Assembly: GCA_027621295.1 (NCBI GenBank)
Contig: JAQCBR010000003.1
Location: forward strand, 16,079-80,078
Reading direction: 5' to 3'
Length of the DNA stretch: 64,000 nucleotides
Source: Planctomycetota bacterium
GTDB taxonomy: Bacteria > Planctomycetota > UBA1135 > UBA2386
Numbering within the stretch: the stretch's first letter is position 1; every line of letters begins with the position of its first letter. Below the pieces are notes generated by a model, which was not told the origin of the DNA, did not search any database, and saw nothing but the letters and a program-made list of their open reading frames with translations. Below are positions 1-64,000 of the stretch, one piece after another. The position numbers were made by a program, and so were the translations under genes.

Positions 1-801
1 TCCGTCCGGACGCTGCTCGCGAGCTTCACTTCGGTCGACGCTGCCTGCGCGGCTGTCGGCGACATCGTCGCATCAGGCCTCACGCCGGCCGCGATGGAGA
101 TCCTCGACCAGGCGACGATCCGTGCGGTCGAGGCGTCGGTCTACCGGGCCGGCTACCCCCAGGACGCGGGCGCGGTCCTGCTCGTCGAGCTCGACGGGCT
201 CGACGAGGCCCTCGACGAGGAGGCCCCCGAGGTCGAGGCCATGTTCAGGCGCCACGGAGCGCTCCGCGTCGAGCAGGCCAAGGACGCGGCGGAGCGCAAG
301 CGGCTGTGGAAGGGTCGCAAGGGCGCGTTCGGCGCGATGGGCCGCCTCAAGCCCGACCTCTACGTGCTCGACGGCGTCGTGCCGCGGACCAGGCTCGTCG
401 AGACGCTGCGCGAGATCACCGCGATCGGCGAGCGCTACGGGATCACGATGAGCAACGTCTTCCACGCGGGGGACGGCAACCTCCACCCGAACATCAGCTT
501 CGACGGCAGGGACGCCGAGGAGCGCCATCGGGTCGAGGAAGCAGGCCGCGAGATCCTCGAGCTCTGCGTCCGCATGGGCGGAAGCATCACCGGCGAGCAC
601 GGGATCGGCACCGAGAAGCTGGACCACGTGCCGCTGATGTTCTCCGAGGACGATCTGGACGTGATGGCGCGGGCCCGCCGCGCGTTCGACCCGACCGGGC
701 TCGCGAACCCCGGCAAGGTGCTGCCCGCGCGCAGCTCGTGCGCGGAGACCTCGAAGTGGCCCCACATGGTCGCCCGCGTGCTGGCGGAGAGCGATTCGTG
801 A
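1..801 (+). CDS. glcD: FAD-linked oxidase C-terminal region, glycolate oxidase subunit GlcD-like (5' truncated by window)
   Basis: Frame is open from base 1; motifs VFHAGDGNLHP, GGSITGEHGIGTEK, FDPTGLANPGKVLP are typical of GlcD; followed by GlcE- and GlcF-like genes. Confidence 0.9.
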   Translation, partial: SVRTLLASFTSVDAACAAVGDIVASGLTPAAMEILDQATIRAVEASVYRAGYPQDAGAVLLVELDGLDEALDEEAPEVEAMFRRHGALRVEQAKDAAERKRLWKGRKGAFGAMGRLKPDLYVLDGVVPRTRLVETLREITAIGERYGITMSNVFHAGDGNLHPNISFDGRDAEERHRVEEAGREILELCVRMGGSITGEHGIGTEKLDHVPLMFSEDDLDVMARARRAFDPTGLANPGKVLPARSSCAETSKWPHMVARVLAESDS

Positions 802-1895
802 CGAACCCCACCGCCTTCGATTTCCCGGTCACCGAGGTCACCTCGGTCGCCAGCGCAGCCGAGCTCGTCGAACTGCTCCAGGGCCGCGACCCCGATGCCC
901 CTCCCGTCCGCATCTGCGGCACCGGCTCGCGCCAGCGGGAGGTCCCCGCGCCGGATCGTCCGGTCCAGGCCGTGTCGCTACGCGGGCTCGACCGGATCAC
1001 GCGCCTCGACCCCGAGGACCTGACCTGCTCCGTCGAACCCGGACTGCTGCGCGCCGATCTCGACAGCGCACTCGCCGAGAAGGGGCTGCGGCTCGTCTGC
1101 CCGCGGAGCCGCGGCACGGTGGGCGGCATGTTCGCACTCGGGCGCGAGGGGCTCCCCCTCGCGCCCGGGCCGCTCGCGACGCTCGGCGCCCGCGCGCTCC
1201 TCTTGGGCATGTCGGCGGTGCTCGGTGAGGGAGTCGCGTTCCGTGCGGGCGCTCGCGTCGTGAAGAGCGTGGCCGGCTTCGACCTGCACAAGCTCTTCGT
1301 CGGCAGCCGCGGCCGCATCTGCGCGGCGACGGAGCTGCACCTCAAGCTGCGTCCGATGCCACGGGCCGCCGAGACCTTCGAGAAGGTCGACCTGGAACGC
1401 GAAGAAGCGCTGTCGCTGTTCCGCGCGCTCCGCCTGGACGATGCGCCGCCGGTCGAAGTCGAACTCGCCTGCCAGGACCCCAGCGGCCCGTTCCGGGTTC
1501 GCGGCCGGTTCGAGGGCGCTGCAGCGGTCGTCCGTTCGCGGATGCAGCTGTACCGACTCGACGCGACCTCGCCCCGCGAGCCGGCGAACCCGGCCGAGGA
1601 TCCACGTGAGCGGCTGTTCGGCCTCGTCCCACCGAGCAGCCTCGGCGCGCTGCTGGCGACGCTCCCAGCACGCACAGCCGTGTGGTGTGACGGCACGGGT
1701 GGATTCGCGCTCCGCCCCGCTGACGAGGCGGATGCGAACGCCATCCTCGCAACCCTGCCCGGAGTCGGGGTCAGCGCCGAACTCGACCTCACGATTCCCG
1801 CGCGGCGCGGCCTCGGCACTCCGCGTGATCCCGGGGCCATCCTGGTCGAGCAGCGTCTCTTCGCCGAACTCGATCCGGGGAAGGTGTTCGCATGA
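798..1895 (+). CDS. glcE: FAD-binding glycolate oxidase subunit GlcE-like
   Basis: GTG start at 798 overlaps glcD stop by 4 nt; GTVGGMFA, RAGARVVKSVAGFDLHKLFVGSRG typical of GlcE. Confidence 0.85.
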   Translation: MTNPTAFDFPVTEVTSVASAAELVELLQGRDPDAPPVRICGTGSRQREVPAPDRPVQAVSLRGLDRITRLDPEDLTCSVEPGLLRADLDSALAEKGLRLVCPRSRGTVGGMFALGREGLPLAPGPLATLGARALLLGMSAVLGEGVAFRAGARVVKSVAGFDLHKLFVGSRGRICAATELHLKLRPMPRAAETFEKVDLEREEALSLFRALRLDDAPPVEVELACQDPSGPFRVRGRFEGAAAVVRSRMQLYRLDATSPREPANPAEDPRERLFGLVPPSSLGALLATLPARTAVWCDGTGGFALRPADEADANAILATLPGVGVSAELDLTIPARRGLGTPRDPGAILVEQRLFAELDPGKVFA

Positions 1896-3127
1896 AGGAG
1901 ACCCTCGACTTCTACACGCGCTCGCTCGACTGCGTGCACTGCGGCCTGTGCCTCGAAGCCTGCCCGACCTACGGCGTGCTCGGGCTCGAGACGGACTCAC
2001 CGCGCGGACGCATCTACCTGATGCGCGCACTCGCCGAAGGTCGCGTCGAGGACCCGGAGGCGATCCGCCCGCACCTCGACCAGTGCCTCGACTGCCGCGC
2101 CTGCGAGACCGCATGCCCTTCGGGCGTGCGCTACGGGCGCATCCTCGAGACAGTGAAGAGTGACCTCGAGGAGAAGCGACCCAAGCGCGGAGCGAAGGCC
2201 GCGCTGACCCGGTTCCTCCTCGCGAAGGTTGTCGCACACCAGGGGCGGCTGCGCGCGTTCTTCCGCTTCGCGCGTTTCGCCGAGCGGATCGGACTGCGCA
2301 GCCTGGCGCGTGCCGTCGGCCTGCTGCCGAAGTCGATGGACGCACTCGTCCCGCACGTGCCGTCCGCGGCGGACCGCCGTCCGATCCGCGGTACCTTCCG
2401 GCCCGACGGCCCGTCCCGCGGGCGCGTCGCGCTGTTCACCGGCTGCGTGATGGAGCAGGTGTTCGGGAAGATCAACGCACAGACGCGCGACCTCCTGGTC
2501 CAGAACGGCTTCGAGGTCGTCGCACCCGATGCGCAGGGCTGTTGCGGCGCGCTCCTGATCCACAACGGTCAAGAACGCGAGGCTCGCAACCTCGCCCAGC
2601 GCAACGTCGCCGCGTTCGCAGGCTTCGACCACGTGATCACCAACAGCGCCGGCTGCGGCGCTGCGCTGCGCGAGTACGGCGACCTGCTCGGCACCGCTGA
2701 GGCCGAAGACCTCGGGCAGCGCTGCGTGGACGTCACGGCGTTCCTCGCCGAGAAGGGACTGACCGCGACGCCCGCGCGCCGCGAGGTGACCGTCGCCTAC
2801 GACGCACCGTGCCACCTCTGCCACGCCCAGGGTGTCCGCACGGCCCCGACCGACCTGCTCGCGCAGGTGCCCGGGCTTCGGCTCGCGCCGAACCCCCGCG
2901 CCGAGGACTGCTGCGGCTCGGCAGGCATCTACAACCTGCTGCAGCCGGGCATCGCGGGAGAGATCGGACGTCGTAAGGCAGAAGACCTCGCGGCGACCGG
3001 CGCCGAACTCGTCGCAACCGGGAATCCGGGATGCATGATGCAGATCGGCGCCCATCTGCGGGCGTGCGGCTCCACGCAGCGCGTCGTGCATCCGGTCGAG
3101 CTGCTGTTGCCGAACGATTCGAAGTGA
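1892..3127 (+). CDS. glcF: Glycolate oxidase iron-sulfur subunit GlcF-like
   Basis: ATGA overlap at 1892; two 4Fe-4S motifs (CVHCGLCLEACP, CLDCRACETACP) and CCG domains (GCCGALLIHNG, DCCGSAGIYN). Confidence 0.92.
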   Translation: MKETLDFYTRSLDCVHCGLCLEACPTYGVLGLETDSPRGRIYLMRALAEGRVEDPEAIRPHLDQCLDCRACETACPSGVRYGRILETVKSDLEEKRPKRGAKAALTRFLLAKVVAHQGRLRAFFRFARFAERIGLRSLARAVGLLPKSMDALVPHVPSAADRRPIRGTFRPDGPSRGRVALFTGCVMEQVFGKINAQTRDLLVQNGFEVVAPDAQGCCGALLIHNGQEREARNLAQRNVAAFAGFDHVITNSAGCGAALREYGDLLGTAEAEDLGQRCVDVTAFLAEKGLTATPARREVTVAYDAPCHLCHAQGVRTAPTDLLAQVPGLRLAPNPRAEDCCGSAGIYNLLQPGIAGEIGRRKAEDLAATGAELVATGNPGCMMQIGAHLRACGSTQRVVHPVELLLPNDSK

Positions 3128-3981
3128 TCCGCGCGCCGTCTCGCAGCACCTGGAGCCTCGCGCTCGTCGGTCTCGCCATCGCGGGCATCGGCGTGTCGCT
3201 GGACTTCGCCGGGGCCAGTCCCGTCGGGACGAGCTCGGCTGCGATGCTCACCGGAGTGCCTTCCGCCCCGGCGAACCCGGGTCGCCCCGGAACCACCTCC
3301 GAGGAGATCGACCGAGCCCGCCGCGAGGGCATCGCGAGTCTCGATCTCCTCATCGCCGGTCTCGTAACGAGGGCGAGCGACGCGAGCCCCGAGGACCTGC
3401 ACGCGCTCGCCGAGGCGCACCTCGAACGCTCACTGCTCCGCGACATCCGGAAGGGAATGGCCGTCGGCCGCCCGACGCATGCCGAGCTCCCCGAAGAACT
3501 GGCTGACGACGTCGACGCGGGAGTTCGCGCGGCCGAGCAGGCGATCGCCGCCGGCGACGACTCGGCGGAGATCCACCGCATCCTCTCGGCGCTGCTGTCG
3601 CGCCGCGTCACCGGAATCGCTGCTGCGCTGAAGCTGCGCGGCCGGATCGAGGCCGAGCTCCAGCTGGCCGAGGAACGGGACCCGGCGCATCCGAAGGTCC
3701 TGATCGCGCGCGGGTGCGGGCAGCTCTTCGCGCCGAACCGGCTGTTCGGCCACGACCCGGCTGCCGCAGAGGCGAAGTTCCTCCGCGCGGCCGAAGGCCT
3801 GCCGACGGACGAACGCCCTTGGATGTTCGCATCGATGTGCGCGTGGCTCCTCGGCGACGCCGAGCGCGCCCTCTCCCACATCGACGCCGCGGTCGCCCGG
3901 AACCCCGCGCACCCCTACATCGTCGAGGTCGCGCGACGGCTGAGAGAAGGCACGGACGATCCGTTCGGCCCCGACGCCTGA
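3124..3981 (+). CDS. Membrane-anchored/secreted protein with TPR-like C-terminal helices, unknown function
   Basis: GTG start at 3124 in a 4-nt overlap with glcF stop; N-terminal hydrophobic segment (WSLALVGLAIAGIGVSL), helical TPR-like C-terminus. Confidence 0.6.
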   Translation: MIRAPSRSTWSLALVGLAIAGIGVSLDFAGASPVGTSSAAMLTGVPSAPANPGRPGTTSEEIDRARREGIASLDLLIAGLVTRASDASPEDLHALAEAHLERSLLRDIRKGMAVGRPTHAELPEELADDVDAGVRAAEQAIAAGDDSAEIHRILSALLSRRVTGIAAALKLRGRIEAELQLAEERDPAHPKVLIARGCGQLFAPNRLFGHDPAAAEAKFLRAAEGLPTDERPWMFASMCAWLLGDAERALSHIDAAVARNPAHPYIVEVARRLREGTDDPFGPDA

Positions 3982-4038
3982 AACAACGCCCGGCACCGGG
4001 TGGTTCCGGCTCCGCTGCGGACGCCCGCAGACCACGCA

Positions 4039-4446
4039 ATGAGCCAGGAACTCCACGTCACGCTCGGCGCCGGCCGCCGCGTCACCGCCCACGTCGGGGG
4101 CTTCGAGATCCACACCGACCAGAGCGCCGCACACGGCGGGCAGGGCACGGCGCCCGAGCCGTTCGACCTCTTCCTCGCTTCGATCGGCGCCTGTGCGGGT
4201 GCCTACATCAGCGGCTTCTGCGCGCCGCGAGACATCCCGGTCGACGGCATCCGTCTCGTGCAGTCCTGGGAGCGAAACGAGGACCAGAAGGTCACGCGCG
4301 TCTCGCTCCGGATCGAGCTGCCCGAGTCCTTCCCCGACAAGTATCGCGGCGCGATCCTGCGCGTCGTCGACAAGTGTTCGGTCAAGAAGGCGCTGGCCGA
4401 GCCTCCGCAGATCGACACCGAGATCGTGACCTCGGCCACACGCTGA
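4039..4446 (+). CDS. OsmC family protein
   Basis: HGGQGTAPEPFDLFLASIGACAGAYISGFC with OsmC-type Cys positions; ATG at 4039. Confidence 0.85.
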   Translation: MSQELHVTLGAGRRVTAHVGGFEIHTDQSAAHGGQGTAPEPFDLFLASIGACAGAYISGFCAPRDIPVDGIRLVQSWERNEDQKVTRVSLRIELPESFPDKYRGAILRVVDKCSVKKALAEPPQIDTEIVTSATR

Positions 4447-4470
4447 GGCGACGGCGTCCGACTGTCAGCG
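4441..4470. terminator. Weak inverted repeat containing both convergent stop codons
   Basis: CGCTGA (4441-4446) ... TCAGCG (4465-4470), 6-bp arms, no strong U-tract. Confidence 0.35.
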
Positions 4471-5532
4471 GAACGCGACGATGTGTCGCATCCCGTTGCT
4501 GACCGCGAGCACACCGTTGCTCGCACCCGGGTCCAGCACGATCCACTGGGAGTAGAACGACGCGCCGACGTAGGAACTCTGCCCCGGCAGCGGGAACGGC
4601 AGACGCGCGATCCCCGTACCCGGCCCTCCACCGACCGTCGGAACCGTGGCGGTCGCGACGAGATCGACGAGGAGCGAGCAGCCCACGCCGCCGAACGGTG
4701 CGAGGTCGAACGGCAGCGGCGTCCCGTTCCACCGCGTGTCGCTCGCGCCGATCAGGAACACACCGGTGCGCTGGACGGCGGCACCCGTCAGCAGCATCTG
4801 GTAGCCGCTGTTGCCAGGGATCGGCAGGCCGCCGTCGACGGTGTGGGCCGGAACGCGACCGCCTTCGCCGATGCAGCCGCTGCCGAACGGCCATGCGAGC
4901 GCCTCGTCGAACAGGAAGCGGATCGCCAGCCCGGTGTTGGCCGACGTCGTGGCCGCAGTGCGCGCGATCGGGTTGTTGATCGTGAACAGCCGCGTCGTCC
5001 GCCCGAGCGTGAACGGCGCGTATTCGAGGTCGTACAGGTAAGGCTGGTTGCCGTTGCCGTTGTCGAACACCTTGATGTCGACGACGACGCCCGACGACCC
5101 GTCCCAGACGAACTCGTCGCGGAACTGCAGCCGGATCGGGAACGGATTGCTCGCCGGCGCCTGGAGCGTGATCAGCTGACGCGGCAGCACCGTCGTGCGG
5201 CCGCTGACGAAGTTGTTGTCGAACGTGCCGGAGTAGGTCGACGGCCGGGCGTTCGCCATCGTCACCTCGACGTCCACGACTCGGCCGCCGACGCCGGTCC
5301 GACCTGGACCCGCGAAGAACCACATCCCGGTCACCCGGATCGGCTTCGCGGATTGGAGCTGCCACTCGAGCGCGGAGAACCACTGCTGGTAGCGCATCGA
5401 CGGCCCGGCGAACGGGTAGCTGTTGTTCTGCGGATTGTTCCGCAGCGACGGCAGGTCGATCGTTCCCTGCGCGCTCAGCCCGCCCGCGAGCGCGAGCAGG
5501 AACAGCAGCGCTCCGCGCACCGACGCGCTCAT
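4465..5532 (-). CDS. Secreted protein with recurrent C-terminal GxGC domain
   Basis: Signal peptide MSASVRGALLFLLALAGGLSAQ; C-terminal FGSGCIGEGG...LPFDLAPFGGVGCSLLVDL...LPGQSSYVGASFYSQWIVLDP...AVSNG. Confidence 0.8.
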   Translation of the reverse strand: MSASVRGALLFLLALAGGLSAQGTIDLPSLRNNPQNNSYPFAGPSMRYQQWFSALEWQLQSAKPIRVTGMWFFAGPGRTGVGGRVVDVEVTMANARPSTYSGTFDNNFVSGRTTVLPRQLITLQAPASNPFPIRLQFRDEFVWDGSSGVVVDIKVFDNGNGNQPYLYDLEYAPFTLGRTTRLFTINNPIARTAATTSANTGLAIRFLFDEALAWPFGSGCIGEGGRVPAHTVDGGLPIPGNSGYQMLLTGAAVQRTGVFLIGASDTRWNGTPLPFDLAPFGGVGCSLLVDLVATATVPTVGGGPGTGIARLPFPLPGQSSYVGASFYSQWIVLDPGASNGVLAVSNGMRHIVAFR

Positions 5533-7058
5533 CGGTAGAAGAACTCGCTCGAGTTGTCGACGCCCGCGGGGGTGTCTCCACCCAGGATGTGCAGCTGGCC
5601 GGCGGTCGTCTCGTAGTAACCCGCCGCGGCGCGCGGACGTGTCAGCGCCGGCCCGGTCGTGAACCTGCCGGTCGCGACGTCGTAGACCTCGACGGTCTGC
5701 AGCGGGGTGATCGCGAACAGCGTCCCGTCACCCCCGCCGATCTGCATGAACCGCCCGTTGCCGAGCGGATAGGCGATGTGCAGCGTGCGCGCCTGGGCCA
5801 TCGAGCCGGTGGCCGTGAACGAGTTGGACGCCTCGTCGTAGATCTCTGCGGCGCTCGTCGGCGTGCCCCACTGCGTCAGCGAGATGGTCCCGACTCCGCC
5901 AGCGAGGAGCCAGCGGCCCGGGCTGACCTCGATGGCCGTGCCCTGGGCGCGCGCCTGGCGAAGGCTCGGGCCCGAGGCCATCTGGTTCGTAGCCGGGTTG
6001 TAGATGTCCGTCGTCGACTCGACCGTGGGCAGTCGAATGATGAACGTGTACCAGCTGACGCCGCCGGCCAGGACCAGCCGGCCGTCCGCGCGGGAGAAGG
6101 ACGAGTGGCCCGCCCTCGGCTTGGACATCTGCGGGCCCGACGACCACGAGTTCGTCGCCGGATCGTAGATCTCCACCGAGCGCGTGATCGAGAACACGGG
6201 GTCGATCGGCGTGTTCGGCGAGTTCAGGTCGGTGATGCCGCCCGACACCAGCACTCGACCGTCCGGCAGACGCGTCGCCGCGTGTCCCATCCGCCCGGTC
6301 ACCATGCTCGCCACCGGGGTGAAGGTCATCGCCACCGGATCCCAGATCTCGGCGGTCGCCTGTGGGTCGTTGGTCCGGTTGACGCCGCCCGCTAGCAGCC
6401 AGCGGCCGTCGAGGAGTTCGGTGGCCGTGTGCAGCGACCGCTCGATCGTCAGATCGGGACCCGGCTGGAACGCGTCGGTCAGCGGGTCGTACCACTCGGT
6501 GTCCTTCCGCGCCGCCTGCGCGAAGATCGCGCCGGCCCCGCCCCCCGCGAGCAGGAAGCGTCCGTCCGCAGACGGCAGGATCGGGAAGAACGAACGCGCG
6601 TTCAGGAAGCCGACGAGCCGGTCGTAGAAGATCCCGCCGGGACCGAACCACACTGCGCGCGGCGCCGACACCTCGTCGACGAGGCGGGTCTGCGCCGGCA
6701 GCGACAGCCCCTGGAAGACCAGCCGCTGGTCGATCAACGACGGGTTGTTCGGGATCGGCAGGCTCGGCGGCGTGAACGTGCCGTTCGCGAAGAACGGTCC
6801 GATCTGCGCGATGTCGAGAAGCTCGAGGCCGACGCGGAGCGTGCGCGGGTCGGTCGGGTCGAGGAGCGCGAGCGGCGTCGGCCCCGTCGTCACCGAGATC
6901 ATGATCGCTGCCCACTGCTGGAACGGCAGGCCGCCGCTCAGGGACATGTCGATCTGGCCCGGGAGCGTGCCCCCGCGCACCTCGAGGTCGAGGCCCTGGG
7001 CGGGAGAAGCGGTGGACAGAGCGAGGCAGAGGAGAGCGGCGGGCGCGATCCGGATCAT
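5529..7058 (-). CDS. Secreted kelch-repeat/galactose-oxidase-like beta-propeller protein
   Basis: Start MIRIAPAALLCLALSTASPAQ; repeated GRWLLAGGV / DGRVLVSGGI / VEIYDPATNSW kelch motifs; 4-nt overlap with downstream gene. Confidence 0.85.
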   Translation of the reverse strand: MIRIAPAALLCLALSTASPAQGLDLEVRGGTLPGQIDMSLSGGLPFQQWAAIMISVTTGPTPLALLDPTDPRTLRVGLELLDIAQIGPFFANGTFTPPSLPIPNNPSLIDQRLVFQGLSLPAQTRLVDEVSAPRAVWFGPGGIFYDRLVGFLNARSFFPILPSADGRFLLAGGGAGAIFAQAARKDTEWYDPLTDAFQPGPDLTIERSLHTATELLDGRWLLAGGVNRTNDPQATAEIWDPVAMTFTPVASMVTGRMGHAATRLPDGRVLVSGGITDLNSPNTPIDPVFSITRSVEIYDPATNSWSSGPQMSKPRAGHSSFSRADGRLVLAGGVSWYTFIIRLPTVESTTDIYNPATNQMASGPSLRQARAQGTAIEVSPGRWLLAGGVGTISLTQWGTPTSAAEIYDEASNSFTATGSMAQARTLHIAYPLGNGRFMQIGGGDGTLFAITPLQTVEVYDVATGRFTTGPALTRPRAAAGYYETTAGQLHILGGDTPAGVDNSSEFFYR

Positions 7059-7153
7059 GGCGCGATTCGTCGACAGGGACGGCGATGCGCGCCGAACGGA
7101 CGAATCCAGATCGGCGCACGGAGAGCCGTGACATGCTAGCGAATCGGCCCGCA

Positions 7154-7179
7154 CCTGGGTGACCGGAGGGTCACCCGGG
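7154..7179. other. Stem-loop (about 11 bp stem, GGAG loop)
   Basis: CCTGGGTGACC-GGAG-GGTCACCCGGG, core 8 bp perfect (7157-7164/7169-7176). Confidence 0.6.
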
Positions 7180-7180
7180 C

Positions 7181-7195
7181 GCTGCGGGCCGCAGC
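7181..7195. other. Short palindromic stem-loop
   Basis: GCTGCG-GGC-CGCAGC directly after the preceding hairpin. Confidence 0.45.
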
Positions 7196-7215
7196 CCCGT
7201 CCCGGACAGGGTCGG

Positions 7216-7260
7216 CCCAGAAGGGGGCGGCCCAGAAGGGGGCGGCCCAGAAGGGGTCGG
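7216..7260. repeat. Three tandem copies of a 15-bp unit
   Basis: cccagaagggggcgg / cccagaagggggcgg / cccagaaggggtcgg. Confidence 0.9.
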
Positions 7261-7315
7261 GATCAGGTCGACGGGGCGCCAGCCGGCAGATCACCGCGCG
7301 GCGCCGCGCACCCGA

Positions 7316-7642
7316 TCAGACCGGGCCGGCAGCGGTCCGGCCGAGGCGGCACGCCCGGCGGAGCCACATCATCGCGCGCTCGACCTCGCGCGGTCCCGTC
7401 ACCGGGATCTCGACGAACTCCCGCGAGTGCGGGTCGCCGTCGTCCGGCTGGCGCTTCGCGCCCTGGATCTTGAGGGCCTCGATCACCTGCGGCGGGGCGA
7501 GGCGGACAACGACACCCTTCTTGCCGAGGTAGGCGAACACCTGCCCCCGGACGAAGAAGCTGTCCTTGCCGTTTTCGGTCTTCCGGGTGACGTCTTTCCA
7601 GGCGCAGAGGCGCTCGACGATGGTTGCGAGTGGGCCGGACAT
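7316..7642 (-). CDS. Small protein, MmcQ/YjbR- or TfoX-N-like
   Basis: MSGPLATIVERLCAWKDVTRKTENGKDSFFVRGQVFAYLGKKGVVVRLAPP; family guess from motif only. Confidence 0.55.
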   Translation of the reverse strand: MSGPLATIVERLCAWKDVTRKTENGKDSFFVRGQVFAYLGKKGVVVRLAPPQVIEALKIQGAKRQPDDGDPHSREFVEIPVTGPREVERAMMWLRRACRLGRTAAGPV

Positions 7643-7752
7643 TGGGGCGCAGACTATAGCACGACCGCCCGCCTGCCCGAAAGCCCCGGCCCTCGGGCCC
7701 GCTGCGGTCGGGCGCAAACGGACGGGTTGGATGGCCCCGCCGCGCCCGTGCT

Positions 7753-8688
7753 TCAGCCCCGGAACAGCCAGTTCCGGGCGACCAGGAAGACCATCGACGG
7801 ATACTCGTCGAGGCGACGACGCAGGTAGGCGATCGCCATCGGCCAGCCCAGCGCGAACGGCACGTACAGCCGGCAGCGCACGCCGCGCCCGCGCAGCTCA
7901 CCGAGCAGCCGATCGCGCGGAACCCCATACAGCATCTGGACTTCGAAGCGGTCTGGTCCGACCCCGGTGGCCGGCACGACCTCGTCCACGAAGCGACGGA
8001 CGAACGGCTCGTCGTGGGTCGCGAACTCCACGTAGTGCCCCCGCTCGAGCAGGGTCCGGGCGAAGCGGAGCATCCGCTCCTTCATCTCCCGCTTGTCGGT
8101 GATCGCGACCGATTCCGGTTCGGCGTAGATCCCGATGACGAGGCGGACCCGGATTCCGGGCGGCAGTCGGTCCAGGTCGGCCTCGGTGCGGTCCAGCCGG
8201 GTCTGCAGCACGCAGCCGACGTCGGTCAGCCCCTCCCGGTGGAGCTGGCCCAGCAGGTCGAACGTGAAGTCCGTCCAGTGCCGGCTCTCCATGTCGAGCG
8301 TGCACCGGAGGCCCTTCCGGCGGGCGTGGGCGGCGATCGTCCGGATCGCGTCGGCAGCGCCGCGGGCATCGCCTCCACGCTCGAGGGGGCGGGTGGTGTA
8401 GCTCGACAGCTTCATCGACACCGTAGGCCGATCGAGGGCGTCCGCCGCCGCGAACCCGGGCTCGCCCACGGTCCGGTCGATGAGCTCGAGGTAGGTGTCC
8501 GTGTTTCGTTGGACCGTATCCTCGTCCTCGATGTCCTCCGCGAGGAGGTCGAGGCTGCTGCCGAGGCCGCGCTCGGACCAGAGCTGCGAAGCGGTCCGGA
8601 TCGCCTGCTCCACGGAGTCCCCCGCGACGTAGGGACGCGCGAAGACGCGGACCAGGAACGGGGGAATCAGGCGGATGAGGGGGTTCAC
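7753..8688 (-). CDS. Proline dehydrogenase family protein
   Basis: TVSMKLSSY, RCTLDMESRHWTDFTFDLL, VCVLQTRLDR-like, EFATHDE, EVQMLYGVPRD, RLYVPFALGWPMAIAYLRRRL; GTG start at 8688. Confidence 0.88.
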   Translation of the reverse strand: MNPLIRLIPPFLVRVFARPYVAGDSVEQAIRTASQLWSERGLGSSLDLLAEDIEDEDTVQRNTDTYLELIDRTVGEPGFAAADALDRPTVSMKLSSYTTRPLERGGDARGAADAIRTIAAHARRKGLRCTLDMESRHWTDFTFDLLGQLHREGLTDVGCVLQTRLDRTEADLDRLPPGIRVRLVIGIYAEPESVAITDKREMKERMLRFARTLLERGHYVEFATHDEPFVRRFVDEVVPATGVGPDRFEVQMLYGVPRDRLLGELRGRGVRCRLYVPFALGWPMAIAYLRRRLDEYPSMVFLVARNWLFRG

Positions 8689-8883
8689 GGTCGGGGCGGG
8701 ATCATGCCGGGCGGTCGGCTCGTGCGCCAACACGGACGCGGCGGGACCGTCGAGGCCACGGCGCGTCCTTTCGCTGGTGCAGCTTCGGTGGAGCCGCGGG
8801 CGCTGGAGTCCGCCGGGACCGGGTCCGACTCAAGTCCTGCACGCCGAATCGCCGATGGCACCGGGGTCTCCGCGGATACCCCG

Positions 8884-10149
8884 ATGCGCGTCGTCTTCGT
8901 CCTCGACCCCACCACCGGCCCGGCCGGCGATCCGAGCTCCGTCCTGGCGCTCGCGTCCCGGCTGCCGGCCCGCGGGTTCCACGTCGACCTGTTCTGGTTC
9001 GGCGACCCCGAACCGGCGGGACCGGCACCCATCCCGCACCGGGGCACGAGCCCGGCGAGCCTGCCCGCAGCGGACATTCTCGTCGCGACCTCGGCCGACA
9101 CCGTCGAGTTCGCGGTCGCCGCGCGCCGCGCTCCGGTGGTCCGACTGGTGACCGAAGCCGCGCCCGAAGCGGGCCGCCCGGTGCCGACGATCGTCGCCGG
9201 CGACATCGCGCGAATCGCAGGTCGCCCCCACGGCGAGCTGCACCCGATGGGACTCTGCGTCGACCCGACGACCTTCCAGCCGAAGACCGGTCCGAGACGA
9301 CCCGGTCCGACCCGCATCGGCACGTTCGGCGTCGACGCCTCGACCGGCGCCGCGCTCAGGGCGACGCTGGCCGACTTCGACCTGAAGCCCGAACTCGTCC
9401 GCATCGAGGACTCGTGCCTCGTGCGCGCCGACGTTTCCCGGGCCACGCTCCTCCAGGACCTCGACCTCCTGGTCCTCGCGGGTGACGGTGACGACCGCTT
9501 CGCGGTCGAGGCGATGGCCTGCGGCGTGCCCTGCGTCCTCGGCGACACGCGGCGCGTCCGCGGCTGGCTCGGCGAACGCACGGGCGCAGCGCTCCTCGTC
9601 GACACCGCCGACGTGCGCAGCGTCGCCGAGGGGGTGGTCTTCCTCATCCGGCACCGAAGACTGCGCGACGACGTCCAGGACGCCGCGCGTCGGATCGCCG
9701 CGGGCCACGGCTGCGACCCGAGCGCCGACGACCTCGCGCAGGCGCTGACGCGGGCCGCGGAACGCGCCTGTGCAGTCTCGGTCCGCAAGACCCCCGCGCC
9801 GACCACCGAGCCCGAACGCCCGGCCACGATCCCTGCCTCCCCGCTGGCATGGACCCAGGTCGCCGCCGAGCGCCTCGAGCGTGGGGACGCGGACGGCGCG
9901 CTCCGCGCGACCGACCGCGCGCTGGCTGCCGGCGGCACGTCGTGTCGCCTCTTCGAGGTCCGTGCCCACGCGCTCGAAGCGCTGTCCCGCGACGACGACG
10001 CGCTCCTCGCGCTCGATCTGGCGAGCGACCACCGCGACGCGTCGCCGCAGACCTTCCGCGAACTGGCGCGCCATCTGCGCCGTTGCGGCGAGGTCGCCCG
10101 CGCGCGCATCGCCGAGGACGAAGCCGCGGTGCGCGCGGCCTGCGGCTGA
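8884..10149 (+). CDS. Glycosyltransferase-like (GT-B/GT4-like) protein with C-terminal TPR-like region
   Basis: MRVVFVLDPTTGPAGDPSSVLALASRLPARGFHVDLFWFG; DRFAVEAMACGVPCVLGD motif; Ala-rich helical repeats at C-terminus. Confidence 0.7.
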   Translation: MRVVFVLDPTTGPAGDPSSVLALASRLPARGFHVDLFWFGDPEPAGPAPIPHRGTSPASLPAADILVATSADTVEFAVAARRAPVVRLVTEAAPEAGRPVPTIVAGDIARIAGRPHGELHPMGLCVDPTTFQPKTGPRRPGPTRIGTFGVDASTGAALRATLADFDLKPELVRIEDSCLVRADVSRATLLQDLDLLVLAGDGDDRFAVEAMACGVPCVLGDTRRVRGWLGERTGAALLVDTADVRSVAEGVVFLIRHRRLRDDVQDAARRIAAGHGCDPSADDLAQALTRAAERACAVSVRKTPAPTTEPERPATIPASPLAWTQVAAERLERGDADGALRATDRALAAGGTSCRLFEVRAHALEALSRDDDALLALDLASDHRDASPQTFRELARHLRRCGEVARARIAEDEAAVRAACG

Positions 10150-10198
10150 GACCGACCGTCACGGCGTGTGACGAGATCGAGTCACACGCCGTCAGCCG
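10143..10198. terminator. Strong bidirectional stem-loop between convergent genes
   Basis: Perfect 12-bp stem ACGGCGTGTGAC (10161-10172) / GTCACACGCCGT (10181-10192), 8-nt loop, plus outer CGGCTGA/TCAGCCG containing the two stops. Confidence 0.7.
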
Positions 10199-11169
10199 GC
10201 GTCGATCGCGATCCGGAACGCGATCAGCCCGAGGTAGCCGAGCACCAGCACCGCACCCTCGGGGCGGGACATCCGACCGCCCTTGCCGAGGAACGGCACG
10301 AGCGCGAGGCTGACGACGACGAGCGCCGGCGTGTCGTAGCGGAGCAGATCGACGCTGACGGACTGCGGCACCGTGGTGCAGCTCACGCCGAGGATGCCGA
10401 GCGCGTTGAAGATGTTCGAGCCCAGCACGTTGCCGACCGCGACGTCCGACTGACCGCGGCGGGCGGCGACCAGCGAGGTGACGAGCTCCGGGGCCGAGGT
10501 GCCGAACGCGACGACGGTCAGGCCGATGATCACGTCCGACAAGCCCAGGCGCCGCGCGATCTCGCTCGCCGACCCGACGAGGAGGTCGGCTCCGTAGACG
10601 AGCACCGCGAGGCCGCCAGCGATCAGCAGGAGTGCGACCGGCATCGACAGGCGCCGCTCGGCGGCCGGCACCGGCGGCGCGTCGAGCAGCGCCTTCATCG
10701 CGCGCTCCTCCGCGGCCTCCGCCTTGCCGACGCGGTAGCCGCGCCAGAGGAACAGACCCATCAGGCACAGGAGCAGCGCCCCGTGCAGGCGGCCGAGCCG
10801 CAGGTCCGGGCTCGTCAACGCCAGGAACGGCACGAACGCGCAGGCGATCGCGATCCGCACCTCGGTCCGGATCACCGCGTAGCGCACCGGGATCGGCTGG
10901 AGCCACGCGGTCAGACCGAGGATCAGCGCGATGTTCATCAGGTTCGAGCCGACGACGTTGCCGAGCCCGATGCCCTCACGACCCTGGAGCGCCGCGCCGA
11001 GCGTCGCCGCGAGCTCCGGCGTCGAAGTGCCGAACCCGACGATCGTCAGCCCGATGAAGAACGACGACAGCCCGAGTCGGCGCGCGATCGCGACCGAACC
11101 CCGCACGAGCGCCTCGGCGCCGACGGCGAGCAGCAGCAGTGACCCGATCAGCAGCAGCGCGGACAGCAT
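10192..11169 (-). CDS. Calcium/sodium antiporter (CaCA family, YrbG-like)
   Basis: Two inverted CaCA alpha repeats: FIGLTIVGFGTSTPELAATLGAA and IIGLTVVAFGTSAPELVTSLVAA, GLGNVVGSNLMNIALILG / AVGNVLGSNIFNALGILG. Confidence 0.93.
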   Translation of the reverse strand: MLSALLLIGSLLLLAVGAEALVRGSVAIARRLGLSSFFIGLTIVGFGTSTPELAATLGAALQGREGIGLGNVVGSNLMNIALILGLTAWLQPIPVRYAVIRTEVRIAIACAFVPFLALTSPDLRLGRLHGALLLCLMGLFLWRGYRVGKAEAAEERAMKALLDAPPVPAAERRLSMPVALLLIAGGLAVLVYGADLLVGSASEIARRLGLSDVIIGLTVVAFGTSAPELVTSLVAARRGQSDVAVGNVLGSNIFNALGILGVSCTTVPQSVSVDLLRYDTPALVVVSLALVPFLGKGGRMSRPEGAVLVLGYLGLIAFRIAIDAG

Positions 11170-11192
11170 GGGCGGCGCTCGACGTAGGGAGG

Positions 11193-12311
11193 TCAGCCGG
11201 CGCTGACCGAGAACTCTCCGGAATCGTCGAGCTCGGGTCGACCGACCTCGGCGGCCAGGACCTCGAGCCCGGCACACGCACCGTCGACGTCCGCCGCGTC
11301 CCACAGCAGGGCGGCGATGCGCTCGTGGACCTCAGGGCGCGGGTCGCGCAGCACCTGCTCGGCCGGCGAGAGTTCGCCTTCGTCGACGACCCGCGTCTGC
11401 ATCAGCGGGTAGGCGCGCGCCTTCTCGACGAAAGTCTCCTCCGGCATCGGTCGGTAGCGGCAGAAGAACGAGAAGTGCCACGGCAGGAAGAACATCGCCC
11501 GCTTGCGGCCCTTCTCGTCGTCACGGAAGTGCTCCTTCGCGTAGCGGACGAGGCGCAGGTAGACCTCGACCCGCTCCGCGGTGGTCGGCAGCCAGGTCCG
11601 GCCGCTCGCGCACTCCTCGAAGAGCCACGGCTTGACCAGCACACCACGGGCGAGCATCACCGCAGCACAGCCCGACTGCGCGATCCGATCCTCGGCCTCG
11701 TGCCAAGTGAGCACGTCGCCGTTCCCGACCACCGGGATGGATCGCTCCTGGACGAGCTGCCCGACGAGATCCCAGTCCGCTGCGCGGGTGTAGCGCTGCT
11801 CGCGGGTGCGGCCGTGCAGAGTGATCATCGACGCGCCGGCCTCCTCGACGAGCCGGGCGACCTCGGGCGCGTTGATCTCGCCCTCCTTCCAGCCCGCGCG
11901 GATCTTGACCGTCACCGGCACGTCGAGCGCCTCGACCATCGCCTCGACGATGCGCGCGAGCGCGGCCGGACGCTGGAGTAGCGTCGATCCCATGCCGCGG
12001 CGGATCACGTCGTGGATCGGGCAGCCGGCGTTGATGTCGATGAAGTCCGCGCCGCGCTCGACCGCGGTCTGCGCCGCCTGGACGCCGTCCTTCGGGTTGC
12101 CGACCGCGAGCTGGACGCCGAAGCAGGGCTCGGACTCGTGACGCCGGAGCAGCGCCATCTCGGACGGGCGACGCCGGACGACCTGCTTCGCGTAGGCCAT
12201 CTCGGACATCGTGACCTTGGCCCCGAAGTCGACGCAGAGCCGGCGGAACGGCAGGTTCCCGCCCTTGGTCAGCGGGGCGAGCAGGAAGCGAGGCGGGGTC
12301 CAGCGGGACAT
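11193..12311 (-). CDS. dus: tRNA-dihydrouridine synthase family protein
   Basis: FIDINAGCPIHDVIRRGMGSTLL, VTVKIRAGW, MITLHGRTREQRYTR, IPVVGNGDV; Dus active-site Cys in GCP. Confidence 0.9.
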   Translation of the reverse strand: MSRWTPPRFLLAPLTKGGNLPFRRLCVDFGAKVTMSEMAYAKQVVRRRPSEMALLRRHESEPCFGVQLAVGNPKDGVQAAQTAVERGADFIDINAGCPIHDVIRRGMGSTLLQRPAALARIVEAMVEALDVPVTVKIRAGWKEGEINAPEVARLVEEAGASMITLHGRTREQRYTRAADWDLVGQLVQERSIPVVGNGDVLTWHEAEDRIAQSGCAAVMLARGVLVKPWLFEECASGRTWLPTTAERVEVYLRLVRYAKEHFRDDEKGRKRAMFFLPWHFSFFCRYRPMPEETFVEKARAYPLMQTRVVDEGELSPAEQVLRDPRPEVHERIAALLWDAADVDGACAGLEVLAAEVGRPELDDSGEFSVSAG

Positions 12312-12371
12312 GGGGGCGAAGAGCGTAGCGAGGGCCGGCCGCGAAACACGGGACTGGTCCGGCTCAGGCCG

Positions 12372-12824
12372 TCAGCCCCGGTTGAGCCAGAACAACCCGG
12401 CGTTCAGCCAGGTCGCGTAGCCGACCCAGCACGCATAGGGCACGAGCAGCCACGCGGCCATCGCCGAGACCGCCCGGGCGGTCCGCACCAACAGCACGAG
12501 GATCGGCAGCAGGACCGTGAGGTCGACGAGCGCCCAGCCGAGCTGGTGGAGCCCGAAGCACAGCCACGACCACGCGGCGTTCAGGAGGAGCTGCGCCGCG
12601 TACAGGCCGAGCGCCCGGGAACGGGCCGCACCGGCCGCGGCGCGCCAGAGCCGCGCGCCGGCCACCGCGATCCCCAAGTACAGCGCGGTCCAGACGGGTC
12701 CGAACACCCAAGGTGGCGGGGTCCCCAGCGGCTTCTCGAGGCCGGAGTACCAGTCGCCGGGTGGGAACAGCGCGCCGGTCGTCGCGACGCCGAACACGAG
12801 CAGCAGGAAGTAGACGTAGGTCAT
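12372..12824 (-). CDS. tspO: TspO/MBR family protein
   Basis: WYSGLEKPLGTPPPWVFGPVWTALYLGIAVAGARLW, AAQLLLNAAWSWLCFGLHQ, five hydrophobic segments. Confidence 0.92.
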   Translation of the reverse strand: MTYVYFLLLVFGVATTGALFPPGDWYSGLEKPLGTPPPWVFGPVWTALYLGIAVAGARLWRAAAGAARSRALGLYAAQLLLNAAWSWLCFGLHQLGWALVDLTVLLPILVLLVRTARAVSAMAAWLLVPYACWVGYATWLNAGLFWLNRG

Positions 12825-13552
12825 CGCGTATGTCTCTCTGCGTCGTCCGGGCGACGCACCGAGAGGAACCCGATCGGGTCCCCGACGATCGCCGACTCGA
12901 CGAGGACGTCGTCGGCCTCGACCGTGACGCCGAGGCGGTCGGCCGCCCGCAGCAGCCACGGCACCTCCTCGACGGTCGTCGTGAACACCGACTGCGGGCC
13001 GGTCGCCGCCAGCAGCGCGTCGAGGAGCGCTTCGATCGCCGCACGCTCGCGGGTGAACGCGTCGACGTCCAGCAGGGCCGGGGGCATCCGGCCGTAGCCG
13101 ACCGCGCTGACCTGGGGCCAGGTCTCCGGATCGGTCAGGACGCTGACCATCGACACGTGGTCGAGGACGCCAGCCCCGGACGCGGCAGCTCCGGCGTCCT
13201 CCGCGACGACCGTGACCGATCCGGCGAGACCGACTTCGGTGAGGCCGGCGGCGAGGAGCCGGCACTCGGCGGCGCGGAGGTTCGCTATGCGAATGGTCCG
13301 CCCCCGCTCGACGACCTCGGCGACGACGGCGGGCAGGTCGGCCACGCCCCCACCGGCGTAGAGGCTCGAGCCGCCGGCGGCGAGCCGCGGGAGCAGCGCG
13401 TCCGCCCAGCGCAGACCGAGTCGCAGCGCCTTGCCCCGGTGCTCCGCCCAGAACGCCTCCCCGCCCTCGTCGCAGTACACGTCGCCGAGCGCCCGCCAAT
13501 CGAGCGCCCGGAACAGGTGCCGAAGCACCCGATCGGTTTCCGAACGGCCCAT
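12821..13552 (-). CDS. Hypothetical protein, translationally coupled to tspO
   Basis: ORF with ATG at 13552; 4-nt overlap with tspO start. Confidence 0.6.
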   Translation of the reverse strand: MGRSETDRVLRHLFRALDWRALGDVYCDEGGEAFWAEHRGKALRLGLRWADALLPRLAAGGSSLYAGGGVADLPAVVAEVVERGRTIRIANLRAAECRLLAAGLTEVGLAGSVTVVAEDAGAAASGAGVLDHVSMVSVLTDPETWPQVSAVGYGRMPPALLDVDAFTRERAAIEALLDALLAATGPQSVFTTTVEEVPWLLRAADRLGVTVEADDVLVESAIVGDPIGFLSVRRPDDAERHTR

Positions 13553-13610
13553 TGCAGATTCCTTGTCCACGCTTTTGCCGATTCTGATCTGCGGGCCTAC
13601 CCTGCGCACC

Positions 13611-14216
13611 ATGATCCTGGGTTCGATCGTGCTGGCAGGAGGAAGCAGCTCACGGATGGGCACTTCCAAGGCCGGGCTCGCCTGGGGTGATCGGACGCTG
13701 CTCCTGCACACGGTCGAGATGCTGCTCGACTTCACGTATCCGGTCGCGGTCGTGTCCCGTGACCAGGACTTCGAGCTGCCGCCGCTGCACACCGAGTGTG
13801 ACCTGATCTTCGACCAGGACCCGGGTGGCGGACCGCTGCAGGCGATCGAGACCGGGATGGCCTACGTGTTCAGCCGCTGCGACGCAGTGCTCGTCGCGAG
13901 CTGTGACCTGCCGTTCCTCGACGGCAAGGCCGTCGAATGGTTGGCCGATCAGCTCGGCGACCACACCGGCGTGATCCCGGTCGTCGACGGCAAGCCGCAG
14001 CCGCTGTGCGGCATCTACAGCGAGCGCGCGCTGCCCAAGATCCGCGAGCTGGTCCAGGGCGGCGAGCGGCGAGCCCTCGCGCTCGCCGAACTCCCCGGCA
14101 TCCAGCTGCTGTCCGAGGAGAAGTGCCGCGCGTTCGACCCGGAGCTGCGCTTCCTCCGCGACATCGACACGCCCGAGGACTACGAGAACGCACGGCGCGA
14201 CGCCGGGCAGGCGTAG
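13611..14216 (+). CDS. mobA: Nucleotidyltransferase, molybdenum cofactor guanylyltransferase (MobA)-like
   Basis: SIVLAGGSSSRMGTSKAGLAWGDRTLL, VLVASCDLPFL, GKPQPLCGIYS, FLRDIDTPEDYE. Confidence 0.85.
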   Translation: MILGSIVLAGGSSSRMGTSKAGLAWGDRTLLLHTVEMLLDFTYPVAVVSRDQDFELPPLHTECDLIFDQDPGGGPLQAIETGMAYVFSRCDAVLVASCDLPFLDGKAVEWLADQLGDHTGVIPVVDGKPQPLCGIYSERALPKIRELVQGGERRALALAELPGIQLLSEEKCRAFDPELRFLRDIDTPEDYENARRDAGQA

Positions 14217-14264
14217 CGGGGCGCCATCGGGGCGCTGGAACCAATCGGAGCGCTGGGACCTGCG

Positions 14265-15044
14265 ATGCGCGTGACGATCCTGGGTTCGGGCACCGCGGTG
14301 CCGAACGCCGACCGCTTCCCGGCCGGCTACCTCGTCGCGGACGGTGGGACGCGCGTGCTCGTCGATCTGGGGCCCGGCGTCCTGCGCCGCGCGGCCGCGT
14401 GCGGCATCGACCTCGGCGACATCGACGCCGTGCTGCTGACCCACTTCCACACCGACCACTGCGCGGACCTCGCGGCGCTCCTGTTCGGACTCCGCAGCCC
14501 CCGCTACGAGGGCCGGCGGCCGCTGCTCGTCGCGGGCGCCCACGGGCTCGCCGAGCTGCTCGGCCATCTGACCGCCGCCTGGCCCTGGCTGTCCCCGCGC
14601 GGCTTCGAGCTCGAGGTGCGGGAGATCGGCGAGGGGGGCCACGAGATCGCAGGACTCCGGGTCGAGGCGGTCCGGGTCGAACACACCGACGCGAGCCTCG
14701 GCTACCGGGTGACCGGCTCGAACGGGGCGGTCGCCGCGTTCAGCGGCGACGCGGTGTACTGCCCAGCGCTCGTGCCGCTCGCCCGCGGCGCCGAGCTCTT
14801 CATCTGCGACAGCGCGTTCCCCGGCGCATTGCCCGGCCCCGGGCACATGACCCCGGCCGAGGCCGGGCGGGCCGCCGCAGCCGCGGGCGTCCACACGCTC
14901 GTCCCGACCCACTTCTACCCGGAGTGCGACGGCCACGACCTGGAGGCCGAGGCCCGCGCCGAGTTCACGGGTGAGGTGGTGCTGGCCCGGGATCTGCTGT
15001 CGTTCGAGCTTGCGCCGGGCCGTGTCGGCCACGCCGAATCTTGA
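14265..15044 (+). CDS. MBL-fold metallohydrolase (RNase Z-like)
   Basis: ILGSGTAVPNADR, LLTHFHTDHCADLAALLFG, FSGDAVYCPAL, PGHMTPAEAGRAA, LVPTHFYPECD. Confidence 0.85.
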   Translation: MRVTILGSGTAVPNADRFPAGYLVADGGTRVLVDLGPGVLRRAAACGIDLGDIDAVLLTHFHTDHCADLAALLFGLRSPRYEGRRPLLVAGAHGLAELLGHLTAAWPWLSPRGFELEVREIGEGGHEIAGLRVEAVRVEHTDASLGYRVTGSNGAVAAFSGDAVYCPALVPLARGAELFICDSAFPGALPGPGHMTPAEAGRAAAAAGVHTLVPTHFYPECDGHDLEAEARAEFTGEVVLARDLLSFELAPGRVGHAES

Positions 15045-15162
15045 AACCGGGCGCGCAGCGGCGAATCCTCTTCGCCCCACGAATTCCGGCGCTCCCCCTC
15101 CCGGACGGGAGCGGACGACGCGCGCCGGGCGTTCCGAACCCAACCGAGAAACCGCCGCCATC

Positions 15163-17094
15163 ATGACCACGCAACGAGCCGAACAGCACGCGTTCGCCGC
15201 CGAGGTCGACCAAGTCCTGTCGATCGTCGTCAACTCGCTCTACAGCCACCGGGAGGTCTTCCTCCGCGAGCTGATCAGCAACGCGAGTGATGCGCTCGAC
15301 AAGCTGTCGTTCGAAGCGCTGACCGACGCGTCGCTCCTGGGAGACGACAAGCAGCTCCGCATCGAGATCGAGGTCGACGAAGAGAAGAAGACGCTGACGA
15401 TCCGCGACAACGGCGTCGGCATGTCGCACGACGAGCTCGTCCAGAACCTGGGGACGATCGCGCGTTCGGGCAGCCGGCAGCTGATGAACGCCCTCGCCGC
15501 CAAGGGTGGCAAGGACGAGAACCTGTCGCTGATCGGCCAGTTCGGCGTCGGCTTCTACTCGGCGTTCCTGGTCGCGGATCGCGTCGTCGTCACGTCGCGC
15601 CGCGTTGGCAGCGACGAGGCGTGGCGCTGGGAGAGCGAAGCCAAGGACGGCTTCACGATCGAGCCCACGACCCGCGACGCCCGCGGCACCGAGATCGTCC
15701 TCCACCTGAAGGACGACGCGGACGACTTCATGCGCTCCTGGGAGGTCCGGAACCTCATCCGCAAGTACTCGGACTACGTCCGTCACCCGATCCGGATGAA
15801 GACCGAGACCGAGGAGGACGGCGAGAAGAAGACCGACTGGGAGACCGTCAACCAAGCCAGCGCGCTCTGGACCCGCCCCAGGTCGGAGGTCACCGACGAG
15901 CAGTACGCCGAGTTCTACAAGCACCTCGGCCACGACTGGAACGACCCGCTGGCCTGGACCCACTTCAAGGTCGAGGGCACGCAGGAGATGACCGGTCTGC
16001 TGTTCGTGCCGAGCCAGGCGCCGATGGACCTGTTCGAGAAGACGAGCCGCGGCGTGAAGCTGTTCGTCAAGCGGGTCTTCATCATGGAGGACTGCGAGGA
16101 GCTGCTGCCCGAGTGGCTGCGCTTCATGCGCGGCGTCGTCGACAGCGAGGACCTGCCGCTCAACGTGTCCCGCGAGTTGCTCCAGCAGGACCGCGCGACC
16201 CGCGCGATCCGCAAGCAGGTCATCAAGAAGTCGCTGTCCCTGCTCCAGGAACTCGCCGACGAGGGCGTGACGAAGACCCAGGAAGAGGGCGAGGACGGCG
16301 AGAAGAAGGAAGTCGAGCGCAACCGCTACGAGACCTTCTGGAAGGCGTTCGGCCGTGTCCTCAAGGAAGGCATCCACTTCGACCCGGAGCACAAGGACGA
16401 GATCGCCGCGCTGCTCCGCTTCGAGTCGACGCGCGAGGAAGGCCTGACCTCGCTGCACGACTACCTCGGCCGGATGCAGCCCGACCAGCCGGGCATCTAC
16501 TACGTCACGGGCGACGGCCTGTCCGCCTGCCGCAACAGCCCGCACCTCGAGGCCCTCAAGGCCCGCGGCTACGAGGTGCTCTACATGGCCGACCCGATCG
16601 ACGAGTGGGTCCTGCAGCGCCTCGAGGAGTTCGAGGAGAAGAAGCTGATCTCCGCCGCGAAGGGCGCGCTCGACCTCCCGGAGTCGGAGGAGGAGAAGAA
16701 GGCGCACGAGGAGCAGGAGAAGCAGCTCGAGGGCCTGGTCGGCAGCGTGAAGGAAGCGCTCGGCGACAAGGTCAAGGACGTGCGGCTCTCGCACCGCCTC
16801 AAGGACTCGCCGGCCTGCCTCGTCAGCGAGGAGTGGGACATGAGCCCGCACCTCGAGCGCATCCTGCGCGCGAACGGCCAGCAGGTCCCGGACCAGAAGC
16901 GGACGCTCGAGCTCAACCCGAACCACCCGGTGGTCCAGGCCCTCGACAAGATGGCGACCGACGGCTCGCCCGACCTCGGCTCGTGGAGCTCGATGCTCTA
17001 CGACCAGGCTCTCCTCGCGGAAGGCACGATGCCGAAGGACCCGGCCGCCTTCGCCCGTCAGGTCGCCGACCTGATGCAGAAGGCCGCGCGCTGA
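15163..17094 (+). CDS. htpG: Molecular chaperone HtpG (Hsp90)
   Basis: VVNSLYSHREVFLRELISNASDALDKLSFEAL, IRDNGVGMSHDELVQNLGTIARSGS, IGQFGVGFYSAFLVADRV. Confidence 0.97.
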   Translation: MTTQRAEQHAFAAEVDQVLSIVVNSLYSHREVFLRELISNASDALDKLSFEALTDASLLGDDKQLRIEIEVDEEKKTLTIRDNGVGMSHDELVQNLGTIARSGSRQLMNALAAKGGKDENLSLIGQFGVGFYSAFLVADRVVVTSRRVGSDEAWRWESEAKDGFTIEPTTRDARGTEIVLHLKDDADDFMRSWEVRNLIRKYSDYVRHPIRMKTETEEDGEKKTDWETVNQASALWTRPRSEVTDEQYAEFYKHLGHDWNDPLAWTHFKVEGTQEMTGLLFVPSQAPMDLFEKTSRGVKLFVKRVFIMEDCEELLPEWLRFMRGVVDSEDLPLNVSRELLQQDRATRAIRKQVIKKSLSLLQELADEGVTKTQEEGEDGEKKEVERNRYETFWKAFGRVLKEGIHFDPEHKDEIAALLRFESTREEGLTSLHDYLGRMQPDQPGIYYVTGDGLSACRNSPHLEALKARGYEVLYMADPIDEWVLQRLEEFEEKKLISAAKGALDLPESEEEKKAHEEQEKQLEGLVGSVKEALGDKVKDVRLSHRLKDSPACLVSEEWDMSPHLERILRANGQQVPDQKRTLELNPNHPVVQALDKMATDGSPDLGSWSSMLYDQALLAEGTMPKDPAAFARQVADLMQKAAR

Positions 17095-17118
17095 TCCGCG
17101 AGAGCGTCAGCGGCGCGG
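17084..17118. terminator. Bidirectional stem-loop with GAGA tetraloop spanning both convergent stop codons
   Basis: CCGCG-CGCTGA-(TC)-CGC-GAGA-GCG-TCAGCG-(G)-CGCGG; 14 bp total with two small bulges. Confidence 0.65.
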
Positions 17119-18132
17119 GGCCACCGAGCGTGGCCTCGCGCCGACCAGCGCCACGCCCAGCAGCACGAGCCCGGCACTGCCGGCCGTGCCCGCGGTCAGC
17201 TCCTCGCCCCGCACCGCCCAGCCGAGCGCGAGCGCGACGATCGGCGTCACGTAGGTGATGACGCTGAGCCGCGTGACCTCGGCGTAGCGCAGCAGCCAGT
17301 AGTAGAGCGTGAAGGTCAGACAGGTCCCGACCACCGCGAGGTAGGCGATGCTGCCGAGCGCCGCGGGCGTCCAGCGCGGCGTCGCATCCCGTTCGAACAC
17401 GAGCGCCGCCAGGAGCAGCAGGAGCGCACCGAGCCCCATCGCGTTGCGGTTCAGCAGCGCCGAGCTGTGGCGCGTGCCCCAGAGCTTCACGCAGGTCTGC
17501 CCCACCACCGAGACCAGCGGGCTCACCAGGAGGAGGAGCGCCGCACCCATCGGGCCGAGGAGCTCCCCTTCGCCCGCCGCGAAGTCCGAGACGTCCGTCC
17601 CGAACAGGAAGCAGGTGCCGACGAAGCCGAGCAGCAGACCCGTGAGCTGCCGAACGCCCAGCCGCTCGCCGAGCACGAAGTGACCGGGCACGGCGGCCAT
17701 CAGCGGGAACACCGCCCAGAGGACGGCGACGAGGCCGGAAGGCAGCACGGTCTCGGTCACGTAGACGATCGCGTAGCTGACCGCGAAGTTCAGAGTGCCG
17801 ACCACGATCCAGAGCCGCGGCGGCGGTGTTCCACCGCCCTCCCGGCGCGCGAGTCGCGGAGCGGCGAAGCACATCACCGCGAATGCGAGCGCGAACCGGA
17901 CCCCCGCCGAGGTCAATGGCGGCAGGTCGTCGAGCCCCTCCTGGATGACGAGCCAAGTGCTGCCCCAGATCAGGCACAGCAGCGCGACGAGGACCCGGAT
18001 CAGCGCTGGGCCGGGCGGCGTATCGGGGAGGAGCGGCAAGGGCGGGAGTCGTAGCGGCGCTCCTCGGCCCCGTCCACCGCAGAACCGACGCCCTTCACGG
18101 CTCCAGCCGGAACGCTTCGGCGCCGTGCACAC
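17107..18132 (-). CDS. EamA/DMT superfamily transporter (5' end uncertain)
   Basis: LCLIWGSTWLVIQEGLDDLPPLTSAGVRFALA and about 10 hydrophobic segments in two repeats; ORF start overlaps next gene, true start may be internal. Confidence 0.85.
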   Translation of the reverse strand: MCTAPKRSGWSREGRRFCGGRGRGAPLRLPPLPLLPDTPPGPALIRVLVALLCLIWGSTWLVIQEGLDDLPPLTSAGVRFALAFAVMCFAAPRLARREGGGTPPPRLWIVVGTLNFAVSYAIVYVTETVLPSGLVAVLWAVFPLMAAVPGHFVLGERLGVRQLTGLLLGFVGTCFLFGTDVSDFAAGEGELLGPMGAALLLLVSPLVSVVGQTCVKLWGTRHSSALLNRNAMGLGALLLLLAALVFERDATPRWTPAALGSIAYLAVVGTCLTFTLYYWLLRYAEVTRLSVITYVTPIVALALGWAVRGEELTAGTAGSAGLVLLGVALVGARPRSVAPRR

Positions 18133-18991
18133 CGACCCAGTAGCCGAACGTGTAGCGCGCGTTCACCTCGACCAGAGGATGGAAGCGCAAGCTCCCTTCG
18201 TCGTCACGCCAGCGGAACGCGTCGATCCCGAACGGACCGTGATAGCCGCACGCGGCCAGCGCCGCCGCGACGCGCCCGAACGCGGCCTCCAGCGCATCGC
18301 GCTCCTCGGCCCCGAGATCCCTGTCCCCCGCGAGGCGCGCGCCGAGGAACGCACCCTCGTCGGCGTTGGCGAGCACGACCGGCCCGCCGCGCTCCGCGAG
18401 CTGGCCGCCTTGCGCGAGTCGACCGTGCAGCGAGACGTCGAGCAGCCGCTCGACCAGAGGTTCGACCATCAACCCTCGCCCGTAGTCACCCATCGAAGCT
18501 TCGATCCACGTCCGGGCCGCCCGATCGAGCCGGGACGGCACGACGACCTTCCGCATCCTGCCGCTGAATCCGAGCGGACGCTTGAGGAGCCAGGGCCGGT
18601 CGGGCGCGGACGCGGTCAGGTGCTCGACCGTGGCCACGTCCGTCGCGAACCCAGCACCCGGCAGGACCGGGCCCAGCCCCGCGCCGAACGCCCGATGGTT
18701 GACCGCACGGAGCACGTCCTCGGCTGGCGACGGCGGCGGCTCGACGCCGCAGGCCGCGAGCGCGCGACACGCGCCCGGCGTCGGGCACCAGGCGTCACCC
18801 GTGGCGCCGGCAGGAGGCCGCCCCTGATCGATCCCGACGAACCACGGCTCCGCTCCATGCACCCGGCGGAGCACCGGCCGCAGCACGCGCGCCAGCCGTG
18901 CTGTGTGACCGCGCATCCGGTCGGAGCGCGCGTAGCGAGGGTCCGACAGCTCGAACTCGGCGTCGACGTTCAGCACGAAGGCCGCGGTCAC
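18095..18991 (-). CDS. ATP-grasp-like protein
   Basis: WLLKRPLGFSGRMRKVVV, LMVEPLVERLLDVSLHG, GYHGPFGIDAFRW, FHPLVEVNARYTFGYW; GTG start overlaps upstream stop by 4 nt. Confidence 0.65.
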   Translation of the reverse strand: MTAAFVLNVDAEFELSDPRYARSDRMRGHTARLARVLRPVLRRVHGAEPWFVGIDQGRPPAGATGDAWCPTPGACRALAACGVEPPPSPAEDVLRAVNHRAFGAGLGPVLPGAGFATDVATVEHLTASAPDRPWLLKRPLGFSGRMRKVVVPSRLDRAARTWIEASMGDYGRGLMVEPLVERLLDVSLHGRLAQGGQLAERGGPVVLANADEGAFLGARLAGDRDLGAEERDALEAAFGRVAAALAACGYHGPFGIDAFRWRDDEGSLRFHPLVEVNARYTFGYWVGVHGAEAFRLEP

Positions 18992-19809
18992 CGCTGCGCC
19001 TCGAACGCTTCGAGCGCGTCGAGGAACTCCTCGCTGAACCCAGCCCGCCGCCGGCCTTCCCGGTTCATCGGCCGGCCGCGGAAGAGGGCCGGCGTCAGCG
19101 GCGCCACGAGCGACCGCGCCCAGTCCTCGAACTCGAGCTCGGCACCGCCGAGCCGCGCGAACCACTCCGCGGCGAAGCGCACGTGCGCGATCTCGTCGGC
19201 GCCCACGGCTCGTTGGACCGACGCGCCCTTCGCATCCCCAGCCGACTCGAACCAGGCCGCGTAGCGATCCGCGTGGTCGAGGTTCGCCCCCTCGAGCCCG
19301 AGGCCGAGCAGCGCGACGAACTGCACGACCGTCTCGCAGCTCGGGACGCGCTGCCAGAACCAGTCGCGGACCGGGAAGTCCCCGACCGCATGCCCCATCT
19401 CGCGGATGCGCGCCTCGTACATCCGCATGTGCCGCAGCTCGTCCCCGCAGATCCGCAGGAGCCCTCTGCGGAACTCCTCCGGCGCATCGGGGAACGCGAG
19501 CAGCGCCCATGCCATCAGCTCCGCCGCCTGCAGCTCGTGGTGCCAGAACGTGTGGAGCAACCGCGCGCGCTTGGTCGGATCGCCGAGTTCTCCCTGGCGG
19601 ACAGAGCGCTTCGAGCGCGGCACGACCTCGAGCTCCGCAGGACGGCCGGGTGCATCGATCCGGAGCGGCACTGCGTCCGCGGCGAAGACGATCGGCGCCT
19701 CGGGCGGCCGCAGCTTGTGCGCGAGATCCGTGCTCGTGATGAACGCGAGTGCCCAGGCCTCGACGGTCTCCGGCACGGTTGCGGCAGCCTGGTTCATCGC
19801 GCGCGACAT
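18988..19809 (-). CDS. DUF455 family ferritin-like protein
   Basis: LLHTFWHHELQAAELMAWALLAFPDAPEEFRRGLLRICGDELRHMRMYEARIREMG...DFPVRDWFW...VGADEIAHVRFAAEWF; paired Glu/His motifs. Confidence 0.8.
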   Translation of the reverse strand: MSRAMNQAAATVPETVEAWALAFITSTDLAHKLRPPEAPIVFAADAVPLRIDAPGRPAELEVVPRSKRSVRQGELGDPTKRARLLHTFWHHELQAAELMAWALLAFPDAPEEFRRGLLRICGDELRHMRMYEARIREMGHAVGDFPVRDWFWQRVPSCETVVQFVALLGLGLEGANLDHADRYAAWFESAGDAKGASVQRAVGADEIAHVRFAAEWFARLGGAELEFEDWARSLVAPLTPALFRGRPMNREGRRRAGFSEEFLDALEAFEAQR

Positions 19810-19840
19810 GATGCCCGACAGCAGGCACGGGCGCCCGCGC

Positions 19841-21694
19841 TCACCGACCGATCGGGTAGAGCACGCCGTCCAACCCGAGCCGATAGCGGAGCACGTTGCG
19901 ACCCGGCACCAGGGCCAACGTCCGTCCGCGCGCATCGTCCGCGGTCGCCGGACGCCAGGTCTGCATCGCGAAGCGGACGGCGCCGGGGGCGAACGCGCCG
20001 AGCGGACGGATCCGGGTCATCGCCCCCGGCACGTGGGGCACCCCCCGAGCCGGATGCCAGCTGCCGTCGTCGCCGATCCACGCCAGCCGGAGCGCCGTCT
20101 CGCCGAGCTCCTCCGTCTCGGCCGACGCGTAGGCCCTCAGCAGCGGCTCACCTCGGGTGCCCTCGGGCGGGTCCGACCAGGCAGCTCGCGCCGCGGCGTT
20201 GGGAATGCCCTGGTCGGCGACCACCTCGATCTCGAGGTAGGAGGCGACGCCGAGTTCGACCGTGTGCTCGACGCGACCGGGCGGGGCGGGAACCTCGAGG
20301 TCGAACGCGGCGATCCGCGTGTCCGTCTCGAACCACGCCCGCCCGACCTCGAAGCCGTCGCCCAGGACTTCGAGCCGGCAGGGTCCCGGCGGGAGCAGGA
20401 TTTCGCCCGAGGGAGGCAGCACGCAGAAACCCGAGCCGACGTCCGCGAGGCCGAGCGGCGCGTGGAGGAGGCCGTCCGGCCGTCGCACGCGAACCAGCGT
20501 CTCGGCAGGCCGACCACCCAGCGGTCGACGCACGTCGAGCCGGACCAGCGTGCCGTCCCGCGCGACCTCCGCGAAGTCGAGGCGGATGGCCTGACGCGCC
20601 GGCGACGACCTGACCCGGTAGCGCTGCTCGACGACGCGACCGGCGCGCGACGCAGCGACGACGACCAGCGCGCCGGGTGCCACGAAGATCGCAGTGGACG
20701 CCGTCTGCTCGACCGACTGGCGCTGGTCGAACTCGCCGACGGTCGGGATCGGCGTGCGGCCCGGGAACGCCGCGCCGACCCGGTCGGCCTGGTCCGGCGC
20801 GAAGACACGGAACGCGATCTTGTCCGCGACCTGCGGGCTGCCGTCCCCTCCGACGACGTCCACATCGATCCGGACACTCGCAACCTCGAGCCGGATCGGA
20901 CCGAGTCCTGCGTCGATCTCGACCAGCGCGTCGGGAGCGTCTTCGCGAAATCCGAGCGGGATCGTGTCAGGCTCGTACTCGACCTCGTAGCGACCGGCGC
21001 GCATCCCGAGCGCGACGAACCGCCCGTCCTCGTCGGTCCGCAGGTCTGCGTCCGAGCCGCCGACGAGCCAGTCCGGCGCGTCCCGCTCGGGGCCTTCCAT
21101 CCACACGAGAGCCACCGGGAAGTCCGGGAACGGAGCGGCGTCCGGACCGAGGACCCGTCCCTCGATGCGGAGATGATCGCGATCGAGAGTGAGTTCGACC
21201 GACTCGACCTGCCCCGCGCGCGGCAGCAGCACGGGCCTCGGCTCGGCGAAACCGTGTTCGGCGTGGTGCCCGGCGAGCGCCAGCTCCTCCGCGGCGTCGA
21301 AGAGCCCATCTTCCCGTCCGAACGAGAACCGCCCCTGCGGGTCAGCGCGCGTGAAGCCGATCCGGCGCTCGAGTCCTCGGTCGAGCAGATAGACGAGCGC
21401 ACGTGGCACCGGCAGTCCCGCGCGGCCGCGCACGACTCCGGTGATGCCGCCACCTGCAGCGCGGACCCTCTCGACGAGGTCGTCCGTCGCGGCGGGCGCG
21501 AGCACGCGCGGCACCGCGGTCACCGCCCCGTCGGGGGTCACGTCGGTGTCCATCGACGGGGCGGCGGCTCCCGTAGGCACCTCCACGTTCGACAACGGCC
21601 CACCTTCGTCTCCCGACCCCGCGGCGAGTCCGGCGAGCGCGAGGGCCGCAGCGAGTGCTGCACACCAAGCCAGGAAACGCGCGCCACGACCCAT
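19841..21694 (-). CDS. Secreted protein with carboxypeptidase-regulatory-like domains
   Basis: N-terminal signal/anchor MGRGARFLAWCAALAAALALAGLAAG; GITGVVRGRAGLPVPRALVYLLD...TRADPQGRFSFG, LRIEGRVLGPDAAPFPDFPVAL...LRTDEDGRFVALGMRAGRYEVE. Confidence 0.75.
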   Translation of the reverse strand: MGRGARFLAWCAALAAALALAGLAAGSGDEGGPLSNVEVPTGAAAPSMDTDVTPDGAVTAVPRVLAPAATDDLVERVRAAGGGITGVVRGRAGLPVPRALVYLLDRGLERRIGFTRADPQGRFSFGREDGLFDAAEELALAGHHAEHGFAEPRPVLLPRAGQVESVELTLDRDHLRIEGRVLGPDAAPFPDFPVALVWMEGPERDAPDWLVGGSDADLRTDEDGRFVALGMRAGRYEVEYEPDTIPLGFREDAPDALVEIDAGLGPIRLEVASVRIDVDVVGGDGSPQVADKIAFRVFAPDQADRVGAAFPGRTPIPTVGEFDQRQSVEQTASTAIFVAPGALVVVAASRAGRVVEQRYRVRSSPARQAIRLDFAEVARDGTLVRLDVRRPLGGRPAETLVRVRRPDGLLHAPLGLADVGSGFCVLPPSGEILLPPGPCRLEVLGDGFEVGRAWFETDTRIAAFDLEVPAPPGRVEHTVELGVASYLEIEVVADQGIPNAAARAAWSDPPEGTRGEPLLRAYASAETEELGETALRLAWIGDDGSWHPARGVPHVPGAMTRIRPLGAFAPGAVRFAMQTWRPATADDARGRTLALVPGRNVLRYRLGLDGVLYPIGR

Positions 21695-21802
21695 CGGACC
21701 GAAGTCTATCTCGCCCGGCAGATCGCCGACGGAAGGCGTTCCAACGGTGCGATGGCTGCGTAGCATCCCGACCATGCGACGGACGGCGATCCAGGGAGAC
21801 GC

Positions 21803-23578
21803 GTGGCCGACTTCCTGATCGTGATGGGAGCGGGCCCCGAGCCCGCGCGCCTCTTCGAGGCCGGTCTGCGCGTGGCCGCGGGCCAGGGCTTCGGCGCTCC
21901 GGTCCAGACCGTGGTCCGGTCCGGGGTGCGCGTCGCGACGTTCGCCCGACGCGCGTCACCCCGCGCGCCCGAGATCGTCGAGGAAGGCCCGCGCTGGGCG
22001 CTGGTGTCGGGCACCTGCCTCGTCCCCGATGCCGCCCGTTCCGTAATCGACGAGGGCGTCGAGGCCGTGGCCGCGCGGGCCGACGGAGCCTTCGCGCTGG
22101 CGGCCGGCGACGAGCGGACCGCCGAGCTCGCCACCGATCCGATCGGCACACACCACGTCCACGTGCGGGTCGGCGACGGCGCCTCGGCCTTCGCGAGCTC
22201 GGCGCTCTGGCTGGCCGCGCTGGGCGACTCACCGCTCGACGCCACGGCCTGCGAGGAGTTCCTCGCCACCGGCGTGATCTACGAGGACCGGACCCCGTGG
22301 CAGGCGGTGCGCGCACTCGCCGCGGCGACGCGCTTCGCGCTCGGTGCCAGCGGCGCACGACCCGTCGCGCGGACGTGGCAGCCGGAGGACCTGGAGCCCG
22401 GCTCGATCCGCGGCACCGAGGCTGTCGACGCGTTCGGAGCGGTGATGCTGGACGTCGGGGCCCGGCTGGGCGACGCCGTCGAACGGCCGGTCGCCGACCT
22501 GACTGCGGGCTGGGACTCGCGCCTGCTCTGCGGCTTCCTGATGCGCGCCGGGCTGCCGATCGAGACGACGGTCACCGGCCCGGCCGACGGCGCCGACGTC
22601 CTGCTGTCCGGCCGCATCGCACGCGAGCTCGGACTCCGACACCTCGTCCTGCCGCTCGGCGCGCCACCGACGGCCGATGAGGTCCTCGACGCCGTCGAGC
22701 TGACCGACGGGCTGGTCAACGCGATCGGATACGCGCGCATCCTCCGGGTGCACCGGGAGCTGAGCGGGCGTTTCGGTGCGTCGCTGAACGGCTCGTTCGG
22801 CGAAGTCGCACGCGGCTACTGGTGGGAGATCCTGCGGCCGTCCCCGGACGCGGTCGGTCCTCTCGACCCCGCCGCGATCAGCCGCGCACGCTACGCGGCC
22901 GGCGCGCCCGATCTCGCGCTGTTCGGACCCGAGGCACGCCCGTCCCCGGTCGAGCACTTCACGGATCTGGTGGCCCGGACGGACCGCGCTGTCACCGGAG
23001 ACGTGCCGATGTCGTTCCGGCTCGACCACACCTATCTCCGACTCCGGATGCGCTCCTGGCACGGCCGGATCGCGAGCAGCACCGATCGCCTGTGGCCCTG
23101 CCTGTCGCCGCTGGCGTCGCGCGCGGCGCTCGAAGTCCTGCTACGGACGCCCGCCCACGAGCGCGTCGGCAACCGGTTCGCGCGGCAGGTGCTCGCGCGC
23201 TTCGCGCCGCGCCTCGCGGCTCTTCCCCTCGAGAGTGGAGGACCAGCACTGCCGCGGACGGTCGCGAACGCATGGCGGTTCGCGCCCGAGGCGCTCGGTT
23301 TCACGCGCCGCGCGTTCAAGAAGCTGACCGGCCAGCGGACCTACGCGCGGACTCTCGAGGAGACGTCCGCCCCCCGCCTCGCGCTCCTCGCGGACGAACG
23401 GATCGCCGACCGGCTCCGACCGGAAGTCATGGCGCTCGGGGACCACGTGGACCGGGATCGACTCGCCGGCGTGCTGACCGCGATGCGCGCTCCCGCATGG
23501 CAGCACGACCTCGCGTTCGGCAACCTGCTCGCGCTCGAGCTCGCGCTCGATCGAGCCCGCGCGCTGCGCCGCGGCTGA
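21803..23578 (+). CDS. Asparagine synthetase-like protein lacking the N-terminal nucleophilic Cys
   Basis: ATDPIGTHHVHVRV, DLTAGWDSRLLCGFLMRAGLPIETTVTG, ARELGLRHLVLPL, FGASLNGSFGEVARGYWW; N-terminus VADFLIVMGAG instead of MCG. Confidence 0.75.
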   Translation: MADFLIVMGAGPEPARLFEAGLRVAAGQGFGAPVQTVVRSGVRVATFARRASPRAPEIVEEGPRWALVSGTCLVPDAARSVIDEGVEAVAARADGAFALAAGDERTAELATDPIGTHHVHVRVGDGASAFASSALWLAALGDSPLDATACEEFLATGVIYEDRTPWQAVRALAAATRFALGASGARPVARTWQPEDLEPGSIRGTEAVDAFGAVMLDVGARLGDAVERPVADLTAGWDSRLLCGFLMRAGLPIETTVTGPADGADVLLSGRIARELGLRHLVLPLGAPPTADEVLDAVELTDGLVNAIGYARILRVHRELSGRFGASLNGSFGEVARGYWWEILRPSPDAVGPLDPAAISRARYAAGAPDLALFGPEARPSPVEHFTDLVARTDRAVTGDVPMSFRLDHTYLRLRMRSWHGRIASSTDRLWPCLSPLASRAALEVLLRTPAHERVGNRFARQVLARFAPRLAALPLESGGPALPRTVANAWRFAPEALGFTRRAFKKLTGQRTYARTLEETSAPRLALLADERIADRLRPEVMALGDHVDRDRLAGVLTAMRAPAWQHDLAFGNLLALELALDRARALRRG

Positions 23579-23628
23579 ACGCAGCCGCTCCTGAGCACGC
23601 GGGAACGGATCAGGTATCCTCCGCGCCC

Positions 23629-26600
23629 ATGCGCGTCGCACCCGTGTCCCGCTCGCTCGCTGTCCTGCTGACCGTCGCGCTCGTCGGGGCCGCTCCCGCA
23701 GCCGGCCAGGACATGGCGACCACGCGGCAGTCGGAGCCGACGCTGCGCCGCGAGCTGCGTCATCAGGAGCTGCTGGACGCGTACAAGACGCTGACGGCCG
23801 ACGATGCGGTCGCGGCCGAAGCCGCCGGGCGCCTAGCCGCGATCAGCCTCGAAGTGCAGGCGCTGGCGCGTGCCGGATCGCTCGACGACCTCCGCAAGCT
23901 CGATCCGAAGGCGCGTGTCGCGCAGGTCGCGGGCGCGGCCGAACGCACCGCGCAGGAGCATCTGGCGGTGTCCGGCTGGCTATTCCTCGTCGGCGCCAAA
24001 GCGGAGGCCGAGGACGCGCTCGCCAGCGCGCGCACGCTCGATCCGGGCCTGAAGGCGGCGACCGACGACGCGCTCGCGGCCGCACGCGGACAGGGTGTCC
24101 CGAAGGGCGGCTACCACCGATACCGCGGCCAGTTCCTGCCGCTCGACGTCCGGGACCGCGCCCGCACGATCGACCTCGCCCTCGAGGCGATCGCAGGCCT
24201 TGGCCTCGACGCAGTCCGCCTCCCGTTCCAACCCTCGACCGAGGAGACGGACCTGGAGCGCTTCGTCGCGCTCGGCGGCGCGGGCCACGACGCGCTCCGC
24301 GCGGCCGCCGCATCCATCCGCGAGGCGCTCGCGCCCGACTACGACGAGGTGCGCGGCTGGCTCGCTTCCTACGCACGGAGCGAACGGCAGCGGACCGCGG
24401 TCCTCACCGCCTACGAGGCGCTCCGCGCGCCGCGCGGCGAGCTGCTCCAGCTGATCGGCAGGTACGACAAGCCCGAGCAGGGACAGGTCGACGCACAGCG
24501 TGCGGCGCTCGAGGACCTCTACGAGACCTACGAGCGGGAGGTCGAGCGCGATCGGGCCGCACTTGCCCGCCTCTCCGCGGAATCGGCGCACGCACTCCTG
24601 CTCCGCGTCACTGCGCTCGAGGCCGCGCTGAGCGCCGCCGACACCTGCCTCGTCCGCGAGACCGGCAAGGGCCTGGGGCCCCACCCCTACAGCCGCCCGG
24701 CGGACGCAGCGACGAGCGAGCAGCGCCACCTGCCGGGACGCGAGCAGTCCGGTCTCGAGGACGTGCTCTGGCTGCTGCTCAAGCTACGCGCCCACCAGGT
24801 CGGCGACGTGCTCGGACGGGGCGCGGACCTGATGCGCGTCCAGCAGCAGATGACGCCCTGGGAGCGGTGGCTCGTCGAGGAACAGCTCGCCGAGGCGATC
24901 GACATCTACAACGGCCAGGCCTCGTTCAGCCTGGATGCGACCGAGTGGCAGTTCGTCGACGTGCTCAACCGCTACCGCCGCGTGCTCGGCCTCCAGCCGT
25001 TCGAGGTCGAGGAGCGGATGAACGCCGCTTCGCGGAAGCACAGCCAGGAGATGGTCGACCTCGGCTACTTCGGCCACATCTCGCCGGTCGCCCGCAACCG
25101 CGGGCCCTCCGACCGCGTCCGGCTCGAGGGCTACGGCGGTGGTGTCGGCGAGAACTGCCTGGGCGGCAGCGTCGACGGTCGTGGAGCGTTCGAGGGCTGG
25201 TACCACTCCCCCGGACACCACCGCGGCATGGTCTCGCGGAGCCCACACCTCGGCGTCGGCGCTGCCCGCAGCCACAGCATGTGGACGATGGTGATGGGCG
25301 GCGGCGACGTGGGATGGAGGAGCCTGCACGCGGACCTCCCGCCCGAACGCGCCGGAGCCTGCCGCGACGCCGTGGCCGCGTGGGCCAAGGTCCTGCAGAT
25401 CGCGTCGCCGAGCCCGAAGGATCTCGAGCGCGCAGCTCTCGGACGGGCGGACGTGGACGCGCTGTTCCCGGACGTGCTGCCCTTCGTCGCCCGCCTCGCT
25501 TTCGAAGCAGCGACGAACGAGCGCCACGGATGGCACGAGGCGGCACCCGCACTCCTCGCCTACGTGGTCGATGCCGACGTCCCGGTGGCGTGGCGACCCC
25601 TCCAGGTCGCGTCTGTCGCGGCCGCGATCGACATCCTCCACCTCGGCGGAACGACCGAGGTCCGGAGGCGCGCGCTCGAGCTCGTGGCCCCTCTCACCGG
25701 CAACACGTTCGGCTACTCCCCCGAGGCCGGCCCGAGCGCCCGCCTCGACGCCACGCTGCAGATCCGCGCGCACTGGGAGGACGACGCGCAGTGGAACTAC
25801 CGGCGCACGGAGCCCGCTCCCGAGGTCGTCGCACTCCCCGGCCGCAGCGATGGACCGAGTGCCAAGGCCAAGCTCCGGGTGCTCGCCAAGCCGGAGCGCC
25901 TGAAGCTCGCCCGCGCCAACGGCGGCGGCTCGGACACCGAGCGCGCGATCGAGCTGGGCCTCGACTTCCTCGCCCGCGCGCAGGATCCGGACGGTGCTTG
26001 GCGGGCGCGGGCCTTCGTCCTCAACCACCGCGACTTCGACGCGCGGAACGCCGGCATGGGCAACGCCGAGTGGGACATCGCGATGACCGGCCTGTCCGTG
26101 CTGGCCTTCGTGTCCTCCGGCCATACCCCGGACCAGGGCGATCACCAGGAGGTCGTGCGCCGCGGCGTGGAGTGGCTGAAGGCACGCGTCATCGACTACG
26201 GCAAGTTCGAGACCGTGTCGGGTCACTACATGTACGGCCATGCGATCGCGACGCAGGCTCTCTGCGAGGCCTTCGCCTACACCGACGACCCGTCGCTGGG
26301 CGCCGCCGCCCAGCTCGCGCTCGACTACATCGCGTTCTCCCAGGACCCGAACGGCGGCGGCTGGCGGTACGACGCGCGCCAGGCGGGCGACACCTCGGTC
26401 GTCGGCTGGGTGGTGATGGCGCTGAACGCCGGCTTCAAGGCCAACCTCCAGGTGGTCGGCTTCCGCGATGCGATCCGCTTCCTCGATGCGGTGACGATGT
26501 CGGGCTACTACCAGGTCGGCTACACGCACCGCCCGGGCCTCGCCCCCGAGAACCTGCGCCTGACGGCGGCAGGAATGACGAGCCGCCTCTTCCTCGGGCA

Positions 26601-27813
26601 GGAGGCCCACGAGGCGAAGATCGCGATGCCGGCGTGGCGCCTCATCGAGCAAGTGCCGACCAAGCACAACCCCGACTTCTACTACTGGTACTACGGAACG
26701 CTCTCGCTGTTCCAGGTCGGTGGCCAGCACTGGAAGACCTGGAACAAGGCGCTGAAGGAGTCGCTGCTCGAGCTCCAGGAGACCAACCGCGGCTCGGCTT
26801 ACGCCGGGTCGTGGCCCCCCGACCGCGCGTACGGCGGACAGGGCGGTCGCATCTACCAGACGGCGCTCGGCATCCTGATGCTGACGACCTACTACCGCTA
26901 CGACCGCGCGCCGAAGATCAAGGTCTACCCGTTCACCGGCAACCTCCGGGAGCACACCGCTCCGTTCCTCGCGACGCTGCGCAACGAGAAGGACCCGCAG
27001 ACCCAGGCACTCGTGCTGCAGAAGCTCGTCGACGAGATCGGCCCTTCCCTGGTACCGGTCATCGCCGAGACCGCAGCCGACCCGAAGGAACCGAAGGAGC
27101 TGCGCGAGATGCTGGCGCGCGCGCTGGTCACGATCTCCGAGCCGCGCCACGAGGCGCTGATCCTCCCGCTGCTCGGCAGCGACAACGGCGTCGTCGCCGC
27201 CAACGCAGCGCGCGCGATCGCCGAGAACGGCAGCGACACCGCCGCCCAGGCGATGATCGCCGCGCTGAACCACGGCAACCGGAACGTGCGGATCTTCGCG
27301 GCCCGCGCGCTCGGCCGCCTCGGCATCCACGAGGCGGCCCTCGCACTCAGCACCCGCGCGGACGCCGAGGGTGACAACGGCGTGAAGAACGAGCTCGCTG
27401 CGGCGCTCCGCATGCTCGCGACGCGCGACAGCCTCAGCAAGCTCGTCGACCGCGCGCTGCCCAAGGGAGAGCAGGGACGTCTCGCCGTCTACGAGGGCCT
27501 CGACCTGCTCCACGGCGACGGCATCGCTGACCGGCTGGTCGCGCTGGAGAGCGCAGAGGAAGACCTGTTCGACAAGGCCGTGGGCGCGATCGAGGAGCAC
27601 CGCGGCGGCGCGCTCGTGCCGCTGCTCGTCGTGATGCTCGAGTCCGACTCGATCGAGAACCGACAGGTGGCGATCAAATACCTGCAGGCGATCACCCGCC
27701 ACACCCACGGCTTCAAGCCGGAGGACAGCCAAGGGGACCGGAAGAAGGCCGTGAAGGAGTGGGAACGCTGGTGGAAGCAGGCCGGCGGCGGCTACGCGGA
27801 AGAGAAGCGCTGA
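23629..27813 (+). CDS. Large secreted multidomain protein: CAP/SCP domain + terpenoid-cyclase/prenyltransferase-like repeats + HEAT repeats
   Basis: Signal SLAVLLTVALVGAAPAAG; CAP: NAASRKHSQEMVDLGYFGHISP...GENCLGGS...GWYHSPGHHRGMVSRSPHLGVG; repeats: GLDFLARAQDPDGAWRARAF, YIAFSQDPNGGGWRYD; HEAT: LARALVTISEPRHEALILPLLGSDNGVVAANAARAIAENG. Confidence 0.85.
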   Translation: MRVAPVSRSLAVLLTVALVGAAPAAGQDMATTRQSEPTLRRELRHQELLDAYKTLTADDAVAAEAAGRLAAISLEVQALARAGSLDDLRKLDPKARVAQVAGAAERTAQEHLAVSGWLFLVGAKAEAEDALASARTLDPGLKAATDDALAAARGQGVPKGGYHRYRGQFLPLDVRDRARTIDLALEAIAGLGLDAVRLPFQPSTEETDLERFVALGGAGHDALRAAAASIREALAPDYDEVRGWLASYARSERQRTAVLTAYEALRAPRGELLQLIGRYDKPEQGQVDAQRAALEDLYETYEREVERDRAALARLSAESAHALLLRVTALEAALSAADTCLVRETGKGLGPHPYSRPADAATSEQRHLPGREQSGLEDVLWLLLKLRAHQVGDVLGRGADLMRVQQQMTPWERWLVEEQLAEAIDIYNGQASFSLDATEWQFVDVLNRYRRVLGLQPFEVEERMNAASRKHSQEMVDLGYFGHISPVARNRGPSDRVRLEGYGGGVGENCLGGSVDGRGAFEGWYHSPGHHRGMVSRSPHLGVGAARSHSMWTMVMGGGDVGWRSLHADLPPERAGACRDAVAAWAKVLQIASPSPKDLERAALGRADVDALFPDVLPFVARLAFEAATNERHGWHEAAPALLAYVVDADVPVAWRPLQVASVAAAIDILHLGGTTEVRRRALELVAPLTGNTFGYSPEAGPSARLDATLQIRAHWEDDAQWNYRRTEPAPEVVALPGRSDGPSAKAKLRVLAKPERLKLARANGGGSDTERAIELGLDFLARAQDPDGAWRARAFVLNHRDFDARNAGMGNAEWDIAMTGLSVLAFVSSGHTPDQGDHQEVVRRGVEWLKARVIDYGKFETVSGHYMYGHAIATQALCEAFAYTDDPSLGAAAQLALDYIAFSQDPNGGGWRYDARQAGDTSVVGWVVMALNAGFKANLQVVGFRDAIRFLDAVTMSGYYQVGYTHRPGLAPENLRLTAAGMTSRLFLGQEAHEAKIAMPAWRLIEQVPTKHNPDFYYWYYGTLSLFQVGGQHWKTWNKALKESLLELQETNRGSAYAGSWPPDRAYGGQGGRIYQTALGILMLTTYYRYDRAPKIKVYPFTGNLREHTAPFLATLRNEKDPQTQALVLQKLVDEIGPSLVPVIAETAADPKEPKELREMLARALVTISEPRHEALILPLLGSDNGVVAANAARAIAENGSDTAAQAMIAALNHGNRNVRIFAARALGRLGIHEAALALSTRADAEGDNGVKNELAAALRMLATRDSLSKLVDRALPKGEQGRLAVYEGLDLLHGDGIADRLVALESAEEDLFDKAVGAIEEHRGGALVPLLVVMLESDSIENRQVAIKYLQAITRHTHGFKPEDSQGDRKKAVKEWERWWKQAGGGYAEEKR

Positions 27814-27817
27814 CCCG

Positions 27818-29371
27818 TCACGAGCTGCAGGACAGCATCGAGCAGCCAGCCTTCACGCGCGCCCAGTCCGGGCGCTTCTGGCAGAAGCGCGCGATCTCCG
27901 GCCCGTCGTCGTAGGGCCGCCGCGAAGCCTCGAGCAGCTCGCCGATCCGCTCGGTGCTGCCGGCTTCCGCCTGCTCGATCGCTTCCTGCACCAGGTAGTT
28001 GCGCAGCACGAAGCGCGGGTTGGCCGCGTTCATCCGGGCTCGGCGCGAGTCGGAGTCCAGGCGACCGAGCGCCGCCGCATAGCGGTCGAGCCACGCGGCG
28101 AGACCATCTCGCTCCGCCACGAACGTCTCGTCCACGTAGTAGCACTCCCGGAGCGCGTCAGGATCGGGAGACGCCGGATCCACCGCGGCCAGCGCGCGGA
28201 AGAACAGCGTCATGTCGACCTCTCCGCGCTGCAGCAGCGTCCAGAGCTCCTGGACGAGCTCCGTGTCGGGCTGCTGACAGTCCTCCATGCCGAGCTTCGC
28301 CGCCACGATCCGCGCGTGCGCAGCTTGGAACGTGTCGACGTAGACCTGGAGCCCGGACTCGAGCGCGTCCGCCGGCAGCAGGTCCTCGAGCGCGAGCGCC
28401 AGCGCGCGCAGGTTCCAGTGGGCGACCGCAGGCTGCTGGCCGAACCGGTAGCGTCGCGTCTGCGCGTCCGTCGTGTTCGGGGTCCAGTTCGTGTCGAAGT
28501 TGTCGATCCAGCCGTAGGGCCCGTAGTCGATCGTCAGCCCGAGGATCGACAGGTTGTCGGTGTTCATCACGCCGTGGACGAACCCGACGCGCATCCAGTG
28601 GGCCATCAGCACAGCCGTGCGCCGGCAGACTTCGGCGAACCAGTCGGACCGACGCTGGTCCCGGTCCCCTTCGAGATCCGGAAAGAGCTGGTCGGTCGTG
28701 AAGTCGACGAGACGCTCGAGCAGCGGGCGGTCACCGCGCGAAGCCGGCAGCTCGTAGGTCCCGAAACGCAGGAAGCTCGGCGCCACGCGGCAGACGACGG
28801 CGCCGGGCTCAGCCCTCGCGTTGCCGTCGTAGAACATGTCGCGCACCACGTCGTCCCCGGTCGCGACGAGGCTGAGCGCCCGCGTCGTCGGCACGCCGAG
28901 GTGGTGCATCGCCTCGCTGCACAGGAACTCGCGGATCGACGAGCGGAGCACCGCGCGGCCGTCGGCCCGCCGCGAGTAGGGCGTGGGGCCGGCTCCCTTG
29001 AGCTGGAGCTCCTGGTGGCTGCCGTCGGTCGCGAGGGCCTCCCCGAGCGAGATCGCGCGGCCGTCGCCGAGCTGCCCTGCCCAGTGGCCGAACTGGTGGC
29101 CGCCGTAGCACGCGGCCACGGGCTCCATGCCCGGCCACACGCGGTTGCCTCCGAACACCTCGGCGAAGTCCGCGGACGCGACCTCTGCTTCGGTCAGACC
29201 GAGGAGCTCTCCCGCGACCTCAGGACTGTGGGCGAGGAGCCGCGGCGCTGCGACCGGCGTCGGATCGACGAAGGAGTAGGCCGCACCCTCGACCTGCCGC
29301 GGCCGGTTCTCGCGACTCGCGTCAGCGGGGAGCTCCCGGACGAAGCGGTTGTCGAACGTCAGGCCCTGCAT
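27818..29371 (-). CDS. selO: SelO/YdiU family protein adenylyltransferase (pseudokinase)
   Basis: [108 protein letters not shown]. Confidence 0.95.
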
Positions 29372-29420
29372 GGGTCGCTCCCTGGGACGGGTGAGTCCTC
29401 GACGCAACCGCTGCGCCCGC

Positions 29421-32186
29421 TCACTCGCCCCGGATTCCCGACACGGTCCGCGATCCGGCTCCCTGGATCGCGTTGAAGAACAGCTTGAAGGTTCCGACCG
29501 GCTGACCGCGGTAGACGACGTCGGCTCCGAACAGCACGAACTGCCCTTCACCCCGCGGGACGCGGGCAGCCGCAATCTTGCCGTGCAGGTGCTCGGTCCC
29601 GATCGCCCAGCCGCTGGCGAGGACCGGCTCGGCGGTCGGCCAGGTGGCAGCCGCGACCACCCCTTCCCCCGTCGCCGCGAACACCGGACTCCGCCGAAAC
29701 ATCCCGACCTGGTCCCTCGCGACGCCGTAGCCGAGGTAGTCGTCGTCCGTGACCTCCATGCGGAGCAGGGAGCCCGGCACGAAGAACTCGCTGCTGTCCG
29801 TCGCGCGGCGCGCGCCGTCCGCCTCGATGTAGGTGCCCTCCTCGAGCGGCAGGTCGAAGTGCGCGATCGCCGCGGTCGCCTCTCCCTGGAGCGCCACCAG
29901 CGTGCCGCCTCCGTCGACGAACGCGCGGAGCGCCGCGAGGCCGCGTTCCCGGCTGATCGGCGTCCGCCGCGCCGCCAGGTTCGACCAGTCCTCGAACGGC
30001 GGCAGCGCCTCCTGCAGCTTGCGGTCGGTCTCGGCGGTGGGCGTCCGGGTCCTGGTCCGCCCTCCGGACCGCGCACGGGCCGAAGGCAGGCCGGTGTGGA
30101 AGACCAGCACGTCGAAGTCGGCGTTCAGATTCCCCGCCTCGATCCGATCGCCGTAGACCAGCTCGACCGGGAACTCGTAGTCCCGCAGCACCCACTCGGT
30201 CCAACCGGTCGGCATGTTGCCGCCGAACGTGTCGAAGAGACCGACGCGCACCTTCGAGAGCCTCCGCATCGGACCCGCAGGATCGACGTCGACCGCGGCG
30301 ATGCGCACGCCGAGCTCGTCCGCCCCCTCGGCCAGAATGCGCGTCGCACCCGGCGTCGCGCGGACGTGCACAGCACCGCGCGGCCACGTCTCGCCGGTGA
30401 CCTGGACCGGGGCTTCGGCCCAGTGCACGCGTTCGCCGGCTGCCAGCAGTCGGTTGACGAGGACGAACTGGTTGCTGCAGCGGTGATCCAGCCAGTAGCC
30501 GGAAGCCCGCGCCGGCATCACACGCGGACCGAATGCGACCTCGACTTCCGGGACCGGCGCGGTCGGCAGGTCGATCGGCCCCAGGACCCGCGCGACCTCG
30601 ACGCCCATCTGCATCGCCAGCGTCCACCCCGCAGCGTCGTAGGGCCGGATCGGATCGCCCGACGCCCCGACGTCGTCCGGGTGCCACTGCGGCTCCATCA
30701 TGTCGCGCAGGTGGGCACGGAACGGCTGGGCGGCGCGGAGCACGAAGCTGCCGACCGGCGCGCGCGTCCCGTCGGGAAGATCCACGACCTCGGTCAGCCG
30801 CTCGGCCTCGACGCCCGCCCGGCGGAGCGCGCGGACCAGACGCGTCGCCGCCGCGAAGTCCGGCTGGTCGGACGGCAGCACGTAGGAGCGAGGGTCGCGC
30901 AGCGCCGGGTCCTCGAACGCATCGACGACTCCAGCCGCCCCGAGCCCGCCCTCGCCCGCATCACCGGCCGCGCGCTTCTCGGCGTCGCGCTCACGCTGCA
31001 GCGCCACGAGCCTCGGGGTCGGCGTCCAGCGGTCCTCCGAACCCCACGCGATCGCACGACGCGCCATCCGCCACGCGTTCAGCAGGAAGTCCTCCCGGTA
31101 GCGGGACGCGAGGTCGAGGATCGCGAAGTTCGCGGTCTGCAGGTACTCGATCGTCTGCCGCGCGTGCCAGTCCTGGGTCGCGATCGGGTCCGGATAGTCG
31201 GAGTAGGGCACCCGGCGCGACAGGCTCTGCTCGACGCGCGACGGAGTCGGGCTCCCGAACGCCTCGGTCAGGATCCCGACCATGTTGTGGAAGTAGACCG
31301 TCGTGCGCAGCCCGCCGTTCCACCACGTCGAGTAGGACGCGCCGCTCCGCGAGATCACGCCCGGTTTGCCCTCGGCGGAGAACCGGTGGTTCATGTGCGC
31401 CGACACGAGGTCGATGCCGCGGATCACCAGCGGGTCGACGTTGTGGTTGAACGGGTCGCGGAACGGCGGCGTGAACAGGATCGTCCCGCGCGGCGCGGTC
31501 TGGTGGTGGTTGTAGACCACCTGCGGATACCAGCGCCGGTACAGCGCGCCCATGATGTTCCGCGTCTCCGCCAGGTTGCCGGCGTAGTAGTCCCGGTTGT
31601 TGTCGTGCCCCGCGAAGCGCTGGTAGAGCACCGGGATGCCACCGACGCGGCCGGTCGCCATGTAGGCGTTGGCGACCATCTCCATGCCGTCCGGGTTGGC
31701 CGGGCAGACCAGCAGCACGACCTCGTCGAGGATGCGCCGCACCTCGGCGTCGTCGCGCGACACCATCTGCCAGACGAGCTCCAGGATGTTCTGCGCGGCC
31801 ACCGACTCGGTCGCGTGCATCCCGGCGTCGATCCAGATCACCGTGCGGCCGCGGACGGCGAGCTCGCGCGCAGCCGCCTCGCCTTCGACCTGCCCCAGCG
31901 CGAGGCGCTCGTTGATCTCGCGGAGCTCGTCGATGCGGGCCAGGTTCTCCGGTGCGCTCACGATCGCGAGCTGCATGTCGAGCCCGTAGGCGGTCTCGCC
32001 GAGCGACTCGAGCCGCATGCGATCCGACTGGGCCGCGAGCTGCCCCCACCACGCCTTCAGCTGCGTGTAGTTGGCGAGGAAGTGGTCCGCGCCGACCTCG
32101 TGACCGAGCGCCTCGCGCGGGGTCGGGAGCTGGGCGGGCAGGACCGCCGCGGCGGCCAGGACACAGAGAGACAGGGCGCGACGCAT
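29421..32186 (-). CDS. M14 family zinc carboxypeptidase, secreted
   Basis: Signal [44 protein letters not shown] (HxxE), [32 protein letters not shown]. Confidence 0.9.
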
Positions 32187-32237
32187 CGCCCGGGAGGATA
32201 AGCCGGGCTGCCCCTCCAGCGCCCCAGAAGCCCTTGG

Positions 32238-32852
32238 CTACCCGCCGCCCTTCTTCCCGCTGCCCGCCTCGACCTCCGCCGGCGGCACGATCGGAGCGCG
32301 GCGCTCCCCGGTCTCGCCAGCGGCCGCACGTGCTTCCATCTCCCGGTCGATCTCCGGCTTGCGCCAGATCTTGCCGTCCTTGTCGATGCCCATCCCGAGC
32401 GTGAACAGCTCGCCGTCGTGCAGGAGCACGTTGGACGCGCCGTCGACCCCGACCGAGAGGTGGATGCGCGGAAGCTGCTGCTCGTCGTGGAGCAACACGT
32501 GCGGGAACTGGTCCACCGCGAGGCCAAGCCGATTCTTCAGCTTCTGGTCCTTGAAGAGCAGGTAGGCGGTCTGCGGGTCCGCGGCCAGGATCATGCGATC
32601 CCCGCCGTCCGGGTCTCGCATCACGAGTTGGGGGTGCCCCTCACCCACCAGCTCGAACACGCCCCGCTCGACGCCCTTCGCGTCGGTCAGCACGAAGCGC
32701 TCGGCGCGCACCTCGGCGAAGTGCTCGAACACACGTGCCGCACCGAGGAGCGGCACCGACAGCAAGAGTGCGGTCAGCCAGCCCGTCCGGCGACGGAGTC
32801 TGCGGTTCTCGGCCTCGAGGTTCGCGAGACGGCGTTCGAACGAATAGGTCAT
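32238..32852 (-). CDS. Membrane-anchored protein with coiled coil and about 22-aa beta-solenoid-like repeats
   Basis: N-terminal RRLANLEAENRRLRRRTGWLTALLLSVPLLGAARV; repeated pattern (FVLTDAKGVERGVFEL / LVMRDPDGGDRMILAA / LLFKDQKLKNRLGLAV / VLLHDEQQLPRIHLSV). Confidence 0.65.
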   Translation of the reverse strand: MTYSFERRLANLEAENRRLRRRTGWLTALLLSVPLLGAARVFEHFAEVRAERFVLTDAKGVERGVFELVGEGHPQLVMRDPDGGDRMILAADPQTAYLLFKDQKLKNRLGLAVDQFPHVLLHDEQQLPRIHLSVGVDGASNVLLHDGELFTLGMGIDKDGKIWRKPEIDREMEARAAAGETGERRAPIVPPAEVEAGSGKKGGG

Positions 32853-32896
32853 GGCTCTCGGAGTCAGCAATGGAGGTGGGAACCCAGACATGAGAG

Positions 32897-32928
32897 CGGG
32901 TGCGCAGCTCTGTGGAGCCGCGCACCCG
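32897..32928 (-). terminator. Stem-loop downstream of the 32955-35516 gene
   Basis: CGGGTGCGC-a-GCTC-TGTG-GAGC-c-GCGCACCCG (9 bp + 1x1 mismatch + 4 bp, tetraloop). Confidence 0.6.
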
Positions 32929-32954
32929 TGTCGGGCATCAGGCGAGGACGGGCC

Positions 32955-35516
32955 TCACCGGTTGCCGCCGACGCGCGTCTCCCGCGCGTTCGACAGAGTC
33001 AGCGCCGCAGGACGCCCGTTGCCGGGGTCGACCACGAGGTAGCTCGTGTAGTGCGGGACGCCGATCGTCGCCACGTCGACCGGCCACGTGTAGGTCACGG
33101 TTGCCGTTCCCAGCGCGCTGGTCGCGACGCCGACGGACGTCACGAGGTTGTGGTAGAGGAAGCAACCCGGGTTGTTGATGATCGACAGGTCGAGCGGCAG
33201 CGGCAGCCCGCCCAGCGTCGAGTTCGACAGCCCGAAGTTGTAGGCCGCAGGCGTAGAGGACCGCGCGAGGGAGAGCTGGTAGCGCACCGGCGAGCCCTGC
33301 TGCGGGCCGTTGCCGGCCAGCCAGGACACGCTGTGGACCGGCACGAGGCCATTGGAACCGGTGCAGCCAGCACCGATCGAGGTCGTCGTCCCCGCCACGT
33401 TGTCGTAGTAGGTCGCGACCGCGGTCTTGGTCCCGTCCATCGTCAGGCTCAGCGTCCGGCCGAACGGGAGCTGGAGGACCCCGTTGACCCGCCAGTAGCG
33501 GAAGTCGTTGAAGCCGACGCTCGCGGGCGCCGTCAGGGTGACGACCTCGCCGTCCAGGTAGGTCCGCGAGAACGTCGTCGACCCGTTGCCGAGGCCGTTG
33601 ATGTCCCCCGGCGTCGCGGTGATCGAGACACCCGTGGACGGGTTCGTCGACTGGACCGTCAGCGAACGACGCGCGCGGTAGTCGGCGATCGCAGTGTCGT
33701 CGAGAGACCCGATGGTGCTGACCGACAGGATGCGGTCTCCGAGCGTGCCGTTGACGAAGCCGCCGGTCGGCGAGACGCGGTAGCGCCACCGCTCGAACTC
33801 GTAGGTGACGAGCCCCACCGTGTGCGTTGCAGGTGCGGTCAGCGTGTACGGCTGACTCGGCGTGAAACGACGCGTCAGGTTGGTCGATCCGTCCTTCCGG
33901 CCGTCCATGTCGGTCTGCTCGATCGTGATCGACACGCCGGTGACCGGACTGCTCTCGACGGCTAGCGTGACCCAACCCGGCTCGTAGTCATCCCGACCGA
34001 ACCAGAACGCCCGCGGCGTGTTGCTCGCGCCCGTGGTGCCGTTGCGCTGGCTCATGCCGGTCGCAACGAAGGTGTCGGTGTAGCGGGAGTGCTGCTGGAC
34101 CGTGAAGTAGTCCCCCCAGCGCGCCTGATTGGGGCTGGTCGTCCCGGCAGCCCCGGTGAAGTAGGTCCCCGGCCAGCCGTTGTAGTTGTCGACGAGACCA
34201 GCAGCCGTCTGCAGCTGGATCGTCGGCGACGAGAACGCCGCAACGATCCCGACGTGGCCCTGCGCGTTGGTCGCCGCGGCCCCGTAGGCCCAGGCGCCGG
34301 TGCTGCTCCAGATGTCGTGCTCGCTCGACACGGTCCGCGCCGGATGCGGCGCGACGCGAATCACGCGGATGTGCGGGTTGGCACGCGTGCCGACCGGGCC
34401 CGATGTGAACATCAGCCCGAATTCCGCCGAGCTGCCGAAGGCACCGCGGAAGCGCGTGTTCGCGCGCGCCGCCCAGTTCACGCTGTCCGGACTGGGGGTC
34501 GAGCTGATCCCACCCGACGTGATCGAGCCGATCGTCCGGACGTCCCGCGAGTAGGTCCCCGCGTCGGAGTAGAAGCCGACCTGGATGCTGGAAGAACTCT
34601 CGAGACAGCCCCAGTGGATGCCGTCGCCTGCACCCGCCTTGGCCATCCGCGGCGCGAAGTTCAGCCCGTGCGAGATGCTGTTGATGAAGCCGAGCGGGAT
34701 CGAACCGTTGGCCTGCAGTGCCGCCAGATCGGTGCGAATGAGCGCCGTGCCGACGAAGTTCGAGCTCGCGTCGTAGACGTTCGCCGACAGGTAGAAACCG
34801 TCGTTCGAGTAGGCGATGTCCGGGAAGTCGAACCAGACGTTCGTGCCGAAGCCGAACCGGTTCTGCGGCGTGATGTAGTAGCTCGTCCAGTCCGCGGAGT
34901 TCCCGCTGCCGAGTTCGGCATCCCCGTTCGCCACCGCGATGCGGTAGCCGGCGGTGCCGGTCGTGCCGCTATAGCTGTACTGGAGCACCCAGACGGTGAT
35001 GTCATGCGAGGGGATGTAGACGATCCGCTGGTCGCAGCAGAACCCACCGTCGCGCGACGGGAAGAACGTGTAGGGGCTGATGTGCTCCCACGACGCGCCG
35101 TTGTCGCGGGAGACCGCCGCATACCAGTTCCCCGTCTGGAACATCACGTGGTCGGTCTGCGCGATCGACGGCTCGCCGGTCGTCGAGCGCGACGCGCCGG
35201 CGGGAGTGACCTCCTCGTTCTGGAAGAAGCGGAACTGGCCGGTGTCGATGACCGCAGGATCAAAGACCTCGGCTTCCGGTGTGTTGGGGCCGGCCCGGAA
35301 CGGCCCGACCGGTACCGGAGGGCTGTTGTGCCCCGAGAGAGCACCCATCATGACCTTCGGCGGCATCGGGGCGTCGGGCGCGTAGCCGTGGTAGACCGGC
35401 TCGGGGTCGATGAAACCCTCGAACTGCGCAGCGCCCTGCTGTTGGGCGGCCAGCGGCAGCAACGACAGGGAGAATAGAGAGAGAGCCGTGGAGCGGCTGA
35501 GAAGCGACAGAGTCAT
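32955..35516 (-). CDS. Secreted BNR/sialidase-like protein with two bacterial-repeat domains and the C-terminal GxGC domain
   Basis: Signal LFSLSLLPLAAQ; AVSRDNGASWEHISPYTFF; tandem LAVESSPVTGVSITIEQTD... / LTVQSTNPSTGVSITATPGD...; IGAGCTGSNGLVPVHS...LPLPLDLSIINNPGCFLYHN...VVDPGNGRPAALTLSN. Confidence 0.8.
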   Translation of the reverse strand: MTLSLLSRSTALSLFSLSLLPLAAQQQGAAQFEGFIDPEPVYHGYAPDAPMPPKVMMGALSGHNSPPVPVGPFRAGPNTPEAEVFDPAVIDTGQFRFFQNEEVTPAGASRSTTGEPSIAQTDHVMFQTGNWYAAVSRDNGASWEHISPYTFFPSRDGGFCCDQRIVYIPSHDITVWVLQYSYSGTTGTAGYRIAVANGDAELGSGNSADWTSYYITPQNRFGFGTNVWFDFPDIAYSNDGFYLSANVYDASSNFVGTALIRTDLAALQANGSIPLGFINSISHGLNFAPRMAKAGAGDGIHWGCLESSSSIQVGFYSDAGTYSRDVRTIGSITSGGISSTPSPDSVNWAARANTRFRGAFGSSAEFGLMFTSGPVGTRANPHIRVIRVAPHPARTVSSEHDIWSSTGAWAYGAAATNAQGHVGIVAAFSSPTIQLQTAAGLVDNYNGWPGTYFTGAAGTTSPNQARWGDYFTVQQHSRYTDTFVATGMSQRNGTTGASNTPRAFWFGRDDYEPGWVTLAVESSPVTGVSITIEQTDMDGRKDGSTNLTRRFTPSQPYTLTAPATHTVGLVTYEFERWRYRVSPTGGFVNGTLGDRILSVSTIGSLDDTAIADYRARRSLTVQSTNPSTGVSITATPGDINGLGNGSTTFSRTYLDGEVVTLTAPASVGFNDFRYWRVNGVLQLPFGRTLSLTMDGTKTAVATYYDNVAGTTTSIGAGCTGSNGLVPVHSVSWLAGNGPQQGSPVRYQLSLARSSTPAAYNFGLSNSTLGGLPLPLDLSIINNPGCFLYHNLVTSVGVATSALGTATVTYTWPVDVATIGVPHYTSYLVVDPGNGRPAALTLSNARETRVGGNR

Positions 35517-35683
35517 CGAATCTCCTGATCTGGTGAAAGAGCGAGCAGTCCGAGGCTATGGACGCCCATGCTTCTTCCCAGCCGGAGTCCGTCGTCGCGG
35601 GAAGAATGCCACCGACAACTTCGCCCGGCTTCCGGGGCCCGCGGCGCACGACGCGAGCCGCGCGGCGCCGCTGCGTTCGGCTC

Positions 35684-37735
35684 CTAGCCGAACGGGTGAG
35701 CGAAGTCCTCGGGCGGCAAGTCTCTGACGAGACTCGAGTTGCCATCCTCCAGGTCAGCCCCGATCCGCTCGAGCTGGACCCGCATGGCGTCGATCTCACG
35801 CAGCCCGGACAGAATGCGGATCGCGCGGAACTCGTCCTTCAGCTGCGCACAGCGCAGCGCGGCTACGGCCTGCTGCGACGCGTCCTGGGCCGCCGCGTGG
35901 TGACAGAGCACGAGCATCGATACCAGGTGTTCGATGCCCTTGCCGAAGCGCTGCAGCGGGATCTGCGCGCGCGTCAGGTCGAGCTGGAACCAGAGGTTCG
36001 TGCCGAGGTACGCCCAGCGTCGACCGCGGAGCTTGCGCTCGGCGTAGCGCGCGAAAGGCCGTAGCGCCTTCGGCAGCCCCGCGTAGCGCCCGATCCACGA
36101 GGTCGGGACGAGGCGACCGGGGAGGCGCAGCACCTCGGTGACGAGGCCTCCGGCGATCCAGCCGACGAGGCGCCAGAAGCCAGCGTTGGTCAGCAGGCGG
36201 ATCGTCGCGAGGGCCACGCGGACCGGATGGCGGACTGCCGTGCTGGGCGCGATGCGGAACAGGATCTGATCCTTGGGCAGCGACTTGCCGTCCGGCCCGA
36301 CGTTGATCGAACGGATCACGCCGAGCATTCCGGCCATGTAGCGGTCGGTGAAGCGCGTCGTGACGTCCTTCACCATCCCCATCAGGATCAGGTCGTCCTC
36401 ACCCTCGACGACGCCGAACACGTGCATGTTCGAACGGGACTGCGCGACGCGGGACTTCGCGTCGAAGGTCCGACCGCCGAGCACGCGCTCACACGCCGTC
36501 AGCGATCGGAGCGCCGTGGTCGCGGCGGCCGACTTGGTCAGGTCGCGGAGACCGGCGAGGTCGACGCCGTCCGCATCCTGCTGCAGCGAGAGGTGCGACA
36601 GCGCGCGCGCCTGGAGCGCGCCACCGAGCATCGTGCCGAGCGCGAGCCTCGGCAGTTCGTGCTTGATGACGAGTCCGCCGACGCCTGGACGCTGGCGTGC
36701 GTAGTGCACGGCGTCCGCCGCGAACATCCGCTGGTAGCCCGCCGACATCGCCGCGAGCATGCAGCGCCCCATCCGCAGGCAGTAGAACAGCACCTCGACG
36801 CCGTCCGCCTCGATGCGGTTGGCGGCCGGCACCGGGAAGTTGTCGAAGTGGATCCGGCTGTTGTGGTTCGGCTGGAACGCGTCGACATCCGACGAGCGGA
36901 GCCAGAACTCGTGGTCGCACGCATCGCTCCGCACGATGTCGGCATCTGGCAGCTCGATGACGAACAGCCCGACGTCGCGACCACCCTTGCCGATGCGGAC
37001 GACGAAGCCCGCCAGGGCGCCGTAGGTCGCGTTCGTGATCCACAGCTTGTTGCGCGCGCCGTCCGCGAACAGGCGGAAGCCGCCGGTCTCCGGGTCGGGC
37101 TCGACGTAGGCCTGGACCTTCTTCGCGTTGACGCCGATGCCGACCTCGCTGAGTGCGAACGCCATCAGGCGGCCGTCCGAGATCATCGGCAGGAACAGGC
37201 TCTGCTGGGCCTGGTTGCCGTAGCCGAGCAGCGAGCCAGCGCCGATCGTCAGTTCGCCCGAGATCTCGACCGCGAGCGGCCCGAGTCCGTTCGCGGCGAG
37301 CTGCTCTTCGATGACCGCGAGTTCCGGGTAGGACGCCGCGCGCCCGCCGAACTCGGTCGGCACCGTGAACCCGTAGCCGCCCGCCGACGAGACCGCCGTG
37401 CGGAGCGCGGTGGACAGCTTGCCGTCCGCCTCGAACGCCTCACCCTTCGCCAGGCAGCCGAGCGCCGCGTCGAGGACGTCCTTGCCGGTCTCGCCCGCCT
37501 GGGCGGAGATCCGTGCCCCGGAGCCAAGTTCTTCGACCGGCGGGAGCGGCCCGTAGATCAGTCGCTCGACGAGGCTCTGCTTCGCGCGGCCGAGGCGCTG
37601 CGCGGCGCGGGTCGCGACGTCGTCCAGGGCAGCCACGTCGCGGGCCTGCTCGGCGTCACCCGCCGCAGCCAGCGCCTGGGCAGCGGTCGAGAGGGCGGGC
37701 TCGGTCTCCGGGGACTTCGTGTCTCGGCTGGTCAT
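35684..37735 (-). CDS. Acyl-CoA dehydrogenase
   Basis: GYGFTVPTEFGGRAASYPELAVIEEQLAANG, SDGRLMAFALSEVGIGVNAKKVQAYVEPDPETGGFRLFADGARNKLWITNA, DNFPVPAANRI, FGVVEGEDDLIL. Confidence 0.9.
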   Translation of the reverse strand: MTSRDTKSPETEPALSTAAQALAAAGDAEQARDVAALDDVATRAAQRLGRAKQSLVERLIYGPLPPVEELGSGARISAQAGETGKDVLDAALGCLAKGEAFEADGKLSTALRTAVSSAGGYGFTVPTEFGGRAASYPELAVIEEQLAANGLGPLAVEISGELTIGAGSLLGYGNQAQQSLFLPMISDGRLMAFALSEVGIGVNAKKVQAYVEPDPETGGFRLFADGARNKLWITNATYGALAGFVVRIGKGGRDVGLFVIELPDADIVRSDACDHEFWLRSSDVDAFQPNHNSRIHFDNFPVPAANRIEADGVEVLFYCLRMGRCMLAAMSAGYQRMFAADAVHYARQRPGVGGLVIKHELPRLALGTMLGGALQARALSHLSLQQDADGVDLAGLRDLTKSAAATTALRSLTACERVLGGRTFDAKSRVAQSRSNMHVFGVVEGEDDLILMGMVKDVTTRFTDRYMAGMLGVIRSINVGPDGKSLPKDQILFRIAPSTAVRHPVRVALATIRLLTNAGFWRLVGWIAGGLVTEVLRLPGRLVPTSWIGRYAGLPKALRPFARYAERKLRGRRWAYLGTNLWFQLDLTRAQIPLQRFGKGIEHLVSMLVLCHHAAAQDASQQAVAALRCAQLKDEFRAIRILSGLREIDAMRVQLERIGADLEDGNSSLVRDLPPEDFAHPFG

Positions 37736-37758
37736 GAGGTCGGTCAGGGGGACGCGGG

Positions 37759-37813
37759 GTCCGGAGATCGCCGGACACCCTGGTCAGGGCGGGCTTTCGA
37801 AGGCCGACCGCCC
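37759..37813 (-). terminator. Two tandem stem-loops in intergenic region
   Basis: GTCCGG-agatcg-CCGGAC (37759-37776) and GGGCGG-GCTT-TCGA-AGGC-(cga)-CCGCCC (37787-37813). Confidence 0.45.
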
Positions 37814-37859
37814 GGAGACGCACCTCGAACTGGCGCGGGGCGGGAACGCCTCGGTCCGG

Positions 37860-38090
37860 TCAATCGAGCGCCTCGGCGTCCGCGGTGTCCTCCGGATCCT
37901 CGTCCCCGCCCCGGAGCCGCGCGACCTTGGCGCGGACCTTCTTGTTCTGCTTCCGGAGACGGTCGTTGCTCTGCTGGAGGCGCTGCAGCTCATCGCAGAG
38001 AGCGCGCACCTCGCCGCGACCGAGGGTGAGCTCGGCCTCTTCGCCGGGGTTCGTCTGGAGCCAGGAACGGAGCTTCGTCGCGTCGATCAT
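37860..38090 (-). CDS. Small coiled-coil protein
   Basis: MIDATKLRSWLQTNPGEEAELTLGRGEVRALCDELQRLQQSNDRLRKQNKKVRAKVARL. Confidence 0.6.
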   Translation of the reverse strand: MIDATKLRSWLQTNPGEEAELTLGRGEVRALCDELQRLQQSNDRLRKQNKKVRAKVARLRGGDEDPEDTADAEALD

Positions 38091-38104
38091 CAGGGGCGAA
38101 GATG

Positions 38105-39121
38105 CTACCGCCCGCCGGTGTCCGAACCTTCGGCGGAACCAGGCACTTGCCAGGTGAAGTCCCAGGAACGGAGCTCCTCGACCCCCTGCGGGTCGCCGCC
38201 TTCCGGCGACGGGCGCTCCATGCGGAATCTCGCCTCGACGTGGAGCGGGAGCAGGCGCGCGGGATCGAGGATCGCGATCCGCTCGACCTCACCACGGACA
38301 CCCATCAGCGTCGCGCGGACGTTCTCAGGGACGTCGGCCGGCAGCTCCTCGGCCACCGGCTCGACCATCCCCCGGATCTCCAGCCGGACGTGGTCGGCGG
38401 GATCGGCGATGTAGCCACGCATCTTCACCGGCAGCTCGAGCTCCGAGCCGAGCGGCGCCCAGGGCAACGTCGTGAACACGGGTCGGGTCACGGTCTCGCC
38501 GGGAGCGGCGCGCAGCCCCGCCCAGATGCCGACCCACACCGCGTAGCGATCGCCGGCGGCCCGGATCAGACCCTCGCGCTGCTCGGGCGAGCGCATCATC
38601 GCCGCGCGCGCCCGGAGCGCCGACTCGATGTCCGCTCGCTCCGCGAGGTCTTCACCGGCCGATTCGATCTGCGCCTCGACCGCCAGGGCCGACCGCTCGA
38701 TCCAGGCGTCGGCGTCCTCGACTCCGACGAAGCTCCCGTCTGCGCCCACGAGGATCGCCGGCATCGCGGACTCGAGGGAGCCGAGCATGCCCGCGAAGCG
38801 CTGGCCGACGGCCTCCCGGTCGGCGCGCTCGCCACCGACCTCGACGAGGTCGAGATCACTGGTGCGGATCACGAGCCCGCCTTCCGCCACACCTTCGACC
38901 GTCAGCAGGTAGCGCACGGAGAATCCGAGGCCGGCACCCCGGATCCGCTCGACGACCTCGGCCCGCGCGCCGGCCGGCCAAGCGAATCCAAGCTCGATCG
39001 GCCCCGCCGGCTGCTCGGCCTCGGGTCGCACCGTCGCGTCGACCACGCGGCCCGCGTCGGCACCCCCACAGCTGTAGAGAAGGGTGACGATCGCGAGAGC
39101 AGCGGCGTGTCTAGGGAGCAT
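38105..39121 (-). CDS. Putative lipoprotein, unknown function (DUF6263-like)
   Basis: Lipobox-like LLYSCGG near N-terminus; YLLTVEGVAEGGLVIRTSDLDLVEV...; family suggestion from memory. Confidence 0.6.
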   Translation of the reverse strand: MLPRHAAALAIVTLLYSCGGADAGRVVDATVRPEAEQPAGPIELGFAWPAGARAEVVERIRGAGLGFSVRYLLTVEGVAEGGLVIRTSDLDLVEVGGERADREAVGQRFAGMLGSLESAMPAILVGADGSFVGVEDADAWIERSALAVEAQIESAGEDLAERADIESALRARAAMMRSPEQREGLIRAAGDRYAVWVGIWAGLRAAPGETVTRPVFTTLPWAPLGSELELPVKMRGYIADPADHVRLEIRGMVEPVAEELPADVPENVRATLMGVRGEVERIAILDPARLLPLHVEARFRMERPSPEGGDPQGVEELRSWDFTWQVPGSAEGSDTGGR

Positions 39122-39186
39122 CCCCGCCGATCATGCCCGCGCCGGACCGGGTGGTCCAACGCGGACGCGACGTCGGCGAACCTGCT

Positions 39187-40881
39187 TCAGCGCACCTGCA
39201 GGAACACCGGCCCACGCTCGGACTCGAAGTCCCAGTTCGCGTTCCGTGCCCTGACCTGCACGCGGATGCGCGCCCACTCACCCTCGATCGGGAAGTGGCA
39301 TTCGATCCCGCCGTCGGGCCCCTGCCGATGCGCGAAGCCCGCACCGCCGTCGCCGAAGTGCGCGCGGTTCTGGAACGCGACCCTGGCCTGCAGGCCCGTG
39401 TCCCAGTCGACGAGGATCTCGTAGGTGTCGGTCGGCTCGACCAGGAACTGGGTCAGGTCCTCGTCCAGCAACAGGTAGACGTCGGTCGCATCGACCGAGG
39501 TGAAGACACCGCCCATGTCCGGACGGCTCTCCCACAGACGATCGCGCGTCTGCAGCATGATCCGGTCACGATCACGATCCCAGTCACCGAGATCGCCGTC
39601 GATCGTCTTCGTCGCCATGGTCACGGCAGCGTTGTCGAGCAAGAGCGCGTAGCCCGGATCTTCCTGGAGGATACCTGGTTCGGGTGCCGTGCCGCCGATG
39701 GAGACGAGAGCCCCGCCGAAGGACGCCATCTCCGCGGTCAGTCCGGCCAGCGACGTGACGCCGAGCAGGCGCCTCGCCGTCAACGGATCGGCGATCGACT
39801 TGATGTAGAGCGCCCGTAGATCGACGCCGGCGAACAGGCGGCGGAAGTCGAGGACGGTGTGCAGCTCCTGCGGCAGGACGGTCCCGTCGGGCAGCGTCGT
39901 GATCGTGAACGTGCCGTCCAGCGCCCCGACCATCGCACGGAGCCAGTTCCGCAGCTGCTCTTCCTGCTGCAGCATCAGCTGCCGCATCGTGGGGTCGGCG
40001 ATCCACTGCTCGAGGCGCGCCATCGACATCACCCCTTCACGCTGCTGCTCCTGATTCTCGGCGCGGACCTGCTCCATGCAGCTCTCGTAGCAGAGGAAGC
40101 AGTCCTGCAGGCGATCGCGCAGGCGCGTCAGGTTCTGCGTGCGGAGCAGCGTGCCGAAACCCGGGTGCTCGATGTCGACCACCGCGATCGGGTCGATCGT
40201 CGGGTCGTCGACGAAGTCGAGCTCGTTCGGCGACAGCGCGTCGTAGTCGTAGACCGTCAGCCCCTCGATCAGTGCGCGCAGCGCCTCGACGACCGCGAGT
40301 GCTGCCATCGCATCCGCGTGGTCGAGACGGATCGCGTGGTCACCGCCGGGCGACAACCAGGCGAGGAACCGTCCACCACGGTCCGCCGGGATCACGTATT
40401 CCCAGTCCTCGGGGACCTCACCCAGCGCGGTCGACACGGCGTCCAGCACCGGGAGCACGTCGTCGATCAGGAGCGTGGCGAGCTCGTCGAGCGTCGGGAA
40501 GTCGTCCTTGAACAGCCCTTCGCCGTGCTCCTCGAGGGCCAGGAGCAGATCCCAGAACGTCGCGCCATCGATGAACTGGATGCCTGCTCGCTCCAGCGTG
40601 AGGCGGAAGCGATGTTGGGCCTGGGTCCTCGTCTGGATCTCGTCGAGCGCAACGACGCTGGCCAGGACGACCTGCGCGTCGACGTTCGACGGATCGAGCC
40701 GTGTCGCGGCGAAGAGGTCGTCGCGCATCGCCTCGAAGTCATCGCTGCCGTCGAACAGCGCGGTCACGGTGTCGAGTGTCAGCCTCGCGGCTTCGTTGGT
40801 GTTCTTGCCGGTCGACTTGTCGTGGCAAGCGGTTGCAGCGAGAAGCAGTGCCAAGGCTGCAGACGGGGCTCTGTGCATCAT
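39187..40881 (-). CDS. Putative lipoprotein with N-terminal TPR-like region and C-terminal CBM9-like domain
   Basis: Lipobox AATACHDK; RLDPSNVDAQVVLASVVAL; IDGDLGDWDRDRDRIM... DVYLLLDEDL. Confidence 0.65.
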   Translation of the reverse strand: MMHRAPSAALALLLAATACHDKSTGKNTNEAARLTLDTVTALFDGSDDFEAMRDDLFAATRLDPSNVDAQVVLASVVALDEIQTRTQAQHRFRLTLERAGIQFIDGATFWDLLLALEEHGEGLFKDDFPTLDELATLLIDDVLPVLDAVSTALGEVPEDWEYVIPADRGGRFLAWLSPGGDHAIRLDHADAMAALAVVEALRALIEGLTVYDYDALSPNELDFVDDPTIDPIAVVDIEHPGFGTLLRTQNLTRLRDRLQDCFLCYESCMEQVRAENQEQQREGVMSMARLEQWIADPTMRQLMLQQEEQLRNWLRAMVGALDGTFTITTLPDGTVLPQELHTVLDFRRLFAGVDLRALYIKSIADPLTARRLLGVTSLAGLTAEMASFGGALVSIGGTAPEPGILQEDPGYALLLDNAAVTMATKTIDGDLGDWDRDRDRIMLQTRDRLWESRPDMGGVFTSVDATDVYLLLDEDLTQFLVEPTDTYEILVDWDTGLQARVAFQNRAHFGDGGAGFAHRQGPDGGIECHFPIEGEWARIRVQVRARNANWDFESERGPVFLQVR

Positions 40882-41105
40882 CTTCGGTGTTCCTCCGGTT
40901 CGGCCCAATGCGGGCGCCCGGTCGAACGCCTCGTGCCCCGTGCCGTTGCGTCCCGAATCGCACGACGAATCAGCCCCATGGGCACCTCGTTTGCGCGTGA
41001 GACCAGGGCGTGCATCCCCCCCTTGCCGTCGGACGAAGGTCGCGGGACGCTGTCTCCCCCCCGGCCTGCCCCGAGTCAGACCCTGGCCGCGAGCCCACGC
41101 TCGTC

Positions 41106-42164
41106 ATGACCATGCGCATCCAGAAGATCCTCACGACGCTGGGCTTCGCCCTCATCGCAAGCGGCGGAGCCACGTCGCAGACGACGGTCACGCTCGAGCC
41201 GGTCGCCGACACGACGCTGTACCAGTTCGATCCGTTCGCCAGCAACGGCGCCGGGACCCGCCTGTTCTGCGGCAACGACCTCGCGGCGTCGTCCAAGCGC
41301 GGGCTGCTGCAGTTCGACGTCCACGCATCGATCCCGCCCGGCTCCGTGATCCGCTCGGCCCAGCTGGGCATGAGCGTGGTCCAGACCAGGGCTCCGGCGC
41401 TCCCGGTCGACCTGCACCGCGTCCTCTCGCCCTGGGGTGAGGGGACTTCGTTCGCATCGAGCGGACAGGGCGGCGGCGCACCGGCGACCCCGGGAGATGC
41501 CACCTGGTTCGACGCGAACTTCGGGGTCCAGCAGTGGGCGCAGATGGGCGGCGACTACGCGCTCTCGTCGAGCGCCTCGACGGTCTGCGGCTCGACCGGC
41601 CGCTTCACGTGGTCGTCGACCGGCCTCGTCAACGACGTCCAGGCCTGGGTCAACGGCACCGCCGCGGACTTCGGCTGGATCGTCATCTCGGGTGAGTCCG
41701 GAACGATGACGGCGCGCGCGTTCGCGACGCGCGAAGCGGCGGCCGGCCAGCGTCCGACGCTGACCGTCACCTACGACCCGCCGACCGCGGCCATCGTCGG
41801 CTACGGCACCGGCTGCGCGGGCGGGGGAATCCTGCCGATGACGATCACCGCGTCGTCGCAGCCGACCGTCCCCAACGCGCAGTTCTCGCTCCGCCGCACC
41901 GGCGGCCCTCGTATCGCGACCTTCGTGCTGAACCTGTTCGGGGACATCCTGTCCTCGCCGCTCCCGCTGACGCCTGGCTGCGACCTCTGGGGGAACCCGG
42001 GGACGCTGCTCGCATCGGTGACGATGCCGGCCGTCCTCCCGCTGCCGATCCCGAACGACCCGGGCATCCTGGGCGCAACGCTCGGCCTCCAGGCCTTCGC
42101 GATCGACCCGGCGACGCAGACCTTCGCGTCGTCGAGCGCGCTCCAGCTCCGCTTCGGGCTGTGA
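41106..42164 (+). CDS. Secreted DNRLRE/CBM96-like domain protein with C-terminal GxGC domain
   Basis: Signal MRIQKILTTLGFALIASGGATSQ; VADTTLYQ...LLQFDVHASIPPGSVIRSAQLGM...DVQAWVNGTAADFGWIV; GYGTGCAGGGILPMTI...SSPLPLTPGCDLWGN...LPIPNDPGILGATLGLQAFAIDP. Confidence 0.82.
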   Translation: MTMRIQKILTTLGFALIASGGATSQTTVTLEPVADTTLYQFDPFASNGAGTRLFCGNDLAASSKRGLLQFDVHASIPPGSVIRSAQLGMSVVQTRAPALPVDLHRVLSPWGEGTSFASSGQGGGAPATPGDATWFDANFGVQQWAQMGGDYALSSSASTVCGSTGRFTWSSTGLVNDVQAWVNGTAADFGWIVISGESGTMTARAFATREAAAGQRPTLTVTYDPPTAAIVGYGTGCAGGGILPMTITASSQPTVPNAQFSLRRTGGPRIATFVLNLFGDILSSPLPLTPGCDLWGNPGTLLASVTMPAVLPLPIPNDPGILGATLGLQAFAIDPATQTFASSSALQLRFGL

Positions 42165-43177
42165 CGGAGGGGAGAGGCCCCGACCTCGAGCGCCTGCGGC
42201 GTCTGCGGGACCTGTTCCTCGACGCGACGGGCGCACCGCGCGCCGTCGCCGCCTACTGGCAGAGCGACGAGGACCTCGCCGCCTACGACGCGGTCTTCGC
42301 CGCGCGGATCGGCTGGAAGTGGGACGCAGCCCTCGAGGATGCGATCGCCCGCGGGTTCGCGCCCGGGAACGGACTCCACGTCGTCGACTTCGGATGTGGC
42401 ACGGGCATCGCGGCACGGCGATTCGCCGCACGCTTCGACGTCTCGGAAGTGCGCTGCGTGGACCACTCGGCGCGGGCCGCCGCGTTCGCCGCCGCTCGTC
42501 TGCGCGACGAGCGCCCCCAGGTCGCCACGTCCGCGGCCATGCCCGGTCCCCACGATGCTGACCCGGACGTATTGCTGATCAGCCACGTGCTCGACGAGCT
42601 CGGACCGTCCACGGAGGACGCGCTGCTGGAACTCGCCGCCCGATCGAAGCACGTCGTCTGGGTCGAACCCGGCAGCCGCGTGGTGTCGCGACGGCTCGCC
42701 ACCCACCGCGACCACCTGGTCGCGAACGCCGGCTTCTCGATCGTTGCGCCGTGCCCACACCAGGGACCGTGCAGCGCGCTCCGCGCGGACGGCAGCCACT
42801 GGTGCCACTTCTTCGCGTCTCCGCCAGCCGAGGTCTTCACGGACGGGGACTGGGTGCGACTCGGCCGCGAGCTCGGCATCGACCTGCGCGCCCTGCCGTA
42901 CGCCAGCCTCGTGCTGTCACGGGCCCCCTCGGGCGACCTGGCATCCGTGGGCCGCGTCCTGGCGAGACCAGAGGTCTCCGGCAAGGAAGCGCGCGTCTTC
43001 GTCTGCGACGCGGAGGGCCTCCATCACCTGGCCGCGTTCAAGAGCCGCGGCAGCGCCGACGCGTGGCGCACGCTGAAGAAGGCCGGCTCCGGCCTGCGCG
43101 ATGTGCGCGTGGAGCGGGATGGCGCGAAGCTTCGCGCCATCGAACCGCTGCACGCGTCGGATCAGCCCCAGTCGTAG
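42161..43177 (+). CDS. Small ribosomal subunit Rsm22-like methyltransferase family protein
   Basis: VVDFGCGTGIAARRF (SAM motif I); VAPCPHQGPCSAL...SHWCHFF Cys signature; GTG start overlaps preceding stop. Confidence 0.8.
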   Translation: MTEGRGPDLERLRRLRDLFLDATGAPRAVAAYWQSDEDLAAYDAVFAARIGWKWDAALEDAIARGFAPGNGLHVVDFGCGTGIAARRFAARFDVSEVRCVDHSARAAAFAAARLRDERPQVATSAAMPGPHDADPDVLLISHVLDELGPSTEDALLELAARSKHVVWVEPGSRVVSRRLATHRDHLVANAGFSIVAPCPHQGPCSALRADGSHWCHFFASPPAEVFTDGDWVRLGRELGIDLRALPYASLVLSRAPSGDLASVGRVLARPEVSGKEARVFVCDAEGLHHLAAFKSRGSADAWRTLKKAGSGLRDVRVERDGAKLRAIEPLHASDQPQS

Positions 43178-44034
43178 AAGCCTCGGCCCGACTTCTTGCC
43201 GAGCTTGCCCTCGGCCACCATGTCGCGGAGCAGCTGCGGCGCCTCGAAGACCGGGCTGTCGAGCTCCTTGCGCAGGTAGTCGGCGATCGCGAGCCGCACG
43301 TCGAGGCCGACGAGGTCCGTGAGTCGGAGCGGACCCATCGGGTGTCGGTAGCCGAGCTCCATCGCCTTGTCGATGTCGGCGGCCGAAGCCACCTCGGCCT
43401 CGACCATCCGGATCGCCTCGAGGCCGATGCAGACGCCGAGGCGGGACGTCGCGAACCCGGGGCTGTCACGCACGACGATCGGCTCCTTCTGGATCTGCGT
43501 CGCGTAGGTCCGCACCCCCTCGAGCGTCGCGTCGCTCGCAGCCGCGGGCCGCACGATCTCGAGCAGCGCCATGATCGGCACCGGGTTGAAGAAGTGCATG
43601 CCGATGCAGCGCTCCGGGGAAGGGAGCCCCTCGAAGATGCCGGCGAGCGAAAGCGAAGAGGTGTTCGTCGCGAGCACGGCGGTCGCCGGCGCCGCGGCGG
43701 CCACTGCCGCGAACACCTCGCGCTTCAGCTCGAGCCGCTCCGGCACGGCCTCGATGATGAGATCGGCCCCGGCGACCGCCGCCGCCAGATCCGTCGTCGT
43801 CCCGAGCCGTCCGAGCGTCGCCTCCCGCAGCTCGGGCGCGACCTTGCCCTTCTCGACGCCCTTGTCGAGGAAGCCGCGGATCGTCCCCATCCCGCGCTCG
43901 ACGAACGCATCCTCGACGTCCCGCAGCACGACCTGGGACCCGGCCTGCGCACAGACCTGCGCGATCCCGGCCCCCATCGTCCCGGCACCGAGGACTGCGA
44001 CACGGGGGAAGACGACGTTCTGCGAATCGGTCAT
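43162..44034 (-). CDS. 3-hydroxyacyl-CoA (3-hydroxybutyryl-CoA) dehydrogenase
   Basis: VAVLGAGTMGAGIAQVCAQAG, GMHFFNPVPIMALLEIVR, DSPGFATSRLGVCIGLEAIRMVE, GYRHPMGPLRLTDLVGLDV. Confidence 0.95.
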   Translation of the reverse strand: MTDSQNVVFPRVAVLGAGTMGAGIAQVCAQAGSQVVLRDVEDAFVERGMGTIRGFLDKGVEKGKVAPELREATLGRLGTTTDLAAAVAGADLIIEAVPERLELKREVFAAVAAAAPATAVLATNTSSLSLAGIFEGLPSPERCIGMHFFNPVPIMALLEIVRPAAASDATLEGVRTYATQIQKEPIVVRDSPGFATSRLGVCIGLEAIRMVEAEVASAADIDKAMELGYRHPMGPLRLTDLVGLDVRLAIADYLRKELDSPVFEAPQLLRDMVAEGKLGKKSGRGFYDWG

Positions 44035-44125
44035 GGTTCAGGCTGGGTAGGCGGACGAGCGATCAAACACGACGTGCGCGAGCGGCTCCAACGCAAAGGC
44101 CATGACGCCGCGGCGGTTCCGCCTC

Positions 44126-44899
44126 TCACTTCTTCGCACGCTTGTCCAGGAAGGCCTGCATGCGGTCGTGCTTGTCCTGGCTGTCGAAGAGCACCGCCTG
44201 GAGGGAGCTCTCCATCGCCATCGCCATCTGCTCGTTGGGGCGCGCGAGCGCGTTCATCGACGCCTTGGCCAGACGGACGGCGAGAGGGCCGTTGTGCGCG
44301 ATCTCGCGCGCGAGCGCGAGGGCCGCGTCCAGCACCTCCTCGTCGGGCACGACACGGTTCACGAGCCCGATGCGCTCGGCCTCCGTCGCGTCGACGATGC
44401 GGCCCGTGTAGACCAGCTCGCGCGCCCGGCCGAGGCCGATCAGGCGCGGCAGGCGGTAGGTCGCGCCGGCCGCGGGAATGATGCCGAGCGAGACCTCGGG
44501 CTGCCCGAGGCGCGCCGATGCGCCGGCGACGCGGAGGTCACATGCGATCGCCAGCTCGCAGCCGCCGCCCAGGCACCAACCGCGGATCGCGGCGATCACC
44601 GGGACCGGGAAGTCCTCGACGCGCTTGAACAGCGACGAGTTGATCGAGGCGAGGGCGTCGCGCGCGTTCCGCTCCTTGAGCTGGGCGATGTCCGCGCCCG
44701 CGGCGAACGCCTTGTCACCCGCGCCCGTCAGGACGATCGCCGTCAGATCGGGCTCCTCGAGCAGGGCGTCCAGGTTGCGGTGCAGCGCCTGGACCATCTC
44801 GAGGTCGATCGCGTTGCGGCGTTCTGGGGCGTTCAGGGTCAGGACCGCGATCCGGTCCTCGATCCGCAGCAGCGTGCGTGGGGTGTCTTCGGCGCTCAT
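44126..44899 (-). CDS. Enoyl-CoA hydratase/isomerase family protein
   Basis: LNAPERRNAIDLEMVQAL, LTGAGDKAFAAGADIAQL, IRGWCLGGGCELAIACDLRVAG, QPEVSLGIIPAAGATYRLPRLIG. Confidence 0.95.
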   Translation of the reverse strand: MSAEDTPRTLLRIEDRIAVLTLNAPERRNAIDLEMVQALHRNLDALLEEPDLTAIVLTGAGDKAFAAGADIAQLKERNARDALASINSSLFKRVEDFPVPVIAAIRGWCLGGGCELAIACDLRVAGASARLGQPEVSLGIIPAAGATYRLPRLIGLGRARELVYTGRIVDATEAERIGLVNRVVPDEEVLDAALALAREIAHNGPLAVRLAKASMNALARPNEQMAMAMESSLQAVLFDSQDKHDRMQAFLDKRAKK

Positions 44900-45357
44900 C
44901 GCATGTCCTCCTGGTCGGGCCGACGATCATCCCCCTCGGGCCACGCCCCGTCGAGGAAGCGTGGACGTTCGGCCGGGGCCAGCATCGCGCAGACGTCGGC
45001 AGAGCCGAACCATCGGACCCGGTTCCGCGCAACCAGCCGGTAGACGAGATCGCGCAGAGGGCGCGGCACGATCGCCAGCACCCGGAGCCACGACCACGGA
45101 GCACGCAGTTCGGACGCGAGCCGCAGCGCGGCCGCCGAACGCACGTGCACGCCAGCGGCATCGACGACGACCACGCTGTCGGGGAGCTCGGCCAGCGTGA
45201 CGCCTCGCGCGCGAAGAACGCCCTCTGCCGCCCCCGACCCGAGCGGTGCGAAGCGCATGCGTCCGCGCGCATCGTGGCGCAGCAGGAACCGCACCGTCCG
45301 GCTGCAGAGGCCGCAGCCTCCGTCGAACAGGACGATCGGCTCCTCGCTGACGCTCAC
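44896..45357 (-). CDS. DCC family thiol-disulfide oxidoreductase-like (DUF393)
   Basis: EEPIVLFDGGCGLCSRTVRFLLRHDARGRMRFAPL. Confidence 0.88.
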   Translation of the reverse strand: MSVSEEPIVLFDGGCGLCSRTVRFLLRHDARGRMRFAPLGSGAAEGVLRARGVTLAELPDSVVVVDAAGVHVRSAAALRLASELRAPWSWLRVLAIVPRPLRDLVYRLVARNRVRWFGSADVCAMLAPAERPRFLDGAWPEGDDRRPDQEDMR

Positions 45358-46382
45358 GGCTCGACGACCAGCTTGCCGAACACGTCGCGCGCCTCGAGCC
45401 GGCGATGCGCGTCCGCGAGCTCGTCGAGAGGCATCACGGAGTCGACGACGGGCCGGAGCCGCCCGGCCCGGAACAGGTCGAGCACGCGGCAGAGGTCACC
45501 CTTGCTGCCCATCGTGTTGCCGAGGATCGACAGGTTCTTGAAGAAGACCTGGTGCAGCGAGATCTCGACCTGCCCACCGGTCGTCGCCCCGCAGGTGACC
45601 AGACGACCGCCGCGCGCGAGCGACTTGATGCTGCCGGCGAAGGTCGCCGCACCGACGTGTTCGAAGACGACGTCGCAGCCCCGTCCGGACGTCGCCGCAC
45701 GCACCTCATCGAGCCAGTCGACCGTCGTGTAGTCGATCGCGATGTGCGCGCCGAGGTCTTCGGCGTGACGGCACTTCGTGGCGCCACCGGCCGTCGCGAT
45801 CACCGTCGCCCCGAGCAGCCGCGCGATCTGCACGCCCGCGCTGCCGACTCCCGACCCGCCAGCGTGGACCAGGACGGTGTCGCCCGCCCGCAGCCCGGCC
45901 TTGCGGACCAGCATCGACCACGCGGTCTGGAAGACCAGCGGGACCGACGCAGCCTCTGCATAGTCGAGGTTCTCCGGCTTCGGCTGGACGTTGGCCGCGG
46001 GCACGCAGACGTACTCCGCGCACGTCCCGTCCCGACTCTCGCCGAGGATCCCGTACTCGCGGCAAAGCTGGTCCTCGCCGGCCAGACAGGTCGGACAGAC
46101 TCCGCACGACGTGCCGGGCAGGAGCACGCACGGCTCGCCGACCTCGAGGCCGCCGACGCCGGCGCCGAGCGCGTCGACCACGCCAGCACCGTCCGAGCCG
46201 AGGACCAGCGGCAGCGGGAACGTGTGCCCGGGCACGCCGCGACGCACCCATGTGTCCAGGTGGTTCAGGCCTGCGGCCTTCACCCGCACCCGCACCTCTC
46301 CCGGGCCCGGCTCGGGAACCGGACGGAGTTCGAAGACGATCTGGTCGAAGTCTCCGTGCTCGCGAACGACGGCGGCCTTCAT
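45354..46382 (-). CDS. Zinc-binding alcohol dehydrogenase / quinone oxidoreductase family protein
   Basis: MKAAVVREHGDFDQIVFELRPVPEPGPGEVRVRVKAAGLNHLDTWVRRG, LGSDGAGVVDALG, CGVCPTCLAGEDQLCREY, VLVHAGGSGVGSAGVQIARLLGATVIATA. Confidence 0.93.
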   Translation of the reverse strand: MKAAVVREHGDFDQIVFELRPVPEPGPGEVRVRVKAAGLNHLDTWVRRGVPGHTFPLPLVLGSDGAGVVDALGAGVGGLEVGEPCVLLPGTSCGVCPTCLAGEDQLCREYGILGESRDGTCAEYVCVPAANVQPKPENLDYAEAASVPLVFQTAWSMLVRKAGLRAGDTVLVHAGGSGVGSAGVQIARLLGATVIATAGGATKCRHAEDLGAHIAIDYTTVDWLDEVRAATSGRGCDVVFEHVGAATFAGSIKSLARGGRLVTCGATTGGQVEISLHQVFFKNLSILGNTMGSKGDLCRVLDLFRAGRLRPVVDSVMPLDELADAHRRLEARDVFGKLVVEP

Positions 46383-47173
46383 CGTCCTTCGAACCTCGGC
46401 GCGCGCTTCTCCTGGAAGGCCGCGAGCCCCTCGCGCGCATCGGCGCTGGCGAACAGTTTGGCCTGCAGCTCCCGCTCCAGCGCGAGCCCCTGCTCGAGCG
46501 GGATCTCGGCGCCGCTCTGGACCGCGCGCTTGATGTGCCCGATCGCCATCGACGCCGCGTCCGGCGTCGTGAACTTCGCCGCATAGGCGAGGACCTGCTC
46601 GAGGAACGCGCCGGGCTCGCAGTCGATGACCTGCTGGACGAGCCCGAGCGCCGCTGCCTCGTCGACGTCGAGGTTCGAACCCGTGGCCATCAGCTCGATC
46701 GCCTTGGCCTTGCCGACGACGCGCACGAGACGCTGGGTACCCCCGGTTCCGGGCAGCACGCCGAGCTTCACCTCGGGTAGCCCGACCTTGCCGCAGCTGC
46801 GGCGCGCGATGCGCAGGTCGCAGGCGAGCGCGACCTCGAGTCCTCCGCCGACGCAGTGGCCGTTGAGTGCGGCGATGACGAGCTTGGGAGTCTGCTCGAG
46901 CCGGCTCAACGTCTCGTTGGCGTGCAGGCAGAACCAGTACTTCCAGGTCGGGTCGACCCGGTTCAGCATCTCGATGTTCGCACCCGCGCAGAAGAAACGC
47001 TCGCCGGACCCGGTCAGCACGATGACGTCGACCTCGGGGTCCATCCGCGCGTCGAGGATGCATGCGTCGAGCGCACGCATCATCTCGTAGCTGTAGGTGT
47101 TGGCCGGTGGGTCGCAGAGCGTGAAGACGGCGATTCGGCCGTGTTTCTCGGAGCGGACGAGGGCTTCGGTCAT
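46379..47173 (-). CDS. Enoyl-CoA hydratase/isomerase family protein
   Basis: VDVIVLTGSGERFFCAGANIEML, AALNGHCVGGGLEVALACDLRIARRS, LPEVKLGVLPGTGGTQRLVRVVGKAKAIELM. Confidence 0.95.
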   Translation of the reverse strand: MTEALVRSEKHGRIAVFTLCDPPANTYSYEMMRALDACILDARMDPEVDVIVLTGSGERFFCAGANIEMLNRVDPTWKYWFCLHANETLSRLEQTPKLVIAALNGHCVGGGLEVALACDLRIARRSCGKVGLPEVKLGVLPGTGGTQRLVRVVGKAKAIELMATGSNLDVDEAAALGLVQQVIDCEPGAFLEQVLAYAAKFTTPDAASMAIGHIKRAVQSGAEIPLEQGLALERELQAKLFASADAREGLAAFQEKRAPRFEGR

Positions 47174-47256
47174 GGCGGGCAGTGCGGGTCGGAGCGCGGG
47201 GAGCGCGATGCTAGCTCGGTGGTTCCAGGGGTCCACGATGCGCGCCCCCCAGCCCG

Positions 47257-47601
47257 TCAACCGTCGAAGGCTTCCGGCAGGCTGCCTCTCGGCTGGCCGC
47301 GCAGTGGGGTCCACAGATGCCACCGCCGGAACTCGGGAGGAAGGTCGGGGTGGTCGGCCTGCGCAACTGCGCAGCGCAGCACGTCTTCGACGCAGGGGTC
47401 CTGACGGGTGCCGGTGCGCTCACAGAGTTCTGCGAAGAGCACATTCGGGTCCCGACCCTCCAGGTCGGCCACGCTCCGGATGCCCAGCAACAAGAGGTCG
47501 TCCGCGCTCGCCGGCCCGACCGAACCCAGCGATTGCAGTTCGCGCCAAGCCGCGCGGAGCTCGGGGTCGGTCGGTCCGCGGAGTTTCCGGCGCGTCGCCA
47601 T
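47257..47601 (-). CDS. Helix-hairpin-helix 'pathogenicity locus' (Cdd1-like) protein
   Basis: LQSLGSVGPASADDLLLLGIRSVADLEGRDPNVLFAELCERTGTRQDPCVEDVLRCAV. Confidence 0.8.
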   Translation of the reverse strand: MATRRKLRGPTDPELRAAWRELQSLGSVGPASADDLLLLGIRSVADLEGRDPNVLFAELCERTGTRQDPCVEDVLRCAVAQADHPDLPPEFRRWHLWTPLRGQPRGSLPEAFDG

Positions 47602-47670
47602 GCGGCACCAAGGCTAACGGACGCGGGCTCCGGCCGTGACGCATCGGGCGCTCGTGGGATGATGCCCGCC

Positions 47671-49494
47671 ATGCGGAAGCACGTGGCCGGGCTCCTGATC
47701 ACCACACTGATGGGCAGCGCCGCCCGGGCGCAGTTCCCGGTCGCTGCGCCGATACTCGACCCGTTCTTCTCGTCGCACATGGTCCTGCCGCGCGACGTCC
47801 CAGTGCCGATCACCGGGGCCGCCGATCCAGGAGGACTGGTCGACGTGTCGTTCGGCGACGCGCGCGCTTCGACGCGAGCAGACGATCGGGGGCGCTTTCG
47901 CGCGGTGCTCCCCGCACAGCCCGTCCGGCGTCACGGCGAGACGCTGTTCGTGCGCGCGGGCCAGGGCACGGCGCGATGTGACGACGTGCTGGTCGGCGAC
48001 GTCTACCTGTGCGCCGGACAGTCGAACATGGCATTCGAACTGCGCTCGTCGATCGGTGCCCAGGACGAGCTGACGGCCGCACTGCCGGACGACGTTCGCC
48101 TGATGTCGTGGCGGCCACGCCTTTCGACCGGGTCCGCTCGCTACACGCTCGACGAAGTCAGCGGACACAGCGCGGAGACGCTCTACGTCCGCGCGCCGTG
48201 GGACCGCGCTCGGGTAGACAGCCTCGCGAGCTTCTCGGCCGTGGCGTGGCACTTCGGCCGGCGCGTCACCGCTGGGACGGGCATCCCAACCGGCCTCGTC
48301 GCGGTCGCCGTCGGCGGGTCGCCGATCGAGGCGTGGCTGCCGCGCGCGCACCTCGCCACGGACCCGGAGACGCGAGCATTCCTGCACGACTGGCTCTCGA
48401 CCGACTCCTATCCGCCTTGGTGCCGGGAGCGGGCCCGACAGAACCTCGCCGCATGGCTCGAGTCGAACCCCGGAGGTCCTGCACACCACGCGTTCGAACC
48501 GGCGATCCTCTTCGACGCCGGGGTCGCGCCGTTCGCCGAAGTGCCGTTCCGCGCCGTGCTCTGGTACCAGGGGGAGTCGAACGCCACGCTGGCCGATCCC
48601 GCCGGTCGACCGACGGACGCCGCGGTGCAGGAGAAGCGGCTGAGCGACCTCGTCGCGACGTGGCGCGCCGCGCTCGGGGTTCCGGGACTGCCGTTCCTCA
48701 TGGTCCAGCTGCCCGGCTACCGCCGGTCCTGGGTCGAGTTCCGCGATGCGCAGTCGCGCGTCGCCGCTGCAGACGCGGACGTCCATCTCGCGATCACTCT
48801 GGACGTCGGTGACCCGACCGACGTCCACCCTCGTGACAAGGCTCCGGTCGGCGATCGACTCGCGCGCCTCGCGCTCCGGCACCTCCACGGTCAGCGAGAG
48901 ATCGGGACCGGGCCATGGATCGCCGCGGTCGAGTTCGATCGCAGGCCGGACGTCCGCGTCGTCGTGGAGGGAGCGGAGGAACTCCGCTCGGGCGACGGCG
49001 AGGCAATCCGCGGCTTCGCGCTCGCCGCTGCGGACGGCATCTTCCGCCCCGCCCGTGCGGAGCTCCTGCCCGACCGGACGCTCCGCGTGCGCGCGCCGGG
49101 CGTCACGCTTCCCGTCACGCTGCGCTACGCGTGGCAGGACGACCCGCGACCGAACCTCGTCGACGGGAATGGTCTGCCCCTCGCGCCCCATCGGACCGAT
49201 CAGGGTCCGCTCGCGCCGCGCGTGAGGATCGCAAACCTGGCCGGTCTGCCCGAGCGCGCGCTGGAGCAGGTGCTCGGGCCCGACTTCAAGGTCGGCACGT
49301 TCAGCGGGCCTCGAGGGGCGATCCACAGCGAGTCGTGGGAACCCGACCTCGCGGTGATCCGGTCCACCGACGCTTGGGATCACGGTTTCCCCGCGGTCCG
49401 GTGGGATGGCCCGGAGATCGACCCGGACCTGGACGCGCTCGCCGCAGCCGCGAGCGCGGCCGCGGCGCAGTGGCTCAGCGACCGGAAGCGGTGA
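47671..49494 (+). CDS. Sialate O-acetylesterase-like SGNH hydrolase, secreted
   Basis: FFSSHMVLPRDVPVPITGAADPGGLVDVSFG, VGDVYLCAGQSNMAFEL, AVAVGGSPIEAWLP, AVLWYQGESNA; start could alternatively be 47659. Confidence 0.88.
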   Translation: MRKHVAGLLITTLMGSAARAQFPVAAPILDPFFSSHMVLPRDVPVPITGAADPGGLVDVSFGDARASTRADDRGRFRAVLPAQPVRRHGETLFVRAGQGTARCDDVLVGDVYLCAGQSNMAFELRSSIGAQDELTAALPDDVRLMSWRPRLSTGSARYTLDEVSGHSAETLYVRAPWDRARVDSLASFSAVAWHFGRRVTAGTGIPTGLVAVAVGGSPIEAWLPRAHLATDPETRAFLHDWLSTDSYPPWCRERARQNLAAWLESNPGGPAHHAFEPAILFDAGVAPFAEVPFRAVLWYQGESNATLADPAGRPTDAAVQEKRLSDLVATWRAALGVPGLPFLMVQLPGYRRSWVEFRDAQSRVAAADADVHLAITLDVGDPTDVHPRDKAPVGDRLARLALRHLHGQREIGTGPWIAAVEFDRRPDVRVVVEGAEELRSGDGEAIRGFALAAADGIFRPARAELLPDRTLRVRAPGVTLPVTLRYAWQDDPRPNLVDGNGLPLAPHRTDQGPLAPRVRIANLAGLPERALEQVLGPDFKVGTFSGPRGAIHSESWEPDLAVIRSTDAWDHGFPAVRWDGPEIDPDLDALAAAASAAAAQWLSDRKR

Positions 49495-50674
49495 TCCGGA
49501 CGTCGATGTAGGTCAGCTGGTGCTTGTAGTCGATCTTCGGCCGCGCGCCGACCGGGGCACCACCCTGGCCGCCTCCGCTGCCGCCGCCGCCTCCGCCGCC
49601 GCCCACCTTCGGGCCGTCGGTCGACTCCTCGTCACCGAACGGGACGATCGCCGTCACGTCTTCGTGGAAGAACGTGTTCTTGCGGACGGCCAGAGGCCCC
49701 TGCTCGAGCGCGAACGTCAGGCGGTAGTCACCGGCACCCTGGTTCATGTCCCGCACGTTCCACGTGTAGCCGTAGATCACGCGGCCCTTGATGTTGATCT
49801 CGGCCTTGTAGAAGCCGGGTCCGTCTCCGCTCTGCCAGACGCGACCGTCGTAGATGGGTGGTTCGATCAGGCGGGCGGCGGTCGCTGCGGGTTCGACCCA
49901 GCCAGCATCCCCACCCCAGTAGAGGTGCTCGGTCCGCGGGTCATCGCGGCGGATGTTCATCTTCTGGATCACGAATCGCACCGAGTGCGAGTAGACGGTG
50001 GCCTCTTCGCCGAGCCCGACCTGCGGCACGCCGGCCATCACCGCGAGGCCGTGCATCTCGGTCGCTCCCCAGCCCGACGTGTGGAGCATCGTGTACTGGA
50101 TCGGCGTTCCCGCCGGCTCCCAGCCACCGTGGACAGAGTCGTTGGTCCGCAGATCCTCGAGCAGAACGACCTCTGTCCGCACCTGCGAGCGGAGGTTCCA
50201 GTTGCGCGCTTCGAGGTTGTCGCCCCAGTCGACCCAGTCGACGAGGACAGGACCCTGCGCGTAGTCGTTCCACGCCTGCCAGACGTTGAACTCGTCCTTC
50301 TGGAGGAACGCCTGGAAGACCTCGTTGCCCGGGTGGTTCGCACCCGGCCTCGGTCCGGTCGCCCGGCCGGGAACCCCGTCGTCGCAGCGCGTGATGTCAT
50401 CGGGGTCGGGCGGGCAGCTCAGCGGCGTGTCATCGCCGGGGTTGATGCCCCACCAGTACCACCAGTCGCCGAGCAGGACGGGGAGTTCATCCGGGCTTCC
50501 CCGCAGCGTCAGCGCGACGCGGTCCGACCAGACGACCGGGACGGACAGGTTGTTGCCCGCCGTCTCTTCTTCGATCCGGCCGGCAGACTTCTGGGACGTG
50601 GCGGTCGTCGCCACGAAGAGTGCAGTGGAGATGGTCCACGCGGTGCGCAGTCCCCAGCTAGAGAGCTTCTTCAT
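49475..50674 (-). CDS. Secreted protein of unknown function with Gly-rich segment
   Basis: Signal MKKLSSWGLRTAWTISTALFVATTATSQ; Trp-rich DWWYWWGINPGDD; GGGGGGGGSGGGQGG near C-terminus. Confidence 0.65.
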   Translation of the reverse strand: MKKLSSWGLRTAWTISTALFVATTATSQKSAGRIEEETAGNNLSVPVVWSDRVALTLRGSPDELPVLLGDWWYWWGINPGDDTPLSCPPDPDDITRCDDGVPGRATGPRPGANHPGNEVFQAFLQKDEFNVWQAWNDYAQGPVLVDWVDWGDNLEARNWNLRSQVRTEVVLLEDLRTNDSVHGGWEPAGTPIQYTMLHTSGWGATEMHGLAVMAGVPQVGLGEEATVYSHSVRFVIQKMNIRRDDPRTEHLYWGGDAGWVEPAATAARLIEPPIYDGRVWQSGDGPGFYKAEINIKGRVIYGYTWNVRDMNQGAGDYRLTFALEQGPLAVRKNTFFHEDVTAIVPFGDEESTDGPKVGGGGGGGGSGGGQGGAPVGARPKIDYKHQLTYIDVRITASGR

Positions 50675-50752
50675 CATCGTCCTCCTGCGGGCCACGTGGC
50701 CCGCGCAGAGCAGGCAGCTCGCCCCGGGCGCGGGGTCGAGGACGATCCCCTC

Positions 50753-50767
50753 TCAAGGACCGTGCCG
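50753..50767 (-). promoter_or_regulatory. Sigma-54 (-24/-12)-like promoter element
   Basis: Minus strand CGGCACG-GTCC-TTGA versus consensus TGGCACG-N4-TTGC; about 80 nt upstream of ATG at 50674. Confidence 0.45.
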
Positions 50768-50802
50768 AACCATCGACGCGGGGTCAGAGTCCCCGACCGG
50801 CG

Positions 50803-50841
50803 AGGAGCGCATCCGCGATGCTGCCCCCCTGACGCGCTCCT
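50803..50841. promoter_or_regulatory. Inverted repeat between sigma-54 activator gene and candidate promoter
   Basis: AGGAGCGC (50803-50810) - 23 nt - GCGCTCCT (50834-50841), perfect 8-bp arms; could be enhancer site or terminator. Confidence 0.4.
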
Positions 50842-50885
50842 GCGCCCCGACGCCGCGGGTCAGTGGTCGATCCATGCCACACGCG

Positions 50886-52190
50886 TCAGTCCGAGGCAGG
50901 CAGTGATCGTGCGTCGAGCGCGCGCAGCTTGCGGTAGAGGCTCCGTTCGCTGATGCCGAGGATCCGCGCGAGCGACCTCCGATCCCCGCGGTGCGACGCG
51001 CTCGCCCACTCGAGGTACTGACGCTCTGCATCGGCGAGCGACACGATGTCCACACCTGCCGGGAGCCCCCCGGCAGGGTCATGGCCGAGCCAGTCCTCGG
51101 GGAGGTGCCGCTCCGCGATGGGCCCGCCGCCGGCTCGGAGCCAGGCCTGCTCGAGTCCATGGCGCAGTTCGCGCACGTTTCCCGGGAACGGCAGCCCAGC
51201 GAGCCGGCGTGCTGCGTCCTCTTCGAGTGCCGCTCCGTACGCGCCTCCGAGTTCGGCGAGCAGCGATCGGGCGAGCCCGGCAATGGCACGAGGCGTGGCC
51301 CGAAGCGCCGGTAGCCGCAGCGAGAACGTCGCCACCCGGTAGTAGAAGTCCCACCGCAGCCTGCCGCTCTCTGCCTTCGCACGCAGCCCCGGGTGTGCTG
51401 CGCAGATCAGACGGAAGTCGCTCGGGACCGATTCGCTGCTGCCGACGCGGCGGTAGGTGCGGGCCTCGAGGAGGCGAAGCAGCTTGAGCTGCACGTGCGG
51501 CGGCACGTCGCCGACCTCGTCCAGGAAGAGAGTCCCGCCGTCCGCCGCTGCGATGAGCCCGGCGCGACCGGCCGTCGCACCGGTGAACGCCCCCCGCTCG
51601 TGCCCGAAGAGTTCGCTGTCGAGGACCCCATCCCGGAAGTCCGCGCAGTCGACGGCGATGAAAGGTGCGGACGAGCGACGCGGATGGAGCGCATGGATCG
51701 CGCGCGCGAGCCGCTCCTTGCCGGTGCCCGTCTCGCCCTCGAGCAGTACCGACACGTCGGAGCCGAGAACGAGCGCGGTGTCGGCGAGGAGCCGGCTCGA
51801 GTCGGCATCCAGTTCGTCGCCCGGTTCGGCGAGGACCAGGAGGCATGCGGTCTCGGAACCGCGGCGCCCTCCGGGGATCGGTAGCGCGTGGACCAGAGCG
51901 GTGCGCGCGCAGGGCGCAGTGCCGTCCGGCGGCCGTGGCCCCACGTGGACGGGCTCGCGAACGTCGACGCAACGCGCGACCGGACAGCCGTCCGAACCCA
52001 CGGCGCAGCGGGCGCTCCGCCCCAGGATCGCACCGTGGCACGTCGAACGCCCCGGGCCGAAGCACGCGTCGAACGCAGCATTGGTCTGCTGCAGCGTGCC
52101 ATCGGCTCCGACGATCGCCGCGCGCCGGAAGAAGTCCGGGGTCACGACTCCGGAGCCGGGCGGCTCGACCCGCTCCGCCGGATCCGACAT
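50886..52190 (-). CDS. Sigma-54-dependent transcriptional activator (PAS-like N-terminus, AAA+, Fis-type HTH)
   Basis: LLEGETGTGKERLARAIH, FGHERGAFTGATAGRAG (GAFTGA), GGTLFLDEVGDVP, FPGNVRELRHGLEQA, RRSLARILGISERSLYRKLRAL. Confidence 0.95.
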   Translation of the reverse strand: MSDPAERVEPPGSGVVTPDFFRRAAIVGADGTLQQTNAAFDACFGPGRSTCHGAILGRSARCAVGSDGCPVARCVDVREPVHVGPRPPDGTAPCARTALVHALPIPGGRRGSETACLLVLAEPGDELDADSSRLLADTALVLGSDVSVLLEGETGTGKERLARAIHALHPRRSSAPFIAVDCADFRDGVLDSELFGHERGAFTGATAGRAGLIAAADGGTLFLDEVGDVPPHVQLKLLRLLEARTYRRVGSSESVPSDFRLICAAHPGLRAKAESGRLRWDFYYRVATFSLRLPALRATPRAIAGLARSLLAELGGAYGAALEEDAARRLAGLPFPGNVRELRHGLEQAWLRAGGGPIAERHLPEDWLGHDPAGGLPAGVDIVSLADAERQYLEWASASHRGDRRSLARILGISERSLYRKLRALDARSLPASD

Positions 52191-52270
52191 GGCGGGACAA
52201 CGCCGGGCGATCGCTCGCCTTTCCGGAGCAGCACCCGACCCCGACGGATCGGGCCGAGGCCGCGTCCGAC

Positions 52271-52999
52271 TCAGGAACCGAGAAGCTGTCGGATGCTCGG
52301 CTCGATCGTGTCAGCCCAGCGGCGGTAGCCCTCGGGCGACAGATGCAGCGCGTCCGGCATCACGGTCTTCGAGATCGAGCCGTCGTCCTCGACGAAGGTC
52401 GCGCCGATGTCGAGGAAGTGCACCTGCTCGTCCTCGAGACGCGCCAGAGCCTGGTTCACCTGGAGGATGTCACCCCGCATCGCGTTGAACCGCTCTCCCC
52501 TCGGGAAGATGCCGAGCAGCAGGATCGCCATGTCGGGCCGCTTCGCGCGAAGGCTCGCGATCACCGCCTGGATGCCCTCGAGGACCTGGGGCGCCTCGTG
52601 CGTCCCGTGCCCGAAGTTGTTCGTGCCGATCATCACGACCGCGAGCTTGGGCTGCAGCCCGTCGAGGTTGCCGTTCTCGAGCCGCCAGAGCACGTGCTCG
52701 GTGCGATCTCCCGAGATGCCCAGGTTCGCCGCGCGGCGCTTCGCGTAGCGGTCCGCCCACACTTCCCTGCCCTCGTCCTCGAAGCCCTCGGTGATCGAGT
52801 CGCCGACGAAGATCAGGTCGCAGGCCCCCTTCATCGCGGCGACACGCGCGTTGATCCGCTCGTGTCGCTGGAGCGCACGGCCGTCGCGGGCCTCGGGCAG
52901 AGTGGCAGTGTTCACGGGCGGCTCGGGCGGCTCCTCGGTTTCCTGGGCAGTGGCGAACGGGGCGATGCAGAGAGAGGCGAGCAGGAGGCGTCGGATCAT
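52271..52999 (-). CDS. Secreted SGNH/GDSL-type hydrolase
   Basis: Signal MIRRLLLASLCIAPFATAQ; DLIFVGDSITEGFE, NLGISGDRTEHVLWRLENG, VVMIGTNNFGHG, DALHLSPEGYRRWADTI. Confidence 0.92.
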   Translation of the reverse strand: MIRRLLLASLCIAPFATAQETEEPPEPPVNTATLPEARDGRALQRHERINARVAAMKGACDLIFVGDSITEGFEDEGREVWADRYAKRRAANLGISGDRTEHVLWRLENGNLDGLQPKLAVVMIGTNNFGHGTHEAPQVLEGIQAVIASLRAKRPDMAILLLGIFPRGERFNAMRGDILQVNQALARLEDEQVHFLDIGATFVEDDGSISKTVMPDALHLSPEGYRRWADTIEPSIRQLLGS

Positions 53000-53119
53000 G
53001 GGACTGGGGTCGGGGGCGCCCAGCATAGCCTTGGAACGATGCCCGGGCGCTTGTGCGGCGCGGGGCCCGTCCTAGAGCCTCGCCGACGTGCACGCAGCGC
53101 GTTAGAGTCCTCGCCCCCC

Positions 53120-53335
53120 ATGTCCGACATCCGCAAGGTCTGGATCGAAGAAGGCTGCATCTCGTGCAGCCTGTGCCAGGACATCTGCGCGGACGTCTTC
53201 CTGGTCGAGGACGGGCTGGACTGCGTGGTGCGCGACGACGCTCCCAAGCACTTCGCGGCCAAGGACGAGGAGATCCGCGAAGCCGCCCAGGACTGTCCGG
53301 TCGAAGTCATCAAGTTTTCCGAGCGGGACGAGTGA
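53120..53335 (+). CDS. Ferredoxin
   Basis: VWIEEGCISCSLCQDICADVFLVEDG...AAQDCPVEVIKF; CxxCxxxxC plus distal CP. Confidence 0.9.
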   Translation: MSDIRKVWIEEGCISCSLCQDICADVFLVEDGLDCVVRDDAPKHFAAKDEEIREAAQDCPVEVIKFSERDE

Positions 53336-53400
53336 GTCGGGCGGTCGGGCCTTCCGACCTGTGACGGCTGGTCGAGAGTCCGCTATCCTCCGCCGGCCCC

Positions 53401-53847
53401 ATGTGGAACCTGAGCAAGAGCCTGGTGGCGCTCGCCGCGCTTGCGCTTCCCGTCGCCGACGAGCCGCAGACGGTCGACTTCGCGTCGCTGTCGGACTTCG
53501 AATACGTCGAGGGGATGGAGCTGCCGGCCCACGTGACCAAGCTCCACGAGAAGAAGATCCGCATCTCGGGCTTCATGGCCCGCGAGGTACAGGGCGAGGG
53601 GCCGGTCGAGTACTTCCTGCTGATCAACGACGCCTGCGGCTGCGAAGGGGTCCCGCTCCTCAACGAGATCCTGTTCTGCGCGATGCCGGAGGGCGAGAAG
53701 ACCGAGATCCTCCCCGGCTCGATCTCGCTCGTCGGCACGCTGTTCGTCGGTGAGATCGTCGAGGACGACTGCGTGATCGCGCTCTACTGCCTGGACGTCG
53801 ACAAGATCGAGTCGGGCTCGCGGTCGGGGTCGGGGTCGGGGAGCTGA
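53401..53847 (+). CDS. DUF3299-like secreted protein
   Basis: KKIRISGFMAREVQGEGPVEYFLLINDACGCEGVPLLNEILFCAMPEG; N-terminal hydrophobic segment. Confidence 0.65.
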   Translation: MWNLSKSLVALAALALPVADEPQTVDFASLSDFEYVEGMELPAHVTKLHEKKIRISGFMAREVQGEGPVEYFLLINDACGCEGVPLLNEILFCAMPEGEKTEILPGSISLVGTLFVGEIVEDDCVIALYCLDVDKIESGSRSGSGSGS

Positions 53848-53861
53848 ACCACCGGAGAAAG

Positions 53862-55028
53862 ATGCGCACTGCGCTGATCACGCTCGGCCTCCTCTTCGCG
53901 GCGAGCGGAGCGCTCCCCGCACAGGACACCGCGGACCCGTTCGACGACGCGGTCCAGAAGGCGGTCACGCACGGCCGCTACGCGGTCCGCAGGGCCGCCG
54001 CGGGCAAGCTCGCCAGAGCCGGCGACGACGCGGTCCCCGCCATGCGTCGCTACGTCGACGCGCACGGGCTCGATGCGATCCCGCTCGAACTCGTCGACGC
54101 GCTCGCCCAGTCGGACGTGCGCGGGCCCGAGATCGAGGCGCTCCTCACCGAGTGGGCCGGCAACCGACGGTTCTTCTGGCGCTCCCAGGCGCTGGGTGGA
54201 CTCGCTCGGCGCGGCGTCGAAGGGGCCCGGCCGATGTTCGAGGCGGCGATCGGCGACCCTTCCCATCTGTTCCGGATCGAGGGAGCCCGCGGCCTGCTGA
54301 CCGTCGCGACCGACGACGAGGAAGCGACCGCCCGCGTGCGCGCGCGGCTCGGCGACGACGATCCCAGGGTGCGGCTGAGGGTCGCGCTCTTGCTGCTGGA
54401 GCGCGGCGACGGTGGCGGCGCCAGGCAGATCGGCGAGGCAGTCTTCGGCGCTGCACGGACGTTCCTCGATGACCGATGGGGTGCCCGGGAAGCGACGCTC
54501 GCGGTCCGCGAGCTGCAGCGCATCGCCGGCCTCGACGTGGCCGCGATCCTCGGCGACGACCTGGACGCGGCAGCCGAGGCCCGCGCCGTCGCGACCGCAT
54601 GGGTCCAGGGCGCAGCTCCGGACTACGAGCCGCCCGCCGCGCAACAGGAAGAGCCCCCGCCACTGCTGGGCGTCGAGGTCCGCTCGTGCCGCAACGGCGA
54701 CCTCTTCCTCTCGGTCTTCGCCGACGGGCGGGTCGCCGCCGGCCTCGATCCCCGCGTCGTGGTCGAGGTCGACGACCTCTCACGCCTCGTCCCCGGCGAC
54801 GCGCTCGACGGCGTTGCGACCCACGGCGCGATCATCTGCGACTTCGTCCGGGTGTACGTTTCTCCGACACCCGGCGAGCCCCCGCGCGCCCACCACAAGG
54901 CCGCTCCGGGCTCTGTGCCCGGGCCCGTCCTCGAATGGCTCAAGATGCTCGCCGCGACCCTCGATGAAACAGGGATCGGGGAGCCGCTGACCGTTCGGCT
55001 CGGACAGTTCGCCACGTCGGACGACTAG
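53862..55028 (+). CDS. Secreted HEAT-repeat-like protein
   Basis: Signal MRTALITLGLLFAASGALPAQ; helical repeats (AVRRAAAGKLARAGDDAVPAMRRYVD; DPSHLFRIEGARGLLTVAT; DPRVRLRVALLLLERGD). Confidence 0.7.
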   Translation: MRTALITLGLLFAASGALPAQDTADPFDDAVQKAVTHGRYAVRRAAAGKLARAGDDAVPAMRRYVDAHGLDAIPLELVDALAQSDVRGPEIEALLTEWAGNRRFFWRSQALGGLARRGVEGARPMFEAAIGDPSHLFRIEGARGLLTVATDDEEATARVRARLGDDDPRVRLRVALLLLERGDGGGARQIGEAVFGAARTFLDDRWGAREATLAVRELQRIAGLDVAAILGDDLDAAAEARAVATAWVQGAAPDYEPPAAQQEEPPPLLGVEVRSCRNGDLFLSVFADGRVAAGLDPRVVVEVDDLSRLVPGDALDGVATHGAIICDFVRVYVSPTPGEPPRAHHKAAPGSVPGPVLEWLKMLAATLDETGIGEPLTVRLGQFATSDD

Positions 55029-55037
55029 TAACCACCT

Positions 55038-58000
55038 ATGTGCGGAATCATCGCGGTGCTGCGTCGTCGCTCGAACCGGGCGGCGCCGGACCGGCACGTC
55101 GTCGCATCGACGCTGGCCCAGGCTCTCGGTCTGGACCTGGCGCTCGACGCCGGTCGCCTCGCCTCGGCGCTCACCGACTCTGCGGCACAGCTCGAGGAAC
55201 TCGATGCCGCGCTGCGCGGCACGGCTGGCATCCGCTGCCTGCTCGACAACCCGGACTTCGCCGATCGGATCCACGTCGAGCTCCGCGAGCTCGACGCCCG
55301 GGTCGACGACCTGGAGAACGAGCTCGACCGGCGCGCGCAGTCCTGGTCCGCCGCCGACGTCGAGAGCGTGAACGCCGCGCTGGTCCGGCTCCGCGACGCA
55401 TCCTGGGCCGTGCACCGCGACCGACTCCGCACCGCCAGCGCAGTGCGCGAACTCGCTGGCACGAAGCCCTCGATCTCAACCGCGACGATCGACGCCTACG
55501 CGGCGATCCAGACCGCGCTGTCGTCCCTCGACAGGCTCGAGGTCCGCGGCCGTGACTCGGCGGGCGTCCACGTGATGGTCTCCGGACACGGGCTCGATCC
55601 GGACGACCCGGAGCTGGCCGAGGCACTCCACCGTCGCTCGGCGGACTCCCTGTTCCGCAGCGGCTCCGTGCGCAGCCTCGACGGAGGACGCGTGCTCGGC
55701 TTCGTCTACAAGACGGCGGCCGAGATCGGCGAGCTCGGCGACAACGTCCGCGCGCTCCGCTGCGCGATCACCGAGGACGACCTGCTGCGTCGTGCGGTGA
55801 GCGCAGACTCCGCAGAGGTGACGGTGCTCGGGCACACCCGCTGGGCGAGCGTCGGCATCATCAGCGAGCCGAACGCCCACCCGCTGGAGGCATGGGAGAC
55901 CGACGGACCGACCGAGCCCTACGTGGTCGCGGCCCTGAACGGCGATGTCGACAACCATCTCGCGCTCGTCGACGAGCACGATCTCCGGATCGCGCCGGAG
56001 ATCACCACCGATGCGAAGGTGATCCCGACCCTGGTGGCGCGCCGGATCCGCGAGGGCATGGCCCGCGCCGAGGCCTTCCGCGCGACGGTCGCGACCTTCG
56101 AGGGCTCCACCGCGATCGGCGCCAGCGCCGCCGAGGCACCCGACGAGCTCCTGCTCGCCCTTCGCGGCAGCGGCCAAGCGCTGTACGTCGGGCTCGCCGA
56201 AGACGCGTTCGTCGTCGCGAGCGAACCCTACGGCGTCGTCGAAGACTGCCCGCGCTACCTGCGGATGGACGGGGAGACCCCCGGCAACCCGAACAACCCG
56301 ACCGCGAGCCGCGGCCAGGTGGTGCGCCTCGTGCGGGAACACGCCGGCACCGTGGCCGGCATCGAGCGCATCGCGTTCGACGGCACGCCGCTGCCCCTCG
56401 AGGACGCCGGGCTGACCCGCTCCGCGATCACCACGCGTGACGTCGACCGGGGAGCTTTCCCCCACTTCCTGCTGAAGGAGATCTCCGAGTCGCCGCGCTC
56501 GTTCCGCAAGACCCTCCGCGGGCGCATCGTCGAGGACGGTGGTCGCCTCCGCGTCCAGCTCGGCGGCACGTCGCTACCCGTCTCGGTCCGAGACGGCCTG
56601 CGGGACGGGCGGATCAAGCGGATCCTGACGATCGGTCAGGGAACGGCGGCCGTGGCTGCCCAGGGGGTCGCGACGGCGCTCGACCTGGCCCTCCGCGGCT
56701 CCGCGCTCAGCGTCGCCTCCCTGCCTGCGACCGAGCTGTCCGGGTTCCAGATGCGGCCCGACATGTCCGACACGCTGATCGTCGCGATCAGCCAGTCGGG
56801 CACCACGACCGACACCAACCGGACCGTCGACCTGGTCCGCGCACGCGGCGCTTCCGTGATCGCGATCGTCAACCGCCGCGGATCGGACCTGACCGACAAG
56901 TCGGACGGCGTGATCTACACGAGCGACGGCCGCGACGTGGAGATGAGCGTCGCGTCGACGAAGGCGTTCTACGCGCAGATCGCCGCTGGCTTCCTGCTGG
57001 CGTTCGCGGTCGCGCAGGAGTCGGGCTCCTGCGATCCCAGGCTCCAGCACGAGGTCCTGTCGGCGCTCCGCTCGCTGCCCGAAGCGATGACCGCGACGCT
57101 GCAGCGTCGCGACGCGATCGCGAAGGCCGCGCGCGAGACGACGCGACGCCGCTACTGGGCGCTCGTGGGCAACGGCAGCAACCTGATCGCCGCGCGTGAG
57201 ATCCGCATCAAGCTGTCGGAGCTCTGCTACAAGTCGATCGCCTGCGACGCGACCGAGGACAAGAAGCACATCGACCTGTCCTCCGAGCCGCTGATCCTCT
57301 GCTGCGCCGCGGGGCTCGGCGGATCCACCGCGGACGACGTCGCCAAGGAAGTCGCGATCTATCGCGCGCACAAGGCGCTGCCGATCGTGATCGCCGACGA
57401 CGGGGAGGAACGCTTCCAGGCCGCCGCGCACGTGATCCGCGTGCCCCACGTCCACCAGTCGCTCGCGTTCGTCCTCTCGACGGTCGCCGGCCACTTGTTC
57501 GGCTACGAGTGCGCGCTCGCGATCGACGAGCTGGCGATGCCGCTCCGCGAGGCCCGCGCGGCGATCGAGCGCAACGCGCGCGAGATCGCTGACGGGGAGG
57601 CTCTGCTCCGCGCGCTGTCGCGGGATCTCGAGGTCGCCGCCAGGTCGTTCTTCGGAGCTCTGCGCGACCGCCGCCTCGACGGCAGCCTCGAGGCAGCGAC
57701 CGCGACCCGGCTCGCCACCCTGCTGCGGATGGCGACCGGCTCGATGGCGATCGACGCGTTCCAGGTCGAGTTCGGCGAGGTCGGGACACCGGCGCGCGTC
57801 GTCGACGAGCTGACCGACGCGCTGACCGCGGCCATCGAGGAGCTGACCCGCCCCGTCGACGCGATCAAGCACCAGGCGAAGACCGTGACGGTCGGCATCT
57901 CCCGCTCGGACGAGTCGCTGACCAGCGAAGGCCTCGTACGCGAGCTGCTGGAACTGGGGACGCCGCGGGAGCACCTCACCTGGGCCGACCTGCGGACGCT

Positions 58001-58487
58001 CGCAGCACTGTCGCCCGCTGTCGCATCGGTCACGGGCTTCAGCCGCTACGCGCTATCGGGAGACGACGGCCTCGACGAGATCCGTCAGATCGACGCCGGC
58101 GGCATCGCGCGCGGGATGCGCTCGCGCACCGCACAGGATGCCCGCCTGCGGGGCACCAAGCACCAGGTCGCCCGCGAGAAGCGACTCCTCGTCGCGCGCG
58201 GGGCGAGCGACGAACGGATCTTCGTCCTGGTGCCCGAGGTCAGGGACGGCCGGCCGGTCGGGCTCACGCTGCTCCACATCGACCTGCACCACGCGCTGCC
58301 CGCGAACGACGCACGCAGCGTGCTCGTCGCCTACCGCGGTCGCTACGCCGAGCTGAGCGAGCTCGTCACGGAGACCGAGCCGCACTTCGACGACGAGCGC
58401 CTCGGCAGGGTCCCGCTCGCCGATCTCCTGACCGAGCCCGTCGAGGAGCTCGCCCGGGTCTGGCGCAGCGCCCACCGGCCCGCCTGA
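55038..58487 (+). CDS. Oversized GlmS-like protein (glutamine-fructose-6-phosphate aminotransferase-like) with insertions and C-terminal extension
   Basis: MCGIIAV N-terminus, VRGRDSAG, GHTRWASVG, NGDVDNH, HFLLKEISESPRSFRKTLRGRI, VAISQSGTTTDT, MSVASTKAF, second SIS region, HQAKTVTVG tail motif; 1149 aa. Confidence 0.9.
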   Translation: MCGIIAVLRRRSNRAAPDRHVVASTLAQALGLDLALDAGRLASALTDSAAQLEELDAALRGTAGIRCLLDNPDFADRIHVELRELDARVDDLENELDRRAQSWSAADVESVNAALVRLRDASWAVHRDRLRTASAVRELAGTKPSISTATIDAYAAIQTALSSLDRLEVRGRDSAGVHVMVSGHGLDPDDPELAEALHRRSADSLFRSGSVRSLDGGRVLGFVYKTAAEIGELGDNVRALRCAITEDDLLRRAVSADSAEVTVLGHTRWASVGIISEPNAHPLEAWETDGPTEPYVVAALNGDVDNHLALVDEHDLRIAPEITTDAKVIPTLVARRIREGMARAEAFRATVATFEGSTAIGASAAEAPDELLLALRGSGQALYVGLAEDAFVVASEPYGVVEDCPRYLRMDGETPGNPNNPTASRGQVVRLVREHAGTVAGIERIAFDGTPLPLEDAGLTRSAITTRDVDRGAFPHFLLKEISESPRSFRKTLRGRIVEDGGRLRVQLGGTSLPVSVRDGLRDGRIKRILTIGQGTAAVAAQGVATALDLALRGSALSVASLPATELSGFQMRPDMSDTLIVAISQSGTTTDTNRTVDLVRARGASVIAIVNRRGSDLTDKSDGVIYTSDGRDVEMSVASTKAFYAQIAAGFLLAFAVAQESGSCDPRLQHEVLSALRSLPEAMTATLQRRDAIAKAARETTRRRYWALVGNGSNLIAAREIRIKLSELCYKSIACDATEDKKHIDLSSEPLILCCAAGLGGSTADDVAKEVAIYRAHKALPIVIADDGEERFQAAAHVIRVPHVHQSLAFVLSTVAGHLFGYECALAIDELAMPLREARAAIERNAREIADGEALLRALSRDLEVAARSFFGALRDRRLDGSLEAATATRLATLLRMATGSMAIDAFQVEFGEVGTPARVVDELTDALTAAIEELTRPVDAIKHQAKTVTVGISRSDESLTSEGLVRELLELGTPREHLTWADLRTLAALSPAVASVTGFSRYALSGDDGLDEIRQIDAGGIARGMRSRTAQDARLRGTKHQVAREKRLLVARGASDERIFVLVPEVRDGRPVGLTLLHIDLHHALPANDARSVLVAYRGRYAELSELVTETEPHFDDERLGRVPLADLLTEPVEELARVWRSAHRPA

Positions 58488-58506
58488 GACGCGCCGCGGT
58501 CTCGGG
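58483..58506. terminator. Bidirectional stem-loop between convergent genes
   Basis: CCTGAGAC-gcgccgcg-GTCTCGGG, 8 bp including one G-U, contains the + strand stop. Confidence 0.6.
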
Positions 58507-59565
58507 TCAGTCCTCGGCGAGCAGCTCGGCGACGCGCTTGGCCAGCTCCTCGCCGCGCAGGTTCGTGAAGCGGACCTGGCCCTTCTTGTCGATCAGGAAC
58601 GTCGCCGGGATCGACCCGATGCCGTTCTCCTTCGCGAGCCGGGTCTCCCAACCGCCGCCCTCGTAGACGATCGACCAATCCATCCCGAGGCGGGTGGCGG
58701 CGTCGCGGATCTTCTGCGTGGTCGCGCCCTCGGCGTCCGGCGCTACGAGCGGACCGCCGCGCTTCTGGCCGGGCTCCTGGTCGAGGCTGATGCCGATCAC
58801 CTCGAAGCCCTGCTCGCGGTGCGCCTTGTGCGCCGCGACGACGTTCGGCATCTCGCGGATGCACGGCCCGCACCACGTCGCCCAGAAGTCGACGAGCACG
58901 ACCTTGCCCTTCATCTTCGCGAGGTCGATCTCCTGCCCGTCCATGTCACGCGCGGTGAACGGCTTCAGGCTGCCGCGTCCTGCACCTGCGACCTTCGGCG
59001 CCGCAGACGGCACGTAGAGCGCCTTCAGCAGCTTCTGCCTGGCCTCAGCATCCAGCCGATCGTCGTCGAACATCGCGGCGAGCGCCGCGTCGGCGAACGC
59101 GACCCCCGGTGCGGACTCGGCGCGGAGGCCCGCGCTCACCGCCGTCCGGTAGACCATCCCCGGGTCGTCGTAGTAGCGCGCCGCCGCCGGCATGTCGGCG
59201 CGCGCGCGCTCGAAGTCCGCGGCGCGCACCGCGCGTACCATGTCGGACATCAGCGAGCGACCGACGATCGTGTCGAAGTCCGCGGTCGGCAGAGCGCCGA
59301 GCCGGTCGATCTCGGCGAGCAGGACCTGGGCCGAGCCGTCGTAGTCCTTCGTGAAGTAGCGGGCCACGCCGAGCACGAACCGATGGTCGCCGAGGTCGCG
59401 GTCGACGTTCTTCTCGATCCAGGTGGCGATCGCCGCGTCGCGGGCCTTCCACTCCTCGACCGGGCGCTTGGTCAGCGCGAGCTCGCGGAGCTCGGCGATG
59501 ACGGGGTCCTGGGCCGGGGCGATGCTCGTGAGCGCGAGCGAGAGCAGACAGACAGAGATGCGCAT
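58507..59565 (-). CDS. TlpA-like thioredoxin-domain protein, secreted
   Basis: Signal MRISVCLLSLALTSIAPAQ; DMDGQEIDLAKMKGKVVLVDFWATWCGPCIREMPNVVAAHKAHREQGFEVIGISLD; WCGPC. Confidence 0.92.
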   Translation of the reverse strand: MRISVCLLSLALTSIAPAQDPVIAELRELALTKRPVEEWKARDAAIATWIEKNVDRDLGDHRFVLGVARYFTKDYDGSAQVLLAEIDRLGALPTADFDTIVGRSLMSDMVRAVRAADFERARADMPAAARYYDDPGMVYRTAVSAGLRAESAPGVAFADAALAAMFDDDRLDAEARQKLLKALYVPSAAPKVAGAGRGSLKPFTARDMDGQEIDLAKMKGKVVLVDFWATWCGPCIREMPNVVAAHKAHREQGFEVIGISLDQEPGQKRGGPLVAPDAEGATTQKIRDAATRLGMDWSIVYEGGGWETRLAKENGIGSIPATFLIDKKGQVRFTNLRGEELAKRVAELLAED

Positions 59566-59601
59566 GGTCTTCGGTTCCGGTGGGGACGCGGGTCCGGGAG
59601 C

Positions 59602-60915
59602 CTAACGGGATCCGGGCCCGGGATTGAGTTCGAGCGACAGGCGGAGCGGCTCTTCCGACGTCTCGGTCGGAGCCTCGACGACCCGCCGGAACGCCTCGGT
59701 CCCGTCCACGCGACGGCCGAGCAGCCTGATCTCGGTCCCCGGACGAACGACGAACTCCCCGCCGAGCGCCGGGCGCCGCAGCTCCGGGTAGCCGTCTCCG
59801 AACCGCGGCGTCAGCACCCGGGCGCTGGCCTCGCTCCCGGCCTCGACGTCGAGAACGAGGCCGTCGTCGGCCACCGGATCCCAGCCGTAGACGTCGACGA
59901 CGACGCGCACCGCGGGTTCGACCGCGACCTCCGCGCGGTCGCCGGAGAGGTCGACCGGCTCGACGGAGCGGTACGTGCCGCGCACGCCGAAGACCAGGAG
60001 TCGGCGCGGACCCTCGAGCGCCGGCAGGGTCATGTCCGCGCGGTGCCACTTGTACGGCCCCCACCACGTCCGCTCGGGGAGATCCTGGAGCAGCTCCACC
60101 GCGGGCTGCGCGTGGACCCGTGCCGGGAACTCCTCGGCCGGCAGGCCCCCAAGCTCGACGTCGACGCGCGCGCGGTTCTCGACGAGGTCCAGGACCAGCG
60201 GGCGCGACGGCTCCTCGACGCGGACCTGCGGCGAACCCCCGGCCACGACGAGCTCGCCCTCGGGCAGCACCCCGATGGCGTAGCTGCCGGCCGGCAGCGG
60301 CAGGTCGAAAGCCTGGACGCCGGGACGGAGCACACCCGGCTGCTCGAACCGCGACCCGGTCCCGTCCTCGAGGCGCGAGAGGACGACCTTGGGCGCGATG
60401 CCGTAGCGCGGCGCGTATTCGGCGCGGACCTCGACGCGCACGGGCCGCACGCCGGCCGCCTCGACCAGCACCGCCTCGACGACGCCGACCCCGACCTCGA
60501 CGCGCGCGGTTCGCGGTGCGACGTCGCGCGGCGACGCGCCTGGCCCGCAGACCACGTAGTGGCCGGGCTCGAGGCCGTCGGCCACCGCGCGGCCGTCGGT
60601 TCCGGTCCGCAGCGTGACCCGATACTCGGGCAGCGCCATCTTGCCGGGAGTGAACGAGTAGACCTGCAGGCTCTGCCCGGCGACCGGTGTCCGCATGTCG
60701 GCGCGGAGGAGCTCACAGACAAGCCCTCGCGTCGGCGCCGTGCGATCCGGAGCGTCCGGAACTGCGGCCGGCCCGGGGCCCGGCTCGTCGACCGCCTCGA
60801 CCGGCGAACCCTCGGGGAACCCGGCCGGTGCAGCTCCGCCGCCCCCGCCGCGCACGAGGAGGAACGCGGCCGCGAGGCCTGCGGCCACCACGAGCCCGAA
60901 GACGAGTGCGCGCAT
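59602..60915 (-). CDS. Secreted/anchored protein with carboxypeptidase-regulatory-like beta-sandwich domains
   Basis: MRALVFGLVVAAGLAAAFLLVRGGGGG; TLRTGTDGRAVADGLEPGHYVVCGPG; 4-nt overlap with upstream gene. Confidence 0.65.
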   Translation of the reverse strand: MRALVFGLVVAAGLAAAFLLVRGGGGGAAPAGFPEGSPVEAVDEPGPGPAAVPDAPDRTAPTRGLVCELLRADMRTPVAGQSLQVYSFTPGKMALPEYRVTLRTGTDGRAVADGLEPGHYVVCGPGASPRDVAPRTARVEVGVGVVEAVLVEAAGVRPVRVEVRAEYAPRYGIAPKVVLSRLEDGTGSRFEQPGVLRPGVQAFDLPLPAGSYAIGVLPEGELVVAGGSPQVRVEEPSRPLVLDLVENRARVDVELGGLPAEEFPARVHAQPAVELLQDLPERTWWGPYKWHRADMTLPALEGPRRLLVFGVRGTYRSVEPVDLSGDRAEVAVEPAVRVVVDVYGWDPVADDGLVLDVEAGSEASARVLTPRFGDGYPELRRPALGGEFVVRPGTEIRLLGRRVDGTEAFRRVVEAPTETSEEPLRLSLELNPGPGSR

Positions 60916-62207
60916 CAGGCGGGAAGTCCGTGGTCGAGGACGTCCTGCACCGCAGCGACGAAGCGGTCCACCTCGCCGAGCGTCGCGTACACGCTCGGCG
61001 ACACGCGGATGCCCTCGAAGTCCTCGTGGACGATCGGCGTCGTGATGATGCGGTGCTTGGCGAGCAGATGCCTGCCGAGCGCCTGCGAGTCGATGCCCTC
61101 GATCCGGAAGTTCGCGATGCCCCCCGCCATCCCCGGCACGAGGCTCGTGTTGAGCCGGAACCGCTCGTCCCCGCGGAGCGCGTGGATCCACCGGTCGCGC
61201 AGGTGGACGAGCCGCGCGAGCTTCCGCGCCGCGCCGAGCCTCTCGTGGAACACGAGCGCTTCGGCGACGCCCAGAGGGACGCCGACCGGGTGCGTGCCGA
61301 TCTCCTCGAACTTGCGGATGTCGTCTTCCTGGCCCGGGTTCCCGGCCATCAGCGGCCAGAGATCGCGGATGCGCTCCTTCCGCACGTAGAGCATCCCGGT
61401 GCCGATCGGCGCGAACAGCCACTTGTGCAGGCTGGTCGCGTAGTAGTCGCAGTCGAGGTCGGCGAAGTCGAAGTCGAGGTGCGCGAACGCATGCGCGCCG
61501 TCGACGATCACCGGCACGCCGCGCTCGCGGCCGAGCGCGACGACTTCCTTCACCGGCAGGACCTGCCCCGTCAGGTTGATGACATGGCTGACCAGCACGA
61601 TCCGCGTGCGGTCGGTCATGTGCGCGCGGTAGAGCGCGACGATCTCCGCCGGGTCGTTGCACGGCGTCGGGATCTTGAACTGCCGGACGACGATCCCCTC
61701 CCGCGCGGCACGCTGCGCGAACGTGTTGCGCATCCGCGGGTAGTCCTGGTCGGTGCACAGCACCTCGTCCCCGGCCTCCAGGTCGATCCCGAACTGGCAG
61801 GTCTGGAGCCCCTCCGAAGCGTTGCGCGTGATCGCGACCTCGTCCGCGCTGACCCCCATCACGCGCGCCAGCGCCTGCCGCACCGCCTCCTTCTGCGGCT
61901 GCATCAGCCGCCACATGTTGTAGGCCGGCGCCTCGTTGGCGCGGTCGATGTGCCGCTTGACCGCGTCGACGACGAGCCGCGGCGCCGGGCTCACCCCACC
62001 GTTGTTGAAGTTGACGAGGCCGCGGTCGACGTCGAACGCGGAGGCCACCGCCCCCCAGAAGTCCTCGTCGCGCGCCAACTCCTCGGGACTCGCGTCCCGA
62101 GGAGACAGTTCGTCGAGGACGCGGAGCCCGCGGAACGGATCGAGCGCCGAGGCCGACCCGACGGTCGGCAGCGCGAGAGCTCCGAGGAACGCGCGGCGGG
62201 TGGTCAT
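60915..62207 (-). CDS. Class V PLP aminotransferase (isopenicillin-N-epimerase-like) with Tat-like signal
   Basis: MTTRRAFLGALALPTVGSASA; NFNNGGVSPAPRLV, ITRNASEGLQTCQFGIDLEAGDEVLCTDQDYPRM, VIVDGAHAFAHLDFDFADLDCDYYATSLHKWLFAPIGTGMLYVRKE. Confidence 0.93.
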   Translation of the reverse strand: MTTRRAFLGALALPTVGSASALDPFRGLRVLDELSPRDASPEELARDEDFWGAVASAFDVDRGLVNFNNGGVSPAPRLVVDAVKRHIDRANEAPAYNMWRLMQPQKEAVRQALARVMGVSADEVAITRNASEGLQTCQFGIDLEAGDEVLCTDQDYPRMRNTFAQRAAREGIVVRQFKIPTPCNDPAEIVALYRAHMTDRTRIVLVSHVINLTGQVLPVKEVVALGRERGVPVIVDGAHAFAHLDFDFADLDCDYYATSLHKWLFAPIGTGMLYVRKERIRDLWPLMAGNPGQEDDIRKFEEIGTHPVGVPLGVAEALVFHERLGAARKLARLVHLRDRWIHALRGDERFRLNTSLVPGMAGGIANFRIEGIDSQALGRHLLAKHRIITTPIVHEDFEGIRVSPSVYATLGEVDRFVAAVQDVLDHGLPA

Positions 62208-62238
62208 CGCCCGACAATCTAGCCCGAACCGTCCCCGA

Positions 62239-64000
62239 TCAGTGCAGGTCGAGGACCCCGCGCACGCCGTCGAGCAGCGTCTCGACCGCGGCGCGGTAGT
62301 TCGTTCCGACAGCCAATGGGGTGTTCCAGGGCAGAGGGCTGCGCTCGACGACCTGGCCGAGCGCGACGACGGCGAAGGCCCGCGCGAGGTCGGGGGCGGA
62401 CTCGTCGGCAGCGAGCGCGAGCAGCGGTTCGAGCGAGCGGCGGTCGCCGATCAGGCCGAGGCCCGTTGCGATCGACGCGACCTGCGCGAGGGTCGGGCGT
62501 CCGTCCGCGAGGCCCGCCATCAGGAGTTCGGCGGCCTCGTGGTCACCCAGCGCGCCGAGCGCGACGGCCGCGTCGCGGAGACGCTGGGGACGACGCGCAG
62601 AGGTCTGCACGAGCTCTCGCAGCCGCGGGACCGCCCGCACGTCGCCGAGGAGCGCGAGCGCCGTGCAGAGGTGGCCGGCCACCTCGTCCTGGGACGCGAG
62701 TTCGTCGAGCAGGACGCGAATCCGGTCCGCTTCGTCCTCCGCGCGACACAGGCCCAGGGCGACTGCGAACGCGGCGCGGGCCTCGGGCGTCCTGACCTCT
62801 TCGAGCTGCGCCGCGAGCGCGGTGGCGACGGTCGAGTCCGTCGCGTCCTCGCCTGCAGCGCGAACGAGGATGCCGAGCCCGAGCGCAGCCCAGGGGCGGA
62901 CCAGAGCTCTCGTGCCCGTCGCGAGCTGCTCGAGCAGGTAGCTCCTCGCCTCTTCTCCGCCGATGCCACCGAGCCCGACGAGCGAGAAGAACCGGACCTG
63001 GTGGTCCTTCGCGTTGCGGCTCGCGTCGATGAGCGCACGGGCGGAAGCGGCCCGCCGGTCCGGATCGAGGCGAGGGCCGAGCGTGCCGACCGCGAGGGCT
63101 GCAGCGCGCTTCAGGTCGTCCCCAGCGTCCGCGTCGGACAAGGTCGCGGCAAAGCGGCCCGCGTGGAACGCCGCGAGCACCGACTCCGACGGCTCGTCGG
63201 CGAGGAGCCGCGCGAGCGAGGTCGCCGCATGGCAGCGCACCGTGTCGTGGCCCGGCCCACCGGCCCGGTCCCAGACGCGTCGAAGGTTCTCCAGCGCGCG
63301 AGCCCGGAGCCTTCGCGTCGCGCCGTCACTCCCCTGCGGGATCGCGATCCCGATGCCGAGGATCGCGGCGACCTCGAGGTCGCGGTCCTCGGTCTCCCCG
63401 TCGAGCAGACGCTCCAGCGTCGCGACCACCGTCGACTGGAGTTCGATGGAGGCGGCACGCGCCGCGAACGCCAGCCCGTAGGCTGCGAACGCGCGGATCC
63501 GGTCCTCGACGCGCCCGCGGTCGACGCGCCGCCGCGCGGCGTCCGTGTCGAGGACCAGCGAATCGAGGATCGCGATGCCCTGCGCCGAGCCGCTCAGGCC
63601 CAGCGCAAGAGCCGCGGTCTCACGGACCTCCTGGTCGGGATCGCGCAGCCGTTCTTCGAGCAGCGGCACGACGTCGAAAGCCGCGCGGTCCTGCCCGACC
63701 TTCGCGAGCGCGATCATCGCCGCCGTCTCCAGATCGCGGTGTGGCTCGCCATCCAGCAGCGCACGCAGCCTGGGCGCGACGAGGTCGCGGACCATCTCGT
63801 CGGCCGGGGCCCGCGTGTCCGTTCCGCGCTGACGCCCGGCGCCCATGAAGAACTCGGCCGAGCCGGTGACGACCGACGGGGCGCGCACCGCTTCGCGGAG
63901 CCTCAGGTAGGGATCCCGGTTCAGCTCCCACCAGTCCTGCCAGCGAGTCGGGTCGGGGCCGAGCACGATCCCGCCGCCGGTGCTCGGGCCGCTGCCGCCC
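62239..64000 (-). CDS. HEAT-repeat protein (5' end beyond window)
   Basis: Frame open to window end; many HEAT units (DPDQEVRETAALALGLSGS, DLARAFAVVALGQV, RLRDAAVALGALGDHEAAELLMAGLADG); RWQDWWELNRDPYL near N-terminus. Confidence 0.8.
   Translation of the reverse strand, partial: GGSGPSTGGGIVLGPDPTRWQDWWELNRDPYLRLREAVRAPSVVTGSAEFFMGAGRQRGTDTRAPADEMVRDLVAPRLRALLDGEPHRDLETAAMIALAKVGQDRAAFDVVPLLEERLRDPDQEVRETAALALGLSGSAQGIAILDSLVLDTDAARRRVDRGRVEDRIRAFAAYGLAFAARAASIELQSTVVATLERLLDGETEDRDLEVAAILGIGIAIPQGSDGATRRLRARALENLRRVWDRAGGPGHDTVRCHAATSLARLLADEPSESVLAAFHAGRFAATLSDADAGDDLKRAAALAVGTLGPRLDPDRRAASARALIDASRNAKDHQVRFFSLVGLGGIGGEEARSYLLEQLATGTRALVRPWAALGLGILVRAAGEDATDSTVATALAAQLEEVRTPEARAAFAVALGLCRAEDEADRIRVLLDELASQDEVAGHLCTALALLGDVRAVPRLRELVQTSARRPQRLRDAAVALGALGDHEAAELLMAGLADGRPTLAQVASIATGLGLIGDRRSLEPLLALAADESAPDLARAFAVVALGQVVERSPLPWNTPLAVGTNYRAAVETLLDGVRGVLDLH

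Follow-up and report, generated by a model that had tools for sequence, protein, structure and literature searches.

The window, the whole 64,000-nucleotide stretch of Planctomycetota DNA analysed here, carries on its forward strand, at positions 55038-58487, an intact open reading frame of 1149 codons that begins with ATG, has no internal stops and encodes a protein of 1149 amino acids. Judged by its sequence, the product is a GlmS-type enzyme, with an N-terminal-cysteine glutaminase and two SIS domains, to which extra segments are added (Table 1). The DUF3299-like and HEAT-repeat genes upstream (53401-55028) are conserved there in related Planctomycetota and not in Acidimicrobiia, and a HEAT-repeat gene lies upstream in most f1-type Planctomycetota loci. 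No glmS ribozyme or other Rfam element was found within positions 50000-60000 of the window.

Table 1. Features of the long glmS gene and its neighbours (positions in the window; residues of the 1149-residue protein).
Feature	Position	Strand	Basis or remark
Sigma-54 activator	50886-52190	-	Ordinary neighbour
GDSL lipase	52271-53026	-	Ordinary neighbour
DUF3299-like protein, upstream	53401-53847	+	Pfam DUF3299, E 1.2e-4
HEAT-repeat protein, 9 bp upstream of long glmS	53862-55028	+	Pfam HEAT_2
Glutaminase first strand MCGIIAVLRRR, catalytic Cys2 (E. coli Cys1)	55038-55070	+	M1, C2, G3, I4 invariant in 67 members; whole-chain GlmS-like fold
Insert 1, residues 12-153, helical bundle between MCGI and the VRGRDSAG helix	55071-55496	+	Not in canonical GlmS; AlphaFold
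Remaining glutaminase domain, residues 154-430: RGRDSAG, HTRWA (R268, W269), N301-G302, D325	55497-56327	+	GATase_6; alignment to 4amv; conservation
SIS domain 1, residues 471-662: GQGT, SQSGTTTDT, EMSVASTKAF	56448-57023	+	Pfam SIS; TIGR01135; PDB GlmS matches
SIS domain 2, residues 663-832: K725, E728, H744 (E. coli K485, E488, H504)	57024-57533	+	TIGR01135 to residue 828; alignment; conservation
Insert 2, residues 833-939, helical, from SIS2 to catalytic tail	57534-57854	+	Not in canonical GlmS; AlphaFold
Motif DAIKHQAKTVTVGI of the catalytic tail, near residues 940-953; K948 = E. coli K603	57855-57896	+	Alignment; no variation at 13 of 14 positions across 67 proteins
C-terminal extension (residues 954-1149), an alpha/beta domain with a weak GAF/PAS resemblance	57897-58484	+	AlphaFold; Foldseek
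Thioredoxin-like (ResA/TlpA-type) protein	58507-59565	-	Ordinary neighbour
Cysteine-desulfurase-like PLP enzyme	60915-62207	-	Ordinary neighbour
HEAT-repeat protein	62239-63966	-	Ordinary neighbour

An initial annotation, made from the letters alone, had described a GlmS-like frame of 1149 residues with two large insertions and a C-terminal extension, and had suggested profile searches. Pfam recognises a single SIS domain (E 7.3e-20, residues 527-655) and GATase_6 (E 7.3e-8, residues 262-396), and the NCBIfam glmS model TIGR01135 matches residues 252-828 (E 6.4e-66) with 223 bits, about half of its equivalog cut-off of 418 bits. The description itself holds up: the frame is intact, and alignment with canonical GlmS puts the extra segments at residues 12-153, 833-939 and 954-1149, nearly at the coordinates first estimated. 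A smaller fourth insert, residues 185-223, lies inside the glutaminase domain in the same alignment.

One scan of species genomes returned at least 548 stretches that encode relatives; the best 80 of these share 54-62% identity with the protein, derive for the most part from Acidimicrobiia and Planctomycetota, and are nearly all full-length with the same MCGI start, well past what chance would give. Nothing speaks for a fusion made during assembly or an artefact of frame; this explanation, which we credit with practically no probability, is ruled out by hundreds of independent relatives, many of them full-length. The M1, C2, G3 and I4 residues are invariant in all 67 aligned proteins, which are 1128-1173 residues long and in which nearly all catalytic motifs are invariant as well. 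The long architecture occurs in more than 100 sampled Acidimicrobiia and in dozens of Planctomycetota genomes, down to 31% identity; when 392 Planctomycetota genomes were sampled, the gene turned up in 41, many of the copies at 34-50% identity. All three added segments are kept in each of 20 divergent members examined (31-54% identity). The sole match in a plasmid search was one partial Paenibacillus sequence, 28% identical over the shared core. We found no dedicated Pfam or NCBIfam model for the long form, and no description of such a clade in the open-licence papers searched.

In E. coli GlmS, Cys1 is the glutaminase residue, and Glu488, His504 and Lys603 act in isomerisation (PMC9272926). 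The long protein has the features of a class II glutaminase (the N-terminal Cys and the HTRWA, NG and D motifs), and its R268, W269, N301, G302 and D325 correspond to E. coli R73, W74, N98, G99 and D123, as judged by alignment to 4amv and by conservation. Two SIS domains with the catalytic Lys, Glu and His are present, as seen with TIGR01135, Foldseek and residues K725, E728 and H744, and the lysine of the catalytic tail is the invariant K948, in KHQAKTVTVG, the counterpart of PRNLAKSVTVE in GlmS. This tail is internal and not the chain end, with about 196 residues following it in every member examined. Residues C2, R268, W269, N301, G302, D325, K725, E728, H744 and K948 are kept throughout a set of 21 diverse members that reaches down to 31% identity, so that every residue needed to catalyse the complete reaction is conserved. 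About 33 aligned positions are fixed differently in the long and canonical forms, some around the active site, with motif changes from ELKHGP to EDKKHID, from RGYDSAG to RGRDSAG and from ACGT to GQGT. Given these fixed changes in the active-site region, the kinetics or substrate of the long enzyme could differ from the canonical. The altered substrate proposed at first reading is not supported, given the kept catalytic residues, the kept downstream GlmM and GlmU, and the way the protein stands in for GlmS. A Ser303-to-Ala change was dropped as a diagnostic of the long form, as Ala also occurs in the canonical enzymes compared.

Six divergent Planctomycetota members (L104, L105, L107, L108, L111 and L112) have no start codon directly before the catalytic Cys. 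At least four of them share a similar preceding segment that ends in an FFP-like motif, for example GTIVFFPRGGVTLG followed by CGIAA. Some other N-terminal-Cys amidotransferases have a cleaved propeptide, and the sequence of these segments suggests that they too are cleavable propeptides.

We also looked for a canonical glmS of about 600 residues elsewhere in the organism's own genome, a check raised by the initial annotation, and found none in an assembly that is 90% complete and could lack a copy; glmM and glmU are present. The long form occurs in 30 of the 34 genomes of the window's own family, the canonical form in none and neither in four. Elsewhere in the order, canonical GlmS is carried by 26 of the 27 genomes searched and the long form by the remaining one. 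Of 247 genomes in the Acidimicrobiia class, 100 carry the long form alone and 132 the canonical form alone, no genome has both, and in 15 neither was found; about 53 genomes with both would be expected if the two were independent, a figure that is descriptive since the genomes share ancestry. Canonical GlmS is likewise absent from 37 of 38 further Planctomycetota genomes with the long form, the exception being G356, and among nine more Actinomycetota genomes a single one, G734 (6.5 Mb), has both forms. No genome besides these two was found to carry both forms: the canonical copy of G356 is divergent and G734 is possibly mixed, and the double carriage may reflect contamination or a transitional state. 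The genomes with neither form, four in the window's own family (G001, G011, G012 and G018) and 15 in the Acidimicrobiia class, may reflect incompleteness or a third solution.

The gene order around the long form in Acidimicrobiia is rplM-rpsI-glmM-[long glmS]-acpS-nnrD, where glmM, acpS and nnrD were identified by search and the products of rplM and rpsI (L13 and S9) were named from sequence without a family search. At the canonical Acidimicrobiia loci examined, glmS follows glmM in 10 of 10, with acpS and/or nnrD beyond in most. Long and canonical glmS hold the same operon slot in this class.

Mutual exclusion and the common slot also bear on whether the product is GlcN-6-P at all. The protein might be a paralogous amidotransferase-isomerase that makes another amino sugar, with GlcN-6-P coming from reverse NagB or from salvage. 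The fixed substitutions near the isomerase site would fit such an enzyme, as would the organism's own NagB, which scores above cut-off and might run in reverse. Against this, the long and canonical forms exclude one another, both occupy the glmM-acpS slot, glmM and glmU are retained, and NagB gave no match in seven of the eight long-form Actinomycetota genomes searched; we consider a different product very unlikely. As NagB is missing from those seven genomes, reverse deamination by NagB was rejected as a general source of GlcN-6-P. The long GlmS appears to be its own genome's sole GlcN-6-P synthase, alongside GlmM and GlmU. The protein is very probably the organism's GlcN-6-P synthase and a member of an unnamed long subfamily that takes the place of the canonical enzyme in many genomes of Planctomycetota and Acidimicrobiia. 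Its GlmS-like function is strongly supported. That the long form is a distinct GlmS subfamily, as the initial annotation proposed, is well supported by full-length conservation, by the kept catalytic residues, by the near-complete exclusion between the two forms and by the shared Acidimicrobiia operon slot; as far as the literature searched goes, the subfamily is unnamed.

With canonical GlmS as the outgroup, only Planctomycetota occupy the deepest branches of the long forms in a tree, and the Acidimicrobiia form one clade adjoining the window's Planctomycetota family; the root is unsure because the branch to the canonical outgroup is very long. Two sequences reached through the Acidimicrobiia class (L114 and L115) fall just outside that clade. 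In glmM and ribosomal-protein trees, the long and canonical states are largely clustered, with few switches. The deep Planctomycetota branches and the position of the Acidimicrobiia clade beside the window's family suggest that long glmS was transferred from a Planctomycetota-like donor into the glmS slot of Acidimicrobiia. Alternatively, canonical GlmS may have gained its inserts in place, lineage by lineage and with no transfer across phyla, which would account for the unchanged operon slot in Acidimicrobiia. We regard such in-place growth as very unlikely, given that the long forms of both phyla group together, separated from the canonical enzymes by a very long branch, that they share about 33 fixed substitutions and have all inserts at the same places, and that the Acidimicrobiia are nested within a more diverse Planctomycetota set.

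An AlphaFold model, a check that the initial annotation had called for, was built from a 67-sequence alignment and is confident (mean pLDDT 89), with two helical inserts and a separately folding C-terminal domain. Foldseek aligns it to E. coli GlmS 2j6h with E 1.7e-27 and a TM of 0.77 on the target, and its core also matches human GFAT. Insert 1 is modelled as helices at residues 19-30, 38-59, 61-70, 72-102 and 105-140 (block pLDDT 80-96), and insert 2 as helices at 810-849, 853-876, 886-900, 907-912 and 918-937. Modelled alone, the C-terminal domain (residues 960-1149) reaches a pLDDT of 94. Neither a credible Pfam family or HMM match nor a credible PDB sequence match was found for this domain, and EngA/MMR_HSR1 was rejected as its identity, with E values of 0.02-1 at chance level. 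Its top Foldseek matches are weak and of GAF/PAS type (E 1e-3 to 2e-2, TM on the query mostly 0.25-0.38), a weak resemblance to sensor domains; a further weak match is to 7jsr, a large glutamate dehydrogenase (TM 0.55-0.56). The matches to GAF domains and to 7jsr lie at E 1e-3 to 3e-3, and TM values of 0.36-0.56 mark the structural matches as weak.

Altered regulation or assembly, as first proposed, is plausible by way of this GAF/PAS-like domain and the two helical inserts. It may well be, at a little short of even chances, that the protein is a normal GlmS whose extra segments just stabilise or oligomerise it and sense nothing, in keeping with inserts that are helical and less conserved (mean major-residue frequency 0.49 in insert 1) and with the weakness of the GAF/PAS resemblance. 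Nonetheless, none of the three segments has been lost even in relatives as distant as 31% identity, and the C-terminal domain combines 20 invariant residues with a confident independent fold. We tentatively raise, as possible rather than probable, an allosterically self-regulated GlmS in which the GAF/PAS-like domain, attached directly to the catalytic tail that shuts the sugar site, senses a metabolite and sets the flux into cell-wall precursors, a form that would have supplanted the usual GlmS in both phyla.

We infer that the long GlmS would convert glutamine and fructose-6-phosphate to GlcN-6-P. Removal of the initiator Met would expose Cys2, which would hydrolyse glutamine, and the ammonia would pass to the SIS pair, where K948 with E728 and H744 would catalyse both the transfer step and the isomerisation that turn fructose-6-phosphate into GlcN-6-P, leading on to UDP-GlcNAc via GlmM and GlmU. 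The helical inserts and the GAF/PAS-like C-terminal domain are predicted to regulate or assemble the enzyme; the domain might, for example, bind a metabolite and act on the catalytic tail to which it is directly joined.

The product of GlmS is the first committed precursor of the amino sugars of peptidoglycan, and GlmS is usually treated as a uniform enzyme of 600 residues. Here, an enzyme of twice that size appears to replace the standard one across much of an Actinomycetota class and many Planctomycetota, a clean case of a central metabolic gene replaced within the same operon slot. Family models miss or under-call the GlmS step in these lineages, and the organism's own genome would look glmS-less by the curated cut-off. 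The long form also offers a case for studying bacterial GlmS with putative built-in control.

Among known systems, the large glutamate dehydrogenase L-GDH180 (7jsr, PMC8175468) is a different enzyme with no sequence-level match to the C-terminal domain, and is at most a putative homologue. Canonical GlmS (TIGR01135; E. coli GlmS 1jxa/2j6h) shares with the long form the N-terminal Cys glutaminase, the two SIS domains, the catalytic Glu, His and Lys, the position in the pathway and the Acidimicrobiia operon slot. The long form differs in being 1149 rather than about 608 residues long, at roughly 23-29% identity, in its two helical inserts, one following residue 11 and the other following SIS2, in its fixed motif changes and score below the equivalog cut-off, and in an internal catalytic tail followed by about 200 residues, whereas the canonical tail ends the chain. 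To our knowledge, the regulation of eukaryotic GFAT does not depend on an added C-terminal domain. GFAT/GFPT1 is a regulated form of the enzyme, with feedback by UDP-GlcNAc (PMC9272926); like the long GlmS it is larger than bacterial GlmS and has the same catalytic fold, and the long GlmS differs from it in a catalytic tail that is not terminal.
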